A DNA stretch of 59,083 nucleotides from Thermoleophilaceae bacterium. Lineage in GTDB: Bacteria > Actinomycetota > Thermoleophilia > Solirubrobacterales > Thermoleophilaceae. Shown here piece by piece: positions 1 through 59,083 of this stretch. Below the pieces are notes generated by a model. It worked only from the letters and a program-made list of their open reading frames with translations. It did not search any database and had not been told where the DNA came from. Position numbers and translations under genes: made by a program. The stretch covers positions 1 to 59,083 of the forward strand of contig DASUWY010000050.1 of the NCBI GenBank assembly GCA_036378175.1. The letters run 5' to 3'. Within the stretch, counting starts at the first letter, position 1, and every line of letters begins with the position of its first letter.

Positions 1-936
1 GCCATCGACAGGACACTCGCCGTGCCGAACTTCCGGCTCGGGCGCCGCCACCGCTCCGTGGAGCAGCGCTCCATGGCGGGCGGCAAGGGCGTCAACGTCG
101 CGCGTGCGCTGAAGAAGCTCGGCCAGCCCGTGATCGCCACCGGTGTGGCGGGCGGCCCGACCGGCACCCGCATCATCGAGCAGCTCACCGAGGAGGCGAT
201 CCTCAACGACTTCGTGCGGATCCGCGAGGAGTCGCGCATGTCGACCGCGGTGGTGGATCCGACCTCCGGCGAGCAGACGGAGATCAACGAGCGCGGCCCC
301 CTCGTCACCGACGCGGAGCTCGAGCTGTTCGTGGACAAGTTGCTCTACCTGGCCAAGGGGGCGGAGATCTGCGTGTTCTCGGGCAGCCTTCCGCGCGGCG
401 TCGAGGCGGACGTGTACGCGCGGCTTGTGATGGAGCTCCGCAAGCTGGGCGTGACGACCGTGCTCGACTCAGAGGGCGACGCGATGTTGCTCGGCACGCG
501 CGCCGAGCCCACAGTGGTCTCGCCCAACGAGCTCGAGGCGGAGGAGCTCGTGGGACACGAGTTCTCGGACGACCAGGACAGGCTCACCGGCCTGCACGAG
601 ATCGCCGAGCTCGGCGCCGGCGAGGTGATCATGACCAGGGCCTCCGGCTGCCTCGCCCTGCTCGGCGAGTCCGAGCGCACGCTCTATCGCGCCACGCTCG
701 ACCCGCTCGAGCCGATCTCGAAGGTGGGCTCCGGGGACGCCTTCCTCGCTGGCTACGTGGCCGCTCGCTACGGCGGCAAGCCCGCTGAGGAGTGTGTGCG
801 CTTCGGCGTGGCCTGCGGCGCCGAGTCCACCCAGCACTTCGGTGCGGGCGTGCTCGACCCGAGGGAGGTTGAGCGCCTCGTGCCGGACGTGAGGGTGGAG
901 AGCCTGGACGTCTCCGCCGCCGAAGCCAGGCGCTGA
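1..936 (+). CDS. PfkB-family sugar-phosphate kinase (1-phosphofructokinase-like), 5' truncated
   Basis: Ribokinase/PfkB kinase of the 1-phosphofructokinase/tagatose-6-phosphate kinase branch, which phosphorylates a sugar phosphate with ATP. The frame is open from base 1, and its first residues AIDRTLAVPNFRLG match the usual N-terminus just after the first beta strand, so the true start lies about ten codons upstream of the window. The GTG at 22 is internal. The GGKGVNVARALKKLG motif (PfkB signature 1) lies near the N-terminus. The C-terminal SKVGSGDAFLAGYVA segment is PfkB signature 2, with the catalytic Asp in GSGDAF. Substrate specificity cannot be read from sequence. The next gene starts 188 bases downstream behind a structured leader. 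Confidence 0.88.
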   Translation, partial: AIDRTLAVPNFRLGRRHRSVEQRSMAGGKGVNVARALKKLGQPVIATGVAGGPTGTRIIEQLTEEAILNDFVRIREESRMSTAVVDPTSGEQTEINERGPLVTDAELELFVDKLLYLAKGAEICVFSGSLPRGVEADVYARLVMELRKLGVTTVLDSEGDAMLLGTRAEPTVVSPNELEAEELVGHEFSDDQDRLTGLHEIAELGAGEVIMTRASGCLALLGESERTLYRATLDPLEPISKVGSGDAFLAGYVAARYGGKPAEECVRFGVACGAESTQHFGAGVLDPREVERLVPDVRVESLDVSAAEARR

Positions 937-1124
937 GCCGCACCAGAAGCGGCTCGGTTTACCCGGTCGACGGGTCGGGAAGCACCTACCTGGACGCAGT
1001 ATCGGCCGACACCGCGCACTGACGCAAGGGGCGCCCTGCCGGACGGTGGTTCCAAGCGGAAGGGACGAGCGACCAGGCGTCGCCCACGGACCTTCGGAAC
1101 CCGTTACCCGGACAGGACGGACCC
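937..1124 (+). other. 188-base intergenic region with nested inverted repeats (unassigned structured leader)
   Basis: Gap between the sugar kinase and the sigma-factor gene. GGTTCC at 1048-1053 can pair with GGAACC at 1096-1101. Inside this, GCGAC (1069-1073) pairs with GTCGC (1079-1083) around a CAGGC loop. Upstream, 955-1040 is rich in short G/C complementary segments. No uridine run follows. The layout suggests a folded 5' leader of the sigma factor, but I could not match it to a riboswitch family I know by eye. Confidence 0.35.
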
Positions 1125-1976
1125 ATGAAGGCGCAGATTGCGCAGTCTCAGCGGCGTCGCTCGCGCGCAGCCCCGCGCGCCCGCGACCGGCAACACGGCC
1201 CCGACATTGCATCCCTCGCCCGTCAGGAGGGCGGACGCCGCCAGGAGCAGCTTCTGTTCCTGGCCTACCAGCGCAACGGCGACGTGCGCGCGCGCGAGGA
1301 GCTCGTGCGACGGTTCCTGCCGCTGGCGCGTCGTCTCGCTCGCCGCTACGAGCGCGCGAGCGAACCACTCGAGGACCTCGTGCAGGTGGCGAGCGTCGGT
1401 CTCGTGAAGGCGATCGACCGCTTCGAGAGCTCGCAGGGCACAGGCTTCTCGAGCTACGCGGTGCCGACCATTCTCGGCGAGCTCAAGCGCCATTTCCGCG
1501 ACTCCGGCTGGGCGGTCCACGTGCCGCGCGGCCTTCAGGAGCGCGTGCTCAAGCTGAACGACGCGGTGGAGCATCTGTCCGGCGAGCTCGGCCGTTCGCC
1601 CACGCCCCAGGAGCTCGCGACGGAGCTGTCGGCGCCAGTCGAGGAGGTGCTCGAGGCGATGGAGGCCGGGGCGGCTTACGACACGATCTCGCTCGACGCT
1701 CCGCTGCGTTCGAGCGACGACGAGCGCACCACGTACGCCGATGCGATGGGCGAAACGGACGGCCGCTTCGAGCTCGTGGAGCACAGCGCCACGCTCGGCC
1801 GTGCGCTGCGGGCGATGCCCCAGCGCGAGCGCTCGATCCTCTACCTGCGCTTCGCCGAAGGGCTGACCCAGGTGGAGATCGCGGAACGGATCGGCATCTC
1901 GCAGATGCATGTTTCACGGCTGATCCGCCGGGCGCTCGAGCGCCTGCGTGTCGTGGCGGGCGCGGACGCCGCCTAG
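1125..1976 (+). CDS. RNA polymerase sigma factor, SigB/SigF family
   Basis: Alternative sigma-70 factor, 283 aa, that directs RNA polymerase to stress or stationary-phase promoters. Region 2 is clear: the LARRYERASEPLEDLVQVA segment, then GLVKAIDRFESSQGTGFSSY followed by AVPTILGELKRHFRD, the hallmark of the SigB/SigF/SigG group. Region 3 (PTPQELATEL) and the region 4 helix-turn-helix (LTQVEIAERIGISQMHVSRL) follow. A basic tail of about 40 residues precedes the core. The ATG at 1125 has an AGGA about 7 bases upstream. No anti-sigma (RsbW) or anti-anti-sigma gene flanks it, so it is an orphan here and its control is unknown. Candidate target promoters of the GTTT-N15-GGGTAC type occur at 49925 and less well at 37919. 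Confidence 0.92.
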   Translation: MKAQIAQSQRRRSRAAPRARDRQHGPDIASLARQEGGRRQEQLLFLAYQRNGDVRAREELVRRFLPLARRLARRYERASEPLEDLVQVASVGLVKAIDRFESSQGTGFSSYAVPTILGELKRHFRDSGWAVHVPRGLQERVLKLNDAVEHLSGELGRSPTPQELATELSAPVEEVLEAMEAGAAYDTISLDAPLRSSDDERTTYADAMGETDGRFELVEHSATLGRALRAMPQRERSILYLRFAEGLTQVEIAERIGISQMHVSRLIRRALERLRVVAGADAA

Positions 1977-1993
1977 CCCGCCGACCTAAAACC

Positions 1994-2011
1994 CCGCAAG
2001 CTGCGGATTTT
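1994..2011 (+). terminator. Intrinsic-terminator-like hairpin after the sigma gene
   Basis: CCGCA (1994-1998) and TGCGG (2002-2006) form a 5-bp stem around a 3-base AGC loop, followed by ATTTT. It lies 18 bases after the sigma-factor stop codon. The stem is short, so its efficiency is uncertain. Confidence 0.5.
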
Positions 2012-2082
2012 GGGCCCAGGATTGGGCGGCGGGCCGTTGGTATCGTGCTTTTTCAGTCCGCCGCCGAACCTAGGATGCCTTC

Positions 2083-3315
2083 ATGGAAGTAGAGATTGGT
2101 CGAGGCAAAAAGGCCCGTCGTGCCTACGGCTTCGATGACATTGCAATTGTCCCCTCGCGCCGCACGAGGGACCCTGACGACATCGACATCACATGGACGC
2201 TCGGGCCCTATCGCTTCGAGCTTCCGCTGCTCGCGTCCGCCATGGACGGCGTGGTCTCGCCGCGCACGGCGGGGATCCTCGGAAAGCTCGGCGGGCTCGC
2301 CGTGCTCAACCTCGAGGGCATCTTCACGCGCTATGAGGACGCTGAGGATCAGCTCGAGCGCATCTCGCAGCTCCCGCGCGAGCACGCCACGGCGGAGATG
2401 CAGGCGATCTACCAGGAGCCGGTCAAGCCCGAGCTGATCGCGCGGCGGATCGAGGAGATCAAGGAGCAGGGCGTCGTCTGCGCGGCGTCGCTCACGCCGC
2501 AGCGCGTGCGGGACTACTACGAGATCGCCGTCGAGGCGGGGCTCGACATCCTGGTCATCCAGGGCACCGTCATCTCCGCCGAGCACGTCTCCACGACGTC
2601 TGAGCCGCTCAATCTCAAGCAGTTCATCAAGGAGGTTCCGCTGCCGGTCGTGGTCGGCGGCTGCGCGTCCTATTCCACGGGCCTTCACCTGATGCGCACC
2701 GGCGCGGTGGCCGTGCTGGTTGGCGTGGGACCGGGCGCTGCCTGCACCACGCGGGGCGTGCTCGGCATCGGCGTGCCACAGGCCACCGCGATCGCGGACG
2801 TGGCCGCGGCCCGTTCGCAGCACATGCTCGAGACCGGTGACTACGTGAAGGTCATCGCCGACGGCGGCATGCGCAACGGCGGCGACATCTCGAAGGCGTT
2901 CGCCTGCGGCGCCGACGCCGTGATGATCGGCTCTCCGCTCGCGCGCGCGTACGAGGCGCCGGGGCGTGGCTTCCACTGGGGCATGGCCACGTTCCATCCC
3001 TCGCTCCCGCGCGGGGCACGCGTGAAGACCACTCAGAACGGCACGCTCGAGCAGATCATCCTCGGGCCCGCGCACGAGAACGACGGCACGTTCAATCTGA
3101 TGGGCAGCCTGCGCACGTCGATGGCCACCTGCGGCTACGAGGACATCCCGTCCTTCCACCGCGCTGAGGTCATGGTGGCGCCCGCGCTCCAGACGGAGGG
3201 CAAGCAGCTCCAGCGAGATCAGGCGGTGGGGATGGGCGCCACGGCGGCAGCCGCGGCGGCTCCGGCTCCGGACACGAACGGGCACACGCCGGCCGATCCG
3301 GCTCTCGTCGAGTAG
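2083..3315 (+). CDS. guaB3: GuaB3-family IMP dehydrogenase-like protein
   Basis: IMP dehydrogenase/GMP reductase family TIM barrel, 410 aa, with no CBS-domain insert, which places it in the GuaB3 subfamily typical of Actinomycetota and cyanobacteria. The catalytic loop VGPGAACTTRGVLGIGVPQA carries the nucleophile Cys221. The phosphate-binding stretches VIADGGMRNGGDISKA and GADAVMIGSPLA follow. The C-terminus ends in a low-complexity Ala/Pro tail. It sits directly before guaA with no gap, consistent with IMP to XMP to GMP synthesis. Cyanobacterial GuaB3 has been reported to act as an IMP dehydrogenase, but activity here is inferred. A TAGGAT at 2071-2076 could be a -10 box (giving a near-leaderless mRNA), or its AGGA could be the ribosome binding site. 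Confidence 0.9.
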   Translation: MEVEIGRGKKARRAYGFDDIAIVPSRRTRDPDDIDITWTLGPYRFELPLLASAMDGVVSPRTAGILGKLGGLAVLNLEGIFTRYEDAEDQLERISQLPREHATAEMQAIYQEPVKPELIARRIEEIKEQGVVCAASLTPQRVRDYYEIAVEAGLDILVIQGTVISAEHVSTTSEPLNLKQFIKEVPLPVVVGGCASYSTGLHLMRTGAVAVLVGVGPGAACTTRGVLGIGVPQATAIADVAAARSQHMLETGDYVKVIADGGMRNGGDISKAFACGADAVMIGSPLARAYEAPGRGFHWGMATFHPSLPRGARVKTTQNGTLEQIILGPAHENDGTFNLMGSLRTSMATCGYEDIPSFHRAEVMVAPALQTEGKQLQRDQAVGMGATAAAAAAPAPDTNGHTPADPALVE

Positions 3316-4929
3316 GTGAGCGAGGTCACCCTTACCGGCGAGGGGCTGAGCCCGGCCGGCAAGGACGCAGGGCGGGCTCACACGCCGCCGGCCACGGACG
3401 AGGTCCTGGTCCTTGACTTCGGGGGCCAGTACTCGCAGCTGATCGCGAGGCGCGTCCGTGAGTGCGGCGTGTTCTCGGAGCTGTTGCCGCACCACGTGCC
3501 GCTGGACGAGGTCCGGCGGCGGGCACCGCGCGGGTTGATCCTGTCGGGTGGCCCCGCGTCCGTGTACAGCGAGAACGCTCCCAAGCTGCGGCGCGAGCTG
3601 CTCGAGCTCGGGATCCCGGTCCTCGGCATCTGTTACGGAATGCAGGCCATGGCGCTCGAGCTCGGAGGACGCGTGGAGAGCGCGCCGATCGGGGAGTTCG
3701 GCCGCTCCGAGCTGACGGTGCAGGAACACGGGCGGCTGCTCGCGGGGCTGCCTTCGGAACAGCGCTGCTGGATGAGCCATCGCGACACGGTGTTCGAGCC
3801 TCCGCCGGGCGCCACGGCGCTGGCGTCCTCCTCTGAATCGCCGGTGGCCGCCTTCGAGGACACCGAGCGCGGGCTGTACGGCATCCAGTTCCACCCGGAG
3901 GTGGTGCACACGCCCTACGGCACCGATGTGCTGCGGCGCTTCCTGGATGACATCTGTGGGTGCGGCATGTCCTGGAGTGCCGCGTCGGTGGCCGAGGAGC
4001 AGATCGCGCGCATCCGGGAGCAGGTGGGGGACGGTCACGTGATCTGCGGCCTCTCCGGTGGTGTCGACTCGTCGGTGGCGGCGCTGCTCGTGCACCGCGC
4101 GGTTGGGGACCAGCTCACGTGCGTGTTCGTCGATCACGGGCTCATGCGCCGCAATGAGGGCGAGCAGGTCGTGGCCGCCTTCCGGGACAACTTCCATGTG
4201 CCGCTCGTGGTCGCCGACGCGGAGGAGCGCTTCCTGGCCCGCCTCGCGGGCGTCACGGATCCCGAGCAGAAGCGGAAGGTGATCGGCGCGGAGTTCATCC
4301 GCGTGTTCGAGGAGGAGGCCGCCAAGCTCGGCAATCCGAAGTACCTGGTGCAGGGCACGCTGTACTCGGACGTGATCGAGTCGGGAGGCGGCACCGGCGC
4401 GGCCACGATCAAGTCGCACCACAACGTGGGCGGGCTCCCCGAGGACCTCGAGTTCGAGCTCGTGGAGCCGCTGCGCATGCTCTTCAAGGACGAGGTCCGC
4501 GCGGTTGGCGCGGAGCTGGGCCTGCCGGAGCGCCTCGTGTGGCGCCAGCCGTTCCCTGGTCCCGGGCTCGCGATCCGGATCGTCGGCGGCGAGGTCAACC
4601 GTGAGCGCCTCGCCATCCTGCGCGACGCGGACTACGTCCTCCAGGACGAGATCCGCTCAGCCGGTCTCTACCGCGACCTGTGGCAGTCCTTCTGCGTCCT
4701 GCCCGCGGATCTCCGCAGCGTTGGCGTGCAGGGAGATGAGCGCAGCTACGGCTACGTCGTGGTCATCCGAGCGGTCACGAGCGACGACGCGATGACCGCC
4801 GACTGGGCACGCCTCCCGTACGACCTGCTCGAGCGCGTCGCCTCGCGGATGATCAACGAGATCCCGCAGGTGAACCGCGTCACGCTCGACATCACCTCCA
4901 AGCCCCCAGGCACGATCGAATGGGAGTGA
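3316..4929 (+). CDS. guaA: GMP synthase (glutamine-hydrolysing)
   Basis: Converts XMP to GMP using glutamine and ATP. The protein is 537 aa, close to the family norm. The N-terminal class I glutamine amidotransferase has the oxyanion strand LSGGPASVY, nucleophile Cys106 in GICYGMQAM and the FHPEV His-Glu pair. The ATP-pyrophosphatase P-loop SGGVDSS spans residues 247-253. The C-terminal dimerisation domain ends in the conserved KPPGTIEWE. The GTG start at 3316 immediately follows the guaB3 stop, so the two genes are almost certainly co-translated. About 35 residues precede the first strand ([19 protein letters not shown]), a slightly long N-terminus. An alternative downstream start is not obvious. 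Confidence 0.97.
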
Positions 4930-4952
4930 GGAACGCGGAGAGCTTCGCTCTG

Positions 4953-5030
4953 CGGCGTCCTCGGTCGGCCGCGGGCTAGTCGCCCGGCGGCCCCTGCGTT
5001 CTCGCATAGCTCGCCCTTCGCGTCCCTCAC
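4953..5030 (-). repeat. Structured element copy B (paralogue of 24335-24412)
   Basis: Read on the minus strand, this stretch aligns over about 78 bases with plus-strand 24335-24412. Shared blocks are TGAGG at the 5' end, CGAA, ACGCAGGG, then CGGCCGACCGAGGACGC at the 3' end. The centre folds into a hairpin: GGCCG (4992-4988) with CGGCC (4971-4967), a bulged C at 4987, and CGGGC (4986-4982) with GCCCG (4976-4972) around a GACTA loop. It lies between guaA and the beta-propeller gene, antisense to both. It could be a small RNA, a mobile palindromic repeat or a protein-binding site. The remainder of the gap (5031-5128) holds only an AT-rich inverted repeat (GCGCA/TGCGC, 5105-5121) before the next start. 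Confidence 0.5.
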
Positions 5031-5128
5031 GGCGCTGCGGTCGTCCGGCCCGGCCGCGATACTGCGGGTCCTCTCATTCCCGTCTTAGCTAAAAGGCGTG
5101 CCTGCGCATTTATTTTGCGCGGCGTCCG

Positions 5129-6391
5129 ATGGCTGATCTATCAGGACCTTCCAGTTCCGTAAGTCCGTCCGACGCTCGGGAGGCACGCCGCAGGGCAGCG
5201 CGCAGGCGGCTGCGCCGGCAACGCCAGCTCACTCTTGTAGGCGTGCTCGCCGCGGTAGGCCTCGTGGTCTTGCTCGCGACCGCCGGTGGCGGTTCCAAGC
5301 ACCAGGGCACGCGCGCACATGCCAGCGCGAAACACGTGAAGGTGATCCCCGGCGGACCGGTGGCTCCGGCATCGGTGGGCGGGCTGGCGGCGCTGTGGTC
5401 GCCGCGGCATCTCGTTGCCCCCGGGCCGCGCACGGCGGCCGCGTACGCTGCCGCGTCGAAGTTGCCAGGAATCGGCGGCGACCTCCTCATTGCCGACCGC
5501 GGCAACAACCGCATCCTCATCGTCACGCCGCGGCGCCGCGTGATCTTCCGCTTCCCCAACGGCGCCGACCGCGCCGCGGGCCACAGGCTCATCTTCAACG
5601 ACGACACGTTCGTCGAGCCGGGCGGGCAAGCCCTCATCGCGAACGAGGAGGACAACCACGCGATCGTCCAGATCGGCATCGCCGATCACCGGCTGAGCGT
5701 GCTGTTCGGGCATCCGGGCGTGATGGGCACGGACCAGACCCACCTCCACACGCCCGACGACGCCTACATGCTCGCCGACGGCTCGTTCGCGGTGGCGGAC
5801 GCATACAACTGCCGGATCCTCTTCGTGAAGAACCACCGGATCGTCCGGCAGTACGGCAGGGCGGGGCATTGCCGCCACCATCCGCCCCGCTATTTCGGAG
5901 CGGTTAACGGAGACACGCCCGAGCCCGACGGCGGCGTGTTGGTGAGCGAGATTCCGGGCCACTGGGTGGACGAGATCGGCCCCGACGGGCGCCTGCGCTT
6001 CGCGGTGCAGGCGCCCGTGAGCTACCCGTCCGACCCGCAGCCTCTACCGGGCGGGCGCATCCTGCTGGCCGACTACTCGAACCCGGGTCACGTCCTGATC
6101 ATCAGCCACCACGGACGCGTGCTGTGGAGGTACGGACCATCTCGAGGCAACGGGGAGCTGGACCACCCGTCGCTCGCCATGCCGCTGCCCAACGGCAACA
6201 TTGCCGTGAACGACGACTTCCGCCACAGGGTGGTGGTGATCGACCCCCGGCGGCGGAAGATCGTCTGGCAGTACGGCCACACCGACCAGCCCGGCACGGG
6301 CGCGAACTACCTCAACACGCCGGACGGGATGGACTTCATCCCGGTCGGGCCGCACGGCGGCCCCGACTACGCCGCCGTCGCGCACCCGTAG
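5129..6391 (+). CDS. Membrane-anchored NHL/PQQ-like beta-propeller protein
   Basis: A 420-aa protein with a basic cytoplasmic head (about 33 residues, many Arg), one transmembrane or uncleaved signal segment (LTLVGVLAAVGLVVLLATAG, about 34-53) and a large extracytoplasmic domain. The domain has at least six repeats of the NHL/PQQ propeller type: LLIADRGNNRILIV, ALIANEEDNHAIVQI, FAVADAYNCRILFV, ILLADYSNPGHVLII and IAVNDDFRHRVVVIDP. Such propellers bind ligands or other proteins, and some are arylsulfotransferase-like. No catalytic residues are evident, so no reaction is assigned. The ATG at 5129 is the first in frame. Its stop overlaps a single GTAGGGG heptamer. Confidence 0.75.
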   Translation: MADLSGPSSSVSPSDAREARRRAARRRLRRQRQLTLVGVLAAVGLVVLLATAGGGSKHQGTRAHASAKHVKVIPGGPVAPASVGGLAALWSPRHLVAPGPRTAAAYAAASKLPGIGGDLLIADRGNNRILIVTPRRRVIFRFPNGADRAAGHRLIFNDDTFVEPGGQALIANEEDNHAIVQIGIADHRLSVLFGHPGVMGTDQTHLHTPDDAYMLADGSFAVADAYNCRILFVKNHRIVRQYGRAGHCRHHPPRYFGAVNGDTPEPDGGVLVSEIPGHWVDEIGPDGRLRFAVQAPVSYPSDPQPLPGGRILLADYSNPGHVLIISHHGRVLWRYGPSRGNGELDHPSLAMPLPNGNIAVNDDFRHRVVVIDPRRRKIVWQYGHTDQPGTGANYLNTPDGMDFIPVGPHGGPDYAAVAHP

Positions 6392-6443
6392 GGGCCCCCG
6401 TCCCGAACGTGCTGACCCGGGCGCTGCGTGGTTCAATCGCCGC

Positions 6444-6785
6444 GTGCGAGATCGGCCCGAGTGTGCGGCGGAGAACGCGCTCTGCGATCCAGACGAGGTC
6501 GCGCGCTTCTACGACCGCTGCAGCGACCTCATGCGCGAACTCCTCGATGGGCTGGCGGCCGCCGCCGATCGCCCGCGACCATTCCCCGAGATCGAGGACT
6601 CGATCGGCTGGCCACGGCGGCGGATCGCCTCCGTGCTCGGCGGCGTATCGCATCTGAGACACATGGAGTTCGGCGGCCGGCGTCCATACCGCTTCCAGGA
6701 CACGCGCCAGTCGGCCTCCGGTCGCTGGGAGATGTGGATGGACTCCGAGCAGGCGCGAGCCGTCCGCGCGGCGCAGCGCGGCTGA
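6444..6785 (+). CDS. Small protein resembling the actinobacterial DUF6416 type
   Basis: A 113-aa soluble protein starting at GTG 6444. It has an N-terminal helix pair (ARFYDRCSDLMRELLDGLAA), a short winged-helix-like segment (FPEIEDSIGWPRRRIASVLGG) and a C-terminal WEMWMDSEQARAVRAA ending. This arrangement is like the DUF6416 proteins I know from actinobacteria, but the match is from memory. Function is unknown. It is 19 bases upstream of the next gene and probably co-transcribed. Confidence 0.6.
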   Translation: MRDRPECAAENALCDPDEVARFYDRCSDLMRELLDGLAAAADRPRPFPEIEDSIGWPRRRIASVLGGVSHLRHMEFGGRRPYRFQDTRQSASGRWEMWMDSEQARAVRAAQRG

Positions 6786-6803
6786 CGCGCCACCCGCTTC
6801 GTC

Positions 6804-7091
6804 ATGGCCATCATCTCTTGGGCGATCTGGGGCCTTTTCGTGGGTGCGATCGCCCGGCTGCTCCGCAAGGGCCGCCAGCCCATCGGGCTCCTCTGGACGA
6901 TGATCCTCGGCGTGGCCGGGTCGCTCATCGGCGGCTTCATCGCCACCGACCTGCTGCATATCGCCGACCACGACCATTTCGACCTCGGCAGCTTCCTGAT
7001 CGCCGTGGCCGCATCCTTCGCGCTGCTCGCGCTCTGGGAGCCGTTCGAGCGGCGCAGGCAGCGCCGCAACCCGCCGGTCACGCCGGCCTAG
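6804..7091 (+). CDS. GlsB/YeaQ/YmgE family stress-response membrane protein
   Basis: A 95-aa integral membrane protein of the transglycosylase-associated/GlsB family. Three hydrophobic segments are visible (IISWAIWGLFVGAIARLL; LLWTMILGVAGSLIGGFIA; FLIAVAASFALLALWEPF), with the family's Gly-rich pattern GVAGSLIGGF in the second. It ends in a basic tail. These proteins accumulate under acid, osmotic or stationary stress, but their molecular role is unknown. A SigB/SigF regulator lies 5 kb upstream, but no matching promoter is visible here. Confidence 0.85.
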   Translation: MAIISWAIWGLFVGAIARLLRKGRQPIGLLWTMILGVAGSLIGGFIATDLLHIADHDHFDLGSFLIAVAASFALLALWEPFERRRQRRNPPVTPA

Positions 7092-7100
7092 CGCCTTGAG

Positions 7101-7114
7101 CCCTACGCCCTACG
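7101..7114 (-). repeat. Two 7-bp GTAGGGC repeats at the 3' end of the M23 gene
   Basis: The plus strand reads CCCTACG twice in tandem. On the minus strand this is GTAGGGC x2, and the TAG stop codon of the M23 gene is part of the first unit. Related GTAGGGA arrays lie after the stop codons of the CBS gene (37320), the ctaF-like gene (37523) and gnd (44657). Confidence 0.6.
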
Positions 7115-8279
7115 AGTAAGCGTCCCACTGCTCGAGCGAGGGCAGCGGGTCGAAGGGATGGCCGCCGTTGTACCACCCAGGCGGGGTCCACATCTCGAAG
7201 TGGAGGTGACAGGCTGTGGCGTCGCCGGTCTCGCCCACGTTGCCGATCGTCTCGCCGGTCGTCACCCGGTCGCCGGCCTCGAATGGCGACGGCGCGCGCA
7301 TGTGCATGTAGGCATAGTCGGTCCCGGTCTCCGCGCCGTGGATCACGAGGTAATAGCCGGCTGCGGACTGGAACTTGTTGTACTCGACCGTTCCGGCCTC
7401 GGCCGCGCGGATCTTCAGGCCGCAGCGGGCGAGGATGTCCTGGCCCTGATGGCTGTGGCCGCTGCGCTGCGCGCCGAACCCGTCGCCGAACGTGTGTCGC
7501 CCGAGCAGCGGGAACATGTGGTCGTGCAGGTCGAACGAGTCGCGCGTGGAGTCCTGCGTCTGAGCGCTGCGCGCCTTGGCTCCGCTCGCGCCCGTGGCGG
7601 TGAGCCGCCAGGCGTACCGGCCGTCAGGCTCGAGCTGTCCGTTCGACACGCCTTCCCAGGTGATCTTGTTCACCACGCCCGGCTGCACGGAGGGGACCTG
7701 CCAGGTCTGCACCACCGTGCCGTCGGTCACGCGCAGGAGGTCCACCTCCACCGGCACCGGACTCGGCGCGGTGACGCGGTAGGAGAAGGTCACGCCGTTG
7801 CTCGAGCCGGCGAAGGCGACGTTGTTGCTCGTGGCGGTTTCGAGCTGAGGCGCGCCGGGATCGCGCGGCCCCGGAACGGGCGTGAGCTGGCCGGTGCTCG
7901 GCGGGGGCGGGGGCGCGGGCAGAATCGAAAGGCGGGAGGTGGTGGCGGTGGCGGCCACGCTTCCGGGAGCCACGAGGGCCAGCGGCCCGCTCATTGCGTC
8001 GAACGGCACCTTGACGGTGATCCTGCGGTCGCTCGAGGGCCGGACCTTCACCGACGCGTCGTCGGCCTTGCCGCGCCCGCCCACGAAGGTCACATTCCTC
8101 ACTCCGGAGAGCCCGGTGCCCACGAGCCTCAGCTTGCCGCCGTCCCGCGGGCGACCGCGGCTCGCGCACGAGCGCACGCACACGATGCGGGTGACCTTCG
8201 GAGTTGCCGTGTATCCCACGCCACCGTTCCCGGCCAGCGCGGGCGGTGCGCACACCGCACTCGCGACCCCCGCGAGCAC
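7110..8279 (-). CDS. Secreted M23-family metallo-endopeptidase with N-terminal IPT/TIG-like domain
   Basis: A 389-aa exported peptidoglycan hydrolase candidate. A short hydrophobic leader (LAGVASAVCAPPALAG) suggests secretion, although it lacks a basic n-region. Residues about 25-120 form a beta-rich IPT/TIG-like domain (GGKLRLVGTGLSGVRNVTFVGG). A Pro-rich linker and a second Ig-like segment precede the C-terminal lysostaphin/LytM domain. That domain shows GHSHQGQDILARCG (zinc His and Asp in HxxxD form) and the closing HLHFEMW motif. The GTG start at 8279 has GAGGGG three bases upstream. Expression is governed by the c-di-AMP riboswitch at 8342-8524, the usual arrangement for actinobacterial wall hydrolases. 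Confidence 0.88.
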   Translation of the reverse strand: MLAGVASAVCAPPALAGNGGVGYTATPKVTRIVCVRSCASRGRPRDGGKLRLVGTGLSGVRNVTFVGGRGKADDASVKVRPSSDRRITVKVPFDAMSGPLALVAPGSVAATATTSRLSILPAPPPPPSTGQLTPVPGPRDPGAPQLETATSNNVAFAGSSNGVTFSYRVTAPSPVPVEVDLLRVTDGTVVQTWQVPSVQPGVVNKITWEGVSNGQLEPDGRYAWRLTATGASGAKARSAQTQDSTRDSFDLHDHMFPLLGRHTFGDGFGAQRSGHSHQGQDILARCGLKIRAAEAGTVEYNKFQSAAGYYLVIHGAETGTDYAYMHMRAPSPFEAGDRVTTGETIGNVGETGDATACHLHFEMWTPPGWYNGGHPFDPLPSLEQWDAYS

Positions 8280-8341
8280 AACCCCTCTAGCGATTCGTCC
8301 TGCTGTCGAAAACGGCAGCGGCAGAGCGCCTCTCTTTCTCG

Positions 8342-8524
8342 AGCCTACGGGGTTAGCTGACGGGCTCGCGCCGAAAGAGCGGCGCTAAAGAGCGCACTCA
8401 AAGTGCGTCTCCAATTCGCCCCGAGAGTCCGAATCGCAGCCCTGCAACTCCGCAGCTCTGCAATCCCGCAACTCTGTAGTTGTGGTCCCCCGTTCCCCGC
8501 CGGGCGGCGGGGATTCGGCAGGCT
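8342..8524 (-). promoter_or_regulatory. ydaO/yuaA-type c-di-AMP riboswitch upstream of the M23 gene
   Basis: Read on the minus strand, all hallmark blocks of the ydaO aptamer occur in order: TGCCGAATCC, then a GC hairpin and GGGGAACGGGGGACCA, then GGGGCGAATTGG, then CCCGTCAGCTAACCCCGTAGGC. These correspond to GCCGAAUCC, GGUACGGAGGAACC, GGGGUUAAUCUG and CCGACAGCUAACUCCGGAGGC of Bacillus subtilis ydaO. AGCC (8524-8521) and GGCT (8345-8342) close the outer P1 stem. The class binds c-di-AMP and usually turns expression off, controlling cell-wall hydrolases and potassium transport. The variable arm at 8436-8475 holds an 8-bp repeat run. About 62 bases separate the aptamer from the GTG start. Confidence 0.88.
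8436..8475. repeat. Five tandem 8-bp degenerate repeats inside the riboswitch
   Basis: On the plus strand the octamers are GCAGCCCT, GCAACTCC, GCAGCTCT, GCAATCCC and GCAACTCT (consensus GCARYYCY), without gaps. They lie in the region of the aptamer that is variable between species. Confidence 0.75.
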
Positions 8525-8539
8525 TTTAAATCCGGCGGC

Positions 8540-8545
8540 AGTATA
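8540..8545 (-). promoter_or_regulatory. -10 box TATACT for the riboswitch-M23 transcript
   Basis: The minus strand reads TATACT at 8545-8540, preceded by TGCC. Transcription would begin near 8533, seven to nine bases before the riboswitch P1 stem. No good -35 hexamer is seen at the standard distance. Confidence 0.5.
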
Positions 8546-8714
8546 GGCACGCCTTCAGTCGTCATGGCGAAGCAGCCCGCTAGTTGCGATCGATACTTTT
8601 TTCTCGATCCGCGGCGGCTACCCTCTCCGTGCAAGGCCGGGACCGCAGGCGGCTTCCCGCGCACGTGTGTCAACATGTGCGACTGCCGCAGCGTGAGCCG
8701 CGGCCTGTTCTATG

Positions 8715-8740
8715 CCCGCTTCGAGGCGGGACTCTTTTTT
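8715..8740 (+). terminator. Terminator-like attenuator hairpin abutting the rplM start codon
   Basis: CCCGC (8715-8719) pairs with GCGGG (8726-8730), loop TTCGAG, followed by ACTC and six T. The rplM ATG follows only two bases later, so no promoter can fit between this hairpin and the gene. Transcription must read through it, as expected of a leader attenuator. The only Shine-Dalgarno-like sequence (GAGG) lies within the hairpin. The plus-strand gap 8525-8714 shows no other element I can name. Confidence 0.6.
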
Positions 8741-8742
8741 CG

Positions 8743-9177
8743 ATGAAGACCTACGTAGCCACACCAGCAACCCGCGAGCGCAACTGGCTCGTGGTGGACG
8801 CCACCGGCAAGACGCTTGGACGCCTCGCCACGCAGATCGCGGACGCGTTGCGCGGAAAGCGCAAGCCGGAGTTCACGCCCCACTGCGACGTCGGCGACTT
8901 CGTGATCGTCGTGAACGCGGAGAAGATCGTCGTGACTGGCCGCAAGCGCGAGGTCAAGCGCTATTACCGCCACTCGGGTTATCCGGGCGGGCTGCGCTCC
9001 CGCACGTTCGAGGAGATGCTCGAGCGCCGGCCTGAGGAGATCATTCGCCTCGCGGTGAAGGGGATGCTCCCGCGCACCCGCCTCGGTCGCGCGCAGCTCC
9101 GCAAGCTCAAGGTCTACGCGGGTCCGGATCATCCGCACGCTGCACAGCAGCCGCAGCCGATGGAGGTGGAAGCTTGA
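8743..9177 (+). CDS. rplM: 50S ribosomal protein L13
   Basis: Large-subunit ribosomal protein L13, 144 aa, the typical length. The start is ATG 8743 ([20 protein letters not shown]). The reading frame stays open upstream, but those codons encode no L13 sequence and cross the leader hairpin. Conserved blocks are [45 protein letters not shown] and [14 protein letters not shown] Pro/Gln-rich tail ends the protein. Its TGA overlaps the TTG start of rpsI by four bases, which indicates translational coupling. L13 autoregulates its operon in other bacteria, which fits the attenuator seen upstream. Confidence 0.97.
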
Positions 9178-10085
9178 TCGAGGACGAGCAGGGCGGCGCG
9201 CCGGGCAGCGGGGGCGAGACTCCCGAGCCCGAGGAGATGACCCCGCAGGAGGCCGCCGGGTACGAGGAGGAGGCCGCCCAGGTCGACGTGCCCGCTCCCG
9301 CCGCGAGCGGTGGCGACGAGCCGGCACCCGGCGTGGACGACGCTCTGAGCGAGGAGTCCGCGGAGACGCTCGAGCCGAACGCGCTCGAGGTGGAGCGGGA
9401 GAACCGCGAGGACCTCGCCGAGACGCTTGAGGAGGCCGCCGAGGAGGCCGGCCGCCCGCGCGGCAAGCGCTCCGAGCGCGGCGAGCGCGACGTGAAGGAA
9501 CCGAAGCGCGAGGTGATCCCGGGCGAGCACCTCGAGCCGATCCTTCCGGAGGAGCAGCCATCGACTTCCGACGATGAGTTTGGCTACGCCGCGAGCGCCT
9601 ACGCGGAAGTGGAGTCGGCGGAAGAGGCAGAGGCAGAATTGCAGGGCGACACCCCAGAGCCCGCGCCTGCCCCGCGGGAGATCAAGGAGCTCGCGGCCGA
9701 CGCTCGCTACCAGGCCACCGGCAAGCGCAAGACCTCCGTCGCCCGCGTGATCATCAAGCCGGGCACGGGCGAGTACCGCGTGAACGGTCGCGCGCTCGAG
9801 GAGTTCTTCCCGCGCACGACGCTGCAGAAGTCGGTCCGCGCCCCTCTCGAGACGGCGGGCTACGAGGAGCGCATGGACGTGATCGCGCGCATCCACGGCG
9901 GCGGCGTGTCCGCGCAGGCCGGTGCGCTGCGCCACGGCGTGGCGCGGGCGCTCGTGGAGGCGGACCCGAATCTGCGCGGCGAGCTCAAGCGTCGCGGCTT
10001 CCTCACGCGCGACGCGCGCGCGAAGGAGCGCAAGAAGGCAGGCCTCAAGAAGGCCCGCAAGCGCCCGCAGTTCTCCAAGCGCTAA
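9174..10085 (+). CDS. rpsI: 30S ribosomal protein S9 with a 176-residue acidic N-terminal extension
   Basis: Small-subunit ribosomal protein S9. The S9 domain begins near Arg178 ([20 protein letters not shown]) and continues through the family core to the [12 protein letters not shown]-terminus that contacts P-site tRNA. The first 176 residues are extremely acidic and rich in Glu, Ala and Pro, longer than the 127-residue S9 core. Actinobacterial S9 proteins often have an acidic tail of some tens of residues, but this one is exceptional. The TTG start at 9174 overlaps the rplM stop (TTGA), which supports the long form. No internal start with a good ribosome binding site is seen near codon 170. 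The extension is probably disordered. Confidence 0.93.
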
Positions 10086-10095
10086 GTTCGCCCCC

Positions 10096-11427
10096 ATGAG
10101 CGTGGTTCCCGGCGAGCGCAGGCTCTTCGGCACCGATGGCGTTCGCGGTGCGGTGGGGAGCTTCCTCACCGCGGACCTCGCGCTCGCGCTGGGCCGAGCA
10201 GCCGCCGCGGCTGCGCCCGCGAGCGCCCCGCAGGTGCTGATCATCCGGGACACTCGCGAGTCGGGGGAGATGCTCGAGGCCGCCCTGGCAGCCGGCATCG
10301 CGGCCGCGGGCGGCCACGCGCTGATCGCGGGCGTGCTGCCCACCCCGGGCGCGCCGCTGCTCGTGCGCCGCTTCGGCTTCGACCTCGCGTGCGTCGTCTC
10401 CGCCTCGCACAACCCGTATCGGGACAACGGGATCAAGTTCTTCGGTCCGGACGGCATGAAGCTGCCGGACGAGGCCGAGCGGGAGGTGGAGGCGGCGGTT
10501 CTGGCGGGCGAGGCGGCCGCCGCGGCCCCTGGAAGGGTGCGCGAGCTGCACGGTGCCGGCGCTGACTACCTGCGTGAACTCGAGCTGCGCTTCCAGGCGC
10601 TCGACCTGAGCGGGCTGCGCGTGTTGCTCGACTGCGCGAACGGCGCCACCTACCGCGTGGCGCCGGAGATCTTCCGCCGCCTCGGCGCGAGCGTGGAGAC
10701 GATCGCGACTGAGCCCGACGGCCGCAACATCAACGAGGGCTGCGGCTCCACCCACATCGAGCGTCTCGTCGAGGCCGTGCCGGGCGGCGGCTTCGACGTG
10801 GGGTTTGCGTTCGACGGCGACGGCGACCGCGTGCTCGCGGTGGACCGCCATGGGAACGTGGTGGACGGCGATGAGCTGATCGCCCTGAGCGCGCTCCACC
10901 TGCGATCCGCCGGCAGGCTGCCGGGCGACGGCGTGGCGGTGACCGTGATGACGAACTACGGCTTCCACACGGCGATGGCCGCGCACAGCATCAACGTGGC
11001 CACCACTCCAGTCGGGGACCGGCACGTGATGGCCGAGCTCGTGCGGCGCGGCTGGGCGCTCGGCGGCGAGCAGTCGGGCCACATCATCGACACGGGCTTC
11101 GCGCCCTCGGGCGACGGCACCGCATCGGCGCTGCTCGCTCTCGAGGCGCTGGGCAAGCGCGACCTCTCGGAGCGGGACGCGATGACGAAGCTCCCGCAGC
11201 TCCTGATCAACGTGAGGGTGTCGGGCCGGACTTCGCTCCAGGATGCGCCCGCGGTGTTGGGTGCGGTGGAGCAGGAGAGCGCGGCGCTCGAGAGCCGCGG
11301 TCGCGTGCTGGTGCGCGCGTCCGGCACGGAGCCTCTGATCAGGGTGATGGTGGAGGCGCCGGAAGAAGCCGAATGCCGCGAGGTGGCCGAGCGCCTGGCG
11401 GGCCTGGTGGAGCGCGAACTCGGATAA
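10096..11427 (+). CDS. glmM: Phosphoglucosamine mutase
   Basis: Interconverts glucosamine-6-phosphate and glucosamine-1-phosphate on the way to UDP-GlcNAc and peptidoglycan. The protein is 443 aa, normal for the family. The N-terminus RLFGTDGVRG is diagnostic and fixes the start at ATG 10096. An earlier in-frame start would lie inside rpsI. The active-site phosphoserine is Ser104 in SASHNP. The metal loop is DGDGDR, the sugar-binding loop GEQSGH and the phosphate-binding loop RASGTEPLIRVM. It lies 10 bases after rpsI, the common order rplM-rpsI-glmM in Gram-positive bacteria. The partner enzyme glmS is encoded 2 kb downstream. Confidence 0.97.
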   Translation: MSVVPGERRLFGTDGVRGAVGSFLTADLALALGRAAAAAAPASAPQVLIIRDTRESGEMLEAALAAGIAAAGGHALIAGVLPTPGAPLLVRRFGFDLACVVSASHNPYRDNGIKFFGPDGMKLPDEAEREVEAAVLAGEAAAAAPGRVRELHGAGADYLRELELRFQALDLSGLRVLLDCANGATYRVAPEIFRRLGASVETIATEPDGRNINEGCGSTHIERLVEAVPGGGFDVGFAFDGDGDRVLAVDRHGNVVDGDELIALSALHLRSAGRLPGDGVAVTVMTNYGFHTAMAAHSINVATTPVGDRHVMAELVRRGWALGGEQSGHIIDTGFAPSGDGTASALLALEALGKRDLSERDAMTKLPQLLINVRVSGRTSLQDAPAVLGAVEQESAALESRGRVLVRASGTEPLIRVMVEAPEEAECREVAERLAGLVERELG

Positions 11428-11452
11428 TCGTCCAGCCGCTACAAACTTCAGT

Positions 11453-11470
11453 TTTAGCCATGGCATAATT
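11453..11470 (+). promoter_or_regulatory. Putative promoter and metal-regulator operator of the dtxR/mntR gene
   Basis: CATAAT at 11465-11470 is a strong -10 candidate. The expected transcription start (about 11477-11479) coincides with the ATG at 11479, so the mRNA would be leaderless. The box overlaps an AT-flanked palindrome centred on GCCATGGC (11457-11464), embedded in TTTTAGC-CATG-GCATAAT. This placement would suit autorepression by the encoded DtxR-family protein, but binding is inferred only. Confidence 0.4.
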
Positions 11471-11478
11471 TGTCGTGC

Positions 11479-12156
11479 ATGGCAGCTGAAGAACATCTGA
11501 CCGCGGCGGTCGAGGACTACGCGAAGGCGATCTACGCGCTGCAGACGCAGCGTGGCAGCGCCGTGAACACCAACGCGATCGCCGATCGCCTGGGCGTCAC
11601 GCCGGCCTCGGCATCGAACATGGCGAAGAAGCTGAGCGAGCGCGGGCTCGTGGAGCACGTGCCGTACAGGGGCGTCCGGCTCACGCCCGCGGGGCAGCGC
11701 GTCGCGCTCGAGGTGCTTCGCCACCACCGGCTGCTCGAGCTGTACCTGGCGGAGAACCTGGACGTGCCGTGGGATCGCGTGCACGACGAGGCCGAGGTGC
11801 TCGAGCACGTGCTGTCCGAGGAGCTCGAGGAGCTGATCGCGCGGAAGCTCGGCGATCCCACGCACGACCCGCACGGGGATCCGATCCCCACGCGCGAGCT
11901 GCGAATCGAGGAGGGGCACACGCGGAGCATGCAGTCGCTCGAGCCGGGGGCGCACGGCCGCTTCGTCCGGATCTCGGACTCCGATCCCGAGATGCTGCGC
12001 TACCTGGCGGACCAGGGCATTGCCCCGGGTGACGACTTCGAGATCGTGGACAAGCAGCCGTTCGACGGCCCGGTGTCCGCCCGCTTCGGCAAGCGCGTGC
12101 ATGTTCTCGGCGGGGCGCTCGCCAGCGCCATGCGCGCCGAGCTGGAGGGCGAGTGA
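11479..12156 (+). CDS. DtxR/MntR-family metal-dependent transcriptional regulator
   Basis: Fe/Mn-sensing repressor of 225 aa. The N-terminal winged helix-turn-helix (VEDYAKAIYALQTQRGSAVNTNAIADRLGVTPASASNMAKKL) is followed by the metal-binding/dimerisation domain. That domain has the HHRLLELYLAENLDVPWDRVHDEAEVLEH helix and the DPTHDPHGDPIP loop of the family. A C-terminal FeoA/SH3-like domain covers about 150-225. I chose ATG 11479, which coincides with the predicted transcription start. A TTG at 11470 is the alternative. It overlaps mntH by four bases (GTGA), so the regulator very likely controls manganese import and its own synthesis. Confidence 0.92.
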   Translation: MAAEEHLTAAVEDYAKAIYALQTQRGSAVNTNAIADRLGVTPASASNMAKKLSERGLVEHVPYRGVRLTPAGQRVALEVLRHHRLLELYLAENLDVPWDRVHDEAEVLEHVLSEELEELIARKLGDPTHDPHGDPIPTRELRIEEGHTRSMQSLEPGAHGRFVRISDSDPEMLRYLADQGIAPGDDFEIVDKQPFDGPVSARFGKRVHVLGGALASAMRAELEGE

Positions 12157-13433
12157 GCAAGCCCCTATCGCCCGACGCCGTAGCGCTCCCGACTCCGGCG
12201 TCCCTTCACGAGATCCGCAAGCGCGGCGTTCTGCGCGGCACGCTGCCGCTGCTCGGGCCGGCATTCGTCGCGGCGGTGGCGTACATCGACCCCGGCAACT
12301 TCGCCACCAACATCCAGGGCGGCGCGCGCTACGGCTACCTGCTCCTGTGGGTGGTCTTGGCGGCCAACCTGATGGCGATGCTGATCCAGATGCTGTCGGC
12401 GAAGATCGGGATCGCCACCGGCAAGAACCTGCCCGAGGTGTGCCGCGAATCGTTCCCGCGCGGCGTCACGTGGGGCCTGTGGGTTCAGGCCGAGCTGATC
12501 GCGATGGCCACCGACATGGCGGAGTTCGTGGGCGCAGCGATCGCGCTCAACCTGCTCTTCGGCGTTCCGCTGTTCGTCGCCGGGCTCATGACCGGTGTGG
12601 TGGCGTTCGGCATCCTGGGGTTGCAGACACGCGGCTACCGGCGCTTCGAGCTCGCCATCGGCGGGCTGTTCGCAGTGGTCCTGCTCGGCTTCCTCTACCA
12701 GGCGTTCGAGGTCGGCCCGGATGCCGGCCAAGCGGTGAAGGGCTTCGTGCCGCACTTCGCCGGCAACGACTCCGTGCTACTCGCCGTGGGAATTCTCGGC
12801 GCCACGGTGATGCCGCACGTGATCTACCTGCACTCGGCGCTCACACAGGACCGCATCAAGGTGCGCAATGACGACGAGCGGCGGCGGCTCATGCGCTTCC
12901 AGCGCCTCGACGTCGGCATCGCGATGAGCGTGGCCGGCGTGGTGAACATCTGCATGCTGATGGTGGCCGCGGCGCTGTTCCACAAGACGGGCCACACGGG
13001 TGTGGACACGATCGACGGCGCTTACCACGGCTTCCAGAACCTGATCGGCAATGGCACAGCCGTCGCGTTCGGCCTGGCGCTGCTCGCGTCCGGTTTCGCG
13101 AGCTCGAGCGTGGGCACGTATGCCGGCCAGGTGGTGATGCAGGGGTTCATCAACCGCCGCATCCCGCTGATGGTGCGCAGGCTCGTGACGATGACGCCGG
13201 CGCTCGTGGTGCTCGGGATCGGCCTCGACCCCACGGGCTCGCTCGTGATCAGCCAGGTGGTGCTCTCGTTCGGCATCCCGTTCGCCCTCATCCCGCTCGT
13301 GATCTTCACGAGCCGCAAGAGCCTTATGGGGAACCTCGTGAACAGCCGCTTCACCACGGTCGCGGCCGCTCTCGTAGCCACTCTGATCGTGTCGCTCAAC
13401 ATCTTCCTGCTGGTCCAGACAGCAGGAATCTGA
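12153..13433 (+). CDS. mntH: Nramp-family divalent metal (Mn2+) transporter
   Basis: Proton-coupled importer of manganese or iron, 426 aa, with about 11 transmembrane helices. The helix 1 motif YIDPGNFATN carries the metal-binding Asp-Pro-Gly-Asn, and helix 6 has MPHVIYLHSAL with the Met-Pro-His metal site. Both are complete. The TGYRRFE-like loop and RIPLMVRRLVT region are family typical. The GTG start at 12153 overlaps the upstream DtxR/MntR stop, a two-gene metal-homeostasis operon. The gene is followed by a terminator-like hairpin at 13500-13522. Confidence 0.95.
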   Translation: MSKPLSPDAVALPTPASLHEIRKRGVLRGTLPLLGPAFVAAVAYIDPGNFATNIQGGARYGYLLLWVVLAANLMAMLIQMLSAKIGIATGKNLPEVCRESFPRGVTWGLWVQAELIAMATDMAEFVGAAIALNLLFGVPLFVAGLMTGVVAFGILGLQTRGYRRFELAIGGLFAVVLLGFLYQAFEVGPDAGQAVKGFVPHFAGNDSVLLAVGILGATVMPHVIYLHSALTQDRIKVRNDDERRRLMRFQRLDVGIAMSVAGVVNICMLMVAAALFHKTGHTGVDTIDGAYHGFQNLIGNGTAVAFGLALLASGFASSSVGTYAGQVVMQGFINRRIPLMVRRLVTMTPALVVLGIGLDPTGSLVISQVVLSFGIPFALIPLVIFTSRKSLMGNLVNSRFTTVAAALVATLIVSLNIFLLVQTAGI

Positions 13434-13499
13434 CCACCCCTCGTCAGCGCGCAAGACCGCTGATACCATCGATTTTGGCCCTGCCAAGGGGCGTTCATG

Positions 13500-13522
13500 A
13501 GCCGCCTTCAGCGCGGCTTTTT
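13500..13522 (+). terminator. Terminator-like hairpin in the glmS leader
   Basis: AGCCGC (13500-13505) pairs with GCGGCT (13513-13518) around a 7-base loop, with five T at 13518-13522. It may terminate mntH transcripts. The glmS ATG at 13548 lies 25 bases on, preceded by a near-perfect Shine-Dalgarno (AGGAGGTGA, 13532-13540). There is no room for a glmS promoter after the hairpin, so glmS transcription must pass through it. TACCAT at 13464-13469 is a weak -10 candidate upstream. Confidence 0.6.
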
Positions 13523-13547
13523 CCGTCCCTTAGGAGGTGACAGCGGC

Positions 13548-15407
<1,860 letters not shown>

Positions 15408-15418
15408 TCCCGTACAGT

Positions 15419-15434
15419 CCGCTCATATGAGCGG
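15419..15434. repeat. 16-bp perfect palindrome centred on the acpS start codon
   Basis: CCGCTCAT|ATGAGCGG is an exact inverted repeat whose centre is the first base of the acpS ATG (15427). No Shine-Dalgarno sequence precedes this start. It could be an operator, or could hide the start codon in a hairpin. Confidence 0.6.
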
Positions 15435-15780
15435 CATCGGGCTCGACCTTCTCGATATTGAGCGCCTAGAGCGAGCGCTGGAGCGTCGGCCGCGCCTGGC
15501 CGAGCGGCTGTTCAGCGAGCAGGAGCTGGAGTACGCGGCGCGGCACGCGCGACCCGCACGGCATCTGGCTGCGCGCTTCTGCGCCAAGGAGGCGGTGGCC
15601 AAGGCGCTGGGGATGGAGGGCTGGAACTTCCGCGACGTGGAGGTGGTGGCCACGGGCGGCGCACCCGAGCTGCGGTTGAGCGGCGCCGTGGCGGAACGGG
15701 CGCGGGAACTGGGCGCGCAGCCCGTGGTGTCGCTCACGCATACCGACACCACCGCCGGAGCGGTGGCGCTGCTGCGATGA
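15427..15780 (+). CDS. acpS: Holo-[acyl-carrier-protein] synthase
   Basis: Transfers 4'-phosphopantetheine from coenzyme A to acyl carrier protein. The protein is 117 aa, typical for the trimeric AcpS type. The N-terminal GIGLDLLDIERL contains the Mg-binding Asp, and FCAKEAVAKALG carries the conserved Lys-Glu pair. The C-terminal VSLTHTDTTAGAVAL completes the fold. The gene begins 19 bases after glmS and its TGA overlaps the start of nnr by four bases. Confidence 0.94.
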   Translation: MSGIGLDLLDIERLERALERRPRLAERLFSEQELEYAARHARPARHLAARFCAKEAVAKALGMEGWNFRDVEVVATGGAPELRLSGAVAERARELGAQPVVSLTHTDTTAGAVALLR

Positions 15781-17309
15781 CGCTGCCGGAATGGCTCGAC
15801 CCCGTCTACGAGGCGGCGGAGATGCGCGCCGTCGACGGCTGGGCGATCAACGAGCAGGGCGTGCCGGGCGTCGACCTGATGGAGCGTGCGGGAATCGGCC
15901 TCGCGCGTGCCACCGCCGCGGCCGCACGTGGTGCCGGGCCTGTGCGAATCGTGGTTGGCAAGGGCAACAACGGCGGCGACGGGCTCGTGGCCGCGCGCAT
16001 CCTGCGGGAGGACGGCATGCGCGTGGACGTGCTCGCGGTTGGCGATCCGGAGGAGCTGAAGGGCGATGCCCGCGCGAACCTCGAGCGGATGCCGGGCGAG
16101 CCTCCGCTCCCGTTCGACCCCGGCGCGCTGGAGGGTTCGAGCGTGGTGGTGGACGCCCTGCTCGGCACGGGCTTCTCGGGCGCCGTGCGCGAGCCGCTCG
16201 CCGGCGCGATCCGCGCGATCAACGGTGCGGAAGCGCCCGTGGTGGCGTGCGACGTGCCGTCGGGCGTGGATGCGTCGAACGGCGAGGTGCACGGCGACGC
16301 CGTGCGCGCAGATGCCACGGCCACCTTCCACGGGTCGAAGATCGGCCTGCACGTGAACCCTGGCAAGGAGCTGGCGGGCGAGGTGGAGGTGGTGGAGATC
16401 GGCGTCCCGCGTGGCGCGCCCTTGCCGTCCACGGCGGGATTGATCGGCGAGCGCGTGATCGAGCTCGTGCCGCGCCGGGCGCGCGACGGGTCCAAGTTCC
16501 AGTCCGGAACCGTGGTGGTGGTGGGCGGCTCCGCCGGCCTCACCGGCGCGCCGACGATGGCGGCGATGTCGGCGCAGCGGGCCGGCGCGGGCTACGTGCA
16601 GGTGGCGGTGCCGCGCTCGGCTCAGCCGGTGCTCCAGCTCAAGCTGCTCGAGGGCATGACGCGTGCGCTGCCGGAGGAGGACGGCGGTCACACGCCGGCG
16701 GGGGTGGAAGAGATCGAGGAAATGGCGGAGCGCGCCGGTGCGCTCGTGCTAGGCCCGGGCGTTGGGCGCGCGGAGCCCGCGCTCGAGTTCGCGCGCGCGG
16801 TCGCGCGCAGCGTTGACAGGCCGCTGCTGATCGACGCCGACGGGCTGAACGCGCACGCGGGGCGGCTCGAGCTGCTGCAGGAGCGCCCCGGCCCGACCGT
16901 CCTCACACCGCACGCCGGCGAGCTCTCTCGGCTGCTCGGCACGAGCTCCGACGAGGTCGCGGCGCACCGCCTCGCGTGTGCGCGCGGCGCGGCTGAGCAG
17001 AGCGGCTGCGTGGTGGTGCTGAAGGGGGACGACTCGATCGTGGCGGCACCCGGCGGGCCCGTGGCGATCAGTCCGGGCGCCACCCCTGCGCTCGCCACCG
17101 CGGGAACCGGCGACGTGCTGTCGGGAATGATCGGTGCGTTCCTCGCGAAGGGCCTGTCCGCTTTCGAGGCTGCCGCTGCGGGGGTGCTCGCCCACGCCCG
17201 CGCCGGCCGGGTGGCGGCGCAGCGCTTCGGTGCCGACCACGTGATCGCCGGCGACGTGATCGACGCGATACCGGACGCCATGCGCGAGCTGCGGGGGCGC
17301 GATGGTTGA
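15777..17309 (+). CDS. nnr: Bifunctional NAD(P)H-hydrate epimerase / ADP-dependent NAD(P)H-hydrate dehydratase
   Basis: Metabolite-repair enzyme, 510 aa. It returns hydrated NADH/NADPH to the active cofactor. The N-terminal YjeF_N epimerase domain (about 10-215) has VVGKGNNGGDGLVAARIL and VACDVPSGVDASNG. The C-terminal ribokinase-like dehydratase domain (about 225-505) has VVGGSAGLTGAPTMAA, LGPGVGR, LTPHAGELSRLLG and GTGDVLSGMIGAFLAKG. It starts at ATG 15777, overlapping acpS by four bases, and overlaps alr by eight. The acpS-nnr-alr order is common in actinobacteria. Confidence 0.95.
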   Translation: MTLPEWLDPVYEAAEMRAVDGWAINEQGVPGVDLMERAGIGLARATAAAARGAGPVRIVVGKGNNGGDGLVAARILREDGMRVDVLAVGDPEELKGDARANLERMPGEPPLPFDPGALEGSSVVVDALLGTGFSGAVREPLAGAIRAINGAEAPVVACDVPSGVDASNGEVHGDAVRADATATFHGSKIGLHVNPGKELAGEVEVVEIGVPRGAPLPSTAGLIGERVIELVPRRARDGSKFQSGTVVVVGGSAGLTGAPTMAAMSAQRAGAGYVQVAVPRSAQPVLQLKLLEGMTRALPEEDGGHTPAGVEEIEEMAERAGALVLGPGVGRAEPALEFARAVARSVDRPLLIDADGLNAHAGRLELLQERPGPTVLTPHAGELSRLLGTSSDEVAAHRLACARGAAEQSGCVVVLKGDDSIVAAPGGPVAISPGATPALATAGTGDVLSGMIGAFLAKGLSAFEAAAAGVLAHARAGRVAAQRFGADHVIAGDVIDAIPDAMRELRGRDG

Positions 17310-18426
17310 GAGGGCGCTCGCCACCATCGAGCTCGGCGCGATCGAGCGCAACTGCGCGCGCCTCTGCTCGCTGCTCACGGACGGCGCGCGCCTGTGTGCC
17401 GTGGTGAAGGCGGACGCGTACGGGCATGGCGACATCTGGTGCGCAAAGGCGGCACTCGCCGGCGGCGCGGACTGGCTGGCCGTGGCCACGGCGGGCGAGG
17501 CGGCCGAGCTGCGCCGCCACGGCATCGACAGCCGCATCCTCGTGATGGGAGCGCTCACCCATGAGGACGCGAAGGTGGCCGTTGAGGCGGTGGCCGACGT
17601 GGTGGTCTGGGACGAGCGCTTCGCGCATGCGCTCGCCGAGCTGCACACCCCTGGCACCGTGCCGGTGAACGTGCACGTGAAGCTCGACACCGGAATGGGC
17701 AGGCTCGGCACGAAGGACCTGTCCGAGGCGCGCGCGGTCGCCGAGCTCGTGGTGTCCGACGAGCGGCTCAACCTCGCAGGCGCGATGACGCACTTCGCCA
17801 CCGCCGACGAGCGGGGGGATGACCACTTCCCCGCGCAGCTCGAGGCATTCGCCCCGTTCGCCCGCGAGCTGAAGGACGCGCACCCGAAGATCGTGGTGCA
17901 CGCCGCGAACAGCGCCGCCACCCTTCGCGACAGCGCGGCCCACTTCGACATGGTGCGCTGCGGCGTGGCTGTGTACGGACTCGACCCCTTTCAGGGGGAC
18001 CCGGCCGTGCACGGGCTCGAGCCGGCGTTGTCGCTCGAGTCGTACGTGGCCGCCGTGAAGCTCTTCGAGCCGGGCGAGAGCGCGGGCTACGGCCGCCGCT
18101 GGACCGCGAGCGAGCGCACCTGGGTCGGCACGGTGCCGATCGGATACGGCGACGGCTGGCGGCGCGCGCTCTCGAACAATGGCGAGGTGCTGGTGCAGGG
18201 TCGCCGGTATCCCGTGATCGGCACGATCAGCATGGACAACCTCACGATCGAGCTGGGGCCGGACACCGCCTTGGAGCCCGGAGAGCCGGCAGTCCTGATC
18301 GGGGAGCAGGGCGGCGAGCACATCCGCTGCGAGGAGGTGGCCGAGCGGCTCGGCACGATCAACTACGAGATCACCTGCGGGCTCAGCCCGCGGGTGCGCA
18401 GGCAATGGCGGGGAGCCGGGAGCTGA
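17302..18426 (+). CDS. alr: Alanine racemase
   Basis: PLP enzyme that makes D-alanine for peptidoglycan, 374 aa. The PLP lysine is Lys36 in VVKADAYGHG. The catalytic tyrosine region AGYGRRW and the conserved GTISMDN motif are present, as is the PIGYGDGWRR loop. The ATG at 17302 lies inside the end of nnr. The last 22 bases overlap the next gene. Together with glmM/glmS and the riboswitch-controlled M23 enzyme, this makes a wall-synthesis-rich neighbourhood. Confidence 0.96.
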   Translation: MVERALATIELGAIERNCARLCSLLTDGARLCAVVKADAYGHGDIWCAKAALAGGADWLAVATAGEAAELRRHGIDSRILVMGALTHEDAKVAVEAVADVVVWDERFAHALAELHTPGTVPVNVHVKLDTGMGRLGTKDLSEARAVAELVVSDERLNLAGAMTHFATADERGDDHFPAQLEAFAPFARELKDAHPKIVVHAANSAATLRDSAAHFDMVRCGVAVYGLDPFQGDPAVHGLEPALSLESYVAAVKLFEPGESAGYGRRWTASERTWVGTVPIGYGDGWRRALSNNGEVLVQGRRYPVIGTISMDNLTIELGPDTALEPGEPAVLIGEQGGEHIRCEEVAERLGTINYEITCGLSPRVRRQWRGAGS

Positions 18427-19862
18427 ACGAGCGCGTCGCGGCCGCGCCCGCCGTGCGGGTCGCACGCGCGGCGCTCGCGGACGGGCCGGCCGAGGAGGCC
18501 TGGATCGTCGGCGGGACCGTGCGCGACGCTCTGCTCGAGCGGCCGCTCACCGACCTCGACCTCGCGGTGCGGGGCGATCCGGAGAAGGTCGCTCGGACGA
18601 TCGCGCGCGGCGCGGGCGGTCCCGTGTTTGCCCTATCCGAGGCCTTCGGCGCGTGGCGCGCGATGAGCTCCGACCGCGGGTGGACATGCGACGTGACCGC
18701 CGTGCACGGGGACGGGATCGACGCGGATCTCGCGCGCCGCGACTTCTCGATCAACGCGATCGCCCTCCCCCTGGAGGGCGGCGAGCCGCACGACCCGCAG
18801 GGGGGAATCCCGGACCTCGAAGCGCGTGCGCTACGGGTGCTCGGCGGCCCGGACGTGGAGCACTCGGCATACGCGGACGACCCGCTCAGGCCCCTGCGGA
18901 TGGCGCGCCTCGCGACCGAGCTCAGCCTCCACCCGACCCCCGAAACTCGAAGCTTGACGCTTGCAGCCGCGCCCCTCGTGGCGAACGCGGCGGCGGAGCG
19001 CGTGTTCGCCGAGCTGCGCCGGATCGTGACGAGCGACCGCGTGGTGGAGGGACTCGAGCTATGCGACGAGGTCGGCCTCACAGCCGTGGTGCTGCCCGAG
19101 CTGCACGCGCTTCACGGCGTGGAGCAGAGCCACTTCCACCACCTCGACGTACACGACCACACCATCGAGGTGCTGCGCTGCTACCTCGCGGTCGAGCGGG
19201 ATCCCGAAGGCGTGTTCGGCGAGCTCGCCCAACCGCTCGACGAGCTCATGAGCGAGCCGTTCGCCGACGAGCTCACCCGCTGGCAGGCCCTGCGCTTCGC
19301 CGCCCTGCTTCACGACTGCGGCAAGCCGGCCACCCGCGGGGTCCGCCCCGATGGTCGCGTGACCTTCATCGGCCACGACAAGGTGGGCGCCGAGATGATC
19401 CGCGCGCTCTTCCGCCGTCTGAAGACCAGTGAGCGGCTGCGCGAGCTGGTGGCGAACGTAACGCACCACCACCTCGTGCTTGGCTTCCTCGTGCACGAGC
19501 GTCCGCTCGGCCGGGACCTCGTGTACCGCTACCTGGAGCGCTGCCAGCCGGTGGAGGTGGAGGTGACTCTGCTCACCTGCGCCGACCGCCTCGCCACCCG
19601 CGGCAAGAACGCCGAGGCGGCAATCGCGGCCCATCTGGAGCTCGCCCGCGAGCTGATGGCGGAGGCGCTGGCCTGGCGCAGCTCGCCGCCCGAGCCGGCG
19701 GTGCGGGGACGCGAGCTGGCCGAGGAGCTCGGGATGAAGCCGGGGCCGGAGCTCGGCGAGCTCCTGGCACGCCTGCGCGAGGCACGCTTCACCGGCGAGG
19801 CGGAGACGCGCGAGCAAGCGGTCGCTCTCGCCCGCCGGCTGCGGCAGAATCCGTCGCGATGA
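18405..19862 (+). CDS. CCA-tRNA nucleotidyltransferase / poly(A) polymerase family protein with HD domain
   Basis: Class II nucleotidyltransferase, 485 aa, likely the enzyme that adds or repairs the 3'-CCA of tRNA. The head has WIVGGTVRDALL, the catalytic LTDLDLAV Asp pair, RRDFSINAIALPL and the RPLRMARLATEL neck. The HD phosphohydrolase domain has HHLDVHDHTIEVL and LLHDCGKPATR. The ATG at 18405 overlaps alr by 22 bases. Family members of this size in actinobacteria are usually named CCA tRNA nucleotidyltransferase. Whether it adds A, CC or CCA cannot be told from sequence. Confidence 0.88.
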   Translation: MAGSRELNERVAAAPAVRVARAALADGPAEEAWIVGGTVRDALLERPLTDLDLAVRGDPEKVARTIARGAGGPVFALSEAFGAWRAMSSDRGWTCDVTAVHGDGIDADLARRDFSINAIALPLEGGEPHDPQGGIPDLEARALRVLGGPDVEHSAYADDPLRPLRMARLATELSLHPTPETRSLTLAAAPLVANAAAERVFAELRRIVTSDRVVEGLELCDEVGLTAVVLPELHALHGVEQSHFHHLDVHDHTIEVLRCYLAVERDPEGVFGELAQPLDELMSEPFADELTRWQALRFAALLHDCGKPATRGVRPDGRVTFIGHDKVGAEMIRALFRRLKTSERLRELVANVTHHHLVLGFLVHERPLGRDLVYRYLERCQPVEVEVTLLTCADRLATRGKNAEAAIAAHLELARELMAEALAWRSSPPEPAVRGRELAEELGMKPGPELGELLARLREARFTGEAETREQAVALARRLRQNPSR

Positions 19863-20836
19863 TCATCGACTGCGCGGTGTACGAGAACGGCCGGCGCCGC
19901 GACGGCGAGATGCCGCTCGAGAACGCGCTCGACGCCGCGCACGCCGCCGAGAACGCGTTCGTGTGGATCGGCCTGTACGAGCCGTCGGAGGAGGAGTTCG
20001 CGTCCGTGGCGCGCGAGTTCGACCTGCACCCCCTCGCGGTCGAGGATGCGATTCACGCGCACCAGCGGCCGAAGATCGAGAGCTACGGCGAGACGATCTT
20101 CATGGTCCTGAAGACGGCCCGCTACGTGGATCCCACCGAGGTGATCACGCTCGGCGACATCATGCTGTTCGTCGGGCGGGACTTCATCGTGTCCGTGCGC
20201 CACGGCGAGGGCAGCGGCCTCAAGGAGGTGCGCGAGCACGTGGAGAGTGAGCAGGACCTGCTCCGCTGCGGCCCCGGCACGATTCTGCACGCGATCGTCG
20301 ACCACGTGGTGGACGACTACTTCCCCGCCGTCGAGGGCGTGCAGAACGACATCGACGAGATCGAGCAGCAGGTGTTCTCCGACTCGCGCGACAACCCCGC
20401 GGAGCGCATCTACAAGCTGAAGGGCGAGGTCCTCGACTTCTACCGCGCCACGTTCCCGCTCCAGGAGCCGCTCCAGAAGCTCGCGCGCGGCGAGTACGAG
20501 GGCCTCATTCACTCGCAGGTGCAGTCGTACTTTCGTGACGTGCACGACCATCTGGTGAAGATCGTCGGGATCCTCGACGGCTTCCGGGACATGCTCACGA
20601 GCGTGCTCGAGGCGAACCTCACTCAGGTGAGCGTTCGCCAGAACGACGACATGCGCAAGATCTCCGCGTGGGTCGCCATCGCGGCGGTGCCGACCATGAT
20701 CGCCGGCATCTACGGAATGAACTTCCACTACATGCCGGAGCTCCGCTGGCACTACAGCTATTTCGTCGTGCTCGGGGTGATGCTCACCGTCTGCGCAGGG
20801 CTCTACCGCTACTTCAAGAAGGTCGGATGGCTGTAA
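19859..20836 (+). CDS. corA: CorA-family magnesium transporter
   Basis: Pentameric Mg2+/Co2+ channel protein, 325 aa. A large cytoplasmic alpha/beta domain is followed by the long stalk helix and two C-terminal membrane helices. The signature GIYGMNF (Gly-Met-Asn) sits at the end of the first helix, with the acidic loop MPE after it. The ATG overlaps the preceding stop by four bases (ATGA), so it belongs to the glmS-acpS-nnr-alr-cca chain. Confidence 0.95.
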   Translation: MIIDCAVYENGRRRDGEMPLENALDAAHAAENAFVWIGLYEPSEEEFASVAREFDLHPLAVEDAIHAHQRPKIESYGETIFMVLKTARYVDPTEVITLGDIMLFVGRDFIVSVRHGEGSGLKEVREHVESEQDLLRCGPGTILHAIVDHVVDDYFPAVEGVQNDIDEIEQQVFSDSRDNPAERIYKLKGEVLDFYRATFPLQEPLQKLARGEYEGLIHSQVQSYFRDVHDHLVKIVGILDGFRDMLTSVLEANLTQVSVRQNDDMRKISAWVAIAAVPTMIAGIYGMNFHYMPELRWHYSYFVVLGVMLTVCAGLYRYFKKVGWL

Positions 20837-20849
20837 CCTTCCGCGCCGC

Positions 20850-21260
20850 ATGAGCGATCCCGACTGTCTCTTCTGCAAGGTCCTGAACCACGAGATCCCC
20901 GCCCACTTCCTGTGGGAGGAGGACGACACCGCCGCGTTCATGGACATCAACCCGTGGACGCGCGGGCACGCGCTCGTGATCCCGCGCAACCACTCCACGG
21001 ACCTGCTCGAGATCTCAGCCGCGGACCTTACGGCCACGGCGCTGGGCGCCCAGCGTCTCGCGCAGATGCAGAAGGAGCGCCTGGGCTGCGACGGCGTGAA
21101 TCTGCTCAACTCGTGCGGCGCGGCGGGCTGGCAGACGGTCTTCCACTTCCACATCCACTCGATCCCGCGCTACCAGGGCGACCCGCTTCAGCTTCCCACC
21201 AGGCCGCAGCAGGCGGAGCAGGACGAGCTCGCCGAGGTGGCGGCGCAGCTGCGTGGCTGA
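20850..21260 (+). CDS. HIT-family nucleotide-binding hydrolase
   Basis: A 136-aa histidine-triad protein. The N-terminal CLFCKV resembles the zinc cysteines of HINT-like members, and TAAFMDINPWTRGHALVIPRNH is family typical. The catalytic triad is HFHIHSIPR. Such enzymes hydrolyse adenosine phosphoramidates or dinucleoside polyphosphates. The physiological substrate is unknown. It lies 13 bases after corA, and its last eight bases overlap the next gene. Confidence 0.93.
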   Translation: MSDPDCLFCKVLNHEIPAHFLWEEDDTAAFMDINPWTRGHALVIPRNHSTDLLEISAADLTATALGAQRLAQMQKERLGCDGVNLLNSCGAAGWQTVFHFHIHSIPRYQGDPLQLPTRPQQAEQDELAEVAAQLRG

Positions 21261-22032
21261 CGAGCACGTCCGCTTCGAGCGGGACGGGGACGTGGGCGTG
21301 GTGGTGGTGGACTCGCCGCCGCTCAACCTCTGGACCCCCGAGCTGCAGGCCGATCTCGAGGCGGCGCTCGACCGCGCGGAGTCTGAGGCCGTGCGCGCGC
21401 TGGTGTTGCGGGCGGAGGGCCGCGCGTTCACAGGTGGCGTGGACGTTCACCACTTCGACGACAAGACCCCCGACCAGGCGGACGAGATCTTCCAGGGCCT
21501 CGTGCGAGTGGTGCAGCGGCTCGAGGACATGCCGCTGCCGAGCATCGCGTCGGTGCATGCCCTGTGCCTCACCTGGGGCCTGGAGGTCGCGCTCGGTTGC
21601 GACCTGATCTTCGCGTCCGAGTCGGCGAAGTTCGGGCTGGTGGAGAAGGTCGTCGGCCTCACGCCGGCGGGCGGGGGCACGCAGCGGCTGGCAGAGCGCG
21701 CGGGGCCCGCGCGAGCGCGCGAGTTCGTGATGAGCGGCGAGCTGTTCGACGCCGCCACACTGGAGCGCTGGAACGTCGTGAATCGCGTGTTCCCGGACCA
21801 CAGGCTCGCCGCCGAGACGGCCACCTTCGCGGGCGAGCTGGCCGCCGGGCCCACGCTCGCGCACGCGGCCACCAAGAAGCTCGTCCGCGCATATCTCGAC
21901 GAGGGCGCGCGCGGAGCGGACGCCCGCATACGCGAGATCGCCTCCGCGCTGTTCGACACCGAGGACCTGCAGGCCGCGGTGGACTCGTTCCTTTCCGATG
22001 GACCCGGAAAGGCCAGCTTCAAGGCCAGGTAG
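21253..22032 (+). CDS. Enoyl-CoA hydratase/isomerase family protein
   Basis: Crotonase-fold protein, 259 aa, GTG start overlapping the HIT gene. The first oxyanion-hole segment is LRAEGRAFTGGVDVHHF, and the second region is ALCLTWGLEVALGCDLIFA, followed by GLTPAGGGTQRLAERAG. The usual catalytic Glu positions of hydratases are not clearly conserved: the GGG loop reads TPAGGGTQRL, and Glu is found at VEKVVGL. The exact reaction is therefore left open. No other fatty-acid genes are adjacent. Confidence 0.85.
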   Translation: MADEHVRFERDGDVGVVVVDSPPLNLWTPELQADLEAALDRAESEAVRALVLRAEGRAFTGGVDVHHFDDKTPDQADEIFQGLVRVVQRLEDMPLPSIASVHALCLTWGLEVALGCDLIFASESAKFGLVEKVVGLTPAGGGTQRLAERAGPARAREFVMSGELFDAATLERWNVVNRVFPDHRLAAETATFAGELAAGPTLAHAATKKLVRAYLDEGARGADARIREIASALFDTEDLQAAVDSFLSDGPGKASFKAR

Positions 22033-22134
22033 ATGCGCGAAATACGCCGCGCGGGCGGCTGGCTGTGAGCGCGCTATCGATGGTACGTTTTCGCTGGCAG
22101 CGCACGTAGTGGGGACGAAGGAGGAAGGTGGCAG

Positions 22135-22338
22135 ATGGCGACCGGTACTGTGAAGTGGTTCAACGACGAGAAAGGCTTCGGCTTCATCACTCCCGATGAG
22201 GGCGACCGCGACCTCTTCGTCCACTACACCGGCATCGAGGGCAACGGCTTCAAGTCGCTCGAGGAGAACACCAAGGTCTCCTACGACGAGGAGGCCGGCG
22301 ACAAGGGCCCGAAGGCGGTGAATGTCAGGAAGATCTAG
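22135..22338 (+). CDS. Cold-shock protein (CspA family)
   Basis: A 67-aa single cold-shock domain with both RNA-binding motifs, GFGFI (RNP1) and LFVHY (RNP2), and the [10 protein letters not shown] start. It acts as an RNA chaperone. It is preceded by two Shine-Dalgarno-like purine runs (AAGGAGG and AAGGTGG), and the 5' gap of 102 bases may carry a leader. The stop codon lies inside the large hairpin described at 22335-22375. Confidence 0.96.
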
Positions 22339-22375
22339 CCGCGCGGCGCCGCGATGTCTCGCGGCCTGCGGCTAG
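22335..22375 (+). promoter_or_regulatory. Strong hairpin between cspA stop and infA start
   Basis: The outer stem is CTAGCCGC (22335-22342) with GCGGCTAG (22368-22375). The inner stem is GCCGCGA (22348-22354) with TCGCGGC (22359-22365), with a TGTC tetraloop. Both are perfect. There is no T run, so it is not a classical terminator. It ends one base before the infA ATG and could control infA translation or stabilise the cspA 3' end. Confidence 0.65.
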
Positions 22376-22376
22376 C

Positions 22377-22607
22377 ATGACGAGCGGTTTGCCGAAGGAA
22401 GAGAAGATCGAGATGGAGGGCGAGGTCGTGGAGGCCCTGCCCAACACCATGTTCAAGGTGAAGCTCGACAACGGGCACGAGGTGCTCGGTCACATCTCGG
22501 GCAAGATGCGGCGCCACTACATCCGCATCCTGCCCGGTGACCGGATCAAGATCGAGCTGTCGCCGTACGACCTCGACCGCGGCCGCATCACGTACCGCTA
22601 CAAGTAG
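22377..22607 (+). CDS. infA: Translation initiation factor IF-1
   Basis: S1/OB-fold factor that binds the ribosomal A site during initiation. The protein has the canonical [29 protein letters not shown] start of the fold and ends in GRITYRYK. From ATG 22377 it has 76 residues. A TTG at 22389 would give exactly the classical 72 residues ([11 protein letters not shown] against E. coli MAKEDNIEMQG), so the true start may be that TTG. Neither start has a clear Shine-Dalgarno. It follows cspA rather than lying in the usual rpmJ-rpsM ribosomal cluster. Confidence 0.94.
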
Positions 22608-22704
22608 GCGGCTACGTCAGTTGCGTGATGTCGCCGCAGGGAAGTCGGCTTCCAAGTAGAAGAGCGCAACCTGAGGCCTCCGGGCCTGTTGAACTCCCTG
22701 ACGC

Positions 22705-23397
22705 ATGAAGCGGCTCGTAGCAATTCTCACAATTCTTGGTGCCCTCGCGGTCGCGGCGATCGCGTGGGGCGACCACCCGATCGAGTTCGGCCAGACCACC
22801 CAGCCACCGGCCGTGAGCTGCCCGGCGAATTGCCAGGCGGTGGGGCAGGTGACGGGCTTCGAGGTGCAGCAGGGCACAGCCAAGAACCCCTTCACGCGCA
22901 AGCGGCGCGGCAAGGTCGTTGCCTTCAGCGTCACGCTCGGCAAGCCCAAGGCGAGCGACATCGCCTTCTTCAACAAGCTGTTCGGCAGTCCGCCGCAGGC
23001 CCAGCTCGTCGTGCTCAAGCCGGGCACGAAGCAGCGCTACCGGGTCACCGGCATCAGCCCGCCGTTCGACCTCAGCAAGTACTTCGGGTCCACCCCGACG
23101 TTCGCGCTCCCGCGGCCGCTCACCGTCAAGCCGGGATATGTCGTCGCGCTGACCGTTCCCACCTGGGCGCCGGCGTTCGCGGTCAACCTCGGCAACGACG
23201 AGGCATGGCGCTCATCCCGCGATCCGAAGCACTGCGACGACGTCCAGCAGAAGGCAGCGCAGGTCACCCGGGGGCAGCTCGCGTCCTACCAGTGCCTGTA
23301 CCGCACGGCGCGGCTGATGTACACCGCCACGTTCATTCCGGATCCGCGGGTCACCACCCCGCCGACCACTCCCAAGAAGAAGACCGGCAGCGGCTGA
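22705..23397 (+). CDS. Secreted protein of unknown function
   Basis: A 230-aa protein with a clear signal peptide (MKRLVAILTILGALAVAAIAWG) and an extracytoplasmic beta-rich domain. Cysteines at CPANC, in KHCDDVQQKA and in SYQCLYRTARLMY may form disulfides. The tail is Thr/Pro/Lys-rich. I recognise no catalytic motif or named domain. A hairpin with a UNCG-type loop (AGGCC-TCCG-GGCCT, 22674-22687) lies just upstream, and no Shine-Dalgarno is seen. The product could be surface associated. Confidence 0.6.
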   Translation: MKRLVAILTILGALAVAAIAWGDHPIEFGQTTQPPAVSCPANCQAVGQVTGFEVQQGTAKNPFTRKRRGKVVAFSVTLGKPKASDIAFFNKLFGSPPQAQLVVLKPGTKQRYRVTGISPPFDLSKYFGSTPTFALPRPLTVKPGYVVALTVPTWAPAFAVNLGNDEAWRSSRDPKHCDDVQQKAAQVTRGQLASYQCLYRTARLMYTATFIPDPRVTTPPTTPKKKTGSG

Positions 23398-23497
23398 GAG
23401 CCCGCCGTCTGGCGCCATCCCCCAAATCGGGGCTGGCAGGTCTTCCCACGAGCGGTACTATCGCGCTGATGGCTGCGATCGTCTTCGAGGGGGACGG

Positions 23498-23845
23498 ATG
23501 AGCACATCGGGCTGGATCTTCATGATCGGCTTCCGCGTGCTCGACGTGGGACTCCTCGTCGCGTGGCTCGTCTGGTTCTTCAGGCTGCGCGACGACGACG
23601 ACTCCGACGGTGGCGGAGGCGGCCCCGGCGGAGGCGGCCCCGAACCCGAGCCAACCCCGGATCCGCCCAGCGGAGGCGGCTTGGCGCTGCCACTCGGTCA
23701 CTGGCGCAACGGCGGCCGCCGCCTGCGCGATCACGGCAAGCCGCACCACCGCGTGCCGCGGAGAGGCTCCGAGCCGCTGCCGGCGCCGTCACCGCCTCGC
23801 ATCAGGCGTCCGGCCACGCCGTCGCCCGTTCACCGGCGCGACTAG
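23498..23845 (+). CDS. Small membrane protein with Gly/Pro-rich tail
   Basis: A 115-aa protein with one N-terminal transmembrane helix (WIFMIGFRVLDVGLLVAWLVWFF), an acidic patch (DDDDSD), a Gly/Pro-rich linker and a basic His/Arg/Pro-rich tail. GAGGGGGAC precedes the ATG. Unknown function. Low-complexity composition lowers confidence that the whole tail is translated as shown. Confidence 0.5.
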   Translation: MSTSGWIFMIGFRVLDVGLLVAWLVWFFRLRDDDDSDGGGGGPGGGGPEPEPTPDPPSGGGLALPLGHWRNGGRRLRDHGKPHHRVPRRGSEPLPAPSPPRIRRPATPSPVHRRD

Positions 23846-23945
23846 CCTGGCGCGTCGCCACACCATCGCCTGGCGGGACGCGGTTAGAGTGCCCGCGCAG
23901 CGTTTCGACCCCAGCGTCCCGGAGCCAAGAGGGAAGAGAGGTCAC

Positions 23946-24308
23946 ATGGCTGGTGTTGAATCACGGACTTTCGATTCTCCCGACGAGACTCGAACTCCAG
24001 ACAAGACCCGCGTCGAGGTGGTGCGGATGGGCGGCGCGACGGCCGCGCGCATGACCTTCGAGCCGGGCTGGAGGTGGTCTGACTGCGTGAAGCCCGTGGC
24101 GGGCACCGACACCTGTCAGGCGCGCCATGTGGGCGTGGTGCAGACGGGCCGGTTGCACGTGACCCATGACGACGGCACCGAGCTCGAGCTAGGCCCGGGC
24201 GACACGTACGTGATCGAGCCTGGCCACGATGCGTGGGTGGTGGGCGACGACCAGTTCGTGGGCCTCGAGTTCGAGTCGCGCGCCGCAGAGGAGTACGCCC
24301 GCCAATAA
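23946..24308 (+). CDS. Cupin-domain protein
   Basis: A 120-aa single cupin barrel. The start is ATG 23946, with AGAGAGG six bases upstream. Earlier in-frame codons read as low-complexity Arg/Ala and are rejected. The conserved cupin stretch QTGRLHVTHDDGTELELGPGDTYVIEPGHDAWVVGD is visible, with metal-ligand-like His residues in CQARHVGVV and EPGHD. It binds a metal or small ligand, but no reaction can be assigned. Confidence 0.82.
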   Translation: MAGVESRTFDSPDETRTPDKTRVEVVRMGGATAARMTFEPGWRWSDCVKPVAGTDTCQARHVGVVQTGRLHVTHDDGTELELGPGDTYVIEPGHDAWVVGDDQFVGLEFESRAAEEYARQ

Positions 24309-24334
24309 CCGCGTGGGGCGGCCGCTCCATTCCT

Positions 24335-24412
24335 GAGGCGGCGAAAACCGAGGAGACCAAGGACGCAGGGAGGCCGGCTTGGGCTAGCAAGCGGCCGACC
24401 GAGGACGCAGGT
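24335..24412 (+). repeat. Structured element copy A (paralogue of 4953-5030)
   Basis: Located in the 125-base convergent gap between the cupin and lipoprotein genes, sense to the cupin gene. AGGACGCAGG occurs twice (24361-24370 and 24403-24412), flanking a hairpin: GGCC (24373-24376) with GGCC (24394-24397), a bulged G at 24377, and GCTTG (24378-24382) with CAAGC (24389-24393) around GGCTAG. Copy B on the minus strand at 4953-5030 keeps the flanking sequences and the bulge position but has a different inner-stem sequence that still pairs. Confidence 0.5.
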
Positions 24413-24433
24413 GTCCGAAGGTTTGCAGGCGCC

Positions 24434-24856
24434 TCAGCAGGCGCCCGGGTTTTCCTGGCAGAACTGATTGAACTTGCCAGGGGCCGTGCCGCCCGAGGAT
24501 GGCGTGGTGGTGCTCCCGCCGCCACTGCCGCTCTGCGTGCCGCCTGAGGGCGCCTGAGCGCCTCCTGACGGCGCCTGCGAGCTAGGCGCCTGCGGGGTGG
24601 CGGCGCCGCCGCCTGCGGTGCCGCCGCTCGAAGGCGTGCCGCCGCTCGCCACGCCGCCGCTGCTGGGCGTGCTGGGCACGGTGGTGGTGGGAGTGGTGGG
24701 GACGGTGTCGGGCGTGGCGGGGGCGGACTCGTTCCCCGGCACGGTGAGCGGCGGCGGGGGCGGCGCGGTGTCCGCGCTCTGGTTGCTGCCGCCACCGCAG
24801 CCCGCGAGCGCGAAGCCGAGCGCGAGCAGGCAGGTGACGAATGTGAGCGACTTCAT
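24434..24856 (-). CDS. Small Ser/Gly/Thr/Pro-rich lipoprotein
   Basis: A 140-aa lipoprotein. The N-terminus MKSLTFVTCLLALGFALAGC is a textbook lipoprotein signal with lipobox LAGC, so the mature protein is lipid-anchored outside the membrane. The rest is low-complexity: a TPDTVPTTPTTTVPSTPS segment, then Ser-Gly-Gly repeats, then a short C-terminus KFNQFCQENPGAC with two cysteines that may form a disulfide. No enzymatic domain is present. It may act as a wall-spanning spacer. Its upstream neighbour (24868) is 11 bases away on the same strand. Confidence 0.7.
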   Translation of the reverse strand: MKSLTFVTCLLALGFALAGCGGGSNQSADTAPPPPPLTVPGNESAPATPDTVPTTPTTTVPSTPSSGGVASGGTPSSGGTAGGGAATPQAPSSQAPSGGAQAPSGGTQSGSGGGSTTTPSSGGTAPGKFNQFCQENPGAC

Positions 24857-24867
24857 CGGAAAGCGCG

Positions 24868-25137
24868 CTAGCGCTCTACGGCAGGAAGACGACGGCCGCA
24901 GTGCGGGCAGTCGTTCAAATCCTTCGGAACGAGCTGCTCGAGCGAGCAGCCGCAAAGACGCAGGTTCTCGACCGCCCAGGGCAGGTTGCTCGGAGAGGGA
25001 GCGAGCGGCAGCAGCTTGCCAACCACCTCGAATTCCTCCCCGCTGTCGCGGTCGACGTAGACGGCCCCAGGCTCGACCTCGCGAATCACCTCGCGGTCGG
25101 ACCTGGCCCGCAGTCGGTATCTCTGACGCTCTGGCAT
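24868..25137 (-). CDS. Small protein with CxC/CxxC zinc-ribbon-like cysteines
   Basis: An 89-aa soluble protein. The N-terminal half is charged (RYRLRARSDREVIREVEPG) and resembles a short beta-barrel (VYVDRDSGEEFEVVGKLLPL). The C-terminus has LCGCSLEQ and DCPHCGRRLPA, four cysteines in a zinc-ribbon-like spacing. Function is unknown. The ATG at 25137 faces the divergent glycosyltransferase gene across a 66-base region containing a 7-bp inverted repeat. Confidence 0.65.
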   Translation of the reverse strand: MPERQRYRLRARSDREVIREVEPGAVYVDRDSGEEFEVVGKLLPLAPSPSNLPWAVENLRLCGCSLEQLVPKDLNDCPHCGRRLPAVER

Positions 25138-25169
25138 GAGCGCGGAAAGATATCAGCGGCACGAGTCGC

Positions 25170-25188
25170 CCTTCCCGAGTCGGGAAGG
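25170..25188. promoter_or_regulatory. Inverted repeat in the divergent promoter region of the GT4 and zinc-ribbon genes
   Basis: CCTTCCC (25170-25176) and GGGAAGG (25182-25188) form a perfect 7-bp inverted repeat spaced by GAGTC, in the 66-base gap between divergent genes. It may be an operator. Confidence 0.4.
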
Positions 25189-25203
25189 CCATACTGAAGG
25201 CCG

Positions 25204-26796
25204 GTGCGGACGGAGGGCGAAGAACAGCCACCAGTGCGCATCCTCGTGTTCCACGGCTACCTGCTGCGCGGCACCGGCAGCAACATCTACAACGCCAGCC
25301 TGACCGCGGCCCTGGCTGCGCTCGGCCATGAGGTCCACATCCTCTGCCAGGACCGGCAGGCCACCGAGCTGCCGTTCGTCGGAGCTCTCGGCCGCTGGGA
25401 GGACGGCAAGCTGGAGATCGAGGGCGATCCCGACGCGCGGGTGACCGCCTACCTGCCCGACATCGGCAGGGTGCTCCCGGTCTACGTCGCAGACAGCTAC
25501 GAGGGATTCGACGCCAAGCCGTTCCTCGACCTGACGGACGAGGAGCTCGGCCACTATCTGGACGCGAACGTGAGCGCCGTGAGGGACGTGGTGGAGCGCG
25601 TGCGGCCGGACGTGGCGCTCGCCAACCACGCTCTGATGGGGCCGGCGGTGCTCGCGCGGGCGCTCGGCGGCGAGGTGCCGTACGCGGTGAAGATTCACGG
25701 CAGCGCGCTCGAGTACACGCTGCGCCGCGACCCCGAGCGATTTCTCCCTTACGTGCAGGAGGGGCTTGGAGCCGCGAGCGGCGTGCTCGTGGGCTCGCGC
25801 CACCTCGCCCAGCGCCTGTGGGAGTTCCTGCCGCAGATGCGTGACCGCACGCGGCTCGGCCCACCCGGCGTGGACGTGCACCGCTTCCGGCCGCTCGAGC
25901 GGGACGAGGCCGCGCGGCGCCTGAGCGCTCTCGCCGACCGGCTCGAGGGAGCCGACGCCGCCGGCTGGGGCGGCGACGCCGGCGCGGCCGCGGCGCTCCG
26001 CGCGCTCGACCCGCTGGCCGACGCGCTCGTGAGCTTCGTCGGCAAGCTGATCGTGTCGAAGGGGATCGATCTCCTTCTCGCCGCATGGCCGCTTGTGGTT
26101 GGGAAGGTGCCTGACGCGCGGCTGTGCGTGGTGGGCTTCGGCACCTATCGCCAGGCGAGCGAAAGGCTCGTCGGGGCGCTGAGCCGCGCCGATCTCGAGG
26201 AGGTGCGCCACATCGCCGCCCGCGGCCGCGAGCTCGAAGGCGGTCCCCCGGGCGAGCTGCGCTACCTCTGCGCCTTCCTCGACTCGCTCGACGGCGAGCG
26301 CCGCGACGCCTACCTCGCGGCGGCGCCGGAGGCGGCAGCCCGGATCCACTTCACCGGCCGCCTCGAGCACGACGACCTCCCGGATCTGCTTCCAGCCTGC
26401 CTCGCGCAGGTGGTGCCGAGCACGTTCCCCGAGGCGTTCGGGATGGTTGCCGCCGAGGCCGCCACCTGCGGCGTCCTGCCGCTCTCCGCTGCGCATTCCG
26501 GCCTGGCGGAGGTGAGCGCCGCGCTCGCGGACTCCCTCGACCCCTCGCTGGAGCACCTGCTTGGGTTCGAGGTGGCGGAGGGTGCCGTGGACGAGATCGC
26601 GAACAAGCTGGTGGAGTGGCTCCGCATGGACCCGAGGCGGCGGGCGGAGGCGGGCGCGGCGCTCGCGCGCACGGCCGCCGAACGGTTCGGCTGGGAGCAC
26701 GTGGCCGAGGGCGTGATCGCGGCTGCCCAGGGCAGGCTTGACGAGCTGCCGGATGCCGCTCCCACTGGGGAGCCTTGGCGTCCGCCGCTTGGATAA
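25204..26796 (+). CDS. Glycosyltransferase family 4 protein
   Basis: A 530-aa GT-B retaining glycosyltransferase. The N-terminal Rossmann half starts with RILVFHGYLLRGTGSNIYN (sugar-acceptor side) and ALGHEVHILCQ. The C-terminal half has FVGKLIVSKGIDLLLAAWP, RIHFTGRLEHDDLPDLLPAC and the nucleotide-sugar-binding VVPSTFPEAFGMVAAEAA (E-x7-E motif). An insert of about 40 residues after the first domain is Ala/Gly-rich. It probably acts on a cell-surface glycan or small glycoside. Donor and acceptor are unknown and no polysaccharide cluster surrounds it. The GTG start at 25204 has no strong Shine-Dalgarno. Confidence 0.86.
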   Translation: MRTEGEEQPPVRILVFHGYLLRGTGSNIYNASLTAALAALGHEVHILCQDRQATELPFVGALGRWEDGKLEIEGDPDARVTAYLPDIGRVLPVYVADSYEGFDAKPFLDLTDEELGHYLDANVSAVRDVVERVRPDVALANHALMGPAVLARALGGEVPYAVKIHGSALEYTLRRDPERFLPYVQEGLGAASGVLVGSRHLAQRLWEFLPQMRDRTRLGPPGVDVHRFRPLERDEAARRLSALADRLEGADAAGWGGDAGAAAALRALDPLADALVSFVGKLIVSKGIDLLLAAWPLVVGKVPDARLCVVGFGTYRQASERLVGALSRADLEEVRHIAARGRELEGGPPGELRYLCAFLDSLDGERRDAYLAAAPEAAARIHFTGRLEHDDLPDLLPACLAQVVPSTFPEAFGMVAAEAATCGVLPLSAAHSGLAEVSAALADSLDPSLEHLLGFEVAEGAVDEIANKLVEWLRMDPRRRAEAGAALARTAAERFGWEHVAEGVIAAAQGRLDELPDAAPTGEPWRPPLG

Positions 26797-26807
26797 TCTT
26801 CCGCCCC

Positions 26808-27527
26808 TTGATTGGTTCGCGCGACAGGTTGCGGGTGCTTGCCGTGCCGATGGCCGTTGCCGTGGTGGCGGTGGTCGCCGGCTGCGGCCGCGGCAACAAG
26901 CCGGACCTCGTGCACGGCAAGACGCTCTTCGTGCAGAAATGCGGCTCGTGCCACACGCTCGCACGTGCGGGCACCAAGGGCATTCAGGGCCCGAACCTCG
27001 ACGCCGCCTTCCAGGTTGCCCGCGCCCAGGGCTTCGGCTCGACAGGCATCAAGGGCGTGGTGCTCAACCAGATCTCGCACGTCCGGCGCGGCAGCATCAT
27101 GCCGCTCAACCTGGTGAGGGGAAGCGATGCCCGCGACGTGGCGGCGTACGTGGGCTACGCGGCGGGCAAGCCCGGCAAGGACAGCGGCGACCTCGCAACG
27201 GCGGGGCAGACGCAGGTGAGCAACAAGCCGGCCGTGGAGAAGAACGGCACGCTCACGATCCCCGCCAACCCAACCGGTGCGCTGGCCTTCCAGTACAACA
27301 AGGCCAACGCCACGGCGGGCAAGGTCACGCTCAGCATGCCGAACCAGGCGCCGATCACCCACGACATCTCGATCAAGGGCAACGGCGTGAACGTGCAGGG
27401 CCCGCGGGTGGGCAAGGGCGGCACCTCCAAGATCACCGCGAACCTCAAGCCGGGCACCTACACCTTCTACTGCTCGGTCCCCGGCCATGAGGCGGGCGGT
27501 ATGAAGGGCACCCTGACCGTCAAGTAG
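26808..27527 (+). CDS. Cytochrome c-cupredoxin fusion lipoprotein
   Basis: A 239-aa extracytoplasmic electron carrier. The leader ends in VVAVVAGC, a lipobox-like site. A class I cytochrome c domain follows with heme motif CGSCH and a Met ligand in GSIMPLN. The C-terminal domain (about 140-239) is a plastocyanin-like cupredoxin with ITHDI, then YCSVPGHEAGGM supplying Cys, His and Met copper ligands. One chain therefore carries both heme c and type 1 copper. I start it at TTG 26808 (MIGSRDRLRVLAVPMAV). TTG 26775 inside the previous gene is the alternative. It could donate electrons to the caa3 or aa3 oxidases encoded downstream. Confidence 0.88.
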   Translation: MIGSRDRLRVLAVPMAVAVVAVVAGCGRGNKPDLVHGKTLFVQKCGSCHTLARAGTKGIQGPNLDAAFQVARAQGFGSTGIKGVVLNQISHVRRGSIMPLNLVRGSDARDVAAYVGYAAGKPGKDSGDLATAGQTQVSNKPAVEKNGTLTIPANPTGALAFQYNKANATAGKVTLSMPNQAPITHDISIKGNGVNVQGPRVGKGGTSKITANLKPGTYTFYCSVPGHEAGGMKGTLTVK

Positions 27528-27620
27528 CGCCCTCTCAGGGCTACTGATCGGCGGCGCAGTTGCCGATAACGCGGGTTAGAGGCGCCCCATCGGTGGCGGC
27601 GGCCTCCCCTTGCGTTGCCG

Positions 27621-29381
<1,761 letters not shown>

Positions 29382-29438
29382 CGCGTCTCGAGCGCCGGCC
29401 CCCTTGCGGAGGCTGTGGGCACCGGAGAGGATGCGCCG

Positions 29439-30152
29439 ATGCGAGAAATGGGTCGCATTCGGTCCTGGGAGCGGTACGCCTGGATGGCAGGCGTGGTGTT
29501 TGTGGCCGCGCTGGTGGCGGAGTCCGTGGTGTCGTTCGGCGTCGGGCTGGCGCACGACGACCCCGCGGCGAAGGTCGCGCGCCACCTCGCCGAGCACCAC
29601 CGGCGGCTCGTGGCGATCGCATGCCTGTCGGTCGTCTATGCCCCGATGTTCGTGATCTACCTCACCGGGCTCCATGGCAGGCTGCGGGGAGGCACGGACC
29701 GCAGCCGCCTGCTCAGTCTGTGGGTCCTCGTCGGCGGTTCGCTGATGATCGCGATGCACGCAGTCAGCGACATCGGCATCACCGGCCTGCTGGGAGCGAA
29801 GGTCGCGACCTACTCGGTGCTCCACGATCCGGGACTCTCGTACACGCTGTACTACCTGACCTTTGCCGTCGACAGCGTCGGGGACGTCTTCGGCAGCGTC
29901 TTCCTGATCGCGGCAGGGGTGCTCGCCATCGAGACGGGCGTCCTGCCGCGATGGCTCGGGCGGATTGCCGTGTTCGCCGGCGCCCTGCTCTTTCTTCAGG
30001 GGTTCGGGCTCGGCGGCGTGATCGGCACCTTCGGACTGGTGCTGGACGGGATCGGCTTCGTCCTCTTCCTGATCTTCGTACTGGCGAGCAGCGTCATCCT
30101 GCTCAGGCGACCTACTGCTCCTGATCCGTCGGCCGGATCAGCACCTCGTTGA
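29439..30152 (+). CDS. Integral membrane protein (DUF4386-like)
   Basis: A 237-aa hydrophobic protein with about six transmembrane segments. The pattern of an N-terminal helix, a loop with HLAEHHRRLVAIA, and C-terminal helices ending in a Pro-rich tail resembles DUF4386 proteins. Function is unknown. I use ATG 29439 because GGAGAGG lies eight bases upstream. GTG 29415 is also in frame. The last 41 bases overlap the convergent SDR gene. Confidence 0.65.
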   Translation: MREMGRIRSWERYAWMAGVVFVAALVAESVVSFGVGLAHDDPAAKVARHLAEHHRRLVAIACLSVVYAPMFVIYLTGLHGRLRGGTDRSRLLSLWVLVGGSLMIAMHAVSDIGITGLLGAKVATYSVLHDPGLSYTLYYLTFAVDSVGDVFGSVFLIAAGVLAIETGVLPRWLGRIAVFAGALLFLQGFGLGGVIGTFGLVLDGIGFVLFLIFVLASSVILLRRPTAPDPSAGSAPR

Positions 30153-30876
30153 CCGCCACCCGGCGCGGGCGCGTGACGATGTACTCGATCGCGTCGGCAA
30201 TGTCCGCCGCCTCCAGCTTCTCCACGCCCTCGAAGCGCTTGCTTGCCGACTCCTGGATCTCCGGCCGCAGGTGGTCGGTGAGCTCCGTGTCCACGGCCCC
30301 CGGTTCGACGAGCGACACGCGCACGTTGCGCTTGGTCACCTCCTGCCGCAGCGACTCGCTGAAGGCGCCCACGCCCCACTTGGTGAGGTTGTAGACGCCG
30401 GAGCCGAGCCGCGCCACGCGTCCCGCCACCGAGGAGATGTTGATGAGGTCCGCCACGCCGCGCGGTGAGCTCTCCGCGGCGCTCAGGAGGTGGGGGAGCG
30501 CCGCGTGGGAGCAGTAGAGGAGGCCCTGGAGGTTGAGTGCCACCATGCGGTCCCACTCCTCGATCGGGGCGTCCACGATCGGGCCGAGGAGCATCACGCC
30601 CGCGTTGTTCACGAGGGTGTCGAGCCGGCCCATTTCGCTCACGGTGCGCTCGACGGCTCCGCGGGCCTGCTCCTCGCTCGTCACGTCGGCCTCGATCGCG
30701 AGCGCCTTGCCGCCCTCGCCTTCGATGCGCGACACGAGCGCGTCGAGCCTGTCCTTGCGCCTGGCGGCCACCGTTACCGCTGCGCCCTGCGCGGCAAGCG
30801 CCACGGCCGTGGCCTCGCCGATTCCGCTGCTCGCGCCGGTTACAAGCGCGACAGTGCCATCCAGCCTTTCAGCCAT
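30112..30876 (-). CDS. Short-chain dehydrogenase/reductase (SDR)
   Basis: Classical SDR of 254 aa. The cofactor motif is TGASSGIG, and AARRKDR after the second strand suggests NADP(H) preference. NNAG, the catalytic Ser in INISSVAG and the YNLTK motif are present. The family includes YdfG-like NADP-dependent oxidoreductases, but the substrate is unknown. It follows the inositol monophosphatase gene by 28 bases on the same strand, at the distal end of the oxidase operon. Confidence 0.9.
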   Translation of the reverse strand: MAERLDGTVALVTGASSGIGEATAVALAAQGAAVTVAARRKDRLDALVSRIEGEGGKALAIEADVTSEEQARGAVERTVSEMGRLDTLVNNAGVMLLGPIVDAPIEEWDRMVALNLQGLLYCSHAALPHLLSAAESSPRGVADLINISSVAGRVARLGSGVYNLTKWGVGAFSESLRQEVTKRNVRVSLVEPGAVDTELTDHLRPEIQESASKRFEGVEKLEAADIADAIEYIVTRPRRVAVNEVLIRPTDQEQ

Positions 30877-30904
30877 CGTCAGCCACCTTTCGAGTTCGAA
30901 GTGT

Positions 30905-31657
30905 TCAGCTCACCGCGTCGAGCAGCGCGGGAAGCAGTCCCGGCGACGCGGCGGCCAGACCAGGGGGAGTGCCCGGAAGCTCTGTGACCGAACCGCCCGC
31001 CTCCGTGACGATGAGGCGCGCGGCCGCCCAATCCCAATGCTTGAGGCCGCGCTCGTAGTAGCCGTCGAGGCGGCCTGCCGCCACGTACGCGAGGTCGAGC
31101 GCCGCCGCGCCGGCGCGGCGGATGTCGCGGAAGCGCGGCAGCACGCGTGCCGCCACCTCCGCCTGCTGCGCGCGCACATCGGCGCTGTAGCTGAACCCGG
31201 TGGCGATCAGCGCCCGCTCCGGCCGCTCCTCGCCGCTCACCTGGATCTGCTCCCCGTTGAGTCGCGCCCCGCGCCCGCGCTCGGCTGTGAACGTCTCGTC
31301 GCGCAGGGGCTCGTGCACCACCGCAACCACGGTTCCGCGCTTGTCCTCGAGCGCGACGCTCACGCACCAGGCGGGAAAGCGGTAGAGGTAGTTGATGGTG
31401 CCGTCGAGCGGGTCGATCACCCAGCGCCGGCCGCTCGCGCTCTCCTGCGACGACCCCTCCTCGGCGAGCAACCCATCGTCCGGGCGCTCGCTTGCGAGCA
31501 GCTCCTTCACCGCCTGCTCGGAAACGCGATCCGCCTCCGAGACGAGATCGGTGGCGGTGGACTTGGCTTCCACGCCCCGGGCGGGACCGCTGTAGCGCTC
31601 GAGGAGCAGCTCGCCCGCCATGCGAGCAGCACGCTCGGCTAACTCGAGATCGTTCAG
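30905..31657 (-). CDS. Inositol monophosphatase family protein
   Basis: Mg2+-dependent phosphatase, 250 aa. Motifs are LLAEEGSS (metal-binding Glu), WVIDPLDGTINY (DPxDGT) and the C-terminal KHWDWAAARLIVTEAGG. Members act on inositol-1-phosphate, histidinol phosphate or other sugar phosphates, which cannot be distinguished here. The conserved first helix (LNDLELAERAARMAGELLLERY) continues upstream of the only ATG (31621). No ATG, GTG or TTG precedes it, so a CTG at 31657 overlapping the stop of the tiny upstream gene (CTGA) is the best start. If ATG 31621 is used the protein has 238 aa. Confidence 0.85.
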   Translation of the reverse strand: MNDLELAERAARMAGELLLERYSGPARGVEAKSTATDLVSEADRVSEQAVKELLASERPDDGLLAEEGSSQESASGRRWVIDPLDGTINYLYRFPAWCVSVALEDKRGTVVAVVHEPLRDETFTAERGRGARLNGEQIQVSGEERPERALIATGFSYSADVRAQQAEVAARVLPRFRDIRRAGAAALDLAYVAAGRLDGYYERGLKHWDWAAARLIVTEAGGSVTELPGTPPGLAAASPGLLPALLDAVS

Positions 31658-31734
31658 AGGATCGCCCGGAGGAGTACGACGAGCACGATCAGCACCACGA
31701 CCACGCCCGCGATCCAGATGAGGAAGCGGAACAT
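31654..31734 (-). CDS. 26-residue single-span membrane peptide in the caa3 oxidase operon
   Basis: ATG 31734 opens a 27-codon frame encoding MFRFLIWIAGVVVVLIVLVV followed by LLRAIL. It is a single hydrophobic helix with an Arg at each end. A strong Shine-Dalgarno (GGAGG, five bases before ATG) precedes it. The gene lies 42 bases after ctaE, and its TGA overlaps the putative CTG start of the phosphatase gene. Position and form suggest a small accessory subunit of the cytochrome oxidase, like other tiny oxidase peptides (CcoQ, CydX type). This is inference, since no family match can be made. Confidence 0.6.
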   Translation of the reverse strand: MFRFLIWIAGVVVVLIVLVVLLRAIL

Positions 31735-31776
31735 CGCCTCCTCCGACCTCAGCGGGTTCTGCACCGCGCGGCCCGG

Positions 31777-32391
31777 TTACAGGATGTAGAGGCTGAAAAA
31801 CACGACGATCCACATGACATCCACGAAGTGCCAGTAGATGCCAGGGATCTCGACGCCGCGGTGCTCCTCCGGCGTGAAGTGGCCGCGGATGGCGCGGATG
31901 TTCGCGAACAGCAGCAGGATCAGGCCGACCGTGACGTGCGCGCCGTGGAGACCGGTGAGGCCGTAGAAGATTGTTCCCTGGGCAGTGTCCTGCGGCGCCC
32001 AGCCGAGATGCACGTACTCGTTGATCTGCACGCAGAGGAACGTCAGGCCGAGGAAGAACGTGGCGAACAGCCCGGCGCGCATCGCGGGCCGGTTGCCGTT
32101 CTTCGCCGCGATGGTGGCCCAGTGCATCGTGAAGCTCGATGACACGAGCACCGCGGTGTTGACGGCCGCGACCAGAACGGGGATGTCTGTGCCGGGAGCC
32201 GGCCACGGATCCCCCTTCACGACCCTCAGGAAGAAGTAGGCCGTGAAGAATGCTCCGAAGAGCATGATCTCCGAGATGATGAAGAGGTAGATCCCGAGCG
32301 TCTGGGCGTCTACGCGCGACGACTGGTTCGGCTTGGGCGGTCCGTGGTGCTCGTGCTCGTGAAGATCGGCGGCGATCGAACCGACTTCCAT
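31777..32391 (-). CDS. ctaE: Cytochrome c oxidase subunit III (caa3 locus)
   Basis: A 204-aa five-helix subunit III of a heme-copper oxidase. The sequence LGIYLFIISEIMLFGAFFTAYF begins the membrane part, YGLTGLHGAHVTVGL is the conserved His-rich motif, and WHFVDVMWIVVFFSLYIL is the canonical C-terminus. The N-terminus is His-rich (LHEHEHHG). ATG 32391 overlaps the last base of the USP gene. Only one ctaE lies in the window, so the second oxidase (55464-58089) may share it or use one encoded elsewhere. Confidence 0.95.
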   Translation of the reverse strand: MEVGSIAADLHEHEHHGPPKPNQSSRVDAQTLGIYLFIISEIMLFGAFFTAYFFLRVVKGDPWPAPGTDIPVLVAAVNTAVLVSSSFTMHWATIAAKNGNRPAMRAGLFATFFLGLTFLCVQINEYVHLGWAPQDTAQGTIFYGLTGLHGAHVTVGLILLLFANIRAIRGHFTPEEHRGVEIPGIYWHFVDVMWIVVFFSLYIL

Positions 32392-33224
32392 CAGGCCGCC
32401 TCCTCTTCCCGAGCGGTCTCCTGCTCAATGTGCTCGACCGGACATGCGGTGGAGGCGCGCGTGCGCTCCACCAGGTTCATCCGCAGCCAGCCGGACTTCT
32501 CGCCGGGGAACGTGGAGATGACGATCTCGTCCACGCGGTAGAACTGAAGCGCGTTCTGGATCGCGGTGAAGGGATCCGGGTCGAGCACCTGGCCGGTGGC
32601 GTCGAGCCCCGCGTCGTGAAGGCGCGCCATCGTCTGCCCGAGGCGCTCCGTGGCGTTTTGGATGCTGCCGTCGCCCTGCGGGACGATCACGATGAAGCGG
32701 TGGGGGGAGTCGGCGGCCTTCTTCTTCAGGAGGTCGATCAGCTGCTCGCCGCCGACCGTCTGGTTCGCGACCACCAGCGTGGAGATCCGGTGCGCGCGGT
32801 CCGCGTCGAGGTCCACCACCACGTGCGTGACGGGAAGCCCGCTGTCCTGGCGGATGCGGTCCACCAGGTCGCGCCTCAGCCAGCCGGAGCGGGTGGCGGG
32901 GTGGGTGGAGACGATCAGCTCGTCGGCGTGGAAGTGGGCGATGCCGTCCATCGTGGCCTGGTACGGATCGGGGTCCATCACCTCGCCCTCGGCGTCGATT
33001 CCCTCGTCGCGCAGCTCCGCGAGGGTGATCTCGAGGCGGTTCTGCGCGGCTTGGCGCACGAGCTCGTTGTGCACCACGTAACCGTGCTTCGGCTCGTTCT
33101 GAGGGCAGATGACGCACACGTGTATCGGCCCCTGGGCCGCGCGCGCCTTCACCGCCTCGATCAGAGCCCGCCCGCCGACGGTCTCGTTGGCGACTACGAG
33201 GACTGTCTTCCTGTCGTCCGTCAT
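32391..33224 (-). CDS. Tandem universal-stress-protein-like protein inside the caa3 operon
   Basis: A 277-aa soluble protein made of two homologous Rossmann-like halves. Half 1 begins KTVLVVANETVGGRALIEAV and half 2 begins STLVVANQTVGGEQLIDLL. The repeated EGEVMDPDPYQATMDGI and TGQVLDPDPFTAIQNAL, then ADELIVSTHPATRSGWLRRD and VDEIVISTFPGEKSGWLRMN, show the duplication clearly. The fold resembles UspA proteins, although the GxxGxxxxS/T nucleotide motif is not obvious. It overlaps ctaD by four bases and ctaE by one, so it is co-translated with oxidase subunits and may sense energy state or aid assembly. Confidence 0.8.
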   Translation of the reverse strand: MTDDRKTVLVVANETVGGRALIEAVKARAAQGPIHVCVICPQNEPKHGYVVHNELVRQAAQNRLEITLAELRDEGIDAEGEVMDPDPYQATMDGIAHFHADELIVSTHPATRSGWLRRDLVDRIRQDSGLPVTHVVVDLDADRAHRISTLVVANQTVGGEQLIDLLKKKAADSPHRFIVIVPQGDGSIQNATERLGQTMARLHDAGLDATGQVLDPDPFTAIQNALQFYRVDEIVISTFPGEKSGWLRMNLVERTRASTACPVEHIEQETAREEEAA

Positions 33225-35131
33225 TCAGTGTTCACGGGCGGCGGCGCCCCACCTCCACCAGCAGCCGTGGTGGCCGGCACCCGCTCCTTGAACACGCCGT
33301 GCACAGCGCCCGGCACGCCGTACTCGTACGGGCCGCCAACCACCGTCGGCACCTCGTCGAAGTTGAACACCGGCGGGGGCGAGGACACCTGCCACTCGAG
33401 CGTGTGCGCCCGCCACGGGTTCGCGACGGCCACCGGACCGTGCCGCCAGCTGGTGACGATGTTGTAGAGGAAGATGAAGAACGTCATCCCGAAGATGAAC
33501 GCCGAGACCGAGACGATCGCGTTCCACGCCGCGTACTGGTGCGCGTAATCGGCCACTCGGCGCGGCATGCCGTCGATGCCCACGAGGTGCATCGGCCCGA
33601 AGGTGAGGTTGAAGAAGATGAACGAGAGCCAGAAGTGCAGCCGGCCGAGGCCCTCGTCGTACATCCGCCCCGTCATCTTCGGGAACCAGTGGTAGATCCC
33701 GGCGAAGATCGTGAACACGCTCCCGCCGAACAGCACGTAGTGGATGTGGGCCACCACGAAGTACGTGTCGGACACGTGGATGTCGAACGGGATGACCGCG
33801 AGCATGATGCCGCTGATCCCGCCGAGCGTGAACATCGTGATGAAGCCCAGCGCGAACAGCATGGGCGTGGTGAGGTGAATGACGCCTCTCCATAAGGTCG
33901 CGAGCCAGGAGAAGATCTTGATGCCGGTGGGCACCGCGATCAGCATGGTCGTGATCATCATCGGCACCCGCAGCCACGGGAACATGCCCGAGACGAACAT
34001 GTGGTGCGCCCAGACCGTGAACCCGAGCACCACGATCGCCATCAGCGAGAACGCCATCATCCGGTAGCCGAACACGGGCTTTCGCGCGTGCGTGGAGATG
34101 ACCTCGCTGATGATCCCGAACCCGGGCAGCATCATGATGTACACCGCCGGGTGCGAGTAGAACCAGAACACGTGCTGGTACATCAGGATGTCGCCGCCGT
34201 TGTTCACGTTGAAGAAGTTGAAGTGCAGCGCGCGGTCGAGGATCAGGAAGAACTGCGACCCCGCGATGAACGGCGTGGCGATCACCACGAGCAGCGAGGT
34301 GGTGAAGTTCGCCCACACGAGCAGCGGCATGCGCCAGAAGGTCATTCCCGGCGCGCGCATCGTGATGATGGTGACCAGGAAGTTCAGCGCCGTGGCCACT
34401 GACGAGGCGCCGGCAAACTGGACCGCCACCGAGAAGAAGGTCTGGCCGAGCGGCGTGTCCGTGGAGAGCGGGGCGTAGGCCGTCCAGCCGGTGGCGAACG
34501 ACCCGCCGGGGGCGAAGAAGCTCGCCAGCATCATCACGCCGGCGATCGGGAGCAGCCAGAAGGAGAGCGCGTTCAGCCGCGGGAACGCCATGTCGGGCGC
34601 GCCGATCATGAGCGGCAGCACGTAGTTCGCGATCCCGGCGAACACCGGGATGATGAACAGGAAGATCATCAGCGACGCGTGCACCGAGAAGAGCCCGTTG
34701 AAGGTGTTGGGCGAGACGAACTGCATGCCCGGCGCCGCGAGCTCGGCGCGCATGAGCATCGCCATCAGGCCGCCGCAGACGAAGAAGAAGAAGGTGGTGC
34801 AGATGTACTGGAGGCCGATGACCTTGTGGTCGGTGTTGACGCGGAAGTAGTCGCGCCATGAGCGGGCGCCGTGGCCGGAGTGGTCCTCCGGGATGGTGGG
34901 GGCGCCGGCGGCCCAGCGGAACCAGTAGTCGAAGGCACCGAGGCCGATCAGGAAACCGAACGGGACAGTGATCAGCTGGATCGTGACCATGGCGTCCGTC
35001 TTCACGAGCGGATGCCAGCCGTATAGCGCTCGGATGGCGACGTCCAGCCCGAAGGCGAAGCCGAACGCGATCACCATGCCGAGGAGGGCTCGGTACCACC
35101 CAGGCGCCCTCAGCCTTGCCGCGTAAGCCAC
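33221..35131 (-). CDS. ctaD: Cytochrome c oxidase subunit I, type A2 (YSHP motif)
   Basis: Catalytic heme-copper subunit, 636 aa. Heme and copper ligands are intact: SVHASLMIFLF, WAHHMFVSG and VVAHIHYVLFGG. Helix VI reads FYSHPAVYIMMLPG, with Tyr325-Ser326 before His327 and Ala329 where the canonical Glu of GHPE oxidases would be. This YSHP motif defines type A2 enzymes, in which Tyr-Ser replaces the D-channel Glu. About 70 residues with two additional predicted helices precede the usual start of the core (SWRDYFRVNTDHKVIGLQY). The gene follows ctaC by 14 bases. Confidence 0.96.
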   Translation of the reverse strand: MAYAARLRAPGWYRALLGMVIAFGFAFGLDVAIRALYGWHPLVKTDAMVTIQLITVPFGFLIGLGAFDYWFRWAAGAPTIPEDHSGHGARSWRDYFRVNTDHKVIGLQYICTTFFFFVCGGLMAMLMRAELAAPGMQFVSPNTFNGLFSVHASLMIFLFIIPVFAGIANYVLPLMIGAPDMAFPRLNALSFWLLPIAGVMMLASFFAPGGSFATGWTAYAPLSTDTPLGQTFFSVAVQFAGASSVATALNFLVTIITMRAPGMTFWRMPLLVWANFTTSLLVVIATPFIAGSQFFLILDRALHFNFFNVNNGGDILMYQHVFWFYSHPAVYIMMLPGFGIISEVISTHARKPVFGYRMMAFSLMAIVVLGFTVWAHHMFVSGMFPWLRVPMMITTMLIAVPTGIKIFSWLATLWRGVIHLTTPMLFALGFITMFTLGGISGIMLAVIPFDIHVSDTYFVVAHIHYVLFGGSVFTIFAGIYHWFPKMTGRMYDEGLGRLHFWLSFIFFNLTFGPMHLVGIDGMPRRVADYAHQYAAWNAIVSVSAFIFGMTFFIFLYNIVTSWRHGPVAVANPWRAHTLEWQVSSPPPVFNFDEVPTVVGGPYEYGVPGAVHGVFKERVPATTAAGGGGAPPPVNTE

Positions 35132-35145
35132 GCTCTACCTCCTCA

Positions 35146-36255
35146 CTAGCCCTTGCCGACGCTCAACAGGTATTTCACCAGAGCGTCGAGCTGTTGTGGG
35201 CTGAGCTGTTGTCCGAATGTTGACGGCATGACACCCTTGGGGAAGCCGGGCACAGTGAATTTGCCGGGGTTCGCGATCGATTCGCTCACGTATTGCTGCG
35301 GCGTCTCGCCCAGCTGCTTGCCGAACTTGGCGGCGCTGGCGGCGAGATTGTTGAGGTTGGGCCCGACGGTGCCATTGCCGCCGGCCGCGGCGAGCGTGTG
35401 GCAGCCGCCGCAGCCGTTGGCGGTGAAGAGCTGCTTGCCCTGAGCGGCCACGGCGCCGCCGCCACCGGCGCCACCTCCTGCTGCGCCACCGCCCGCGGTG
35501 GCCGGGGGAGAGACCTGCTGCTTGAGCCAGGTGGCGAACTGCGGCCCGTTCAGCACGTGCACCGGCGAGCGCATCGTGGAGTGGCCGAGTCCGCAGAGCT
35601 CGGCGCAGACCACCGCGTAGGTGCCATCGCGGTTCGGTGTGAGCCGCATGTGGGTGTTGATGCCGGGCACCGCGTCCTGCTTGAGCCTGAACTCCGGGAC
35701 CCAGAAGGAGTGGATCACGTCCTTCGTGCAGATGCGGAAGTACACGGGCTGGTCCTTCTGGAGCACGAGCTCGTTGGTGGTGACCTGGTTGGGCCCGCTG
35801 GCGCCGCAGGGCCCCGGATCCGCCGTGGCGCCGTTCTTCGCGTACTGGAAGTGCCAGGTGAACTGCTGGCCCACCACGTTGATCATGCGCTCGTTCGGCT
35901 TCTTCGCCTCCACGTTGTTGAGCACCACCCAGCCGTAGATGGCGAGCGCGGTGACCATCAGGAACGGGATCGTGACCCAGATGACCTCGAGCCGGGTGTT
36001 GCCGTGGATCGGCGCACCGTCGCTCATGTCGCCCGGGCGCGCGCGGAACTTGACGACGGAGTAGATCGCCACCGTCATCACCAGCACGAAGATCGGCACG
36101 GAGCAGATCAGCAGGACGTCGTAGAGCGTGTCGATCGGGTGCGCCGCGGTGTCCGCGGACTTGGGGAACCAATGGATGTTGAGCACGATCGCGATGCCGA
36201 TCAGCGAGGCCACGACCCCGATGGTCAGCATCTGCGCGATTGGGTGCTTACGCAC
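35146..36255 (-). CDS. ctaC: Cytochrome c oxidase subunit II with fused cytochrome c domain (caa3 type)
   Basis: A 369-aa subunit II. Two N-terminal membrane helices are followed by the CuA cupredoxin domain, with the upstream His in KDVIHSFWVPEF and the cluster CAELCGLGHSTM. After a Gly/Ala-rich linker comes a C-terminal cytochrome c with heme motif CGGCHTL and a Met ligand in KGVMPSTF. This makes the enzyme a caa3 oxidase able to accept electrons directly from a carrier such as the cytochrome c-cupredoxin protein. The GTG start at 36255 has a strong GAGGAGG upstream. It is the first gene of the minus-strand operon. Confidence 0.96.
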   Translation of the reverse strand: MRKHPIAQMLTIGVVASLIGIAIVLNIHWFPKSADTAAHPIDTLYDVLLICSVPIFVLVMTVAIYSVVKFRARPGDMSDGAPIHGNTRLEVIWVTIPFLMVTALAIYGWVVLNNVEAKKPNERMINVVGQQFTWHFQYAKNGATADPGPCGASGPNQVTTNELVLQKDQPVYFRICTKDVIHSFWVPEFRLKQDAVPGINTHMRLTPNRDGTYAVVCAELCGLGHSTMRSPVHVLNGPQFATWLKQQVSPPATAGGGAAGGGAGGGGAVAAQGKQLFTANGCGGCHTLAAAGGNGTVGPNLNNLAASAAKFGKQLGETPQQYVSESIANPGKFTVPGFPKGVMPSTFGQQLSPQQLDALVKYLLSVGKG

Positions 36256-36353
36256 CGTTCGTCCTCCTCAGGCCCCTCATCGGCGCGCGAGTTTACCCGC
36301 CGCCTCACATGAATGGCCGCGAACCCCTCGGAGGGGTGAGCAGGAAGGCCCGA

Positions 36354-36719
36354 TCAGTGGCCTGGACCGTTGCCGTTCGAGCGCCTGAAGCTCGACGGCG
36401 GTGCCCCGTGGTGGCGCCTGAACGTCTTGGCGAATTGAGCGGGCTGCCGGTAGCCGACGCTGTGCGCCACCTGACGCACAGGCATCGCTCCGGTCTGGAG
36501 CAACTCGAGTGCGTGCCGCATCCTCACGCGTGCCAGGTAGGTGCGGAAGCTCGTTCCGCCAACCTCGGCGAACGCGCGCTGGAGCTGACGCCTCGACGTC
36601 GCGATCTCCGCCGCCACGGTGTTCAGGTCGATCTGTCGCGGGTAGTCCCGCTCGATGATCGCCACGGCCTCTTGAAAGAGGGCTTCTCTGCGTTCAACTG
36701 TGGATTCTCTGCGAGCCAT
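36354..36719 (-). CDS. AraC-family regulator consisting of the DNA-binding domain only
   Basis: A 121-aa protein formed almost entirely by the double helix-turn-helix of AraC/XylS regulators: IDLNTVAAEIATSRRQLQRAFAEV, then RVRMRHALELLQTG and VRQVAHSVGYRQPAQFAKTFRRHHG. No ligand-binding domain is present, as in SoxS/MarA-type proteins. It is divergent from the CBS-domain gene. The 98-base gap before ctaC contains a small hairpin (CCCCT-CGG-AGGGG, 36326-36338) that may end this transcript. Confidence 0.85.
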   Translation of the reverse strand: MARRESTVERREALFQEAVAIIERDYPRQIDLNTVAAEIATSRRQLQRAFAEVGGTSFRTYLARVRMRHALELLQTGAMPVRQVAHSVGYRQPAQFAKTFRRHHGAPPSSFRRSNGNGPGH

Positions 36720-36897
36720 CTACTCCAACAACGCACCTGGCGCAAAAACGTTGGCCCGATTACCTGAGAAACCTTTGATGCGGCCTCCCGCTCACTGGGT
36801 ATTGGCGGGGGAGGCAGCAGCCAAAGTTGCGGCTTGTTTAAGCTTGAGCCAATCGACACAAGACGTCAACGCGGTCATGCGTGGAAAGGGAGGGGGC

Positions 36898-37311
36898 ATG
36901 CAGGTCAGTGACGGGATGAGCTCGGAGGTGCTCACGATCGGGCTGGAACACAGCCTTCGGGACGCGGCACGGGCTATGACCGAGCGGAAGGTGGGCGCTG
37001 CCGTGGTCATGGATCCAGACCAGCCGGGACCCGGGATCATCACCGAGCGCGACCTGCTCGAGTCGATCGGCGCCGGCCAGAGCATGGACCAGGAGAAGGT
37101 GGCCGACCACCTCTCCACGAACCTCACCTTCGCCGCGAGCGACTGGTCGCTGGAGCGCGCGGCCGAGGCGATGGTGCGCGGCGGCTTCCGTCACCTGGTG
37201 GTGATGGATGGCCCGGAGATCGTGGGGATCCTGTCGATGCGGGACATAGTTCGCTGCTGGACGAGCGACGGGGCAAGCTGTGATGTTCCTGAGGGTGCTA
37301 ACGCCGCCTGA
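36898..37311 (+). CDS. CBS-domain pair protein
   Basis: A 137-aa protein made of two CBS motifs forming one Bateman module: VSDGMSSEVLTIGLEHSLRDAARAM, KVGAAVVMDPDQPGPGIITERDLLE, then LSTNLTFAASDWSLERAAEAMV and FRHLVVMDGPEIVGILSMRDIVR. Such modules bind adenine nucleotides and regulate partners. I start it at ATG 36898, preceded by AAAGGGAGGGGG. The frame is open further upstream, but those codons run into the divergent AraC gene. Partner unknown. A G-rich repeat follows the stop. Confidence 0.85.
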   Translation: MQVSDGMSSEVLTIGLEHSLRDAARAMTERKVGAAVVMDPDQPGPGIITERDLLESIGAGQSMDQEKVADHLSTNLTFAASDWSLERAAEAMVRGGFRHLVVMDGPEIVGILSMRDIVRCWTSDGASCDVPEGANAA

Positions 37312-37319
37312 CCTTCAGC

Positions 37320-37349
37320 GGGTAGGGAGTAAGAGGTAGGGGTGGGGAG
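37320..37349 (+). repeat. G-rich heptamer array after the CBS-gene stop
   Basis: From 37322 the sequence runs GTAGGGA, GTAAGAG, GTAGGGG, TGGGGAG in tandem, nine bases after the stop. G tracts at 37320, 37325, 37339, 37344 and 37354 satisfy a loose G-quadruplex pattern on the sense strand. Confidence 0.6.
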
Positions 37350-37388
37350 TGCTGGGGTCCGGCGCGGGGCTCGTTTACCGCACACGCC

Positions 37389-37461
37389 GCCCTTCATTGC
37401 TCTAGATCCCTTTGTGAACCTCGGCGGCGGCGGCAGCCCGGCGGAAAAGAGCAATAAGGGC
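37389..37461. repeat. Inner inverted repeat of the 37320-37523 convergent element
   Basis: GCCCTTCATTGCTCT (37389-37403) and AGAGCAATAAGGGC (37448-37461) are inverse complements apart from one extra C, spaced by 44 bases. They lie between two oppositely oriented G-rich heptamer arrays, giving the 215-base convergent gap a nested palindromic plan. No coding potential is apparent. Confidence 0.6.
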
Positions 37462-37494
37462 AGCGTCCATGGCGGCCCATCGGGAGCAAGGACT

Positions 37495-37523
37495 CCCTAC
37501 GCCCTACTCCCTACCCCCTACCC
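37495..37523 (-). repeat. Four-unit G-rich heptamer array after the ctaF-like stop
   Basis: The plus strand reads CCCTACG, CCCTACT, CCCTACC, CCCTACC, CCC. On the minus strand five G tracts of three or more are separated by 2-4 bases, a textbook G-quadruplex motif. It begins three bases after the TAG of the gene at 37527-37769. Confidence 0.75.
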
Positions 37524-37526
37524 GTT

Positions 37527-37769
37527 CTAGTGATCGAGCGGTAGGTCGGAAATGTCCTGCCGCGCTTCCACGATCCACCGGATGATGCTGTAGAGCGCGA
37601 TCACCACGCCGATTGCGCAGAGGACCCACGACAGCAGGATGCCCACCAGCGCGATCGTGAGTCCGAAGGCCGTCCAGACGGGCAGATAGCTCGGGCCGGG
37701 GAGATGAATCTCCTCGCTAGGCGGCGTGAGCTCCTCGTCGGTTTGCGGCGGGATCGGCTCGGTGGTCAT
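37527..37769 (-). CDS. Cytochrome c oxidase subunit IV-like small membrane protein
   Basis: An 80-aa protein with an acidic Pro-rich head (PPQTDEELTPPSEEIHLPGP), two closely spaced membrane helices (SYLPVWTAFGLTIALVGILL and VLCAIGVVIALYSIIRWIV) and a short acidic tail. This plan, including the HLPGPSYLPV entry into helix 1, is like the small actinobacterial oxidase subunit IV (CtaF type) proteins. Assignment is moderate. ATG 37769 overlaps the stop of the 34-codon gene upstream (TGATG). It lies 1.3 kb from ctaC of the caa3 operon. Confidence 0.6.
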   Translation of the reverse strand: MTTEPIPPQTDEELTPPSEEIHLPGPSYLPVWTAFGLTIALVGILLSWVLCAIGVVIALYSIIRWIVEARQDISDLPLDH

Positions 37770-37873
37770 CAGTAGAGATACGCCGCCAGGAAGGAGAGCG
37801 CGAAGATGATCAGCGAGATCGCTCCCGCGATCAATGCGGTGCGGACGTTTCTCAGCGCCAGGCGACGGTCCAT
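37769..37873 (-). CDS. 34-residue membrane peptide co-translated with the subunit IV-like gene
   Basis: ATG 37873 opens 34 codons: a basic head MDRRLALRNVRT and one membrane helix ALIAGAISLIIFALSFLAAY. A Shine-Dalgarno AAGGTG lies five bases upstream. Its TGA overlaps the ATG of the subunit IV-like gene. This strict coupling and the membrane nature suggest a tiny oxidase-associated peptide. No known family is recognised. Confidence 0.6.
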   Translation of the reverse strand: MDRRLALRNVRTALIAGAISLIIFALSFLAAYLY

Positions 37874-37918
37874 GCAGGCACCTTTGTAACAGATCGGGAC
37901 GCTGGCGGGACTCGCCGG

Positions 37919-37942
37919 GCTTGTATGTTCTGGACCGGGTAT
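37919..37942 (+). promoter_or_regulatory. Candidate SigB/SigF-type promoter of the ROK kinase gene
   Basis: GCTT (37919-37922), 14 bases, then GGGTAT (37937-37942). The -10 matches the SigB/SigF consensus exactly and the -35 matches three of four bases. The GTG start follows 17 bases later. Confidence 0.35.
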
Positions 37943-37959
37943 CGCCACCCGGACTGAAT

Positions 37960-38964
37960 GTGAGCGAGATTTCCGAGCTCAGCGTCGGCGTTGACGTCGG
38001 CGGCACCAAGATCGCTGCCGCCGTCATATCGGGCACCTCGCTGATCGAGAGGTACGAGCGCCCGACGGTGCTCGACCCCAACATGATCGTCGGCGAGATC
38101 GAGGCCGCGGCGCGGGCGGTGATCGATGCGGCGCCCGCGCGGGTGAGCGCGGTGGGGGTGGGCGTGCCATCACAGGTGCGCTTCGCCACCGGGCGCGTGA
38201 TGGCGAGCGTGAACATCCCGCTGCAGGGCGTGGAGCTCCGTCAGGAGCTGGGCCGGCGGCTCGGCCTGCCCGTGTTCGTGGACAACGACGGCAACTGTGC
38301 CGCCCTGGCCGAGGCGTTCCTTGCCGACGGCGGTCCGGCCCGGCATCTCGTGATGTACACGATGGGTACCGGCGTGGGGGGCGGCGTGGTTATCGACGGC
38401 CGCGTGTTCCGCGGCGCCACCGGCCTGGGGGCGGAGCTCGGCCACGTGGTGGTCCAGGCTGACGGCCCTGAGTGTCCGGGCAACTGCCCGAACCGCGGCT
38501 GCATGGAGGCTCTCTGCAGCGGGCTCGCGCTCGAGCGCGACGCCACGCGACTCGGGCGAGAGCGGCCGGATTCAGCGCTCGGGAAGATCGTGGCGGCGGA
38601 GGGCCGCGTGAGCGGGCGCGACACGGTGGTGGCGGCGCGCGCAGGCGATGCGGACGCTCTCCGGCTGGTCGAGCAGATCGGCACCTGGCTGGGCGTGGGC
38701 ATCGCGAACGCGATCAACGCCTTCGAGCCCGAATGGGTCGTGATCGGTGGCGGGCTGTCCGCCGCCTCGGACCTCTTCTTCGATCGCGCGGTGGAGGAGG
38801 CGAGCTCGCGCGCGCTGCCCGAATCGCTGGCCAACGTGCGGATCGCTATTGCGCGTGGAGGTCCCGCTGCGGGGGTAATCGGAGCGGGGCTCTTGGCCTC
38901 ACAGGAGTACGCACGGGCAACCCGGGATACTCAAACGGAAACTGCTAGCGAGGGAGTCCTATGA
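37960..38964 (+). CDS. ROK-family sugar kinase (glucokinase-like)
   Basis: A 334-aa ROK kinase. The ATP phosphate motif is [13 protein letters not shown]. The sugar-binding region includes [13 protein letters not shown] (catalytic Asp) and [11 protein letters not shown]. The zinc motif [14 protein letters not shown] is complete. Heading a pentose-phosphate operon, it most likely phosphorylates glucose to glucose-6-phosphate, the substrate of Zwf encoded downstream. GTG 37960 is chosen because the N-terminus then starts just before the phosphate-binding strand. The stop overlaps tkt by four bases. Confidence 0.88.
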
Positions 38965-40991
38965 CGACAACCCCCACCGAGACGCGCGAGCTCGAAGAGC
39001 TGAGCGTCAACACGATCCGGACGCTGTCAATGGACGCCGTCCAGAAGGCGAATTCGGGCCATCCCGGCGCGCCGATGGCGCTCGCCCCCCTCGCGTACGT
39101 GCTCTACACGCGGGTGATGAAGCACAACCCCAAGAACCCCGAGTGGTTCGACCGCGACCGCTTCGTGCTTTCCGCCGGCCACGCCTCGATGCTGCTCTAC
39201 TCGATCCTGTACCTCACGGGCTACGGGCTCGAGCTCGAGGACCTGAAGAACTTCCGCCAGCTCGGCTCGAGGACGCCGGGCCACCCTGAGCGCCACGAGG
39301 CGCCGGGCGTTGAGATCACCACCGGTCCGCTCGGTCAGGGCCTGGGCAACGCAGTCGGCTTTGCGCTCGCGGAGCGCATGCTCGCCGCTCGCTTCAACCG
39401 CGACGGCCACGACATCATCGATCACCACACGTTCTGCATCGCGAGCGACGGGGACATGATGGAGGGCGTGGCGTCCGAGGCCTCGTCGCTCGCCGGGCAT
39501 CTCGGGCTGGGCCGCCTGACCGTCTTCTACGACAACAACCACATCTCGCTCGACGGCCCCACCTCGCTCTCGTTCAGCGAGGACGTGGGCGCCCGCTACG
39601 AGGCGTACGGCTGGCATGTGCAGGACCTGGGCGAGGACGTCTCGATCGACCGCCTCGACGCCGCCGCCCGGGCGGCGATGGAGGTGGAGGACCGGCCGTC
39701 GCTCGTGATCCTTCGCACTCACATCGGCATCGGCAGCCCGAACAAGCAGGACTCGAAGGCGGCGCACGGCAGCCCGCTCGGCGAGGAGGAGGTCGAGCTC
39801 ACGAAGAAGGCCTACGGGTGGCCCACGCTCGAGCCCTTCTACGTGCCGGATGACGTGCTCGCGCACTTCCGCCAGGCGGTGGATCGCGGAGCGGAGCTCG
39901 AGGACGAATGGAACGAGCGTGCTCAGGCGTACCGGTCGGAGCACGGCGACCTCTGGAGCCGGCTCAAGCTGATCATGGACGGCGAGGTTCCGGACGGCTG
40001 GGACGCGGACATGCCGCGGCTCGATCCGTCGGACGGCGCCGTGGCCACGCGCAAGGCGGGGCAGCAGGCGCTCGACTGGACCGCCTCGAAGATCCCGCAC
40101 GTGCTCGGCGGCGCGGCGGACCTCTCGTCCTCCACGCTCACGACGATCACGGACGGCGGCGAGGTGTCGCGCGACGACTACTCGGCGCGCAACATCTACT
40201 TCGGCGTGCGCGAGCACGGCATGGGCGCGGTGGTGAACGGCCTCGTGGCGCACGGCTTCCGCGCCCTCGGCGCGACCTTCCTGCAGTTCTCCGACTACAT
40301 GAAGAACCCGATCAGGCTGGCGGCGCTGATGAAGCTGCCGTCGCTCTTCGTGTACACGCACGACTCGATCGGGCTGGGCGAGGACGGGCCGACGCACCAG
40401 CCGGTGGAGCACCTGGCCGGCCTGCGCGCGATCCCCAACCTGTACGTGATCCGGCCGGCGGACGCGAACGAGACGATGCTGGCCTGGCGCTTCGCCATGT
40501 GGCAGCTCACCTCGCCGGTGGCGATCGTCGAGACGCGGCAGGGCCTCCCGATCCTCGATCCGGACAAGGTGCCGATCGACGCCGTGGAGCGCGGGGCCTA
40601 CGTGCTTTCCGATCCGCCCGGCGGCGAGGAGCCGGACGTGCAGCTGATCGCCTCCGGCTCCGAGGTGAAGCTCTGCCTCGACGCGCAGGAGCTGCTTCAG
40701 GGCGAGGGCATCGCCGCGCGCGTGATCAGCGTGCCGTGCGCCGAGCGCTTCTTCGAGCAGGACGAGGGCTATCGGGACGAGGTGCTGCTGCCGGGCGTGC
40801 GCGCGCGCGTGGCGGTGGAGGCGGCGTCCAAGCTCGGCTGGGAACGCTTCGCCGGCGATCTTGGCTCGATCGTGGGCATGGACACCTTCGGCGCGTCCGC
40901 CCCGGACAAGGCCCTCTTCGAGCACTTCGGCTTCACCCCCCAGCGGGTGGCGGGGGAGGCGCGTGCCTCGCTCGAGCGAGCCCGACGGTGA
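38961..40991 (+). CDS. tkt: Transketolase
   Basis: Thiamine-diphosphate enzyme of the non-oxidative pentose-phosphate pathway, 676 aa. Visible motifs: [51 protein letters not shown], the cofactor motif [15 protein letters not shown] and DNNHISLDG, then [15 protein letters not shown] and [20 protein letters not shown] with the catalytic His and Glu. The ATG overlaps the ROK kinase stop (ATGA), preceded by GAGGGAG. It starts the tkt-tal/pgi-gnd-zwf-opcA-pgl series. Confidence 0.97.
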
Positions 40992-41004
40992 GAGGAGCTT
41001 TCAG

Positions 41005-43758
41005 ATGAGCGTCATGCAGGGAGTGAACGAGCGGCTGGCTGCGCTCACGGAGGCGGGCGTGAGCATCTGGCTCGACCAGATCCGCCGCAGCCTGATCGAC
41101 AGCGGCGAGCTGGAGCGGATGGTGCGCGAGGAGTCGCTGCGCGGCGTGACCGCCAATCCGTCGATCTTCGAGAAGGCGATCCTCGGCAGCCCGGACTACG
41201 ACGAGGAGCTCGCGAAGCTCGCCAAGCAGAACCTCGAGGCTCGCGAGATCTACCGCAGGCTCGCGGTGGAGGACGTGTCGCTCGCCGCGGACGTGCTGCG
41301 CCCGGTGTGGGACGCCACGGGCGGCGTTGACGGCTACGTGTCGCTGGAAGTGGCGCCGCGGCTGGCGCACGACACCGAGGGCACGCTCGAGCAGGCGCGC
41401 CAGTACTGGGAGCTGATCGGCCGGCCCAACGCGATGATCAAGATCCCGGGCACCGAGGCGGGCGTCCCGGCGATCGAGCAGGCGATCTACGAGGGCATCA
41501 ACATCAACGTCACGCTGCTCTTCGCCGTGGAGATGTACGAGAGGTCGGCGGAGGCCTACATCCGCGGGCTCGAGCGGCGCGCGGAGGAGGGCCGCACGAT
41601 CGAGGACATGCACTCGGTGGCGAGCTTCTTCGTCTCACGGGTGGACACCGAGGCGGACAAGCGGCTCGAGCAGCTCGGCAACACCGAGCTGCAGGGCACA
41701 GCGGCCCTCGCGAACGCGCGCGCCGCGTACATCCGCTTCAAGGACATCTTCTACGGCGAGCGCTTCGCCGCCCTGCGTGAGGCCGGCGCGCACGTGCAGC
41801 GGCCGCTGTGGGCGTCCACGGGCACGAAGAACCCGCGCTACTCGGACACGATGTACGTGGACGGCCTCGTGGCGCCTGACACGGTGAACACGATGCCGAT
41901 GCCCACGCTCCTCGCGTTCGCTGAGCGGGGCGAGGTGAGCGGCGCCACCGCCGACGCGGATCCGGCGGAGGTGGAGCGGCAGCTGAAGGCGCTCGCCGAC
42001 GCGGGCGTCGACATGGCAGACGTGACGGACAAGCTGCTGAGGGATGGCGTGGACCAGTTCTCGGTTGCCATGAAGAAGCTGCTCGGCGGCATCGAGCAGC
42101 GGCGCCAGGCGGTGGTCACCGGACGCCCGGACACCATGGTGGCGAGCATCCCGCGCGACCTCGAGAACGCTGTGGCGGAGCGCGTGAAGCGCGCCGCGGG
42201 CGAGGACGTGGCTCAGCGCATCTGGCGCCGGGACGAGAGCCTCTGGGGCGGCCCGGGCGTGCCGGAGATCGGCAACCGGCTGGGCTGGCTCACCGTGAGC
42301 GACTCGCTGCTCGAAGAGGCGGACGACCTCCTGTCGTTCGCGCAGGGCCTCGCCGCGGACGGGTATCGAGACGCCGTCCTGCTCGGCATGGGCGGCTCGA
42401 GCCTCGCGCCGGAGGTGCTCCGGCAGAGCTTCGGGCAAGCGAGCGGCGCGCTCACGCTGCACGTGCTCGACACAACCGACGCCGCCGCGATCCTCGACAT
42501 CGAGGCGAGGATCGACCTCGAGAAGACGATCTTCATCGTGTCCACGAAGTCGGGCGGAACGATCGAGACGCTCTCGCTCGCAAAGTACTTCGAGAACCGC
42601 CTCGGCGGGGAGGCCGGCGAGCAGTTCATCGCGATCACCGACCCTGGGAGCTCGCTCGTGGAGCTGGCCGAGCAGCATGGCTGGCGGCGCGTGTTCCTGG
42701 CGGACCCGGACATCGGCGGGCGCTACTCGGCCCTCTCCCATTTCGGGATGGTGCCGGCGGCGCTCGCGGGCATTGACATCCGGGCGATCCTCGAACGGGC
42801 GCAGGTGGCCGAGCAGCGCTGCCAGCCACACGAGCAGAGCGTGGACAACTCCGGCCTGTGGCTCGGGCTGCTGGTGGGCGAGCTTTCGCTGCACGGGCGC
42901 GACAAGCTCACCTTCGTGGTGGACGAGCCGATCTCGAGCTTCGGCCTCTGGGCCGAGCAGCTCGTGGCCGAGTCGCTGGGCAAGCACGGCAAGGGCATCC
43001 TGCCGGTGGCGGGCGAGCCGCTCGGCCCACCGGACTCCTACGGCGAGGACCGCGTGTTCCTGCACCTGCGCAACGAGTCGAATGCGGACGGCGAACGTGA
43101 CGCCGCGCTACAGGCACTCCGGGAGGCGGGCCATCCGACCGTGGTGGTGAACGTGGAGAGCGCGGACGACCTCGGCAGCCTCTTCTTCTTCGCCGAGTTC
43201 GCCACCGCGGTGGCCGGCTGGGTGCTCGAGATCAACCCCTTCGATCAGCCCAACGTGCAGGAGGCGAAGGACAACACCGGCAAGGTGCTCGACGAGTATG
43301 CAAAGGCGGGGCGGCTGCCCGAAGCGGAGGACGCGGACGACGCTGCTCTGCGCGGGCTGGTCGGGACGCTCGAGCCTGGCAAGTTCTTCGCGATCATGGG
43401 CTACCTCGAGCCATCCGAGGAGTTCGACTCCGCGATTGCCGACCTGCGCGTGGCCGTGCGCGACGCGAAGCACGTGGCCACGACGTTCGGCTACGGGCCG
43501 AGGTTCCTCCACTCCACAGGGCAGCTGCACAAGGGCGGGCCGCCCAACGGGGTCTTCCTCCAGCTCATCCACGACGACGCGGATGACGCGGAGGTTCCGG
43601 GCGCCGGCTACAGCTTCAACACGCTGAAGAACGCGCAGGCGATCGGTGACCTGAACACGCTGCGCGAGCACGGCCTGCCCGTGGAGCGGGTGCGGCTCGA
43701 TGGCGACCGGGTGCAGGCGCTGCGACAGCTGGCGGCGAAGATCCAGGAGATGCTCTGA
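41005..43758 (+). CDS. Bifunctional transaldolase / glucose-6-phosphate isomerase
   Basis: A 917-aa natural fusion. The transaldolase half (1 to about 365) carries the Schiff-base Lys146 in NAMIKIPGT, with GVTANPSIFEKAI at the front. The isomerase half (about 380-917) has VLLGMGGSSLAPEVL, FIVSTKSGGTIETLSLAKYF and a SIS-like fold. Such fusions are known in several bacterial groups. The enzyme links sedoheptulose-7-phosphate rearrangement with the fructose-6-phosphate/glucose-6-phosphate equilibrium, so carbon can cycle back to Zwf. ATG 41005 (MSVMQGVNERL) has GAGAGGAGC upstream. Earlier in-frame codons lie in tkt. It overlaps gnd by one base. Confidence 0.94.
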   Translation: MSVMQGVNERLAALTEAGVSIWLDQIRRSLIDSGELERMVREESLRGVTANPSIFEKAILGSPDYDEELAKLAKQNLEAREIYRRLAVEDVSLAADVLRPVWDATGGVDGYVSLEVAPRLAHDTEGTLEQARQYWELIGRPNAMIKIPGTEAGVPAIEQAIYEGININVTLLFAVEMYERSAEAYIRGLERRAEEGRTIEDMHSVASFFVSRVDTEADKRLEQLGNTELQGTAALANARAAYIRFKDIFYGERFAALREAGAHVQRPLWASTGTKNPRYSDTMYVDGLVAPDTVNTMPMPTLLAFAERGEVSGATADADPAEVERQLKALADAGVDMADVTDKLLRDGVDQFSVAMKKLLGGIEQRRQAVVTGRPDTMVASIPRDLENAVAERVKRAAGEDVAQRIWRRDESLWGGPGVPEIGNRLGWLTVSDSLLEEADDLLSFAQGLAADGYRDAVLLGMGGSSLAPEVLRQSFGQASGALTLHVLDTTDAAAILDIEARIDLEKTIFIVSTKSGGTIETLSLAKYFENRLGGEAGEQFIAITDPGSSLVELAEQHGWRRVFLADPDIGGRYSALSHFGMVPAALAGIDIRAILERAQVAEQRCQPHEQSVDNSGLWLGLLVGELSLHGRDKLTFVVDEPISSFGLWAEQLVAESLGKHGKGILPVAGEPLGPPDSYGEDRVFLHLRNESNADGERDAALQALREAGHPTVVVNVESADDLGSLFFFAEFATAVAGWVLEINPFDQPNVQEAKDNTGKVLDEYAKAGRLPEAEDADDAALRGLVGTLEPGKFFAIMGYLEPSEEFDSAIADLRVAVRDAKHVATTFGYGPRFLHSTGQLHKGGPPNGVFLQLIHDDADDAEVPGAGYSFNTLKNAQAIGDLNTLREHGLPVERVRLDGDRVQALRQLAAKIQEML

Positions 43759-44660
43759 TGCAGATCGGCTTCGTAGGGCTCGGCCGCATGGGCGGCAACA
43801 TGGTGCACCGCATCCTGCGCGACTCGGCCCACCAGGTGGTGGCGTTCGACCCGGGCGCGGAGGCGCTGAAGGCGGCGGAGGGAGTGGGCGCGACCACGGC
43901 GAGCTCGCTCGAGGACCTCGTAAGCAAGCTGGAGAAGCCACGCGCGGTGTGGCTGATGGTGCCGGCCGGTCAGATCACGCAGTCGTCGATCGACAGCCTC
44001 ATCGAGCTGCTCGACGAGGGCGACATGATCATCGACGGCGGCAACTCCAGGTGGACGGACTCCAAAGCGCATGCGCAGGCGGCGTCCGCGCGCGGCATCG
44101 AGTTCGTGGATGTGGGCACGAGCGGCGGAGTGTGGGGGCTCGAGGTGGGCTACTGCATGATGGTCGGCGGCAGCGAGGAAGCCGTGAAGCGCCTCTCGCC
44201 GATCCTCGACGTCCTCGCCCCGCCAGGCGGCTGGTCGCACATGGGTCCTCACGGGTCCGGCCACTACGTGAAGATGGTCCACAACGGGATCGAGTACGGC
44301 CTGATGGCGGCGTACGGCGAAGGCTTCGAGATCCTGCACGCCTCCGAGTACGACCTCGACCTGCACGAGATCGCGCGCGTGTGGGGCCAGGGGTCGGTGG
44401 TGCGCTCATGGCTGCTCGAGCTGACCGAGCGTGCCTTCCAGCAGAACGGCAACGAGCTCGAGCACATCAAGGGCTACGTGGAGGACTCCGGCGAGGGGCG
44501 CTGGACGGTGGCGGACGCGATCGACCACAACGTGCCGGCGCCGGTGATCACGCTGTCGCTGCTTTCCCGCTTCGGCTCGAGGCAGGAGGAGTCCTATTCG
44601 GCCAAGGTCATCGCGGCACTGCGGAATCAGTTCGGTGGACACGCGATCAAGAGCGAGTAG
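43758..44660 (+). CDS. gnd: 6-phosphogluconate dehydrogenase, decarboxylating (short form)
   Basis: A 300-aa short-type Gnd that makes ribulose-5-phosphate, CO2 and reduced cofactor from 6-phosphogluconate. The Rossmann motif is GFVGLGRMGGNM, and the substrate motifs are DVGTSGGVWGLEVGYCMMVGG and GHYVKMVHNGIEYGLM with the catalytic Lys. Short forms are often NAD+-linked, but the cofactor is not certain here. It overlaps the upstream stop (TGATG). Its TAG stop is part of a GTAGGGA repeat. Confidence 0.95.
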   Translation: MQIGFVGLGRMGGNMVHRILRDSAHQVVAFDPGAEALKAAEGVGATTASSLEDLVSKLEKPRAVWLMVPAGQITQSSIDSLIELLDEGDMIIDGGNSRWTDSKAHAQAASARGIEFVDVGTSGGVWGLEVGYCMMVGGSEEAVKRLSPILDVLAPPGGWSHMGPHGSGHYVKMVHNGIEYGLMAAYGEGFEILHASEYDLDLHEIARVWGQGSVVRSWLLELTERAFQQNGNELEHIKGYVEDSGEGRWTVADAIDHNVPAPVITLSLLSRFGSRQEESYSAKVIAALRNQFGGHAIKSE

Positions 44661-44709
44661 GGAGTAGGGAGCTGGCAATAAAGCGCTAGCCACCAGTCAC
44701 CAGTCACCC
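44657..44709 (+). repeat. Two heptamer tandem repeats in the gnd-zwf gap
   Basis: GTAGGGA GTAGGGA (44657-44670) begins within the gnd stop codon. A second type, ACCAGTC ACCAGTC ACC, occupies 44692-44708. Both are 7-bp units. They fill most of the 54-base gap before zwf, separated by GGCAATAAAGCGCTAG, which shares GCAATAA with the inner repeat at 37451. Confidence 0.65.
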
Positions 44710-44714
44710 GTCCG

Positions 44715-46241
44715 ATGGCAACTGTTCAACAAGAAAATCCGCTCACCGAAGGCCTTGAGCGCGCCCCTGTTCATCCGACCACACTGATCATCTTCGGCGC
44801 GACGGGGGATCTTGCTCAGCGCAAGCTCTTGCCGGCCGTCTACAACCTCGCTCATGAGGGCGCGCTGCCCGAGCGCTTCAACCTGATCGGGATCGCGCGC
44901 AGCCAGCAGCCGGACGACGATTACCGGGACTTCGCACGCGATGCGATCGCGAAGCACTCGCGGCGGCCGCCGGACGAGACGGTGCTGAACTCGCTGCTCG
45001 AGCGGATGCGCTACGTGGGCGCGTCGTTCGACGACCCGGCCGCTTACCAGGGTCTCGCGAACATCGCCCGCGAGCTCGATGACGAGGCGGGGGTCCCGTT
45101 CAACCGCGTCTTCTACCTGGCCACGGCGCCGTCGTTCTTTGAGACGATCGCGCAGTCGCTCGGCCAGCGGGGCCTCGACCGGCGCGAGGGGGCCGAGGTG
45201 CGTCTGGTGGTGGAGAAGCCGTTCGGCCGGGACCTGGCGTCCGCGCGCGAGCTCAACCACGCGCTGCTGTCGGTGTTCGAGGAGCGCCAGATCTTCCGCA
45301 TCGACCACTACCTCGGCAAGGAGACCGTGCAGAACGCCCTCGTCCTGCGCTTCGGCAACGGGATCTTTGAGCCGCTGTGGAACCGCAGCTACATCGACAA
45401 CGTGCAGATCACCGCGGCGGAGGACATCGGCATCGGCACGCGCGCCGAGTACTACGACCGCTCGGGCGCGCTTCGCGACATCGTGCAGAACCACCTGCTG
45501 CAGCTGCTCACCATCATCGCGATGGAGCCGCCCGTGTCGTTCTCCGCCGACGAGGTGCGCAACGAGAAGGTGAAGGTGCTCCATGCGATCAAGCCGCCGA
45601 GGCCCGAGGACGTGCCGGATCGGGTTGTGCGCGCGCAATACGCCGCCGGAGTGGCCGAGGGCAAGGAGGTGCCGGGCTACCTCGAGGAGCAGGGCGTGGC
45701 CCCCGAGTCCGCCACCGAGACCTTCGTCGCGCTCCGCCTCGCGATCGACAACTGGCGCTGGGCGGGCGTGCCGATCTACCTGCGGGCGGGCAAGCGCCTT
45801 GCGCGCCGCGTGACCGAGATCGCGGTGACCCTCAAGCCGGTGCCGCATCTCGCCTTCCAGCAGTCGGGTTCGCTCGGCGTGCAGCCCAACCAGCTGATCC
45901 TCAACGTGCAGCCGAACGAGGGCGTGTCGCTCTCGCTCGTGGCGAAGATCCCGGGCGCGAGGATGCGCGTGCGGCCGGTGAACATGGAGTTCGCCTACGG
46001 CACGTCGTTCATGTCGCAGTCCCCCGAGGCGTACGAGCGCCTGATCCTCGACACGATGCGCGGTGACGCCACGCTGTTCGCCCGCGACGACGAGGTTGAG
46101 GCCGCCTGGGGCATCGTGGACCCGATCCTCGACGCGTGGAGCCAGGCGAGCGGACCGCTGCCGCAGTACGCCGCGGGCTCGCAGGGTCCGGCCGAGGCGG
46201 AGGGGATTCTCAACGACGGCATGGAGTGGCGGCCGCTGTGA
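44715..46241 (+). CDS. zwf: Glucose-6-phosphate 1-dehydrogenase
   Basis: First enzyme of the oxidative pentose-phosphate pathway, 508 aa, which oxidises glucose-6-phosphate with NADP+. The cofactor motif is IIFGATGDLAQRKLLPAVY. EKPFGRD and the active-site RIDHYLGKE (with the catalytic His) are intact, as is AGKRL in the C-terminal half. The ATG at 44715 starts after the ACCAGTC repeats, with no clear Shine-Dalgarno. The downstream OpcA is its usual actinobacterial and cyanobacterial assembly partner. The two genes overlap by four bases. Confidence 0.97.
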   Translation: MATVQQENPLTEGLERAPVHPTTLIIFGATGDLAQRKLLPAVYNLAHEGALPERFNLIGIARSQQPDDDYRDFARDAIAKHSRRPPDETVLNSLLERMRYVGASFDDPAAYQGLANIARELDDEAGVPFNRVFYLATAPSFFETIAQSLGQRGLDRREGAEVRLVVEKPFGRDLASARELNHALLSVFEERQIFRIDHYLGKETVQNALVLRFGNGIFEPLWNRSYIDNVQITAAEDIGIGTRAEYYDRSGALRDIVQNHLLQLLTIIAMEPPVSFSADEVRNEKVKVLHAIKPPRPEDVPDRVVRAQYAAGVAEGKEVPGYLEEQGVAPESATETFVALRLAIDNWRWAGVPIYLRAGKRLARRVTEIAVTLKPVPHLAFQQSGSLGVQPNQLILNVQPNEGVSLSLVAKIPGARMRVRPVNMEFAYGTSFMSQSPEAYERLILDTMRGDATLFARDDEVEAAWGIVDPILDAWSQASGPLPQYAAGSQGPAEAEGILNDGMEWRPL

Positions 46242-47293
46242 CCGTCGAGGTCTGGGCGGCCGAGGACACCACCCCCGCGGACATCGACGCCGCGCTCCGG
46301 AAGCTGCTCGAGGAGCAGCACGTCCGCGGCGAGGGGCTCGCGCCCGCGCGCGTGCTCAACATGGTCGCGGTGATCGACGCCGCCTGGCGCGGAGAGATCC
46401 TCAACCGCCTCGAGCGTGTGGGCCGCTACCACCCTTCCCGCACGATCCTCTGCGCTGTGGAGGACGGCAGGACGACGCTCGACGCGAGCGCACGGCTCAG
46501 CGCCGACGGCACCGGCGACCCCACGCTCATCTCCGTCGTTGAGGAGCGCGTGGACATCCGCATGGGGCCGAGCCATCTCCGCCGGCTCGACGCGATCGTC
46601 GACCCCCTGATCCTCTCCGACCTCACCACGCTGGTCTGGGCGCCACACGGGCACCAGGAGGCGATCGAGGCGATGCGAGGACTCGCCGACGTCGTGCTGC
46701 TCGACTCCTCGGACGACCCGAACCCCGGCCGCGCGATCCAGTGGGTATGCCGGCTCGAGGACCGCGCGTATGTGGTCGATCTCGCATGGCTCCGCGGAAC
46801 GCCGTGGCGCGAGCGGATCGCCGCCACGTTCGACCCGCCCGAGTGGCGGCCGGCGCTCAGGCAGATCTCGAAGGTGGTGGTACGCCATCGCCCCGACTCT
46901 GTGGTGAGCGGGGTGCTGATGCTCGGCTGGCTCGCCTCGCGCCTCGGCTGGAGCCCCGGGTCGCTTGTGGAGGATGGCGGGCGCCGCCGCGGCCGCGCGC
47001 GGGCGGGCAAGACCGAGGTGGCGTTGCAGCTCGATCCCGTGCAGGACCTGGGAGCTCCGGGGCTCGGCGGGATCACGCTCGAGACCGCCGACGGCAGCTC
47101 GCTCTCCCTCGACCGCTCGGAGGGCGGCCTGGCGGCCAAACGGCGGGCGCGCGACGGGCAGGAATCCTCGTGGGTCGTGCTCGGCGCGTCACGCGGGGAG
47201 GCCGGGATCCTCGGCGAGGGGATCAGGCAGGCGCTCCTGCGCGATCCCACCTACGCCCCCGCCGTGCGTTGCGCTGGAGCGATGCTGTCGTGA
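46238..47293 (+). CDS. opcA: Glucose-6-phosphate dehydrogenase assembly protein OpcA
   Basis: A 351-aa OpcA, the redox-responsive partner that activates Zwf in cyanobacteria and is conserved in actinobacteria. Recognisable segments are RVLNMVAVIDAAWRGEIL, RYHPSRTILCAVEDG, GPSHLRRLDAIVDPLILSDL and DLAWLRGTPWRERIAATFDPP. The GTG start at 46238 overlaps the zwf stop (GTGA) and gives an N-terminus of the right length. The four-base overlap with pgl continues the coupled series. Confidence 0.93.
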   Translation: MTVEVWAAEDTTPADIDAALRKLLEEQHVRGEGLAPARVLNMVAVIDAAWRGEILNRLERVGRYHPSRTILCAVEDGRTTLDASARLSADGTGDPTLISVVEERVDIRMGPSHLRRLDAIVDPLILSDLTTLVWAPHGHQEAIEAMRGLADVVLLDSSDDPNPGRAIQWVCRLEDRAYVVDLAWLRGTPWRERIAATFDPPEWRPALRQISKVVVRHRPDSVVSGVLMLGWLASRLGWSPGSLVEDGGRRRGRARAGKTEVALQLDPVQDLGAPGLGGITLETADGSSLSLDRSEGGLAAKRRARDGQESSWVVLGASRGEAGILGEGIRQALLRDPTYAPAVRCAGAMLS

Positions 47294-47982
47294 CCGAGCC
47301 GCGCATAGAGGTGCTGGACGACCCGAGCGCCGCGGTGGGGGAGCTCATGGCCGACGCCGCGGGGCAGGGCAAGCACATCGTCCTCACCGGCGGCTCGACC
47401 CCGCGGGCCGCATACGAGCACGCCGCAGGTCTCGGCGCCGATTGGTCCCGCGCCACCTTCTGGTTCGGTGACGAGCGCTGCGTGCCGCCGGACCACGAGC
47501 AGTCGAACTACGGGATGGCGGAGAAGGCCCTGCTCGGCAAGATCGAGGCGGCCGCCGTGCACCGGATCAAGGCTGAGACGGGGCCGGCGCAGGGCGCTGC
47601 CGACTACGAGCGCCAGCTCCGCACCGTGTTCGGCAACGAGGGCGTGCCGAACCTCGACCTGATCCTGCTCGGGCTCGGTCCGGATGCTCACTGTGCCTCG
47701 CTCTTCCCCGGCGATTCCGCCCTTGCCGAGACCAAGCGGCTCGTGATCGGCGTTGAGGTGCCGGGCATGGCGCCGCTCGTCCCGCGCGTGTCGTTCACGC
47801 TGCCGCTCCTCAATGCGGGCACGGATGTGGTGTTCCTCGTGTCCGGCGAGGAGAAGGCCGAAGCCGTGGCGCGCGCGTTCGGCCGCGTGCGGCCGGGCCC
47901 GGATGCGCCGGCGAGCCTCGTGCGGCCGGAGTCGGGCAGCCTGCGCGTGCTGCTCGACGAAGCCGCCGCCGCGCAGCTATAG
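47290..47982 (+). CDS. pgl: 6-phosphogluconolactonase
   Basis: A 230-aa DevB/SOL-type lactonase that hydrolyses 6-phosphogluconolactone between Zwf and Gnd. Motifs are VLTGGSTPRAAYE, FWFGDERCVPPDHEQSNYGMA and LILLGLGPDAHCASLFPG, where the Asp and His are catalytic. The GTG start at 47290 lies in the opcA stop (GTGA). The frame is open upstream but is not Pgl-like there. Confidence 0.94.
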   Translation: MTEPRIEVLDDPSAAVGELMADAAGQGKHIVLTGGSTPRAAYEHAAGLGADWSRATFWFGDERCVPPDHEQSNYGMAEKALLGKIEAAAVHRIKAETGPAQGAADYERQLRTVFGNEGVPNLDLILLGLGPDAHCASLFPGDSALAETKRLVIGVEVPGMAPLVPRVSFTLPLLNAGTDVVFLVSGEEKAEAVARAFGRVRPGPDAPASLVRPESGSLRVLLDEAAAAQL

Positions 47983-47994
47983 ATTCTTCGCCGA

Positions 47995-49920
47995 GTGCCC
48001 AATCCGGTCGCCCCCGCAGACTCGCGCCGCAGTCCTTTTCCGCCGATCGCGGACTACGGCTTCCTGTCCGACTGCCACACCACCGCTCTCGTGGCGCCCA
48101 GTGGCGCCGTGGAGTGGATGTGCCTGCCAAGGCTCGACTCGCCGAGCGTGTTCGGAGCGATGCTCGACCGGGACGCCGGCAGCTTCCGCTTCGGCCCCAC
48201 CGACATCATGGTGCCCGCCGCGCGCCGCTACATCCCGGGCACCATGGTGCTCGAGACCACGTGGATGACGCGCACGGGCTGGGTCGTGGTGAGCGACGCG
48301 CTGCTGATGGGCCCATGGCACCACGAGCGCGTACACGAGAGCTCCCATCGCCGGCCGCCGGACGACTGGGACGCCGAGCACGTGCTGCTGCGGATCGCCA
48401 CCTGCGTGCAGGGCACGGTGGAGATGAACATGCACTGCGAGCCGGCGTTCGGCTACGGGCGCTTCTCGCCCCGGTGGGATTGGGTGGATGACGACTACCA
48501 CCAGGCCGTCGCGCGCGCCAAGGGCGTGGAGGACCTCGAGCTGCGCCTTGGCACCAACCTGCGCGTTGGCTTCGAGGGCCGCCGCTGCGAGGCGCGCACC
48601 ACCCTCAAGGAGGGGGAGCGTTGCTTCGTCGCGATCTGCTGGGAACAGGATCACGAGCTGCCGCGGGGCCTCGAGCACGCGGGCGAGCACATCGACAAGA
48701 CGAAGGAGTTCTGGCGCCAGTGGCTCGATCATGGGGAGTTCCCCGACCATCCGTGGCGCGTGTACCTGCAGCGCAGCGCGCTCACGCTGAAGGGCCTCAC
48801 CTACGCGCCCACGGGGGCGATCGCCGCGGCGGCCACCACGTCGCTGCCCGAGACGCCCGGCGGCGAGCGCAATTGGGACTACCGCTACGCCTGGATTCGC
48901 GACTCCACCTTCGCCCTGTGGGGCCTGTACACGCTCGGTTTCGACTACGAGGCGAATGACTTCTTCAGCTTCATGGCCGACGCGTGCGGCTATGGCGACC
49001 GGCCGCTCCAGATCATGTACGGGATCGGCGGCGAGCGGAAGCTCGAGGAGGAGACGCTCGACCACCTCGACGGCTACGAGGGGGCGCGCCCGGTACGCAT
49101 CGGCAACGCCGCCTACAAGCAGGAGCAACATGACGTGTGGGGGGCCGCGCTCGACTCCGTGTACATCCACACCAAGTCGCGCGACTACCTCCCCGAGCAG
49201 CTCTGGCCGATGCTCTCGCGGCAGGTGGAGGAGGCGCTGAAGAAGTGGCGCGAGCCGGACCGCGGCATCTGGGAGATCCGCGGCGAGCCGAAGCACTTCA
49301 CGTCGTCGAAGCTCATGTGCTGGGTGGCGGCGGATCGCGGCGCGCGCCTGGCCCGCCTGCGCGGTGACAACGAAGAGATGTCGGAGCGCTGGCAGAAGGC
49401 GGCGGACGAGATTCATGCGGACATCTGCGCGAATGCGCTGGACGAGCGCGGGGTGTTCGTGCAGCACTACGACACCGACGCCCTCGACGCCTCCAATCTC
49501 CTCATGCCGCTCACGCGCTTCCTGCCGCCCGACGACGAGCGGATCGTGAAAACCGTGCGAGCCATCGCCAGGGAGCTCACCGAGCACGGACTCGTGCTGC
49601 GCTACCGCACGCAGGAGACCGATGACGGGCTGCACGGAGAGGAGGGGACGTTCCTGATCTGCTCCTTCTGGCTCGTGTCGGCGCTCGTGGAGATCGGCGA
49701 TGTGGCCAAGGCGCGCGACCTGTGTGAGCGGCTCCTCGGGTACTCGAGTTCGCTGCGCCTGTACGCGGAGGAGCTCGACCACCGCTCAGGGCGCCACCTG
49801 GGCAACTTTCCGCAGGCGTTCACCCACCTGGCCCTGATCAACGCCGTGATGCACGTGATCCGCTCCGAGAGCGCGGGCGAGGATCCGACCCGCTTTGCGC
49901 CGGTCCGCCTCACGGCCTGA
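47995..49920 (+). CDS. Glycoside hydrolase family 15 protein (trehalase-like)
   Basis: A 641-aa GH15 enzyme of the type that includes mycobacterial trehalase. The N-terminal domain starts PIADYGFLSDCHTTALVAPSGAVEWMCLPRLDSPSVFG. The (alpha/alpha)6 barrel has NWDYRYAWIRDSTFALWGLY with a candidate catalytic acid, and HGEEGTFLICSFWLVSALV with the general-base Glu. It follows pgl by 12 bases at a GTG start. Release of glucose from trehalose next to a glucokinase-like gene and the pentose-phosphate genes would make metabolic sense. Glucodextranase-like activity is the alternative. Confidence 0.9.
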   Translation: MPNPVAPADSRRSPFPPIADYGFLSDCHTTALVAPSGAVEWMCLPRLDSPSVFGAMLDRDAGSFRFGPTDIMVPAARRYIPGTMVLETTWMTRTGWVVVSDALLMGPWHHERVHESSHRRPPDDWDAEHVLLRIATCVQGTVEMNMHCEPAFGYGRFSPRWDWVDDDYHQAVARAKGVEDLELRLGTNLRVGFEGRRCEARTTLKEGERCFVAICWEQDHELPRGLEHAGEHIDKTKEFWRQWLDHGEFPDHPWRVYLQRSALTLKGLTYAPTGAIAAAATTSLPETPGGERNWDYRYAWIRDSTFALWGLYTLGFDYEANDFFSFMADACGYGDRPLQIMYGIGGERKLEEETLDHLDGYEGARPVRIGNAAYKQEQHDVWGAALDSVYIHTKSRDYLPEQLWPMLSRQVEEALKKWREPDRGIWEIRGEPKHFTSSKLMCWVAADRGARLARLRGDNEEMSERWQKAADEIHADICANALDERGVFVQHYDTDALDASNLLMPLTRFLPPDDERIVKTVRAIARELTEHGLVLRYRTQETDDGLHGEEGTFLICSFWLVSALVEIGDVAKARDLCERLLGYSSSLRLYAEELDHRSGRHLGNFPQAFTHLALINAVMHVIRSESAGEDPTRFAPVRLTA

Positions 49921-49924
49921 CATA

Positions 49925-49949
49925 GTTTGTGGCCTCCCGTCTGGGGTAC
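49925..49949 (+). promoter_or_regulatory. SigB/SigF-type promoter upstream of the VOC gene
   Basis: GTTT (49925-49928), 15 bases, then GGGTAC (49944-49949), which matches the actinobacterial SigB/SigF consensus (GTTT-N14-16-GGGTAY). The start codon is 12 bases after the -10 box, so the transcript would have almost no leader. The sigma factor at 1125-1976 is a candidate reader. Confidence 0.6.
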
Positions 49950-49961
49950 CTTGTCCGTCCA

Positions 49962-50645
49962 ATGAAGATCAAGACGCTCGATCACGTTGCCCTGTGGGTC
50001 GCCGATCGCGACCGGATGTCCGACTTCCTCACCAGGCACGTGGGCATGCATGTGATCGACCGCACCGAGGCGTTCACCCTCGTGGGCTCCGACGCCCGGC
50101 GCGGCAAGCTCACTCTGTTTGCCGCCGAGGGCGAGCGCGATCCCGGCCCGCTGGCGAGCGTGGCGCTGCGCGTGCGCGACCTCGACCAGGCGCTCTCCGC
50201 GCTGCCGAGCGGCACGGAGATCGAGCTGCTCGAGGACGGGTCGGCCGTGTTCGAAGTCTCGGAAGGCCTGCGGATCTCACTGGTGGAGGCGCGCGGGGCG
50301 GACTACGACATCCACCACGTGACGCTGCGGGTGCCGGACCCGGACGAGAGCTTCAAGGAGCTCCTCGGCTTCGGTTTCGCCCCGCAGGACGGCAAGCTCG
50401 TGGTGGGCGACTCGTACGTTGAGCTCGTGCAGGGCGGCGACGGCACCGAGCCGGAGCGGCCGCTGCTCAACCACATCGCGCTGCTGGTGGACTCTGCCGA
50501 GGACCACATCCAGGAGGCGAAGCAGCGGGGCCTCGAGATCGCGGACATCAAGGACGCGGAGAACACCTACGCGGTGTTCATCTGGGGTCCGGACCGCGTC
50601 AAGCTCGAGTACGTCGAGCACAAAGAGAGCTTCTCCCTCGTCTAG
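49962..50645 (+). CDS. Two-domain VOC (glyoxalase/extradiol dioxygenase-like) protein
   Basis: A 227-aa protein with two vicinal-oxygen-chelate modules. Module 1 starts KTLDHVALWVADRDRMSDFLTRHVG. Module 2 starts DIHHVTLRVPDPDESFKELLGF and contains PLLNHIALLVDSAEDHIQEAK, and the protein ends DRVKLEYVEH. The His and Glu positions (DHVAL, HHVTL, NHIAL, KLEYVEH) resemble metal ligands of extradiol dioxygenases. Substrate unknown. ATG 49962 follows a stress-type promoter. The flavoprotein gene starts seven bases downstream. Confidence 0.82.
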   Translation: MKIKTLDHVALWVADRDRMSDFLTRHVGMHVIDRTEAFTLVGSDARRGKLTLFAAEGERDPGPLASVALRVRDLDQALSALPSGTEIELLEDGSAVFEVSEGLRISLVEARGADYDIHHVTLRVPDPDESFKELLGFGFAPQDGKLVVGDSYVELVQGGDGTEPERPLLNHIALLVDSAEDHIQEAKQRGLEIADIKDAENTYAVFIWGPDRVKLEYVEHKESFSLV

Positions 50646-50652
50646 CGGACCC

Positions 50653-51711
50653 ATGGCCGACCTCGTGGTGGCCGGCGCAGGCATGGCGGGACTGGCGGCG
50701 GCGGCCCGGGGGCGCGAGCTCGGCGCCTCGGTCGTGCTGTACGAGAAGGGCGACCGCGCCGGGGGCTCGATGCTGCTGTCGAGCGGCTTCATCTGGCGGC
50801 ACCGCGAGTTTGGCGACTTCCGCTCGGAGTGTCCTGGCGGCGATCCCGAGCTGCAGCGGGTGGTGTACGACCGCCTCGACGCGGCGCTCGCGTGGCTCGA
50901 GGAGCTGGGCGCCCCGGTGCTCGAGCGGGAGACGGGCAATCCGCTCACCTCGGGCTGGCGCTTCGATACCCAGGGCCTGACGGACGCCCTCCTGGCCCGT
51001 GCCGGCGATGTCCGCTTCGGCGAGCCGCTGAGGGACCTGCCGGGCGACGGGACGCCCGTGGTGCTGGCCAGCGGCGGCTTCCAGTGCGACCGCGGGCTGC
51101 TCCGCGAGCACGTCACGCCCGAGGCCGAGCACGTGCTCATCAGGTCGAACCCGTGGAGTGCGGGGGACGGCCTGCGCCTGGGCGTTGCGGCGGGCGGCGC
51201 GCTGAGCGACGGCATGGGCGAGTTCTACGGGCGCAACATGCCCGCGCCGCCCGCGCAGATCGGGCCGGACGACTACGTGCGGCTTGCCCAGCTCTACGCG
51301 CGCCACGCGCGGGTGGAGAACTCGCGCGGCGACGCTTTCGAGACGCGCACCTGGTCGGAGATCGACGTGGTGCAGTGGACGGCGCACCAGCCGGGTGCGC
51401 AGGCCCGCTACGTGGTGCCGGACTCGGCGCTCTCTGAGCACGTGCGCGAGCGTACGGTCGGCGAGATGATCGAGGCGGCTGAGCGGGCGGGCGCGCCGGT
51501 GGAGCGGCGCGACGGCACGACGTCCGTGGGCGTGGTCGCGGCGGTGACCACCACACTCGGCGGGCTGCGGATCGACGCCTCCGGACGGGCGGCCGACGGC
51601 GTGTTCGCGGCCGGCGCGGACGCGGGCGGAATTTCCACCGGTGGCTATTCGAGCGGCCTTGCGGCGGCTCTCGTGTTCGGCCGAGTGGCCGCGGAGAGCG
51701 CGCTCGCGTGA
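50653..51711 (+). CDS. FAD-dependent oxidoreductase (fumarate reductase/3-ketosteroid dehydrogenase-like fold)
   Basis: A 352-aa flavoprotein. The N-terminal dinucleotide motif is VVAGAGMAGLAAAARGRELG followed by VVLYEKGDRAGGSMLLSSG, typical of the FAD_binding_2 family. PVVLASGGFQCDRGLL and the C-terminal FAAGADAGGISTGGYSSGLAAALVFGR complete the FAD site. It is shorter than most family members. Reaction unknown. It is coupled to the YbdK gene by a GTGA overlap and is probably in one operon with the VOC protein. Confidence 0.85.
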   Translation: MADLVVAGAGMAGLAAAARGRELGASVVLYEKGDRAGGSMLLSSGFIWRHREFGDFRSECPGGDPELQRVVYDRLDAALAWLEELGAPVLERETGNPLTSGWRFDTQGLTDALLARAGDVRFGEPLRDLPGDGTPVVLASGGFQCDRGLLREHVTPEAEHVLIRSNPWSAGDGLRLGVAAGGALSDGMGEFYGRNMPAPPAQIGPDDYVRLAQLYARHARVENSRGDAFETRTWSEIDVVQWTAHQPGAQARYVVPDSALSEHVRERTVGEMIEAAERAGAPVERRDGTTSVGVVAAVTTTLGGLRIDASGRAADGVFAAGADAGGISTGGYSSGLAAALVFGRVAAESALA

Positions 51712-52787
51712 AGCACGCGTTCGGACAGCGCGGTGAGTTCACGATCGGCGTGGAGGAGGAGCTGCTGCTCGTGGATGCGCGGACGCATGCGCTGGCGCAC
51801 GACAGCGGGCGCCTGATCGACGCGCTCGGCATGGACCCGCGCTCGGTGCGCCACGACATCTACGAGGCGCAGCTCGAGCTGTCGTCTCCACCGGTGCGTG
51901 ACGCGACGGAGGCAGTGGGCGGCCTGGTTCAGCTTCGCGACGCCGTCGTCGCCGCCGGCAGCACGCTGATGGGCGCGGGAATCCACCCGGCCGCGGAGTT
52001 CGGCGACGTTCGCATCGTTCAGCAGCCGCGCTACACCGAGCAGCAGGACTACCTCGGTGGCGTGGTCCACCGCACACCCGACTGTGCCGTGCACGTGCAC
52101 ATCGGCATGCCGGATCCGGAGACGGCGATCCGCGCCTGCAATGGCCTGCGAGAGCACCTGCCGCTGCTGCATGCGCTGGCGGCCAACTCGCCGTTCTGGC
52201 ACGGGGTGGACGCGAAGCTGGCGAGCGCCCGCTTCGTGTTGCGGCGCGGCTTTCCGCGCGTGGAGGTGCCACGCGCCTTCCGCGACTTCGAGGAGTGGGA
52301 GCAGTGCATCCAGCCGATGCTCGCCGCGGGCGATCTGCCCGACTACACGTACCTCTGGTGGGATGTGCGCCCGCACCCCAACCTCGGCACGGTGGAGGTG
52401 CGTGTGATGGATTCGCAGTCGCAGATCGCGCGCGTTGCGGGGCTCGCCGCGCTCGTGCACGGCCTCGCCATCCACGAGGCGTTGAGCCCGCGGCGGGACT
52501 GGCTCGACCGCGAGCCCATCGAGGAGTCGATCTTCTGGGCCACAACCCACGGCATCCACGCGCGGCTCTACGGCGGCGGCCGCCTCCAATCCGTCCCCGA
52601 GATGGCGCTCGACGCCGTGGACCTGGCCCGTCACCACCTCCGCGAGCTCGACGCCGAAGCACCACTCGAGGAGATCGACCGCATCCTGCGTGAAGGAGGC
52701 GGAGCCGACAGGCAGCGCAAGGCGTTCGCGGAGGGCGGCATGGGACGGGTGCTGAGCCAGCTGGTTACTGAAACAGCTGCTGGCTAG
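51708..52787 (+). CDS. YbdK-type carboxylate-amine ligase (glutamate-cysteine ligase family 2)
   Basis: A 359-aa GCS2-family ATP-dependent ligase. The start KHAFGQRGEFTIGVEEELLLVDA is characteristic of the YbdK type. Further conserved parts are VRHDIYEAQLELSSPPV, DCAVHVHIGMPDPE, YTYLWWDVRPHPNLGTVEVRVMDSQ and THGIHARLYG. YbdK of E. coli has weak glutamate-cysteine ligase activity, and the physiological product in actinobacteria is not settled. The stop abuts the stop of the convergent VOC gene with no intergenic base. Confidence 0.9.
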   Translation: MKHAFGQRGEFTIGVEEELLLVDARTHALAHDSGRLIDALGMDPRSVRHDIYEAQLELSSPPVRDATEAVGGLVQLRDAVVAAGSTLMGAGIHPAAEFGDVRIVQQPRYTEQQDYLGGVVHRTPDCAVHVHIGMPDPETAIRACNGLREHLPLLHALAANSPFWHGVDAKLASARFVLRRGFPRVEVPRAFRDFEEWEQCIQPMLAAGDLPDYTYLWWDVRPHPNLGTVEVRVMDSQSQIARVAGLAALVHGLAIHEALSPRRDWLDREPIEESIFWATTHGIHARLYGGGRLQSVPEMALDAVDLARHHLRELDAEAPLEEIDRILREGGGADRQRKAFAEGGMGRVLSQLVTETAAG

Positions 52788-53567
52788 CTAGTCGTCCAGA
52801 TAACCCGCATACAGCGCGAACGCCGCGCCCTGCGGGTCCCTGGCGACCGCCACCTTGAAGGGCCCGACGTCCATCGGCCCCATGATCGTCTCGCCACCCA
52901 GCTCGGCCACCTCGGTCACGCCGGCGTCGATGTCCTGCACCGCGAAGTACACGAGCCAGTTGGGCGGCATTCCCGGCTGCGCGAGACCGCGCGCGCCGCC
53001 GTTGCTGTGGCCGCCGTTCATCACCACGAAATACGGTTCGGGCGAGTGCTCGAACGCCGTCCACTCCCATCCGAACAGGCCGGCGTAGAAGCTCTTCGCG
53101 GCATCGAGGTCTGTCGTGTAGAGCTCGTTCCAGCAGAAGGCGCCGGGCACGTTCACGAGCTCCGCGCCGATCGTCGTCTTCGGCTGCCAGACCATGAAGA
53201 ACGCACCCTGCGGATCCTGGATCACGGCCATCCGGCCCACGTCCATCACGTCGAACGCCGGAGCGTGAACGGTGGCCCCGAGCTCAGCTGCCTTGCCGGC
53301 GGCGTCGTCGGCGCTCTCCACGGTGATGTAGGAGTTCCACAGCGGAGGCACGCCGGCCTCACGCTGCTGCTCGGGCTGGGGTGAGATCGCGGCCACGCTC
53401 TTGCCGTCGAGCTGCTGCATCGAGTAGTAGATGCCGTCGCCCACGGGACGGTCGTCCGCGGTCCAGCCGAACAGGCCCGCGTAGAAGGCCTTCGCGCCCT
53501 CCTGATCGCTGGTGGTCAGATCGACCCAGGAGAAGGTGCCAGGTGTGTACTGCGTGCGTTCGCCCAT
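52788..53567 (-). CDS. Two-domain VOC-family protein
   Basis: A 259-aa protein of two glyoxalase-like modules: PGTFSWVDLTTSDQEGAKAFYAGLFGW and PGAFCWNELYTTDLDAAKSFYAGLFGW. Each ends in a DPQGAFFMVW / DPQGAAFALYAGY strand. This is the pattern of small actinobacterial CFP32-like VOC proteins, whose role is unknown. ATG 53567 is chosen. Upstream codons are Arg/Ala-rich and overlap the EamA gene. It follows the EamA gene by 10 bases and so ends the second oxidase transcription unit. Confidence 0.83.
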   Translation of the reverse strand: MGERTQYTPGTFSWVDLTTSDQEGAKAFYAGLFGWTADDRPVGDGIYYSMQQLDGKSVAAISPQPEQQREAGVPPLWNSYITVESADDAAGKAAELGATVHAPAFDVMDVGRMAVIQDPQGAFFMVWQPKTTIGAELVNVPGAFCWNELYTTDLDAAKSFYAGLFGWEWTAFEHSPEPYFVVMNGGHSNGGARGLAQPGMPPNWLVYFAVQDIDAGVTEVAELGGETIMGPMDVGPFKVAVARDPQGAAFALYAGYLDD

Positions 53568-53577
53568 GTGGCTGACC

Positions 53578-54540
53578 TTACCGAGCGGTGGCCGGGTCCA
53601 CCGTCGCGCCCTCGGCTGCGCCGCCGTTCTGCGCCCCGCGCCAGCGCAACCTGCCCACAGCCGCGGCAAGGCTCGGGGGCAGCCGCCCGTCGGTGGACAG
53701 CCACGAGCCGGCGAGGATGAGGAGCAGGCCCGCTATTGCGCCCGGGCCCGGCCGCTCGCCAAGGATCGCCACGCCGAGCGCCACGGCCACCACCGGATTG
53801 ATGTAGGTGATCACGAGCGCCCGGCCGGCGCCCACCTCGGCGATGAGCATCCCGTAGAACGCCAGCGCGGCCGCTGTGCAGAACAGACCGAGCGCCACCA
53901 CCGATCCCGCCGCGGCGAGCGATGGCGTGCTGCTCGGCGGGTCCGCCAGCGCGACCGGCACGAGCAGGACAGCAGCCACCGCGAGGCTGCCGCCCATGGA
54001 GGCCCGGGGATCGAGGTCGGCCAGGTGGCGCTTCACCACCATCGGCCCGACCGCGTAACAGAACGCGGAGCCGAGAATCGCGAGCGCGCCCAGCAGTTCG
54101 GTGGACCTGCCGGCCACGTCCACGCCCACCAGCGCCACCACTCCCGCAAGTCCCACGAGCAGGCCGATGAGGCGCTTCCGGTCGGGCCGCTCGCTCGCGT
54201 CGAAGCGCAGCGCCAGCACCGCGACGAAGAGCGGAGCCGCCGCGATGATGATCGCCGCGAGCGACGAGGCCACATGCTGCTCGCCCGCTCCGATCAGGGG
54301 CCAGGGGATCACGAACTCGACCACCGCGAACACTGCGAGCCACTTGAAGCGCCCGCGCAGCGACTCGAGCACCCCCGCGCGCCGGGCGAGGGCGAGCAGC
54401 ACCGCCGCGCCCAGGATCACACGCGCAAGGGCCACTGTGGCCGGGGGGACGCCGTCGTCCACGGCGACCTTGATGAAGAGGTACGGGACGCCCCAGAGGA
54501 TCGAGACCGTTGCGAACGCGGTCCAGGCGCGCGGTGTCAT
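53578..54540 (-). CDS. EamA/DMT-superfamily transporter
   Basis: A 320-aa membrane protein with ten predicted helices arranged as two EamA repeats (TAFATVSILWGVPYLFIKVAV starts the first; LGALAILGSAFCYAVGPMVV starts the second). RALVITYINPVVAVALGVAILGERP is a typical DMT signature. It probably exports a metabolite or amino acid, but the substrate is not predictable. ATG 54540 is 10 bases after ctaB, suggesting co-transcription with the oxidase genes. Confidence 0.9.
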   Translation of the reverse strand: MTPRAWTAFATVSILWGVPYLFIKVAVDDGVPPATVALARVILGAAVLLALARRAGVLESLRGRFKWLAVFAVVEFVIPWPLIGAGEQHVASSLAAIIIAAAPLFVAVLALRFDASERPDRKRLIGLLVGLAGVVALVGVDVAGRSTELLGALAILGSAFCYAVGPMVVKRHLADLDPRASMGGSLAVAAVLLVPVALADPPSSTPSLAAAGSVVALGLFCTAAALAFYGMLIAEVGAGRALVITYINPVVAVALGVAILGERPGPGAIAGLLLILAGSWLSTDGRLPPSLAAAVGRLRWRGAQNGGAAEGATVDPATAR

Positions 54541-54550
54541 GGAGCCGAGG

Positions 54551-55459
54551 CTACAGCCGGGCGTCCGCCACCATCGCCGCGAACAGCAGGGCGAGGTAGG
54601 CGAGCGAGAAGAGGTACAGCTTGAGGGCGGTGCGGCGCGCGGCATCGCGGCGGAGCTTGAGCGCCATCGCCGTGAACGCCGAGCCGAGCAGCAGCGCCGC
54701 CACGAGGTACAGCCCGTCGAACACGCCGAAGAAGAACGGCAGCAGCGTTACCGTGACGAGCAGGATCGTGTAGAGCAGGATCTGCCAGCGCGTCTCCTCC
54801 TCACCGCGGACCACCGGCAGCATCGGCACGCCGGCCGACGCGTACTCGTCCTTCATGAGGAGCGACAGCGCCCAGAAGTGCGGCGGGGTCCAGTAGAAGA
54901 CGATCGCGAACAGGTAGATGGCCGTGCCGCTTAGGTGGCCCGTGACCGCCGCCCACGCCACGAGCGGCGGCACCGCGCCGGCGGCGCCGCCGATCACGAT
55001 GTTCTGCGGCGTGCGGCGCTTGAGCCAGAGCGTGTACACGAGCACGTAGCCGAGCAGCCCGGACAGCGCCAGCGATGCGGCGAGCACGTTCACCGTGAGC
55101 GCGAGCAGGGAGAACGAGCAGATGCCGAGCACGATGCCGTAGGTGAGTGCCGCCCACGGCGCCACGCGCCCGGACGGCACCGGCCGGTTGGCGGTACGGG
55201 TCATGCGGGCGTCGATGTCGCGGTCGATGAAGTGGTTGATCGCTCCCGCGCCGCCGGACGCGAGCGCGCCGCCCAGGCAGGTGAGCAGCACGAGCCCGAT
55301 GGACGGCGTGCCGGCCACGTACATCGTGGTGATCGTGGTGAAGAGAAGGAGCGACTGCACCTTCGGCTTCGTCATCTCGAGGGAGTCGGCCACCACCTGG
55401 CGGACGCCCGTGAAGCGTCGCGCGGGTGCGGGCGCGTGGGTGCGGGCTCCGGCCTCCAT
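54551..55459 (-). CDS. ctaB: Protoheme IX farnesyltransferase (heme O synthase)
   Basis: UbiA-superfamily prenyltransferase, 302 aa, that makes heme O from protoheme for aa3 oxidases. The first Asp-rich motif is NHFIDRDIDARMTRTANRP. The other family blocks YTLWLKRRTPQNIVIGGAAGAVPPLVAWAA, YWTPPHFWALSL and DEYASAGVPMLPVVRGEEET are intact. It begins five bases after ctaD, which fits a heme-insertion role for the same operon. Confidence 0.95.
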   Translation of the reverse strand: MEAGARTHAPAPARRFTGVRQVVADSLEMTKPKVQSLLLFTTITTMYVAGTPSIGLVLLTCLGGALASGGAGAINHFIDRDIDARMTRTANRPVPSGRVAPWAALTYGIVLGICSFSLLALTVNVLAASLALSGLLGYVLVYTLWLKRRTPQNIVIGGAAGAVPPLVAWAAVTGHLSGTAIYLFAIVFYWTPPHFWALSLLMKDEYASAGVPMLPVVRGEEETRWQILLYTILLVTVTLLPFFFGVFDGLYLVAALLLGSAFTAMALKLRRDAARRTALKLYLFSLAYLALLFAAMVADARL

Positions 55460-55463
55460 CAGC

Positions 55464-57191
55464 TCAGGTGCCCGGCGCCACCGGCTGCGCCACGCTGCCG
55501 GCCGGACGCCCGGCCGCGGCAACCTCGCGGCGGATGTCCTTCATCGGCTCCGCGCTGCGGATGCGCGGGATCACGTCGAAGTTGTTCTCGGGCGGCGGCG
55601 ACGGCACGAACCACTCCAGGGTGTTCGCGTTCCACGGGTCGTTGCCGGCCTTCTTCCCGACCTTCACGCTGCGCACCGCGTTGAACAGCGTGACGAGGAT
55701 GCCCGCGGCGAGGATGAACGCGCCGATCGTGGAGATCAGGTTCTCAACGTCCCAGCCGTAGCCGGACTGGTAGGTGTAGATGCGCCGCGGCATGCCCTGC
55801 AGACCGAGCGAGTGCTGCACGAGGAAGGTCATGTTGAAGCCGAGGAACATGAGCCAGAACGAGACCTTGCCGAGGGTCTCGTTCATCATGCGGCCGGACA
55901 TCTTCGGGAACCAGTAGTAGAGCCCGGCGAAGATGCCGAACACGCTGCCGCCGAACAGCACGTAGTGGATGTGGGCGACGATGAAGTAGGTGTCCTGCAA
56001 CTGCCAGTCGACGGGGAACACCGCCGACATCACGCCAGAGATGCCGCCGATCACGAACTGGGCGATGAACCCGACCGCGAAGTACATCGGCACCTTCAAC
56101 ACGAGCGCACCGCGCCACATGGTGGCGATCCAGTTGAAGATCTTGATGCCTGTGGGCACAGCGATCGCGAACGACGAGAGCATGAAGAACGCCAGCACCA
56201 CGATCGGGGTGGGCGTGGTGAACATGTGGTGCGCCCACACCAGCATCCCGAGGAACGCGATGGCCGCCGTCGAGGCGGCGATCGCCTTGTAGCCGAACAC
56301 CGGCTTGCGGGAGAACACCGGGATGATCTCCGAGATCATGCCGAACACCGGCAGGATCATGATGTAGACCTCGGGGTGGCCGAAGAACCAGAAGAGGTGC
56401 TGCCAGAGCAGCGGGTCGCCTCCCTGGGCAACGTCGAAGAAGCCGGTGCCGAAGTGGCGGTCGGTGAGCAGCATCGTGACCGCCGCGGCGATCGAGGGCA
56501 GCGCCAGGATCAGCAGGTAGCTGTAGATCAGGATGCCCCAGATGAACAGCGGCATCCGCGCCCACCCCATCCCCTTGGCGCGCATGTTGTGGATCGTGGC
56601 CACGAAGTTGATGGCGCCGAGAATCGAGGAGAGGCCGGTGAGGTGGATCAGGAAGATCCACGCGTCCACGCCGTTCGAGGGGTTGAACGCCGAGTCCGAC
56701 AGCGGCGCATAGAAGGTCCAGCCCGTGTTCGGCGGCGTGAAGAACACCGACGCGTAGAAGAGGATCCCGCCGAAGAGGAGCAGCCAGAATGACAGCGCGT
56801 TGAGCCGCGGGAACGCCATGTCCCGCGCGCCGATCATCAGCGGCACGAAGTAGTTGCCGAAGCCCGCGAGCACCGGCACCACGAACAGGAAGATCATCGT
56901 GGTGCCGTGCATCGTCACGAGCGCCTCGTACGTCTGCGGGTTGATCAGCGTGTTCTGCGACTGCGCGAGCTGCAGCCGCATCATCAGCGCCTCGACGCCT
57001 CCCAGCATGAAGAACAGGAAGGTCGCGTAGATGTACATCAGCCCGATCTTCTTGTGATCGGTGGTGCTGAGCCACGAGAGCCAGCCAGTCTTGCGGTCCG
57101 GCAGCCCCCGCATCGTCACTTCAGGGCGCGGAATGCCCGCGACGCGAGGTCGGGTCAGCGGGCGCTCTCCTACGTACTCCTGTGTCGACAC
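55464..57191 (-). CDS. ctaD: Cytochrome c oxidase subunit I, type A1 (GHPE motif)
   Basis: A 575-aa catalytic subunit of the second oxidase. TMHGTTMIFLFVVP, WAHHMFTTPTP and IVAHIHYVLFGGSVFG give the heme and CuB ligands. Helix VI reads FFGHPEVYIMILPVFG with Gly271-His272-Pro273-Glu274, the D-channel Glu that defines type A1 and contrasts with the YSHP motif of the other ctaD. The N-terminus is of normal length (WLSTTDHKKIGLMYIY near residue 42). The GTG start at 57191 lies 19 bases after ctaC. Confidence 0.97.
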   Translation of the reverse strand: MSTQEYVGERPLTRPRVAGIPRPEVTMRGLPDRKTGWLSWLSTTDHKKIGLMYIYATFLFFMLGGVEALMMRLQLAQSQNTLINPQTYEALVTMHGTTMIFLFVVPVLAGFGNYFVPLMIGARDMAFPRLNALSFWLLLFGGILFYASVFFTPPNTGWTFYAPLSDSAFNPSNGVDAWIFLIHLTGLSSILGAINFVATIHNMRAKGMGWARMPLFIWGILIYSYLLILALPSIAAAVTMLLTDRHFGTGFFDVAQGGDPLLWQHLFWFFGHPEVYIMILPVFGMISEIIPVFSRKPVFGYKAIAASTAAIAFLGMLVWAHHMFTTPTPIVVLAFFMLSSFAIAVPTGIKIFNWIATMWRGALVLKVPMYFAVGFIAQFVIGGISGVMSAVFPVDWQLQDTYFIVAHIHYVLFGGSVFGIFAGLYYWFPKMSGRMMNETLGKVSFWLMFLGFNMTFLVQHSLGLQGMPRRIYTYQSGYGWDVENLISTIGAFILAAGILVTLFNAVRSVKVGKKAGNDPWNANTLEWFVPSPPPENNFDVIPRIRSAEPMKDIRREVAAAGRPAGSVAQPVAPGT

Positions 57192-57210
57192 GTTCTCTGG
57201 CTTCCTCTCG

Positions 57211-58089
57211 TTACTGACCCTCGCCGGCCTTCCGCTGCGCGGCCAGCGCCTGCTGCGACTGCAAGATGGCCTGCCGCTGTCCAGTCAGCCAGGCCTTGAA
57301 CTGATCCGGCGGGACCGCGCGCACCTCGGCGAGCATGTCGGCGTGGTTGTTGCCGCACAGCTCGGCGCACTGCCCCTTGTAGATCCCGGGCTTCGAGATC
57401 TTGAACCACGTGTAGTTGTTGTGGCCCGGGATCGCGTCCGCCTTGCCGCCGAGCTTGGGGATCCACCAGGAGTGGGCGACGTCGGAGGAGTTGATCTGAA
57501 GGATCACCGTGGTGTTGGTGGGCACGACCATCTGGTAGTAGGCGTAGACCGGGCGGTTCTCCGTGAGCCGCGGCGCTCCGATGTAGTCGTAGCGCCAGAT
57601 GTACTGCTGGCCCACCACGTTGATCCGCAGGGCCTTCCCATTCGGCGGGTTCGGCTGGTTGAGCGAAGCGAAATCCTCGCCCGCCAACTGCTGCAGCCCG
57701 TTCGCGCTCGAGTTCGGCGGGTTCTTGATCTTCGGCAGATAGATGAAGGTGATCGCCGCGATCACCGCCACAATCACCGCGGCGCCGATCGTCCAGCCCA
57801 CCTCGAGGGGCGTGTTGCCGTGCACCATCGTCGGCTCCGGGCCGCCGCGCTTGCGCCGGAACTTGACGACGGAGTAGACCAGCAGTCCCTCCACGAGCAC
57901 GAAGATCACGGCGCCCATGATCAGGACGATCGTGTAGAGCGTGCTGATGTCGTTCGCGTTCGGCGAACCACCCGACTCCGGCCTGATCCAGCTCGCGGAC
58001 GCGACCGGCGCGAGGGCGAGCAGGAGCGCGGCGGCTCCCGCCAGCGCAAGGATTAGTGCTCTACGGCGAGGCAAGGCGCGCGGAATCAT
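57211..58089 (-). CDS. ctaC: Cytochrome c oxidase subunit II (aa3 type)
   Basis: A 292-aa subunit II. A signal-like first helix (ALILALAGAAALLLALAPVASA), then two membrane segments, then the CuA cupredoxin domain with SSDVAHSWWIPKLGGK and CAELCGNNHADML. There is no C-terminal cytochrome c, unlike the copy at 35146-36255. This enzyme must therefore receive electrons from a separate carrier. It is the first gene of the ctaC-ctaD-ctaB-EamA-VOC minus-strand series. No clear -10/-35 pair is visible in the 57-base gap upstream. Confidence 0.96.
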   Translation of the reverse strand: MIPRALPRRRALILALAGAAALLLALAPVASASWIRPESGGSPNANDISTLYTIVLIMGAVIFVLVEGLLVYSVVKFRRKRGGPEPTMVHGNTPLEVGWTIGAAVIVAVIAAITFIYLPKIKNPPNSSANGLQQLAGEDFASLNQPNPPNGKALRINVVGQQYIWRYDYIGAPRLTENRPVYAYYQMVVPTNTTVILQINSSDVAHSWWIPKLGGKADAIPGHNNYTWFKISKPGIYKGQCAELCGNNHADMLAEVRAVPPDQFKAWLTGQRQAILQSQQALAAQRKAGEGQ

Positions 58090-58146
58090 AACGACGCCGT
58101 GTTGTCGGAAAGTTGCCGGTGAGCTAGTGGCAAAAGGTGCTTTCGG

Positions 58147-58941
58147 TCACGTCCCGGCGAATCGTGCTTCCCGCTTCTCGACAAACGCGAGCGCGCCCTC
58201 CATGAAGTCGTTCGTCCGGGCGAGCTCGTGCTGGAGCTCGGCCTCCAGGTCGAGCTGCTCCTGCATGTTCGGGAAGAGCATGTTGTTGAGCGCCTTCTTC
58301 GAGCTCGCGTAGGAGCGGGTGGGGCCGCCGGCCATCTTCTCCACGAGTGCGTCCGCCGCGCCCATCAGCGCGTCGTCGGGGTGCACCTGGTTGATCAGCC
58401 CCCACTCGAGCGCCTGGGGCGCGGGCACCCGCTCGCCCAGCAGTGCCATCCCGAACGCGCGGGCCTTGCCCACGGCCGCCGGGACGAACAGCGTGGAGCC
58501 GCCGTCCGGCATCAGCCCGATGTTCACGAAGGCGAGGCCGAAGTAGGCCGACTCAGCAGCGAGCACGAGGTCGCACGCGAACGCGAGCGACGCTCCGATG
58601 CCCACCGCGGGGCCGTTCACCGCCGCCACGATCGGCTTCTCCAGCTCGCGCACCGCCGTGATGATCGGGTGGTAGACGTCCTTGAGCTCCTTGCGGACGT
58701 CGGGGCGGCCGTCGTCCGGATGGGCATCGAAGCCCGCCTTGAGGTCCGCGCCCGAGGAGAAGCCGCGCCCCGCGCCCGTGACCAACACCGCGCGCACCGA
58801 GGGATCCGACGCCTCCTGCTCGAGCACCTGCTTCAGCTCGTGCCCGAACTGCGCGGTCCACGCGTTCAGTGTCTCGGGGCGGTTGAGGGTGAGCCGCCCG
58901 GCGCCGCCGGACTGCTCCCAGATCACGGTCTCGTAGCTCAT
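58147..58941 (-). CDS. Enoyl-CoA hydratase/isomerase family protein (PaaG-like)
   Basis: A 264-aa crotonase-fold protein. VTGAGRGFSSGADLKAGF is the first oxyanion-hole segment with an Asp, and NGPAVGIGASLAFACDLVLAAESAYFG is the second. The order NIGLMPDGGSTLFVPAAVG has Asp where hydratases usually carry Glu, a feature of isomerase-type (PaaG-like) members. The start is ATG 58941 (MSYETVIWEQSGG), since upstream in-frame codons do not fit the family. It is divergent from the gene at the window end, with a 46-base shared promoter region. Confidence 0.88.
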   Translation of the reverse strand: MSYETVIWEQSGGAGRLTLNRPETLNAWTAQFGHELKQVLEQEASDPSVRAVLVTGAGRGFSSGADLKAGFDAHPDDGRPDVRKELKDVYHPIITAVRELEKPIVAAVNGPAVGIGASLAFACDLVLAAESAYFGLAFVNIGLMPDGGSTLFVPAAVGKARAFGMALLGERVPAPQALEWGLINQVHPDDALMGAADALVEKMAGGPTRSYASSKKALNNMLFPNMQEQLDLEAELQHELARTNDFMEGALAFVEKREARFAGT

Positions 58942-58987
58942 CAGTGCTCCAGGTCGAGGGTTTGGGCCCGCAAATATCCTCGATTCG

Positions 58988-59083
58988 ATGCTGATCGACG
59001 CGCTCGACTGGCTTGGCCACTCCGGATTCCGGCTGCGCGCCGGGCGCTCCATCGTCTACATCGACCCGTACCGGGTGGCTTCG
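58988..59083 (+). CDS. Metallo-beta-lactamase-fold hydrolase (UlaG-like), 3' truncated by the window end
   Basis: Only the first 32 codons are present: MLIDALDWLGHSGFRLRAG, then RSIVYIDPYRVAS. The WLGHSGFRL strand-turn and the YIDPY strand are the usual beginning of UlaG-like metal-dependent hydrolases, which precede the HxHxDH zinc motif with such an N-terminus. The metal motif lies beyond the window, so the call rests on the N-terminus only. Confidence 0.65.
   Translation, partial: MLIDALDWLGHSGFRLRAGRSIVYIDPYRVAS

What the first reader, a model, noticed from the sequence alone, without database searches (positions are those of the whole stretch)
31654..31734. A 26-residue membrane-peptide gene inside the caa3 oxidase operon
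It has a strong Shine-Dalgarno, an ATG, a single hydrophobic span with flanking Arg and a stop overlapping the next coding region. It lies right after ctaE. Tiny subunits such as CydX or CcoQ stabilise other oxidases, so this may be an undescribed subunit of an actinobacterial A2-type oxidase.
Basis: partly seen in the sequence, partly recalled or inferred. Interest (0 to 1): 0.62.

Follow-up and report, generated by a model that had tools for sequence, protein, structure and literature searches.

The report
Tiny conserved membrane protein of caa3 oxidase
Directly after the cytochrome oxidase gene ctaE, soil bacteria of the class Thermoleophilia carry an undescribed, strongly conserved gene for a 36-residue membrane protein, probably a small part of that respiratory enzyme, which related bacteria make in a longer form fused to a universal-stress-protein domain.

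Summary
The small gene is real, but its start was misread. On the minus strand the conserved frame starts at GTG 31764, not ATG 31734, and encodes 36 residues: (M)QNPLRSEEAMFRFLIWIAGVVVVLIVLVVLLRAIL. The supposed Shine-Dalgarno is coding (RSEEA). The ten missed residues hold most of the best-conserved part, NPLRSExEAFR. Selection is purifying (pN/pS 0.32, 0 of 500 shuffles as low; motif pN 0.04, pS 0.53). In 299 genomes of the class the module is in 140 of 149 with this kind of ctaE and 2 of 150 others; in 126 of 142 it lies within 400 nt downstream of ctaE. It was found after ctaE in 79 of 80 named Thermoleophilia loci. Of 396 sampled genomes of the phylum, the 16 with it all belong to this class. 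No Pfam, NCBIfam or PDB sequence family covers it. It occurs as one helix (the window's clade), two helices, or two helices fused to a universal-stress-protein-like (USP-like) domain (Gaiellaceae), in the same slot after ctaE. A related USP-like gene lies between ctaD and ctaE. The CtaE tree places the one-helix form as derived. Best reading: a small accessory subunit, or assembly helper, of a caa3-type A2 oxidase. Physical membership in the complex is inferred, not shown.

The parts
31654..31764 (-). Small membrane protein gene, GTG start at 31764, 36 aa, TGA stop 31656-31654
   Evidence: Conserved frame and start position in relatives; purifying selection; genome-wide co-occurrence with ctaE
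31726..31758 (-). Conserved N-terminal motif NPLRSEEAMFR (consensus NPLRSExEAFR), residues 3-13
Evidence: P, E and F invariant in all 23 rows of A1 and of the broad alignment A3; pN 0.04 against pS 0.53.
31669..31725 (-). Single predicted transmembrane helix, residues 14-32
   Evidence: Sequence; equivalent to the first helix (residues 8-31) of the modelled two-helix homologue
31654..31734 (-).
31777..32391 (-). ctaE, oxidase subunit III, 204 aa, short N-terminus
   Evidence: PF00510 COX3, E 5e-38, profile positions 77-255 of 258
32391..33224 (-). Tandem USP-like gene between ctaD and ctaE; same family as the domain fused to the module elsewhere
   Evidence: PF00582 Usp just under cut-off; alignment with the fusions; PDB 2iel TT0030 E 2e-6; present in 74 of 76 loci where ctaD is visible
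33221..35131 (-). ctaD, oxidase subunit I, A2-type YSHPxV motif
   Evidence: PF00115 COX1 E 6e-156; sequence
35146..36255 (-). ctaC, subunit II with fused cytochrome c domain (caa3)
   Evidence: PF00116, PF02790, PF00034
30905..31659 (-). Inositol-monophosphatase-family gene; its conserved frame overlaps the peptide's TGA (possible CTG start)
   Evidence: PF00459 E 1e-64; overlap seen in several Thermoleophilaceae
37527..37769 (-). CtaF-like subunit IV candidate, 80 aa, two helices
   Evidence: PF12270 24.5 bits, just under the cut-off of 26.9; conserved upstream of ctaC
37769..37873 (-). Second small one-helix peptide, 34 aa, TGATG overlap with the CtaF-like gene
   Evidence: Found in 13 of 20 relatives examined; no Pfam family

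Best explanation
The gene encodes a small accessory membrane subunit, or a tightly associated assembly/stability factor, of the Thermoleophilia caa3-type A2 cytochrome c oxidase. Its translation is probably coupled to ctaE, because its start lies 0-40 nt from the ctaE stop in most relatives. The N-terminal motif NPLRSExEAFR lies on the cytoplasmic face and leads into one helix, which packs against the oxidase, most plausibly CtaE or the CtaE/CtaD interface, and stabilises the complex or helps it assemble. In Gaiellaceae the same module carries a second helix and a cytoplasmic USP-like domain. The lineage of the window kept only the part common to all forms, the motif and the first helix. Shown here: a real, selected gene; its start; its operon position; its inheritance with this ctaE; its homology to two-helix and USP-fused forms. 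Inferred: topology, contact with the oxidase, and role.
For: Purifying selection in this frame only. Present in 140 of 149 class genomes with this ctaE and 2 of 150 without; 126 of 142 lie within 400 nt downstream on the same strand. Present in 79 of 80 independently fetched named loci; the 80th is a genome in which it lies about 4 kb away. In the window's genome the other, 34%-identical ctaE homologue has no module. Where the module has left the slot it usually stays in the oxidase cluster. More distant ctaE of the same class (f5, f10, f11) have cytochrome c or other genes instead. Labels follow the CtaE tree: one-helix rows form a clade with 98/96 support. The residues kept across all three architectures are the motif and helix 1.
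Against: No biochemical evidence. Genes inherited together need not be subunits; an assembly factor or a regulator would look the same. USP-fused paralogues also occur away from oxidase genes, so the module is not confined to oxidases. In two Thermoleophilaceae genomes the peptide moved away from ctaE together with the IMPase gene.
Confidence: 0.66

Rival explanations
1. Assembly or maturation factor that binds the oxidase only transiently, such as a helper for CtaE insertion or metal/haem delivery, not a subunit of the finished enzyme.
For: Operon position and co-inheritance fit equally well. A CtaF-like subunit IV candidate already exists upstream of ctaC.
Against: No Cys, His or Met metal-binding pattern in the conserved motif. 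Size and the near one-to-one pairing resemble known small subunits.
Confidence: 0.2
2. Membrane docking module for USP-like proteins: the cytoplasmic motif recruits the USP-like protein encoded between ctaD and ctaE to the oxidase, as a non-covalent version of the Gaiellaceae fusion.
For: Fusion of the module to a USP-like domain in the same slot; USP-like gene between ctaD and ctaE in 74 of 76 loci; the fused domain models as USP fold.
Against: Gaiellaceae with the fusion also keep the separate tandem USP-like gene, so the fusion is not simply the joined form of the two genes. Loci L184 and L220 have the peptide but no USP-like gene detected upstream of ctaE.
Confidence: 0.09
3. Decaying remnant of a former USP-fused membrane protein, without function.
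For: The one-helix form is derived on the CtaE tree and lacks the second helix and the USP domain.
Against: Purifying selection, and a constant length of 35-36 codons across most of two families.
Confidence: 0.01
4. Leader or partner of the downstream IMPase gene, not of the oxidase.
For: Overlap with the IMPase frame in Thermoleophilaceae; moved together with it in two genomes.
Against: Most loci, including Solirubrobacteraceae and Gaiellaceae, have no IMPase gene after it, yet keep it next to ctaE.
Confidence: 0.03

Closest known systems
CydX of cytochrome bd (37 aa; PMC4325964)
   Same: Single-helix peptide of similar length encoded in a terminal-oxidase operon, with few conserved residues
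   Different: Different oxidase superfamily; no CydX-family match in Pfam
CcoM (36 aa; PMC10433244) and CcoQ of cbb3 oxidases
   Same: Small one-helix subunits of a haem-copper oxidase
   Different: C-type oxidases of Proteobacteria; no sequence match
Single-helix subunit IV of Paracoccus-type aa3 oxidase (Pfam COX4_pro_2; own knowledge)
   Same: Short N-terminal stretch followed by one helix, on an A-type oxidase
   Different: No family match; not seen as a USP fusion as far as I know
CtaF / Cyt_c_ox_IV of actinobacterial oxidases (PF12270)
   Same: Accessory membrane subunit of actinobacterial CtaC/D/E oxidases; in M. smegmatis it supplies helices 1 and 2 of subunit III (PMC8361435)
   Different: The peptide does not match PF12270; a separate CtaF-like gene lies at 37527-37769
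Universal stress proteins, nearest solved structure TT0030 (PDB 2iel)
   Same: Fold of the domain fused to the module in Gaiellaceae and relative of the gene between ctaD and ctaE
   Different: The 36-aa peptide has no USP domain; it is homologous only to the membrane part of the fusions

Membership tests
Small accessory subunits of terminal oxidases (as a functional kind) | Encoded with the oxidase and inherited with it | tested here: met
Small accessory subunits of terminal oxidases (as a functional kind) | Translated, selected peptide with one membrane span | tested here: met
   Selection on the frame, span from sequence; translation itself not measured
Small accessory subunits of terminal oxidases (as a functional kind) | Physically present in the purified complex | not testable with these tools
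   Needs MS or cryo-EM
Small accessory subunits of terminal oxidases (as a functional kind) | Needed for assembly, stability or activity | not testable with these tools
   Needs a deletion mutant
CydX, CcoQ/FixQ, COX4_pro_2, CoxIIa families | Sequence match to the family model | tested here: not met
   No match at E <= 1 for any of 23 members against Pfam-A; none in NCBIfam. Sensitivity for 36 aa is limited
CtaF / Cyt_c_ox_IV (PF12270) | Sequence match of the peptide to PF12270 | tested here: not met
   the whole-genome PF12270 search finds 37566-37694 instead
COX4_pro (PF03626) subunit IV | Present in the genome | tested here: not met
   No match in the genome
Membrane-anchored USP-like proteins of Thermoleophilia (described here) | NPxRSExxxF motif followed by a membrane helix | tested here: met
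Membrane-anchored USP-like proteins of Thermoleophilia (described here) | Second helix and USP-like domain | tested here: not met
   Frame ends after helix 1

The most novel reading that the evidence does not exclude
A cytochrome c oxidase with a built-in stress- or nucleotide-sensing subunit. In Gaiellaceae a two-helix anchor holds a USP-like domain on the cytoplasmic face of the caa3 oxidase. In Thermoleophilaceae and Solirubrobacteraceae that subunit has shrunk to a 36-residue helix, which may dock the separate USP-like protein encoded between ctaD and ctaE.
Probability: 0.25. Interest if true: 0.78.

Novelty: new variant of a known kind. Interest (0 to 1): 0.6.

Why it matters
Small subunits of respiratory oxidases are missed by annotation and usually turn up late, in structures. 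This is a conserved candidate with a defined start, present in almost every genome of a large soil lineage that has this oxidase, and cultured relatives exist. Its homologues fused to a USP-like domain suggest that terminal oxidases can carry a regulatory domain, and give a case of a microprotein formed by shedding domains from a larger membrane protein.

Tried and rejected
Pfam, NCBIfam and PDB sequence searches with both the one-helix and two-helix alignments gave only chance-level matches. Charge counts did not settle the topology of the one-helix form, and the C-side slice used for it was placed too far downstream to be informative; in two-helix forms the residues after helix 2 are net positive, which fits a cytoplasmic C-terminus. 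A simple 'split fusion' of peptide plus USP-like gene was considered and not adopted, because Gaiellaceae have both the fusion and the separate gene. An oxidase-only role for the whole module family was rejected: USP-fused paralogues, one of them in this genome (C79), lie among other genes. Literature searches found no description of this gene.

Full report
What is there. The oxidase genes of the window are on the minus strand: ctaC (35146-36255), ctaD (33221-35131), a tandem USP-like gene (32391-33224), ctaE (31777-32391), then the small frame, then an inositol-monophosphatase (IMPase) gene. Pfam identifies CtaC as COX2 with a C-terminal cytochrome c (caa3), CtaD as COX1 and CtaE as COX3. CtaD carries WFYSHPAVY, the A2-type signature (sequence; classification from general knowledge). 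CtaE matches COX3 only from profile position 77. This fits actinobacterial oxidases, in which CtaF supplies the first two helices of subunit III (PMC8361435).

The start was misread. Relatives have, directly after ctaE, a 35-36 codon frame with consensus MLNPLRSExEAFRFLxxVxxVxxVxVxxVLxxRAxx. In the window this is (M)QNPLRSEEAMFRFLIWIAGVVVVLIVLVVLLRAIL from GTG 31764, 12 nt after the ctaE stop. At that aligned position 34 of 48 relatives have ATG, GTG or TTG; the others start nearby or have N-terminal extensions.

It is a gene. Over 11 independent pairs pN/pS is 0.32. Redistributing the same substitutions gives a mean of 0.89, with none of 500 as low. The other two frames give 1.5 and 1.9. Differences by codon position are 63/42/145. 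The motif NPLRSExEAFR alone has pN 0.04 against pS 0.53.

It goes with this oxidase. In 299 genomes of the class, 140 of 149 with a window-like ctaE (those in the listed part from families f1-f4 and f7) have the module, and 2 of 150 others. In 126 of the 142 module genomes it lies within 400 nt downstream of ctaE on the same strand. The nine exceptions include f3 genomes with a diverged two-helix form visible by eye and ctaE genes cut by contig ends. The genomes of a sample are related, so the Fisher p (3e-71) describes the pattern and is not a test of independent events. In 80 named loci from another collection, 79 have the module after ctaE; the other is a genome where it lies about 4 kb away. 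Some of these 80 loci are the same genomes as in the class sample. Named relatives are Thermoleophilaceae, Solirubrobacteraceae (Conexibacter, Solirubrobacter, Paraconexibacter) and Gaiellaceae. A sample of 396 genomes of the phylum gave the module only in this class (16 genomes). The second, 34%-identical ctaE homologue of the window's genome has no module. More distant ctaE genes of families f5, f10 and f11 are followed by cytochrome c or other genes.

Three architectures. The window's clade has one helix. Family f3 has two helices. Gaiellaceae mostly have two helices fused to a domain of about 140 residues, in the same slot after ctaE. That domain is related to the USP-like gene between ctaD and ctaE. 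A model of the fusion (13 sequences, mean pLDDT 83) shows a helical hairpin (8-31, 33-53) followed by an alpha/beta domain. Foldseek matches the model best to TT0030 (2iel, 35% identity, E 6e-10) and then to many universal stress proteins. In one genome the module and the USP-like domain are further fused to a cupredoxin/COX2-like domain (L104). P, E and F of the motif are invariant in all forms aligned; some f3 members lack the NP.

Direction of change. On a CtaE tree, 85 one-helix rows and two rows without an adjacent module form one clade (support 98/96), sister to the two-helix f3 (96/78). Gaiellaceae lie outside these, and the module-less f5/f10/f11 furthest out. Two f3 rows labelled one-helix are frames cut by the 700-nt limit of the script. 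The bootstrap had not fully settled and the root is a midpoint. The simplest reading is that the one-helix protein arose by loss of the second helix and, if it was ancestral, of the USP domain.

Topology and mechanism (inferred). A USP domain is expected in the cytoplasm, and residues after helix 2 in two-helix forms are net positive, so the N-terminal motif should be cytoplasmic. The motif and helix 1 are all that the window's lineage keeps, so the conserved function most likely sits there: binding to the oxidase beside CtaE/CtaD. An assembly factor cannot be told apart from a subunit with these data. The window also has a CtaF-like subunit IV candidate upstream of ctaC (37527-37769; PF12270 24.5 bits, cut-off 26.9), so the peptide would be an additional subunit.

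Novelty. No family in Pfam, NCBIfam or PDB sequences covers it, and the literature searches found nothing on it. The kind is known: CydX (PMC4325964) and CcoM (PMC10433244). The family and its USP-fused forms appear to be new.

Noticed in passing
window 37769-37873, minus strand: A second small one-helix peptide (34 aa, MDRRLALRNVRTALIAGAISLIIFALSFLAAYLY) with TGATG overlap to the next gene; conserved upstream of ctaC in families f1, f2 and f4 (13 of 20 genomes examined), not found in the f3 and f7 genomes examined; no Pfam family.
   Followed up: partly
window 37527-37769, minus strand: 80-aa two-helix protein, CtaF-like (PF12270 just under cut-off), a candidate subunit IV about 1.3 kb upstream of ctaC.
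   Followed up: partly
window 32391-33224, minus strand: Tandem USP-like gene between ctaD and ctaE in 74 of 76 loci where ctaD is visible; just under the Pfam Usp cut-off; nearest solved structure TT0030, 2iel.
   Followed up: partly
L104:2280-3455 (same protein as L268:5280-6458): The NPxRSE-like membrane module fused to a USP-like domain and then to a cupredoxin/COX2-like domain in one protein.
   Followed up: no
L107:445-1128 (contig C79 of the window's genome): A USP-fused paralogue of the module in the same genome; no oxidase gene was recognised among its neighbours, which were judged by eye only.
   Followed up: partly
window 30905-31659, minus strand: The IMPase frame overlaps the peptide's TGA as CTGA, and the conserved N-terminus (DLELAERAAR) suggests an unusual CTG start or a start within the peptide's last codons.
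   Followed up: no
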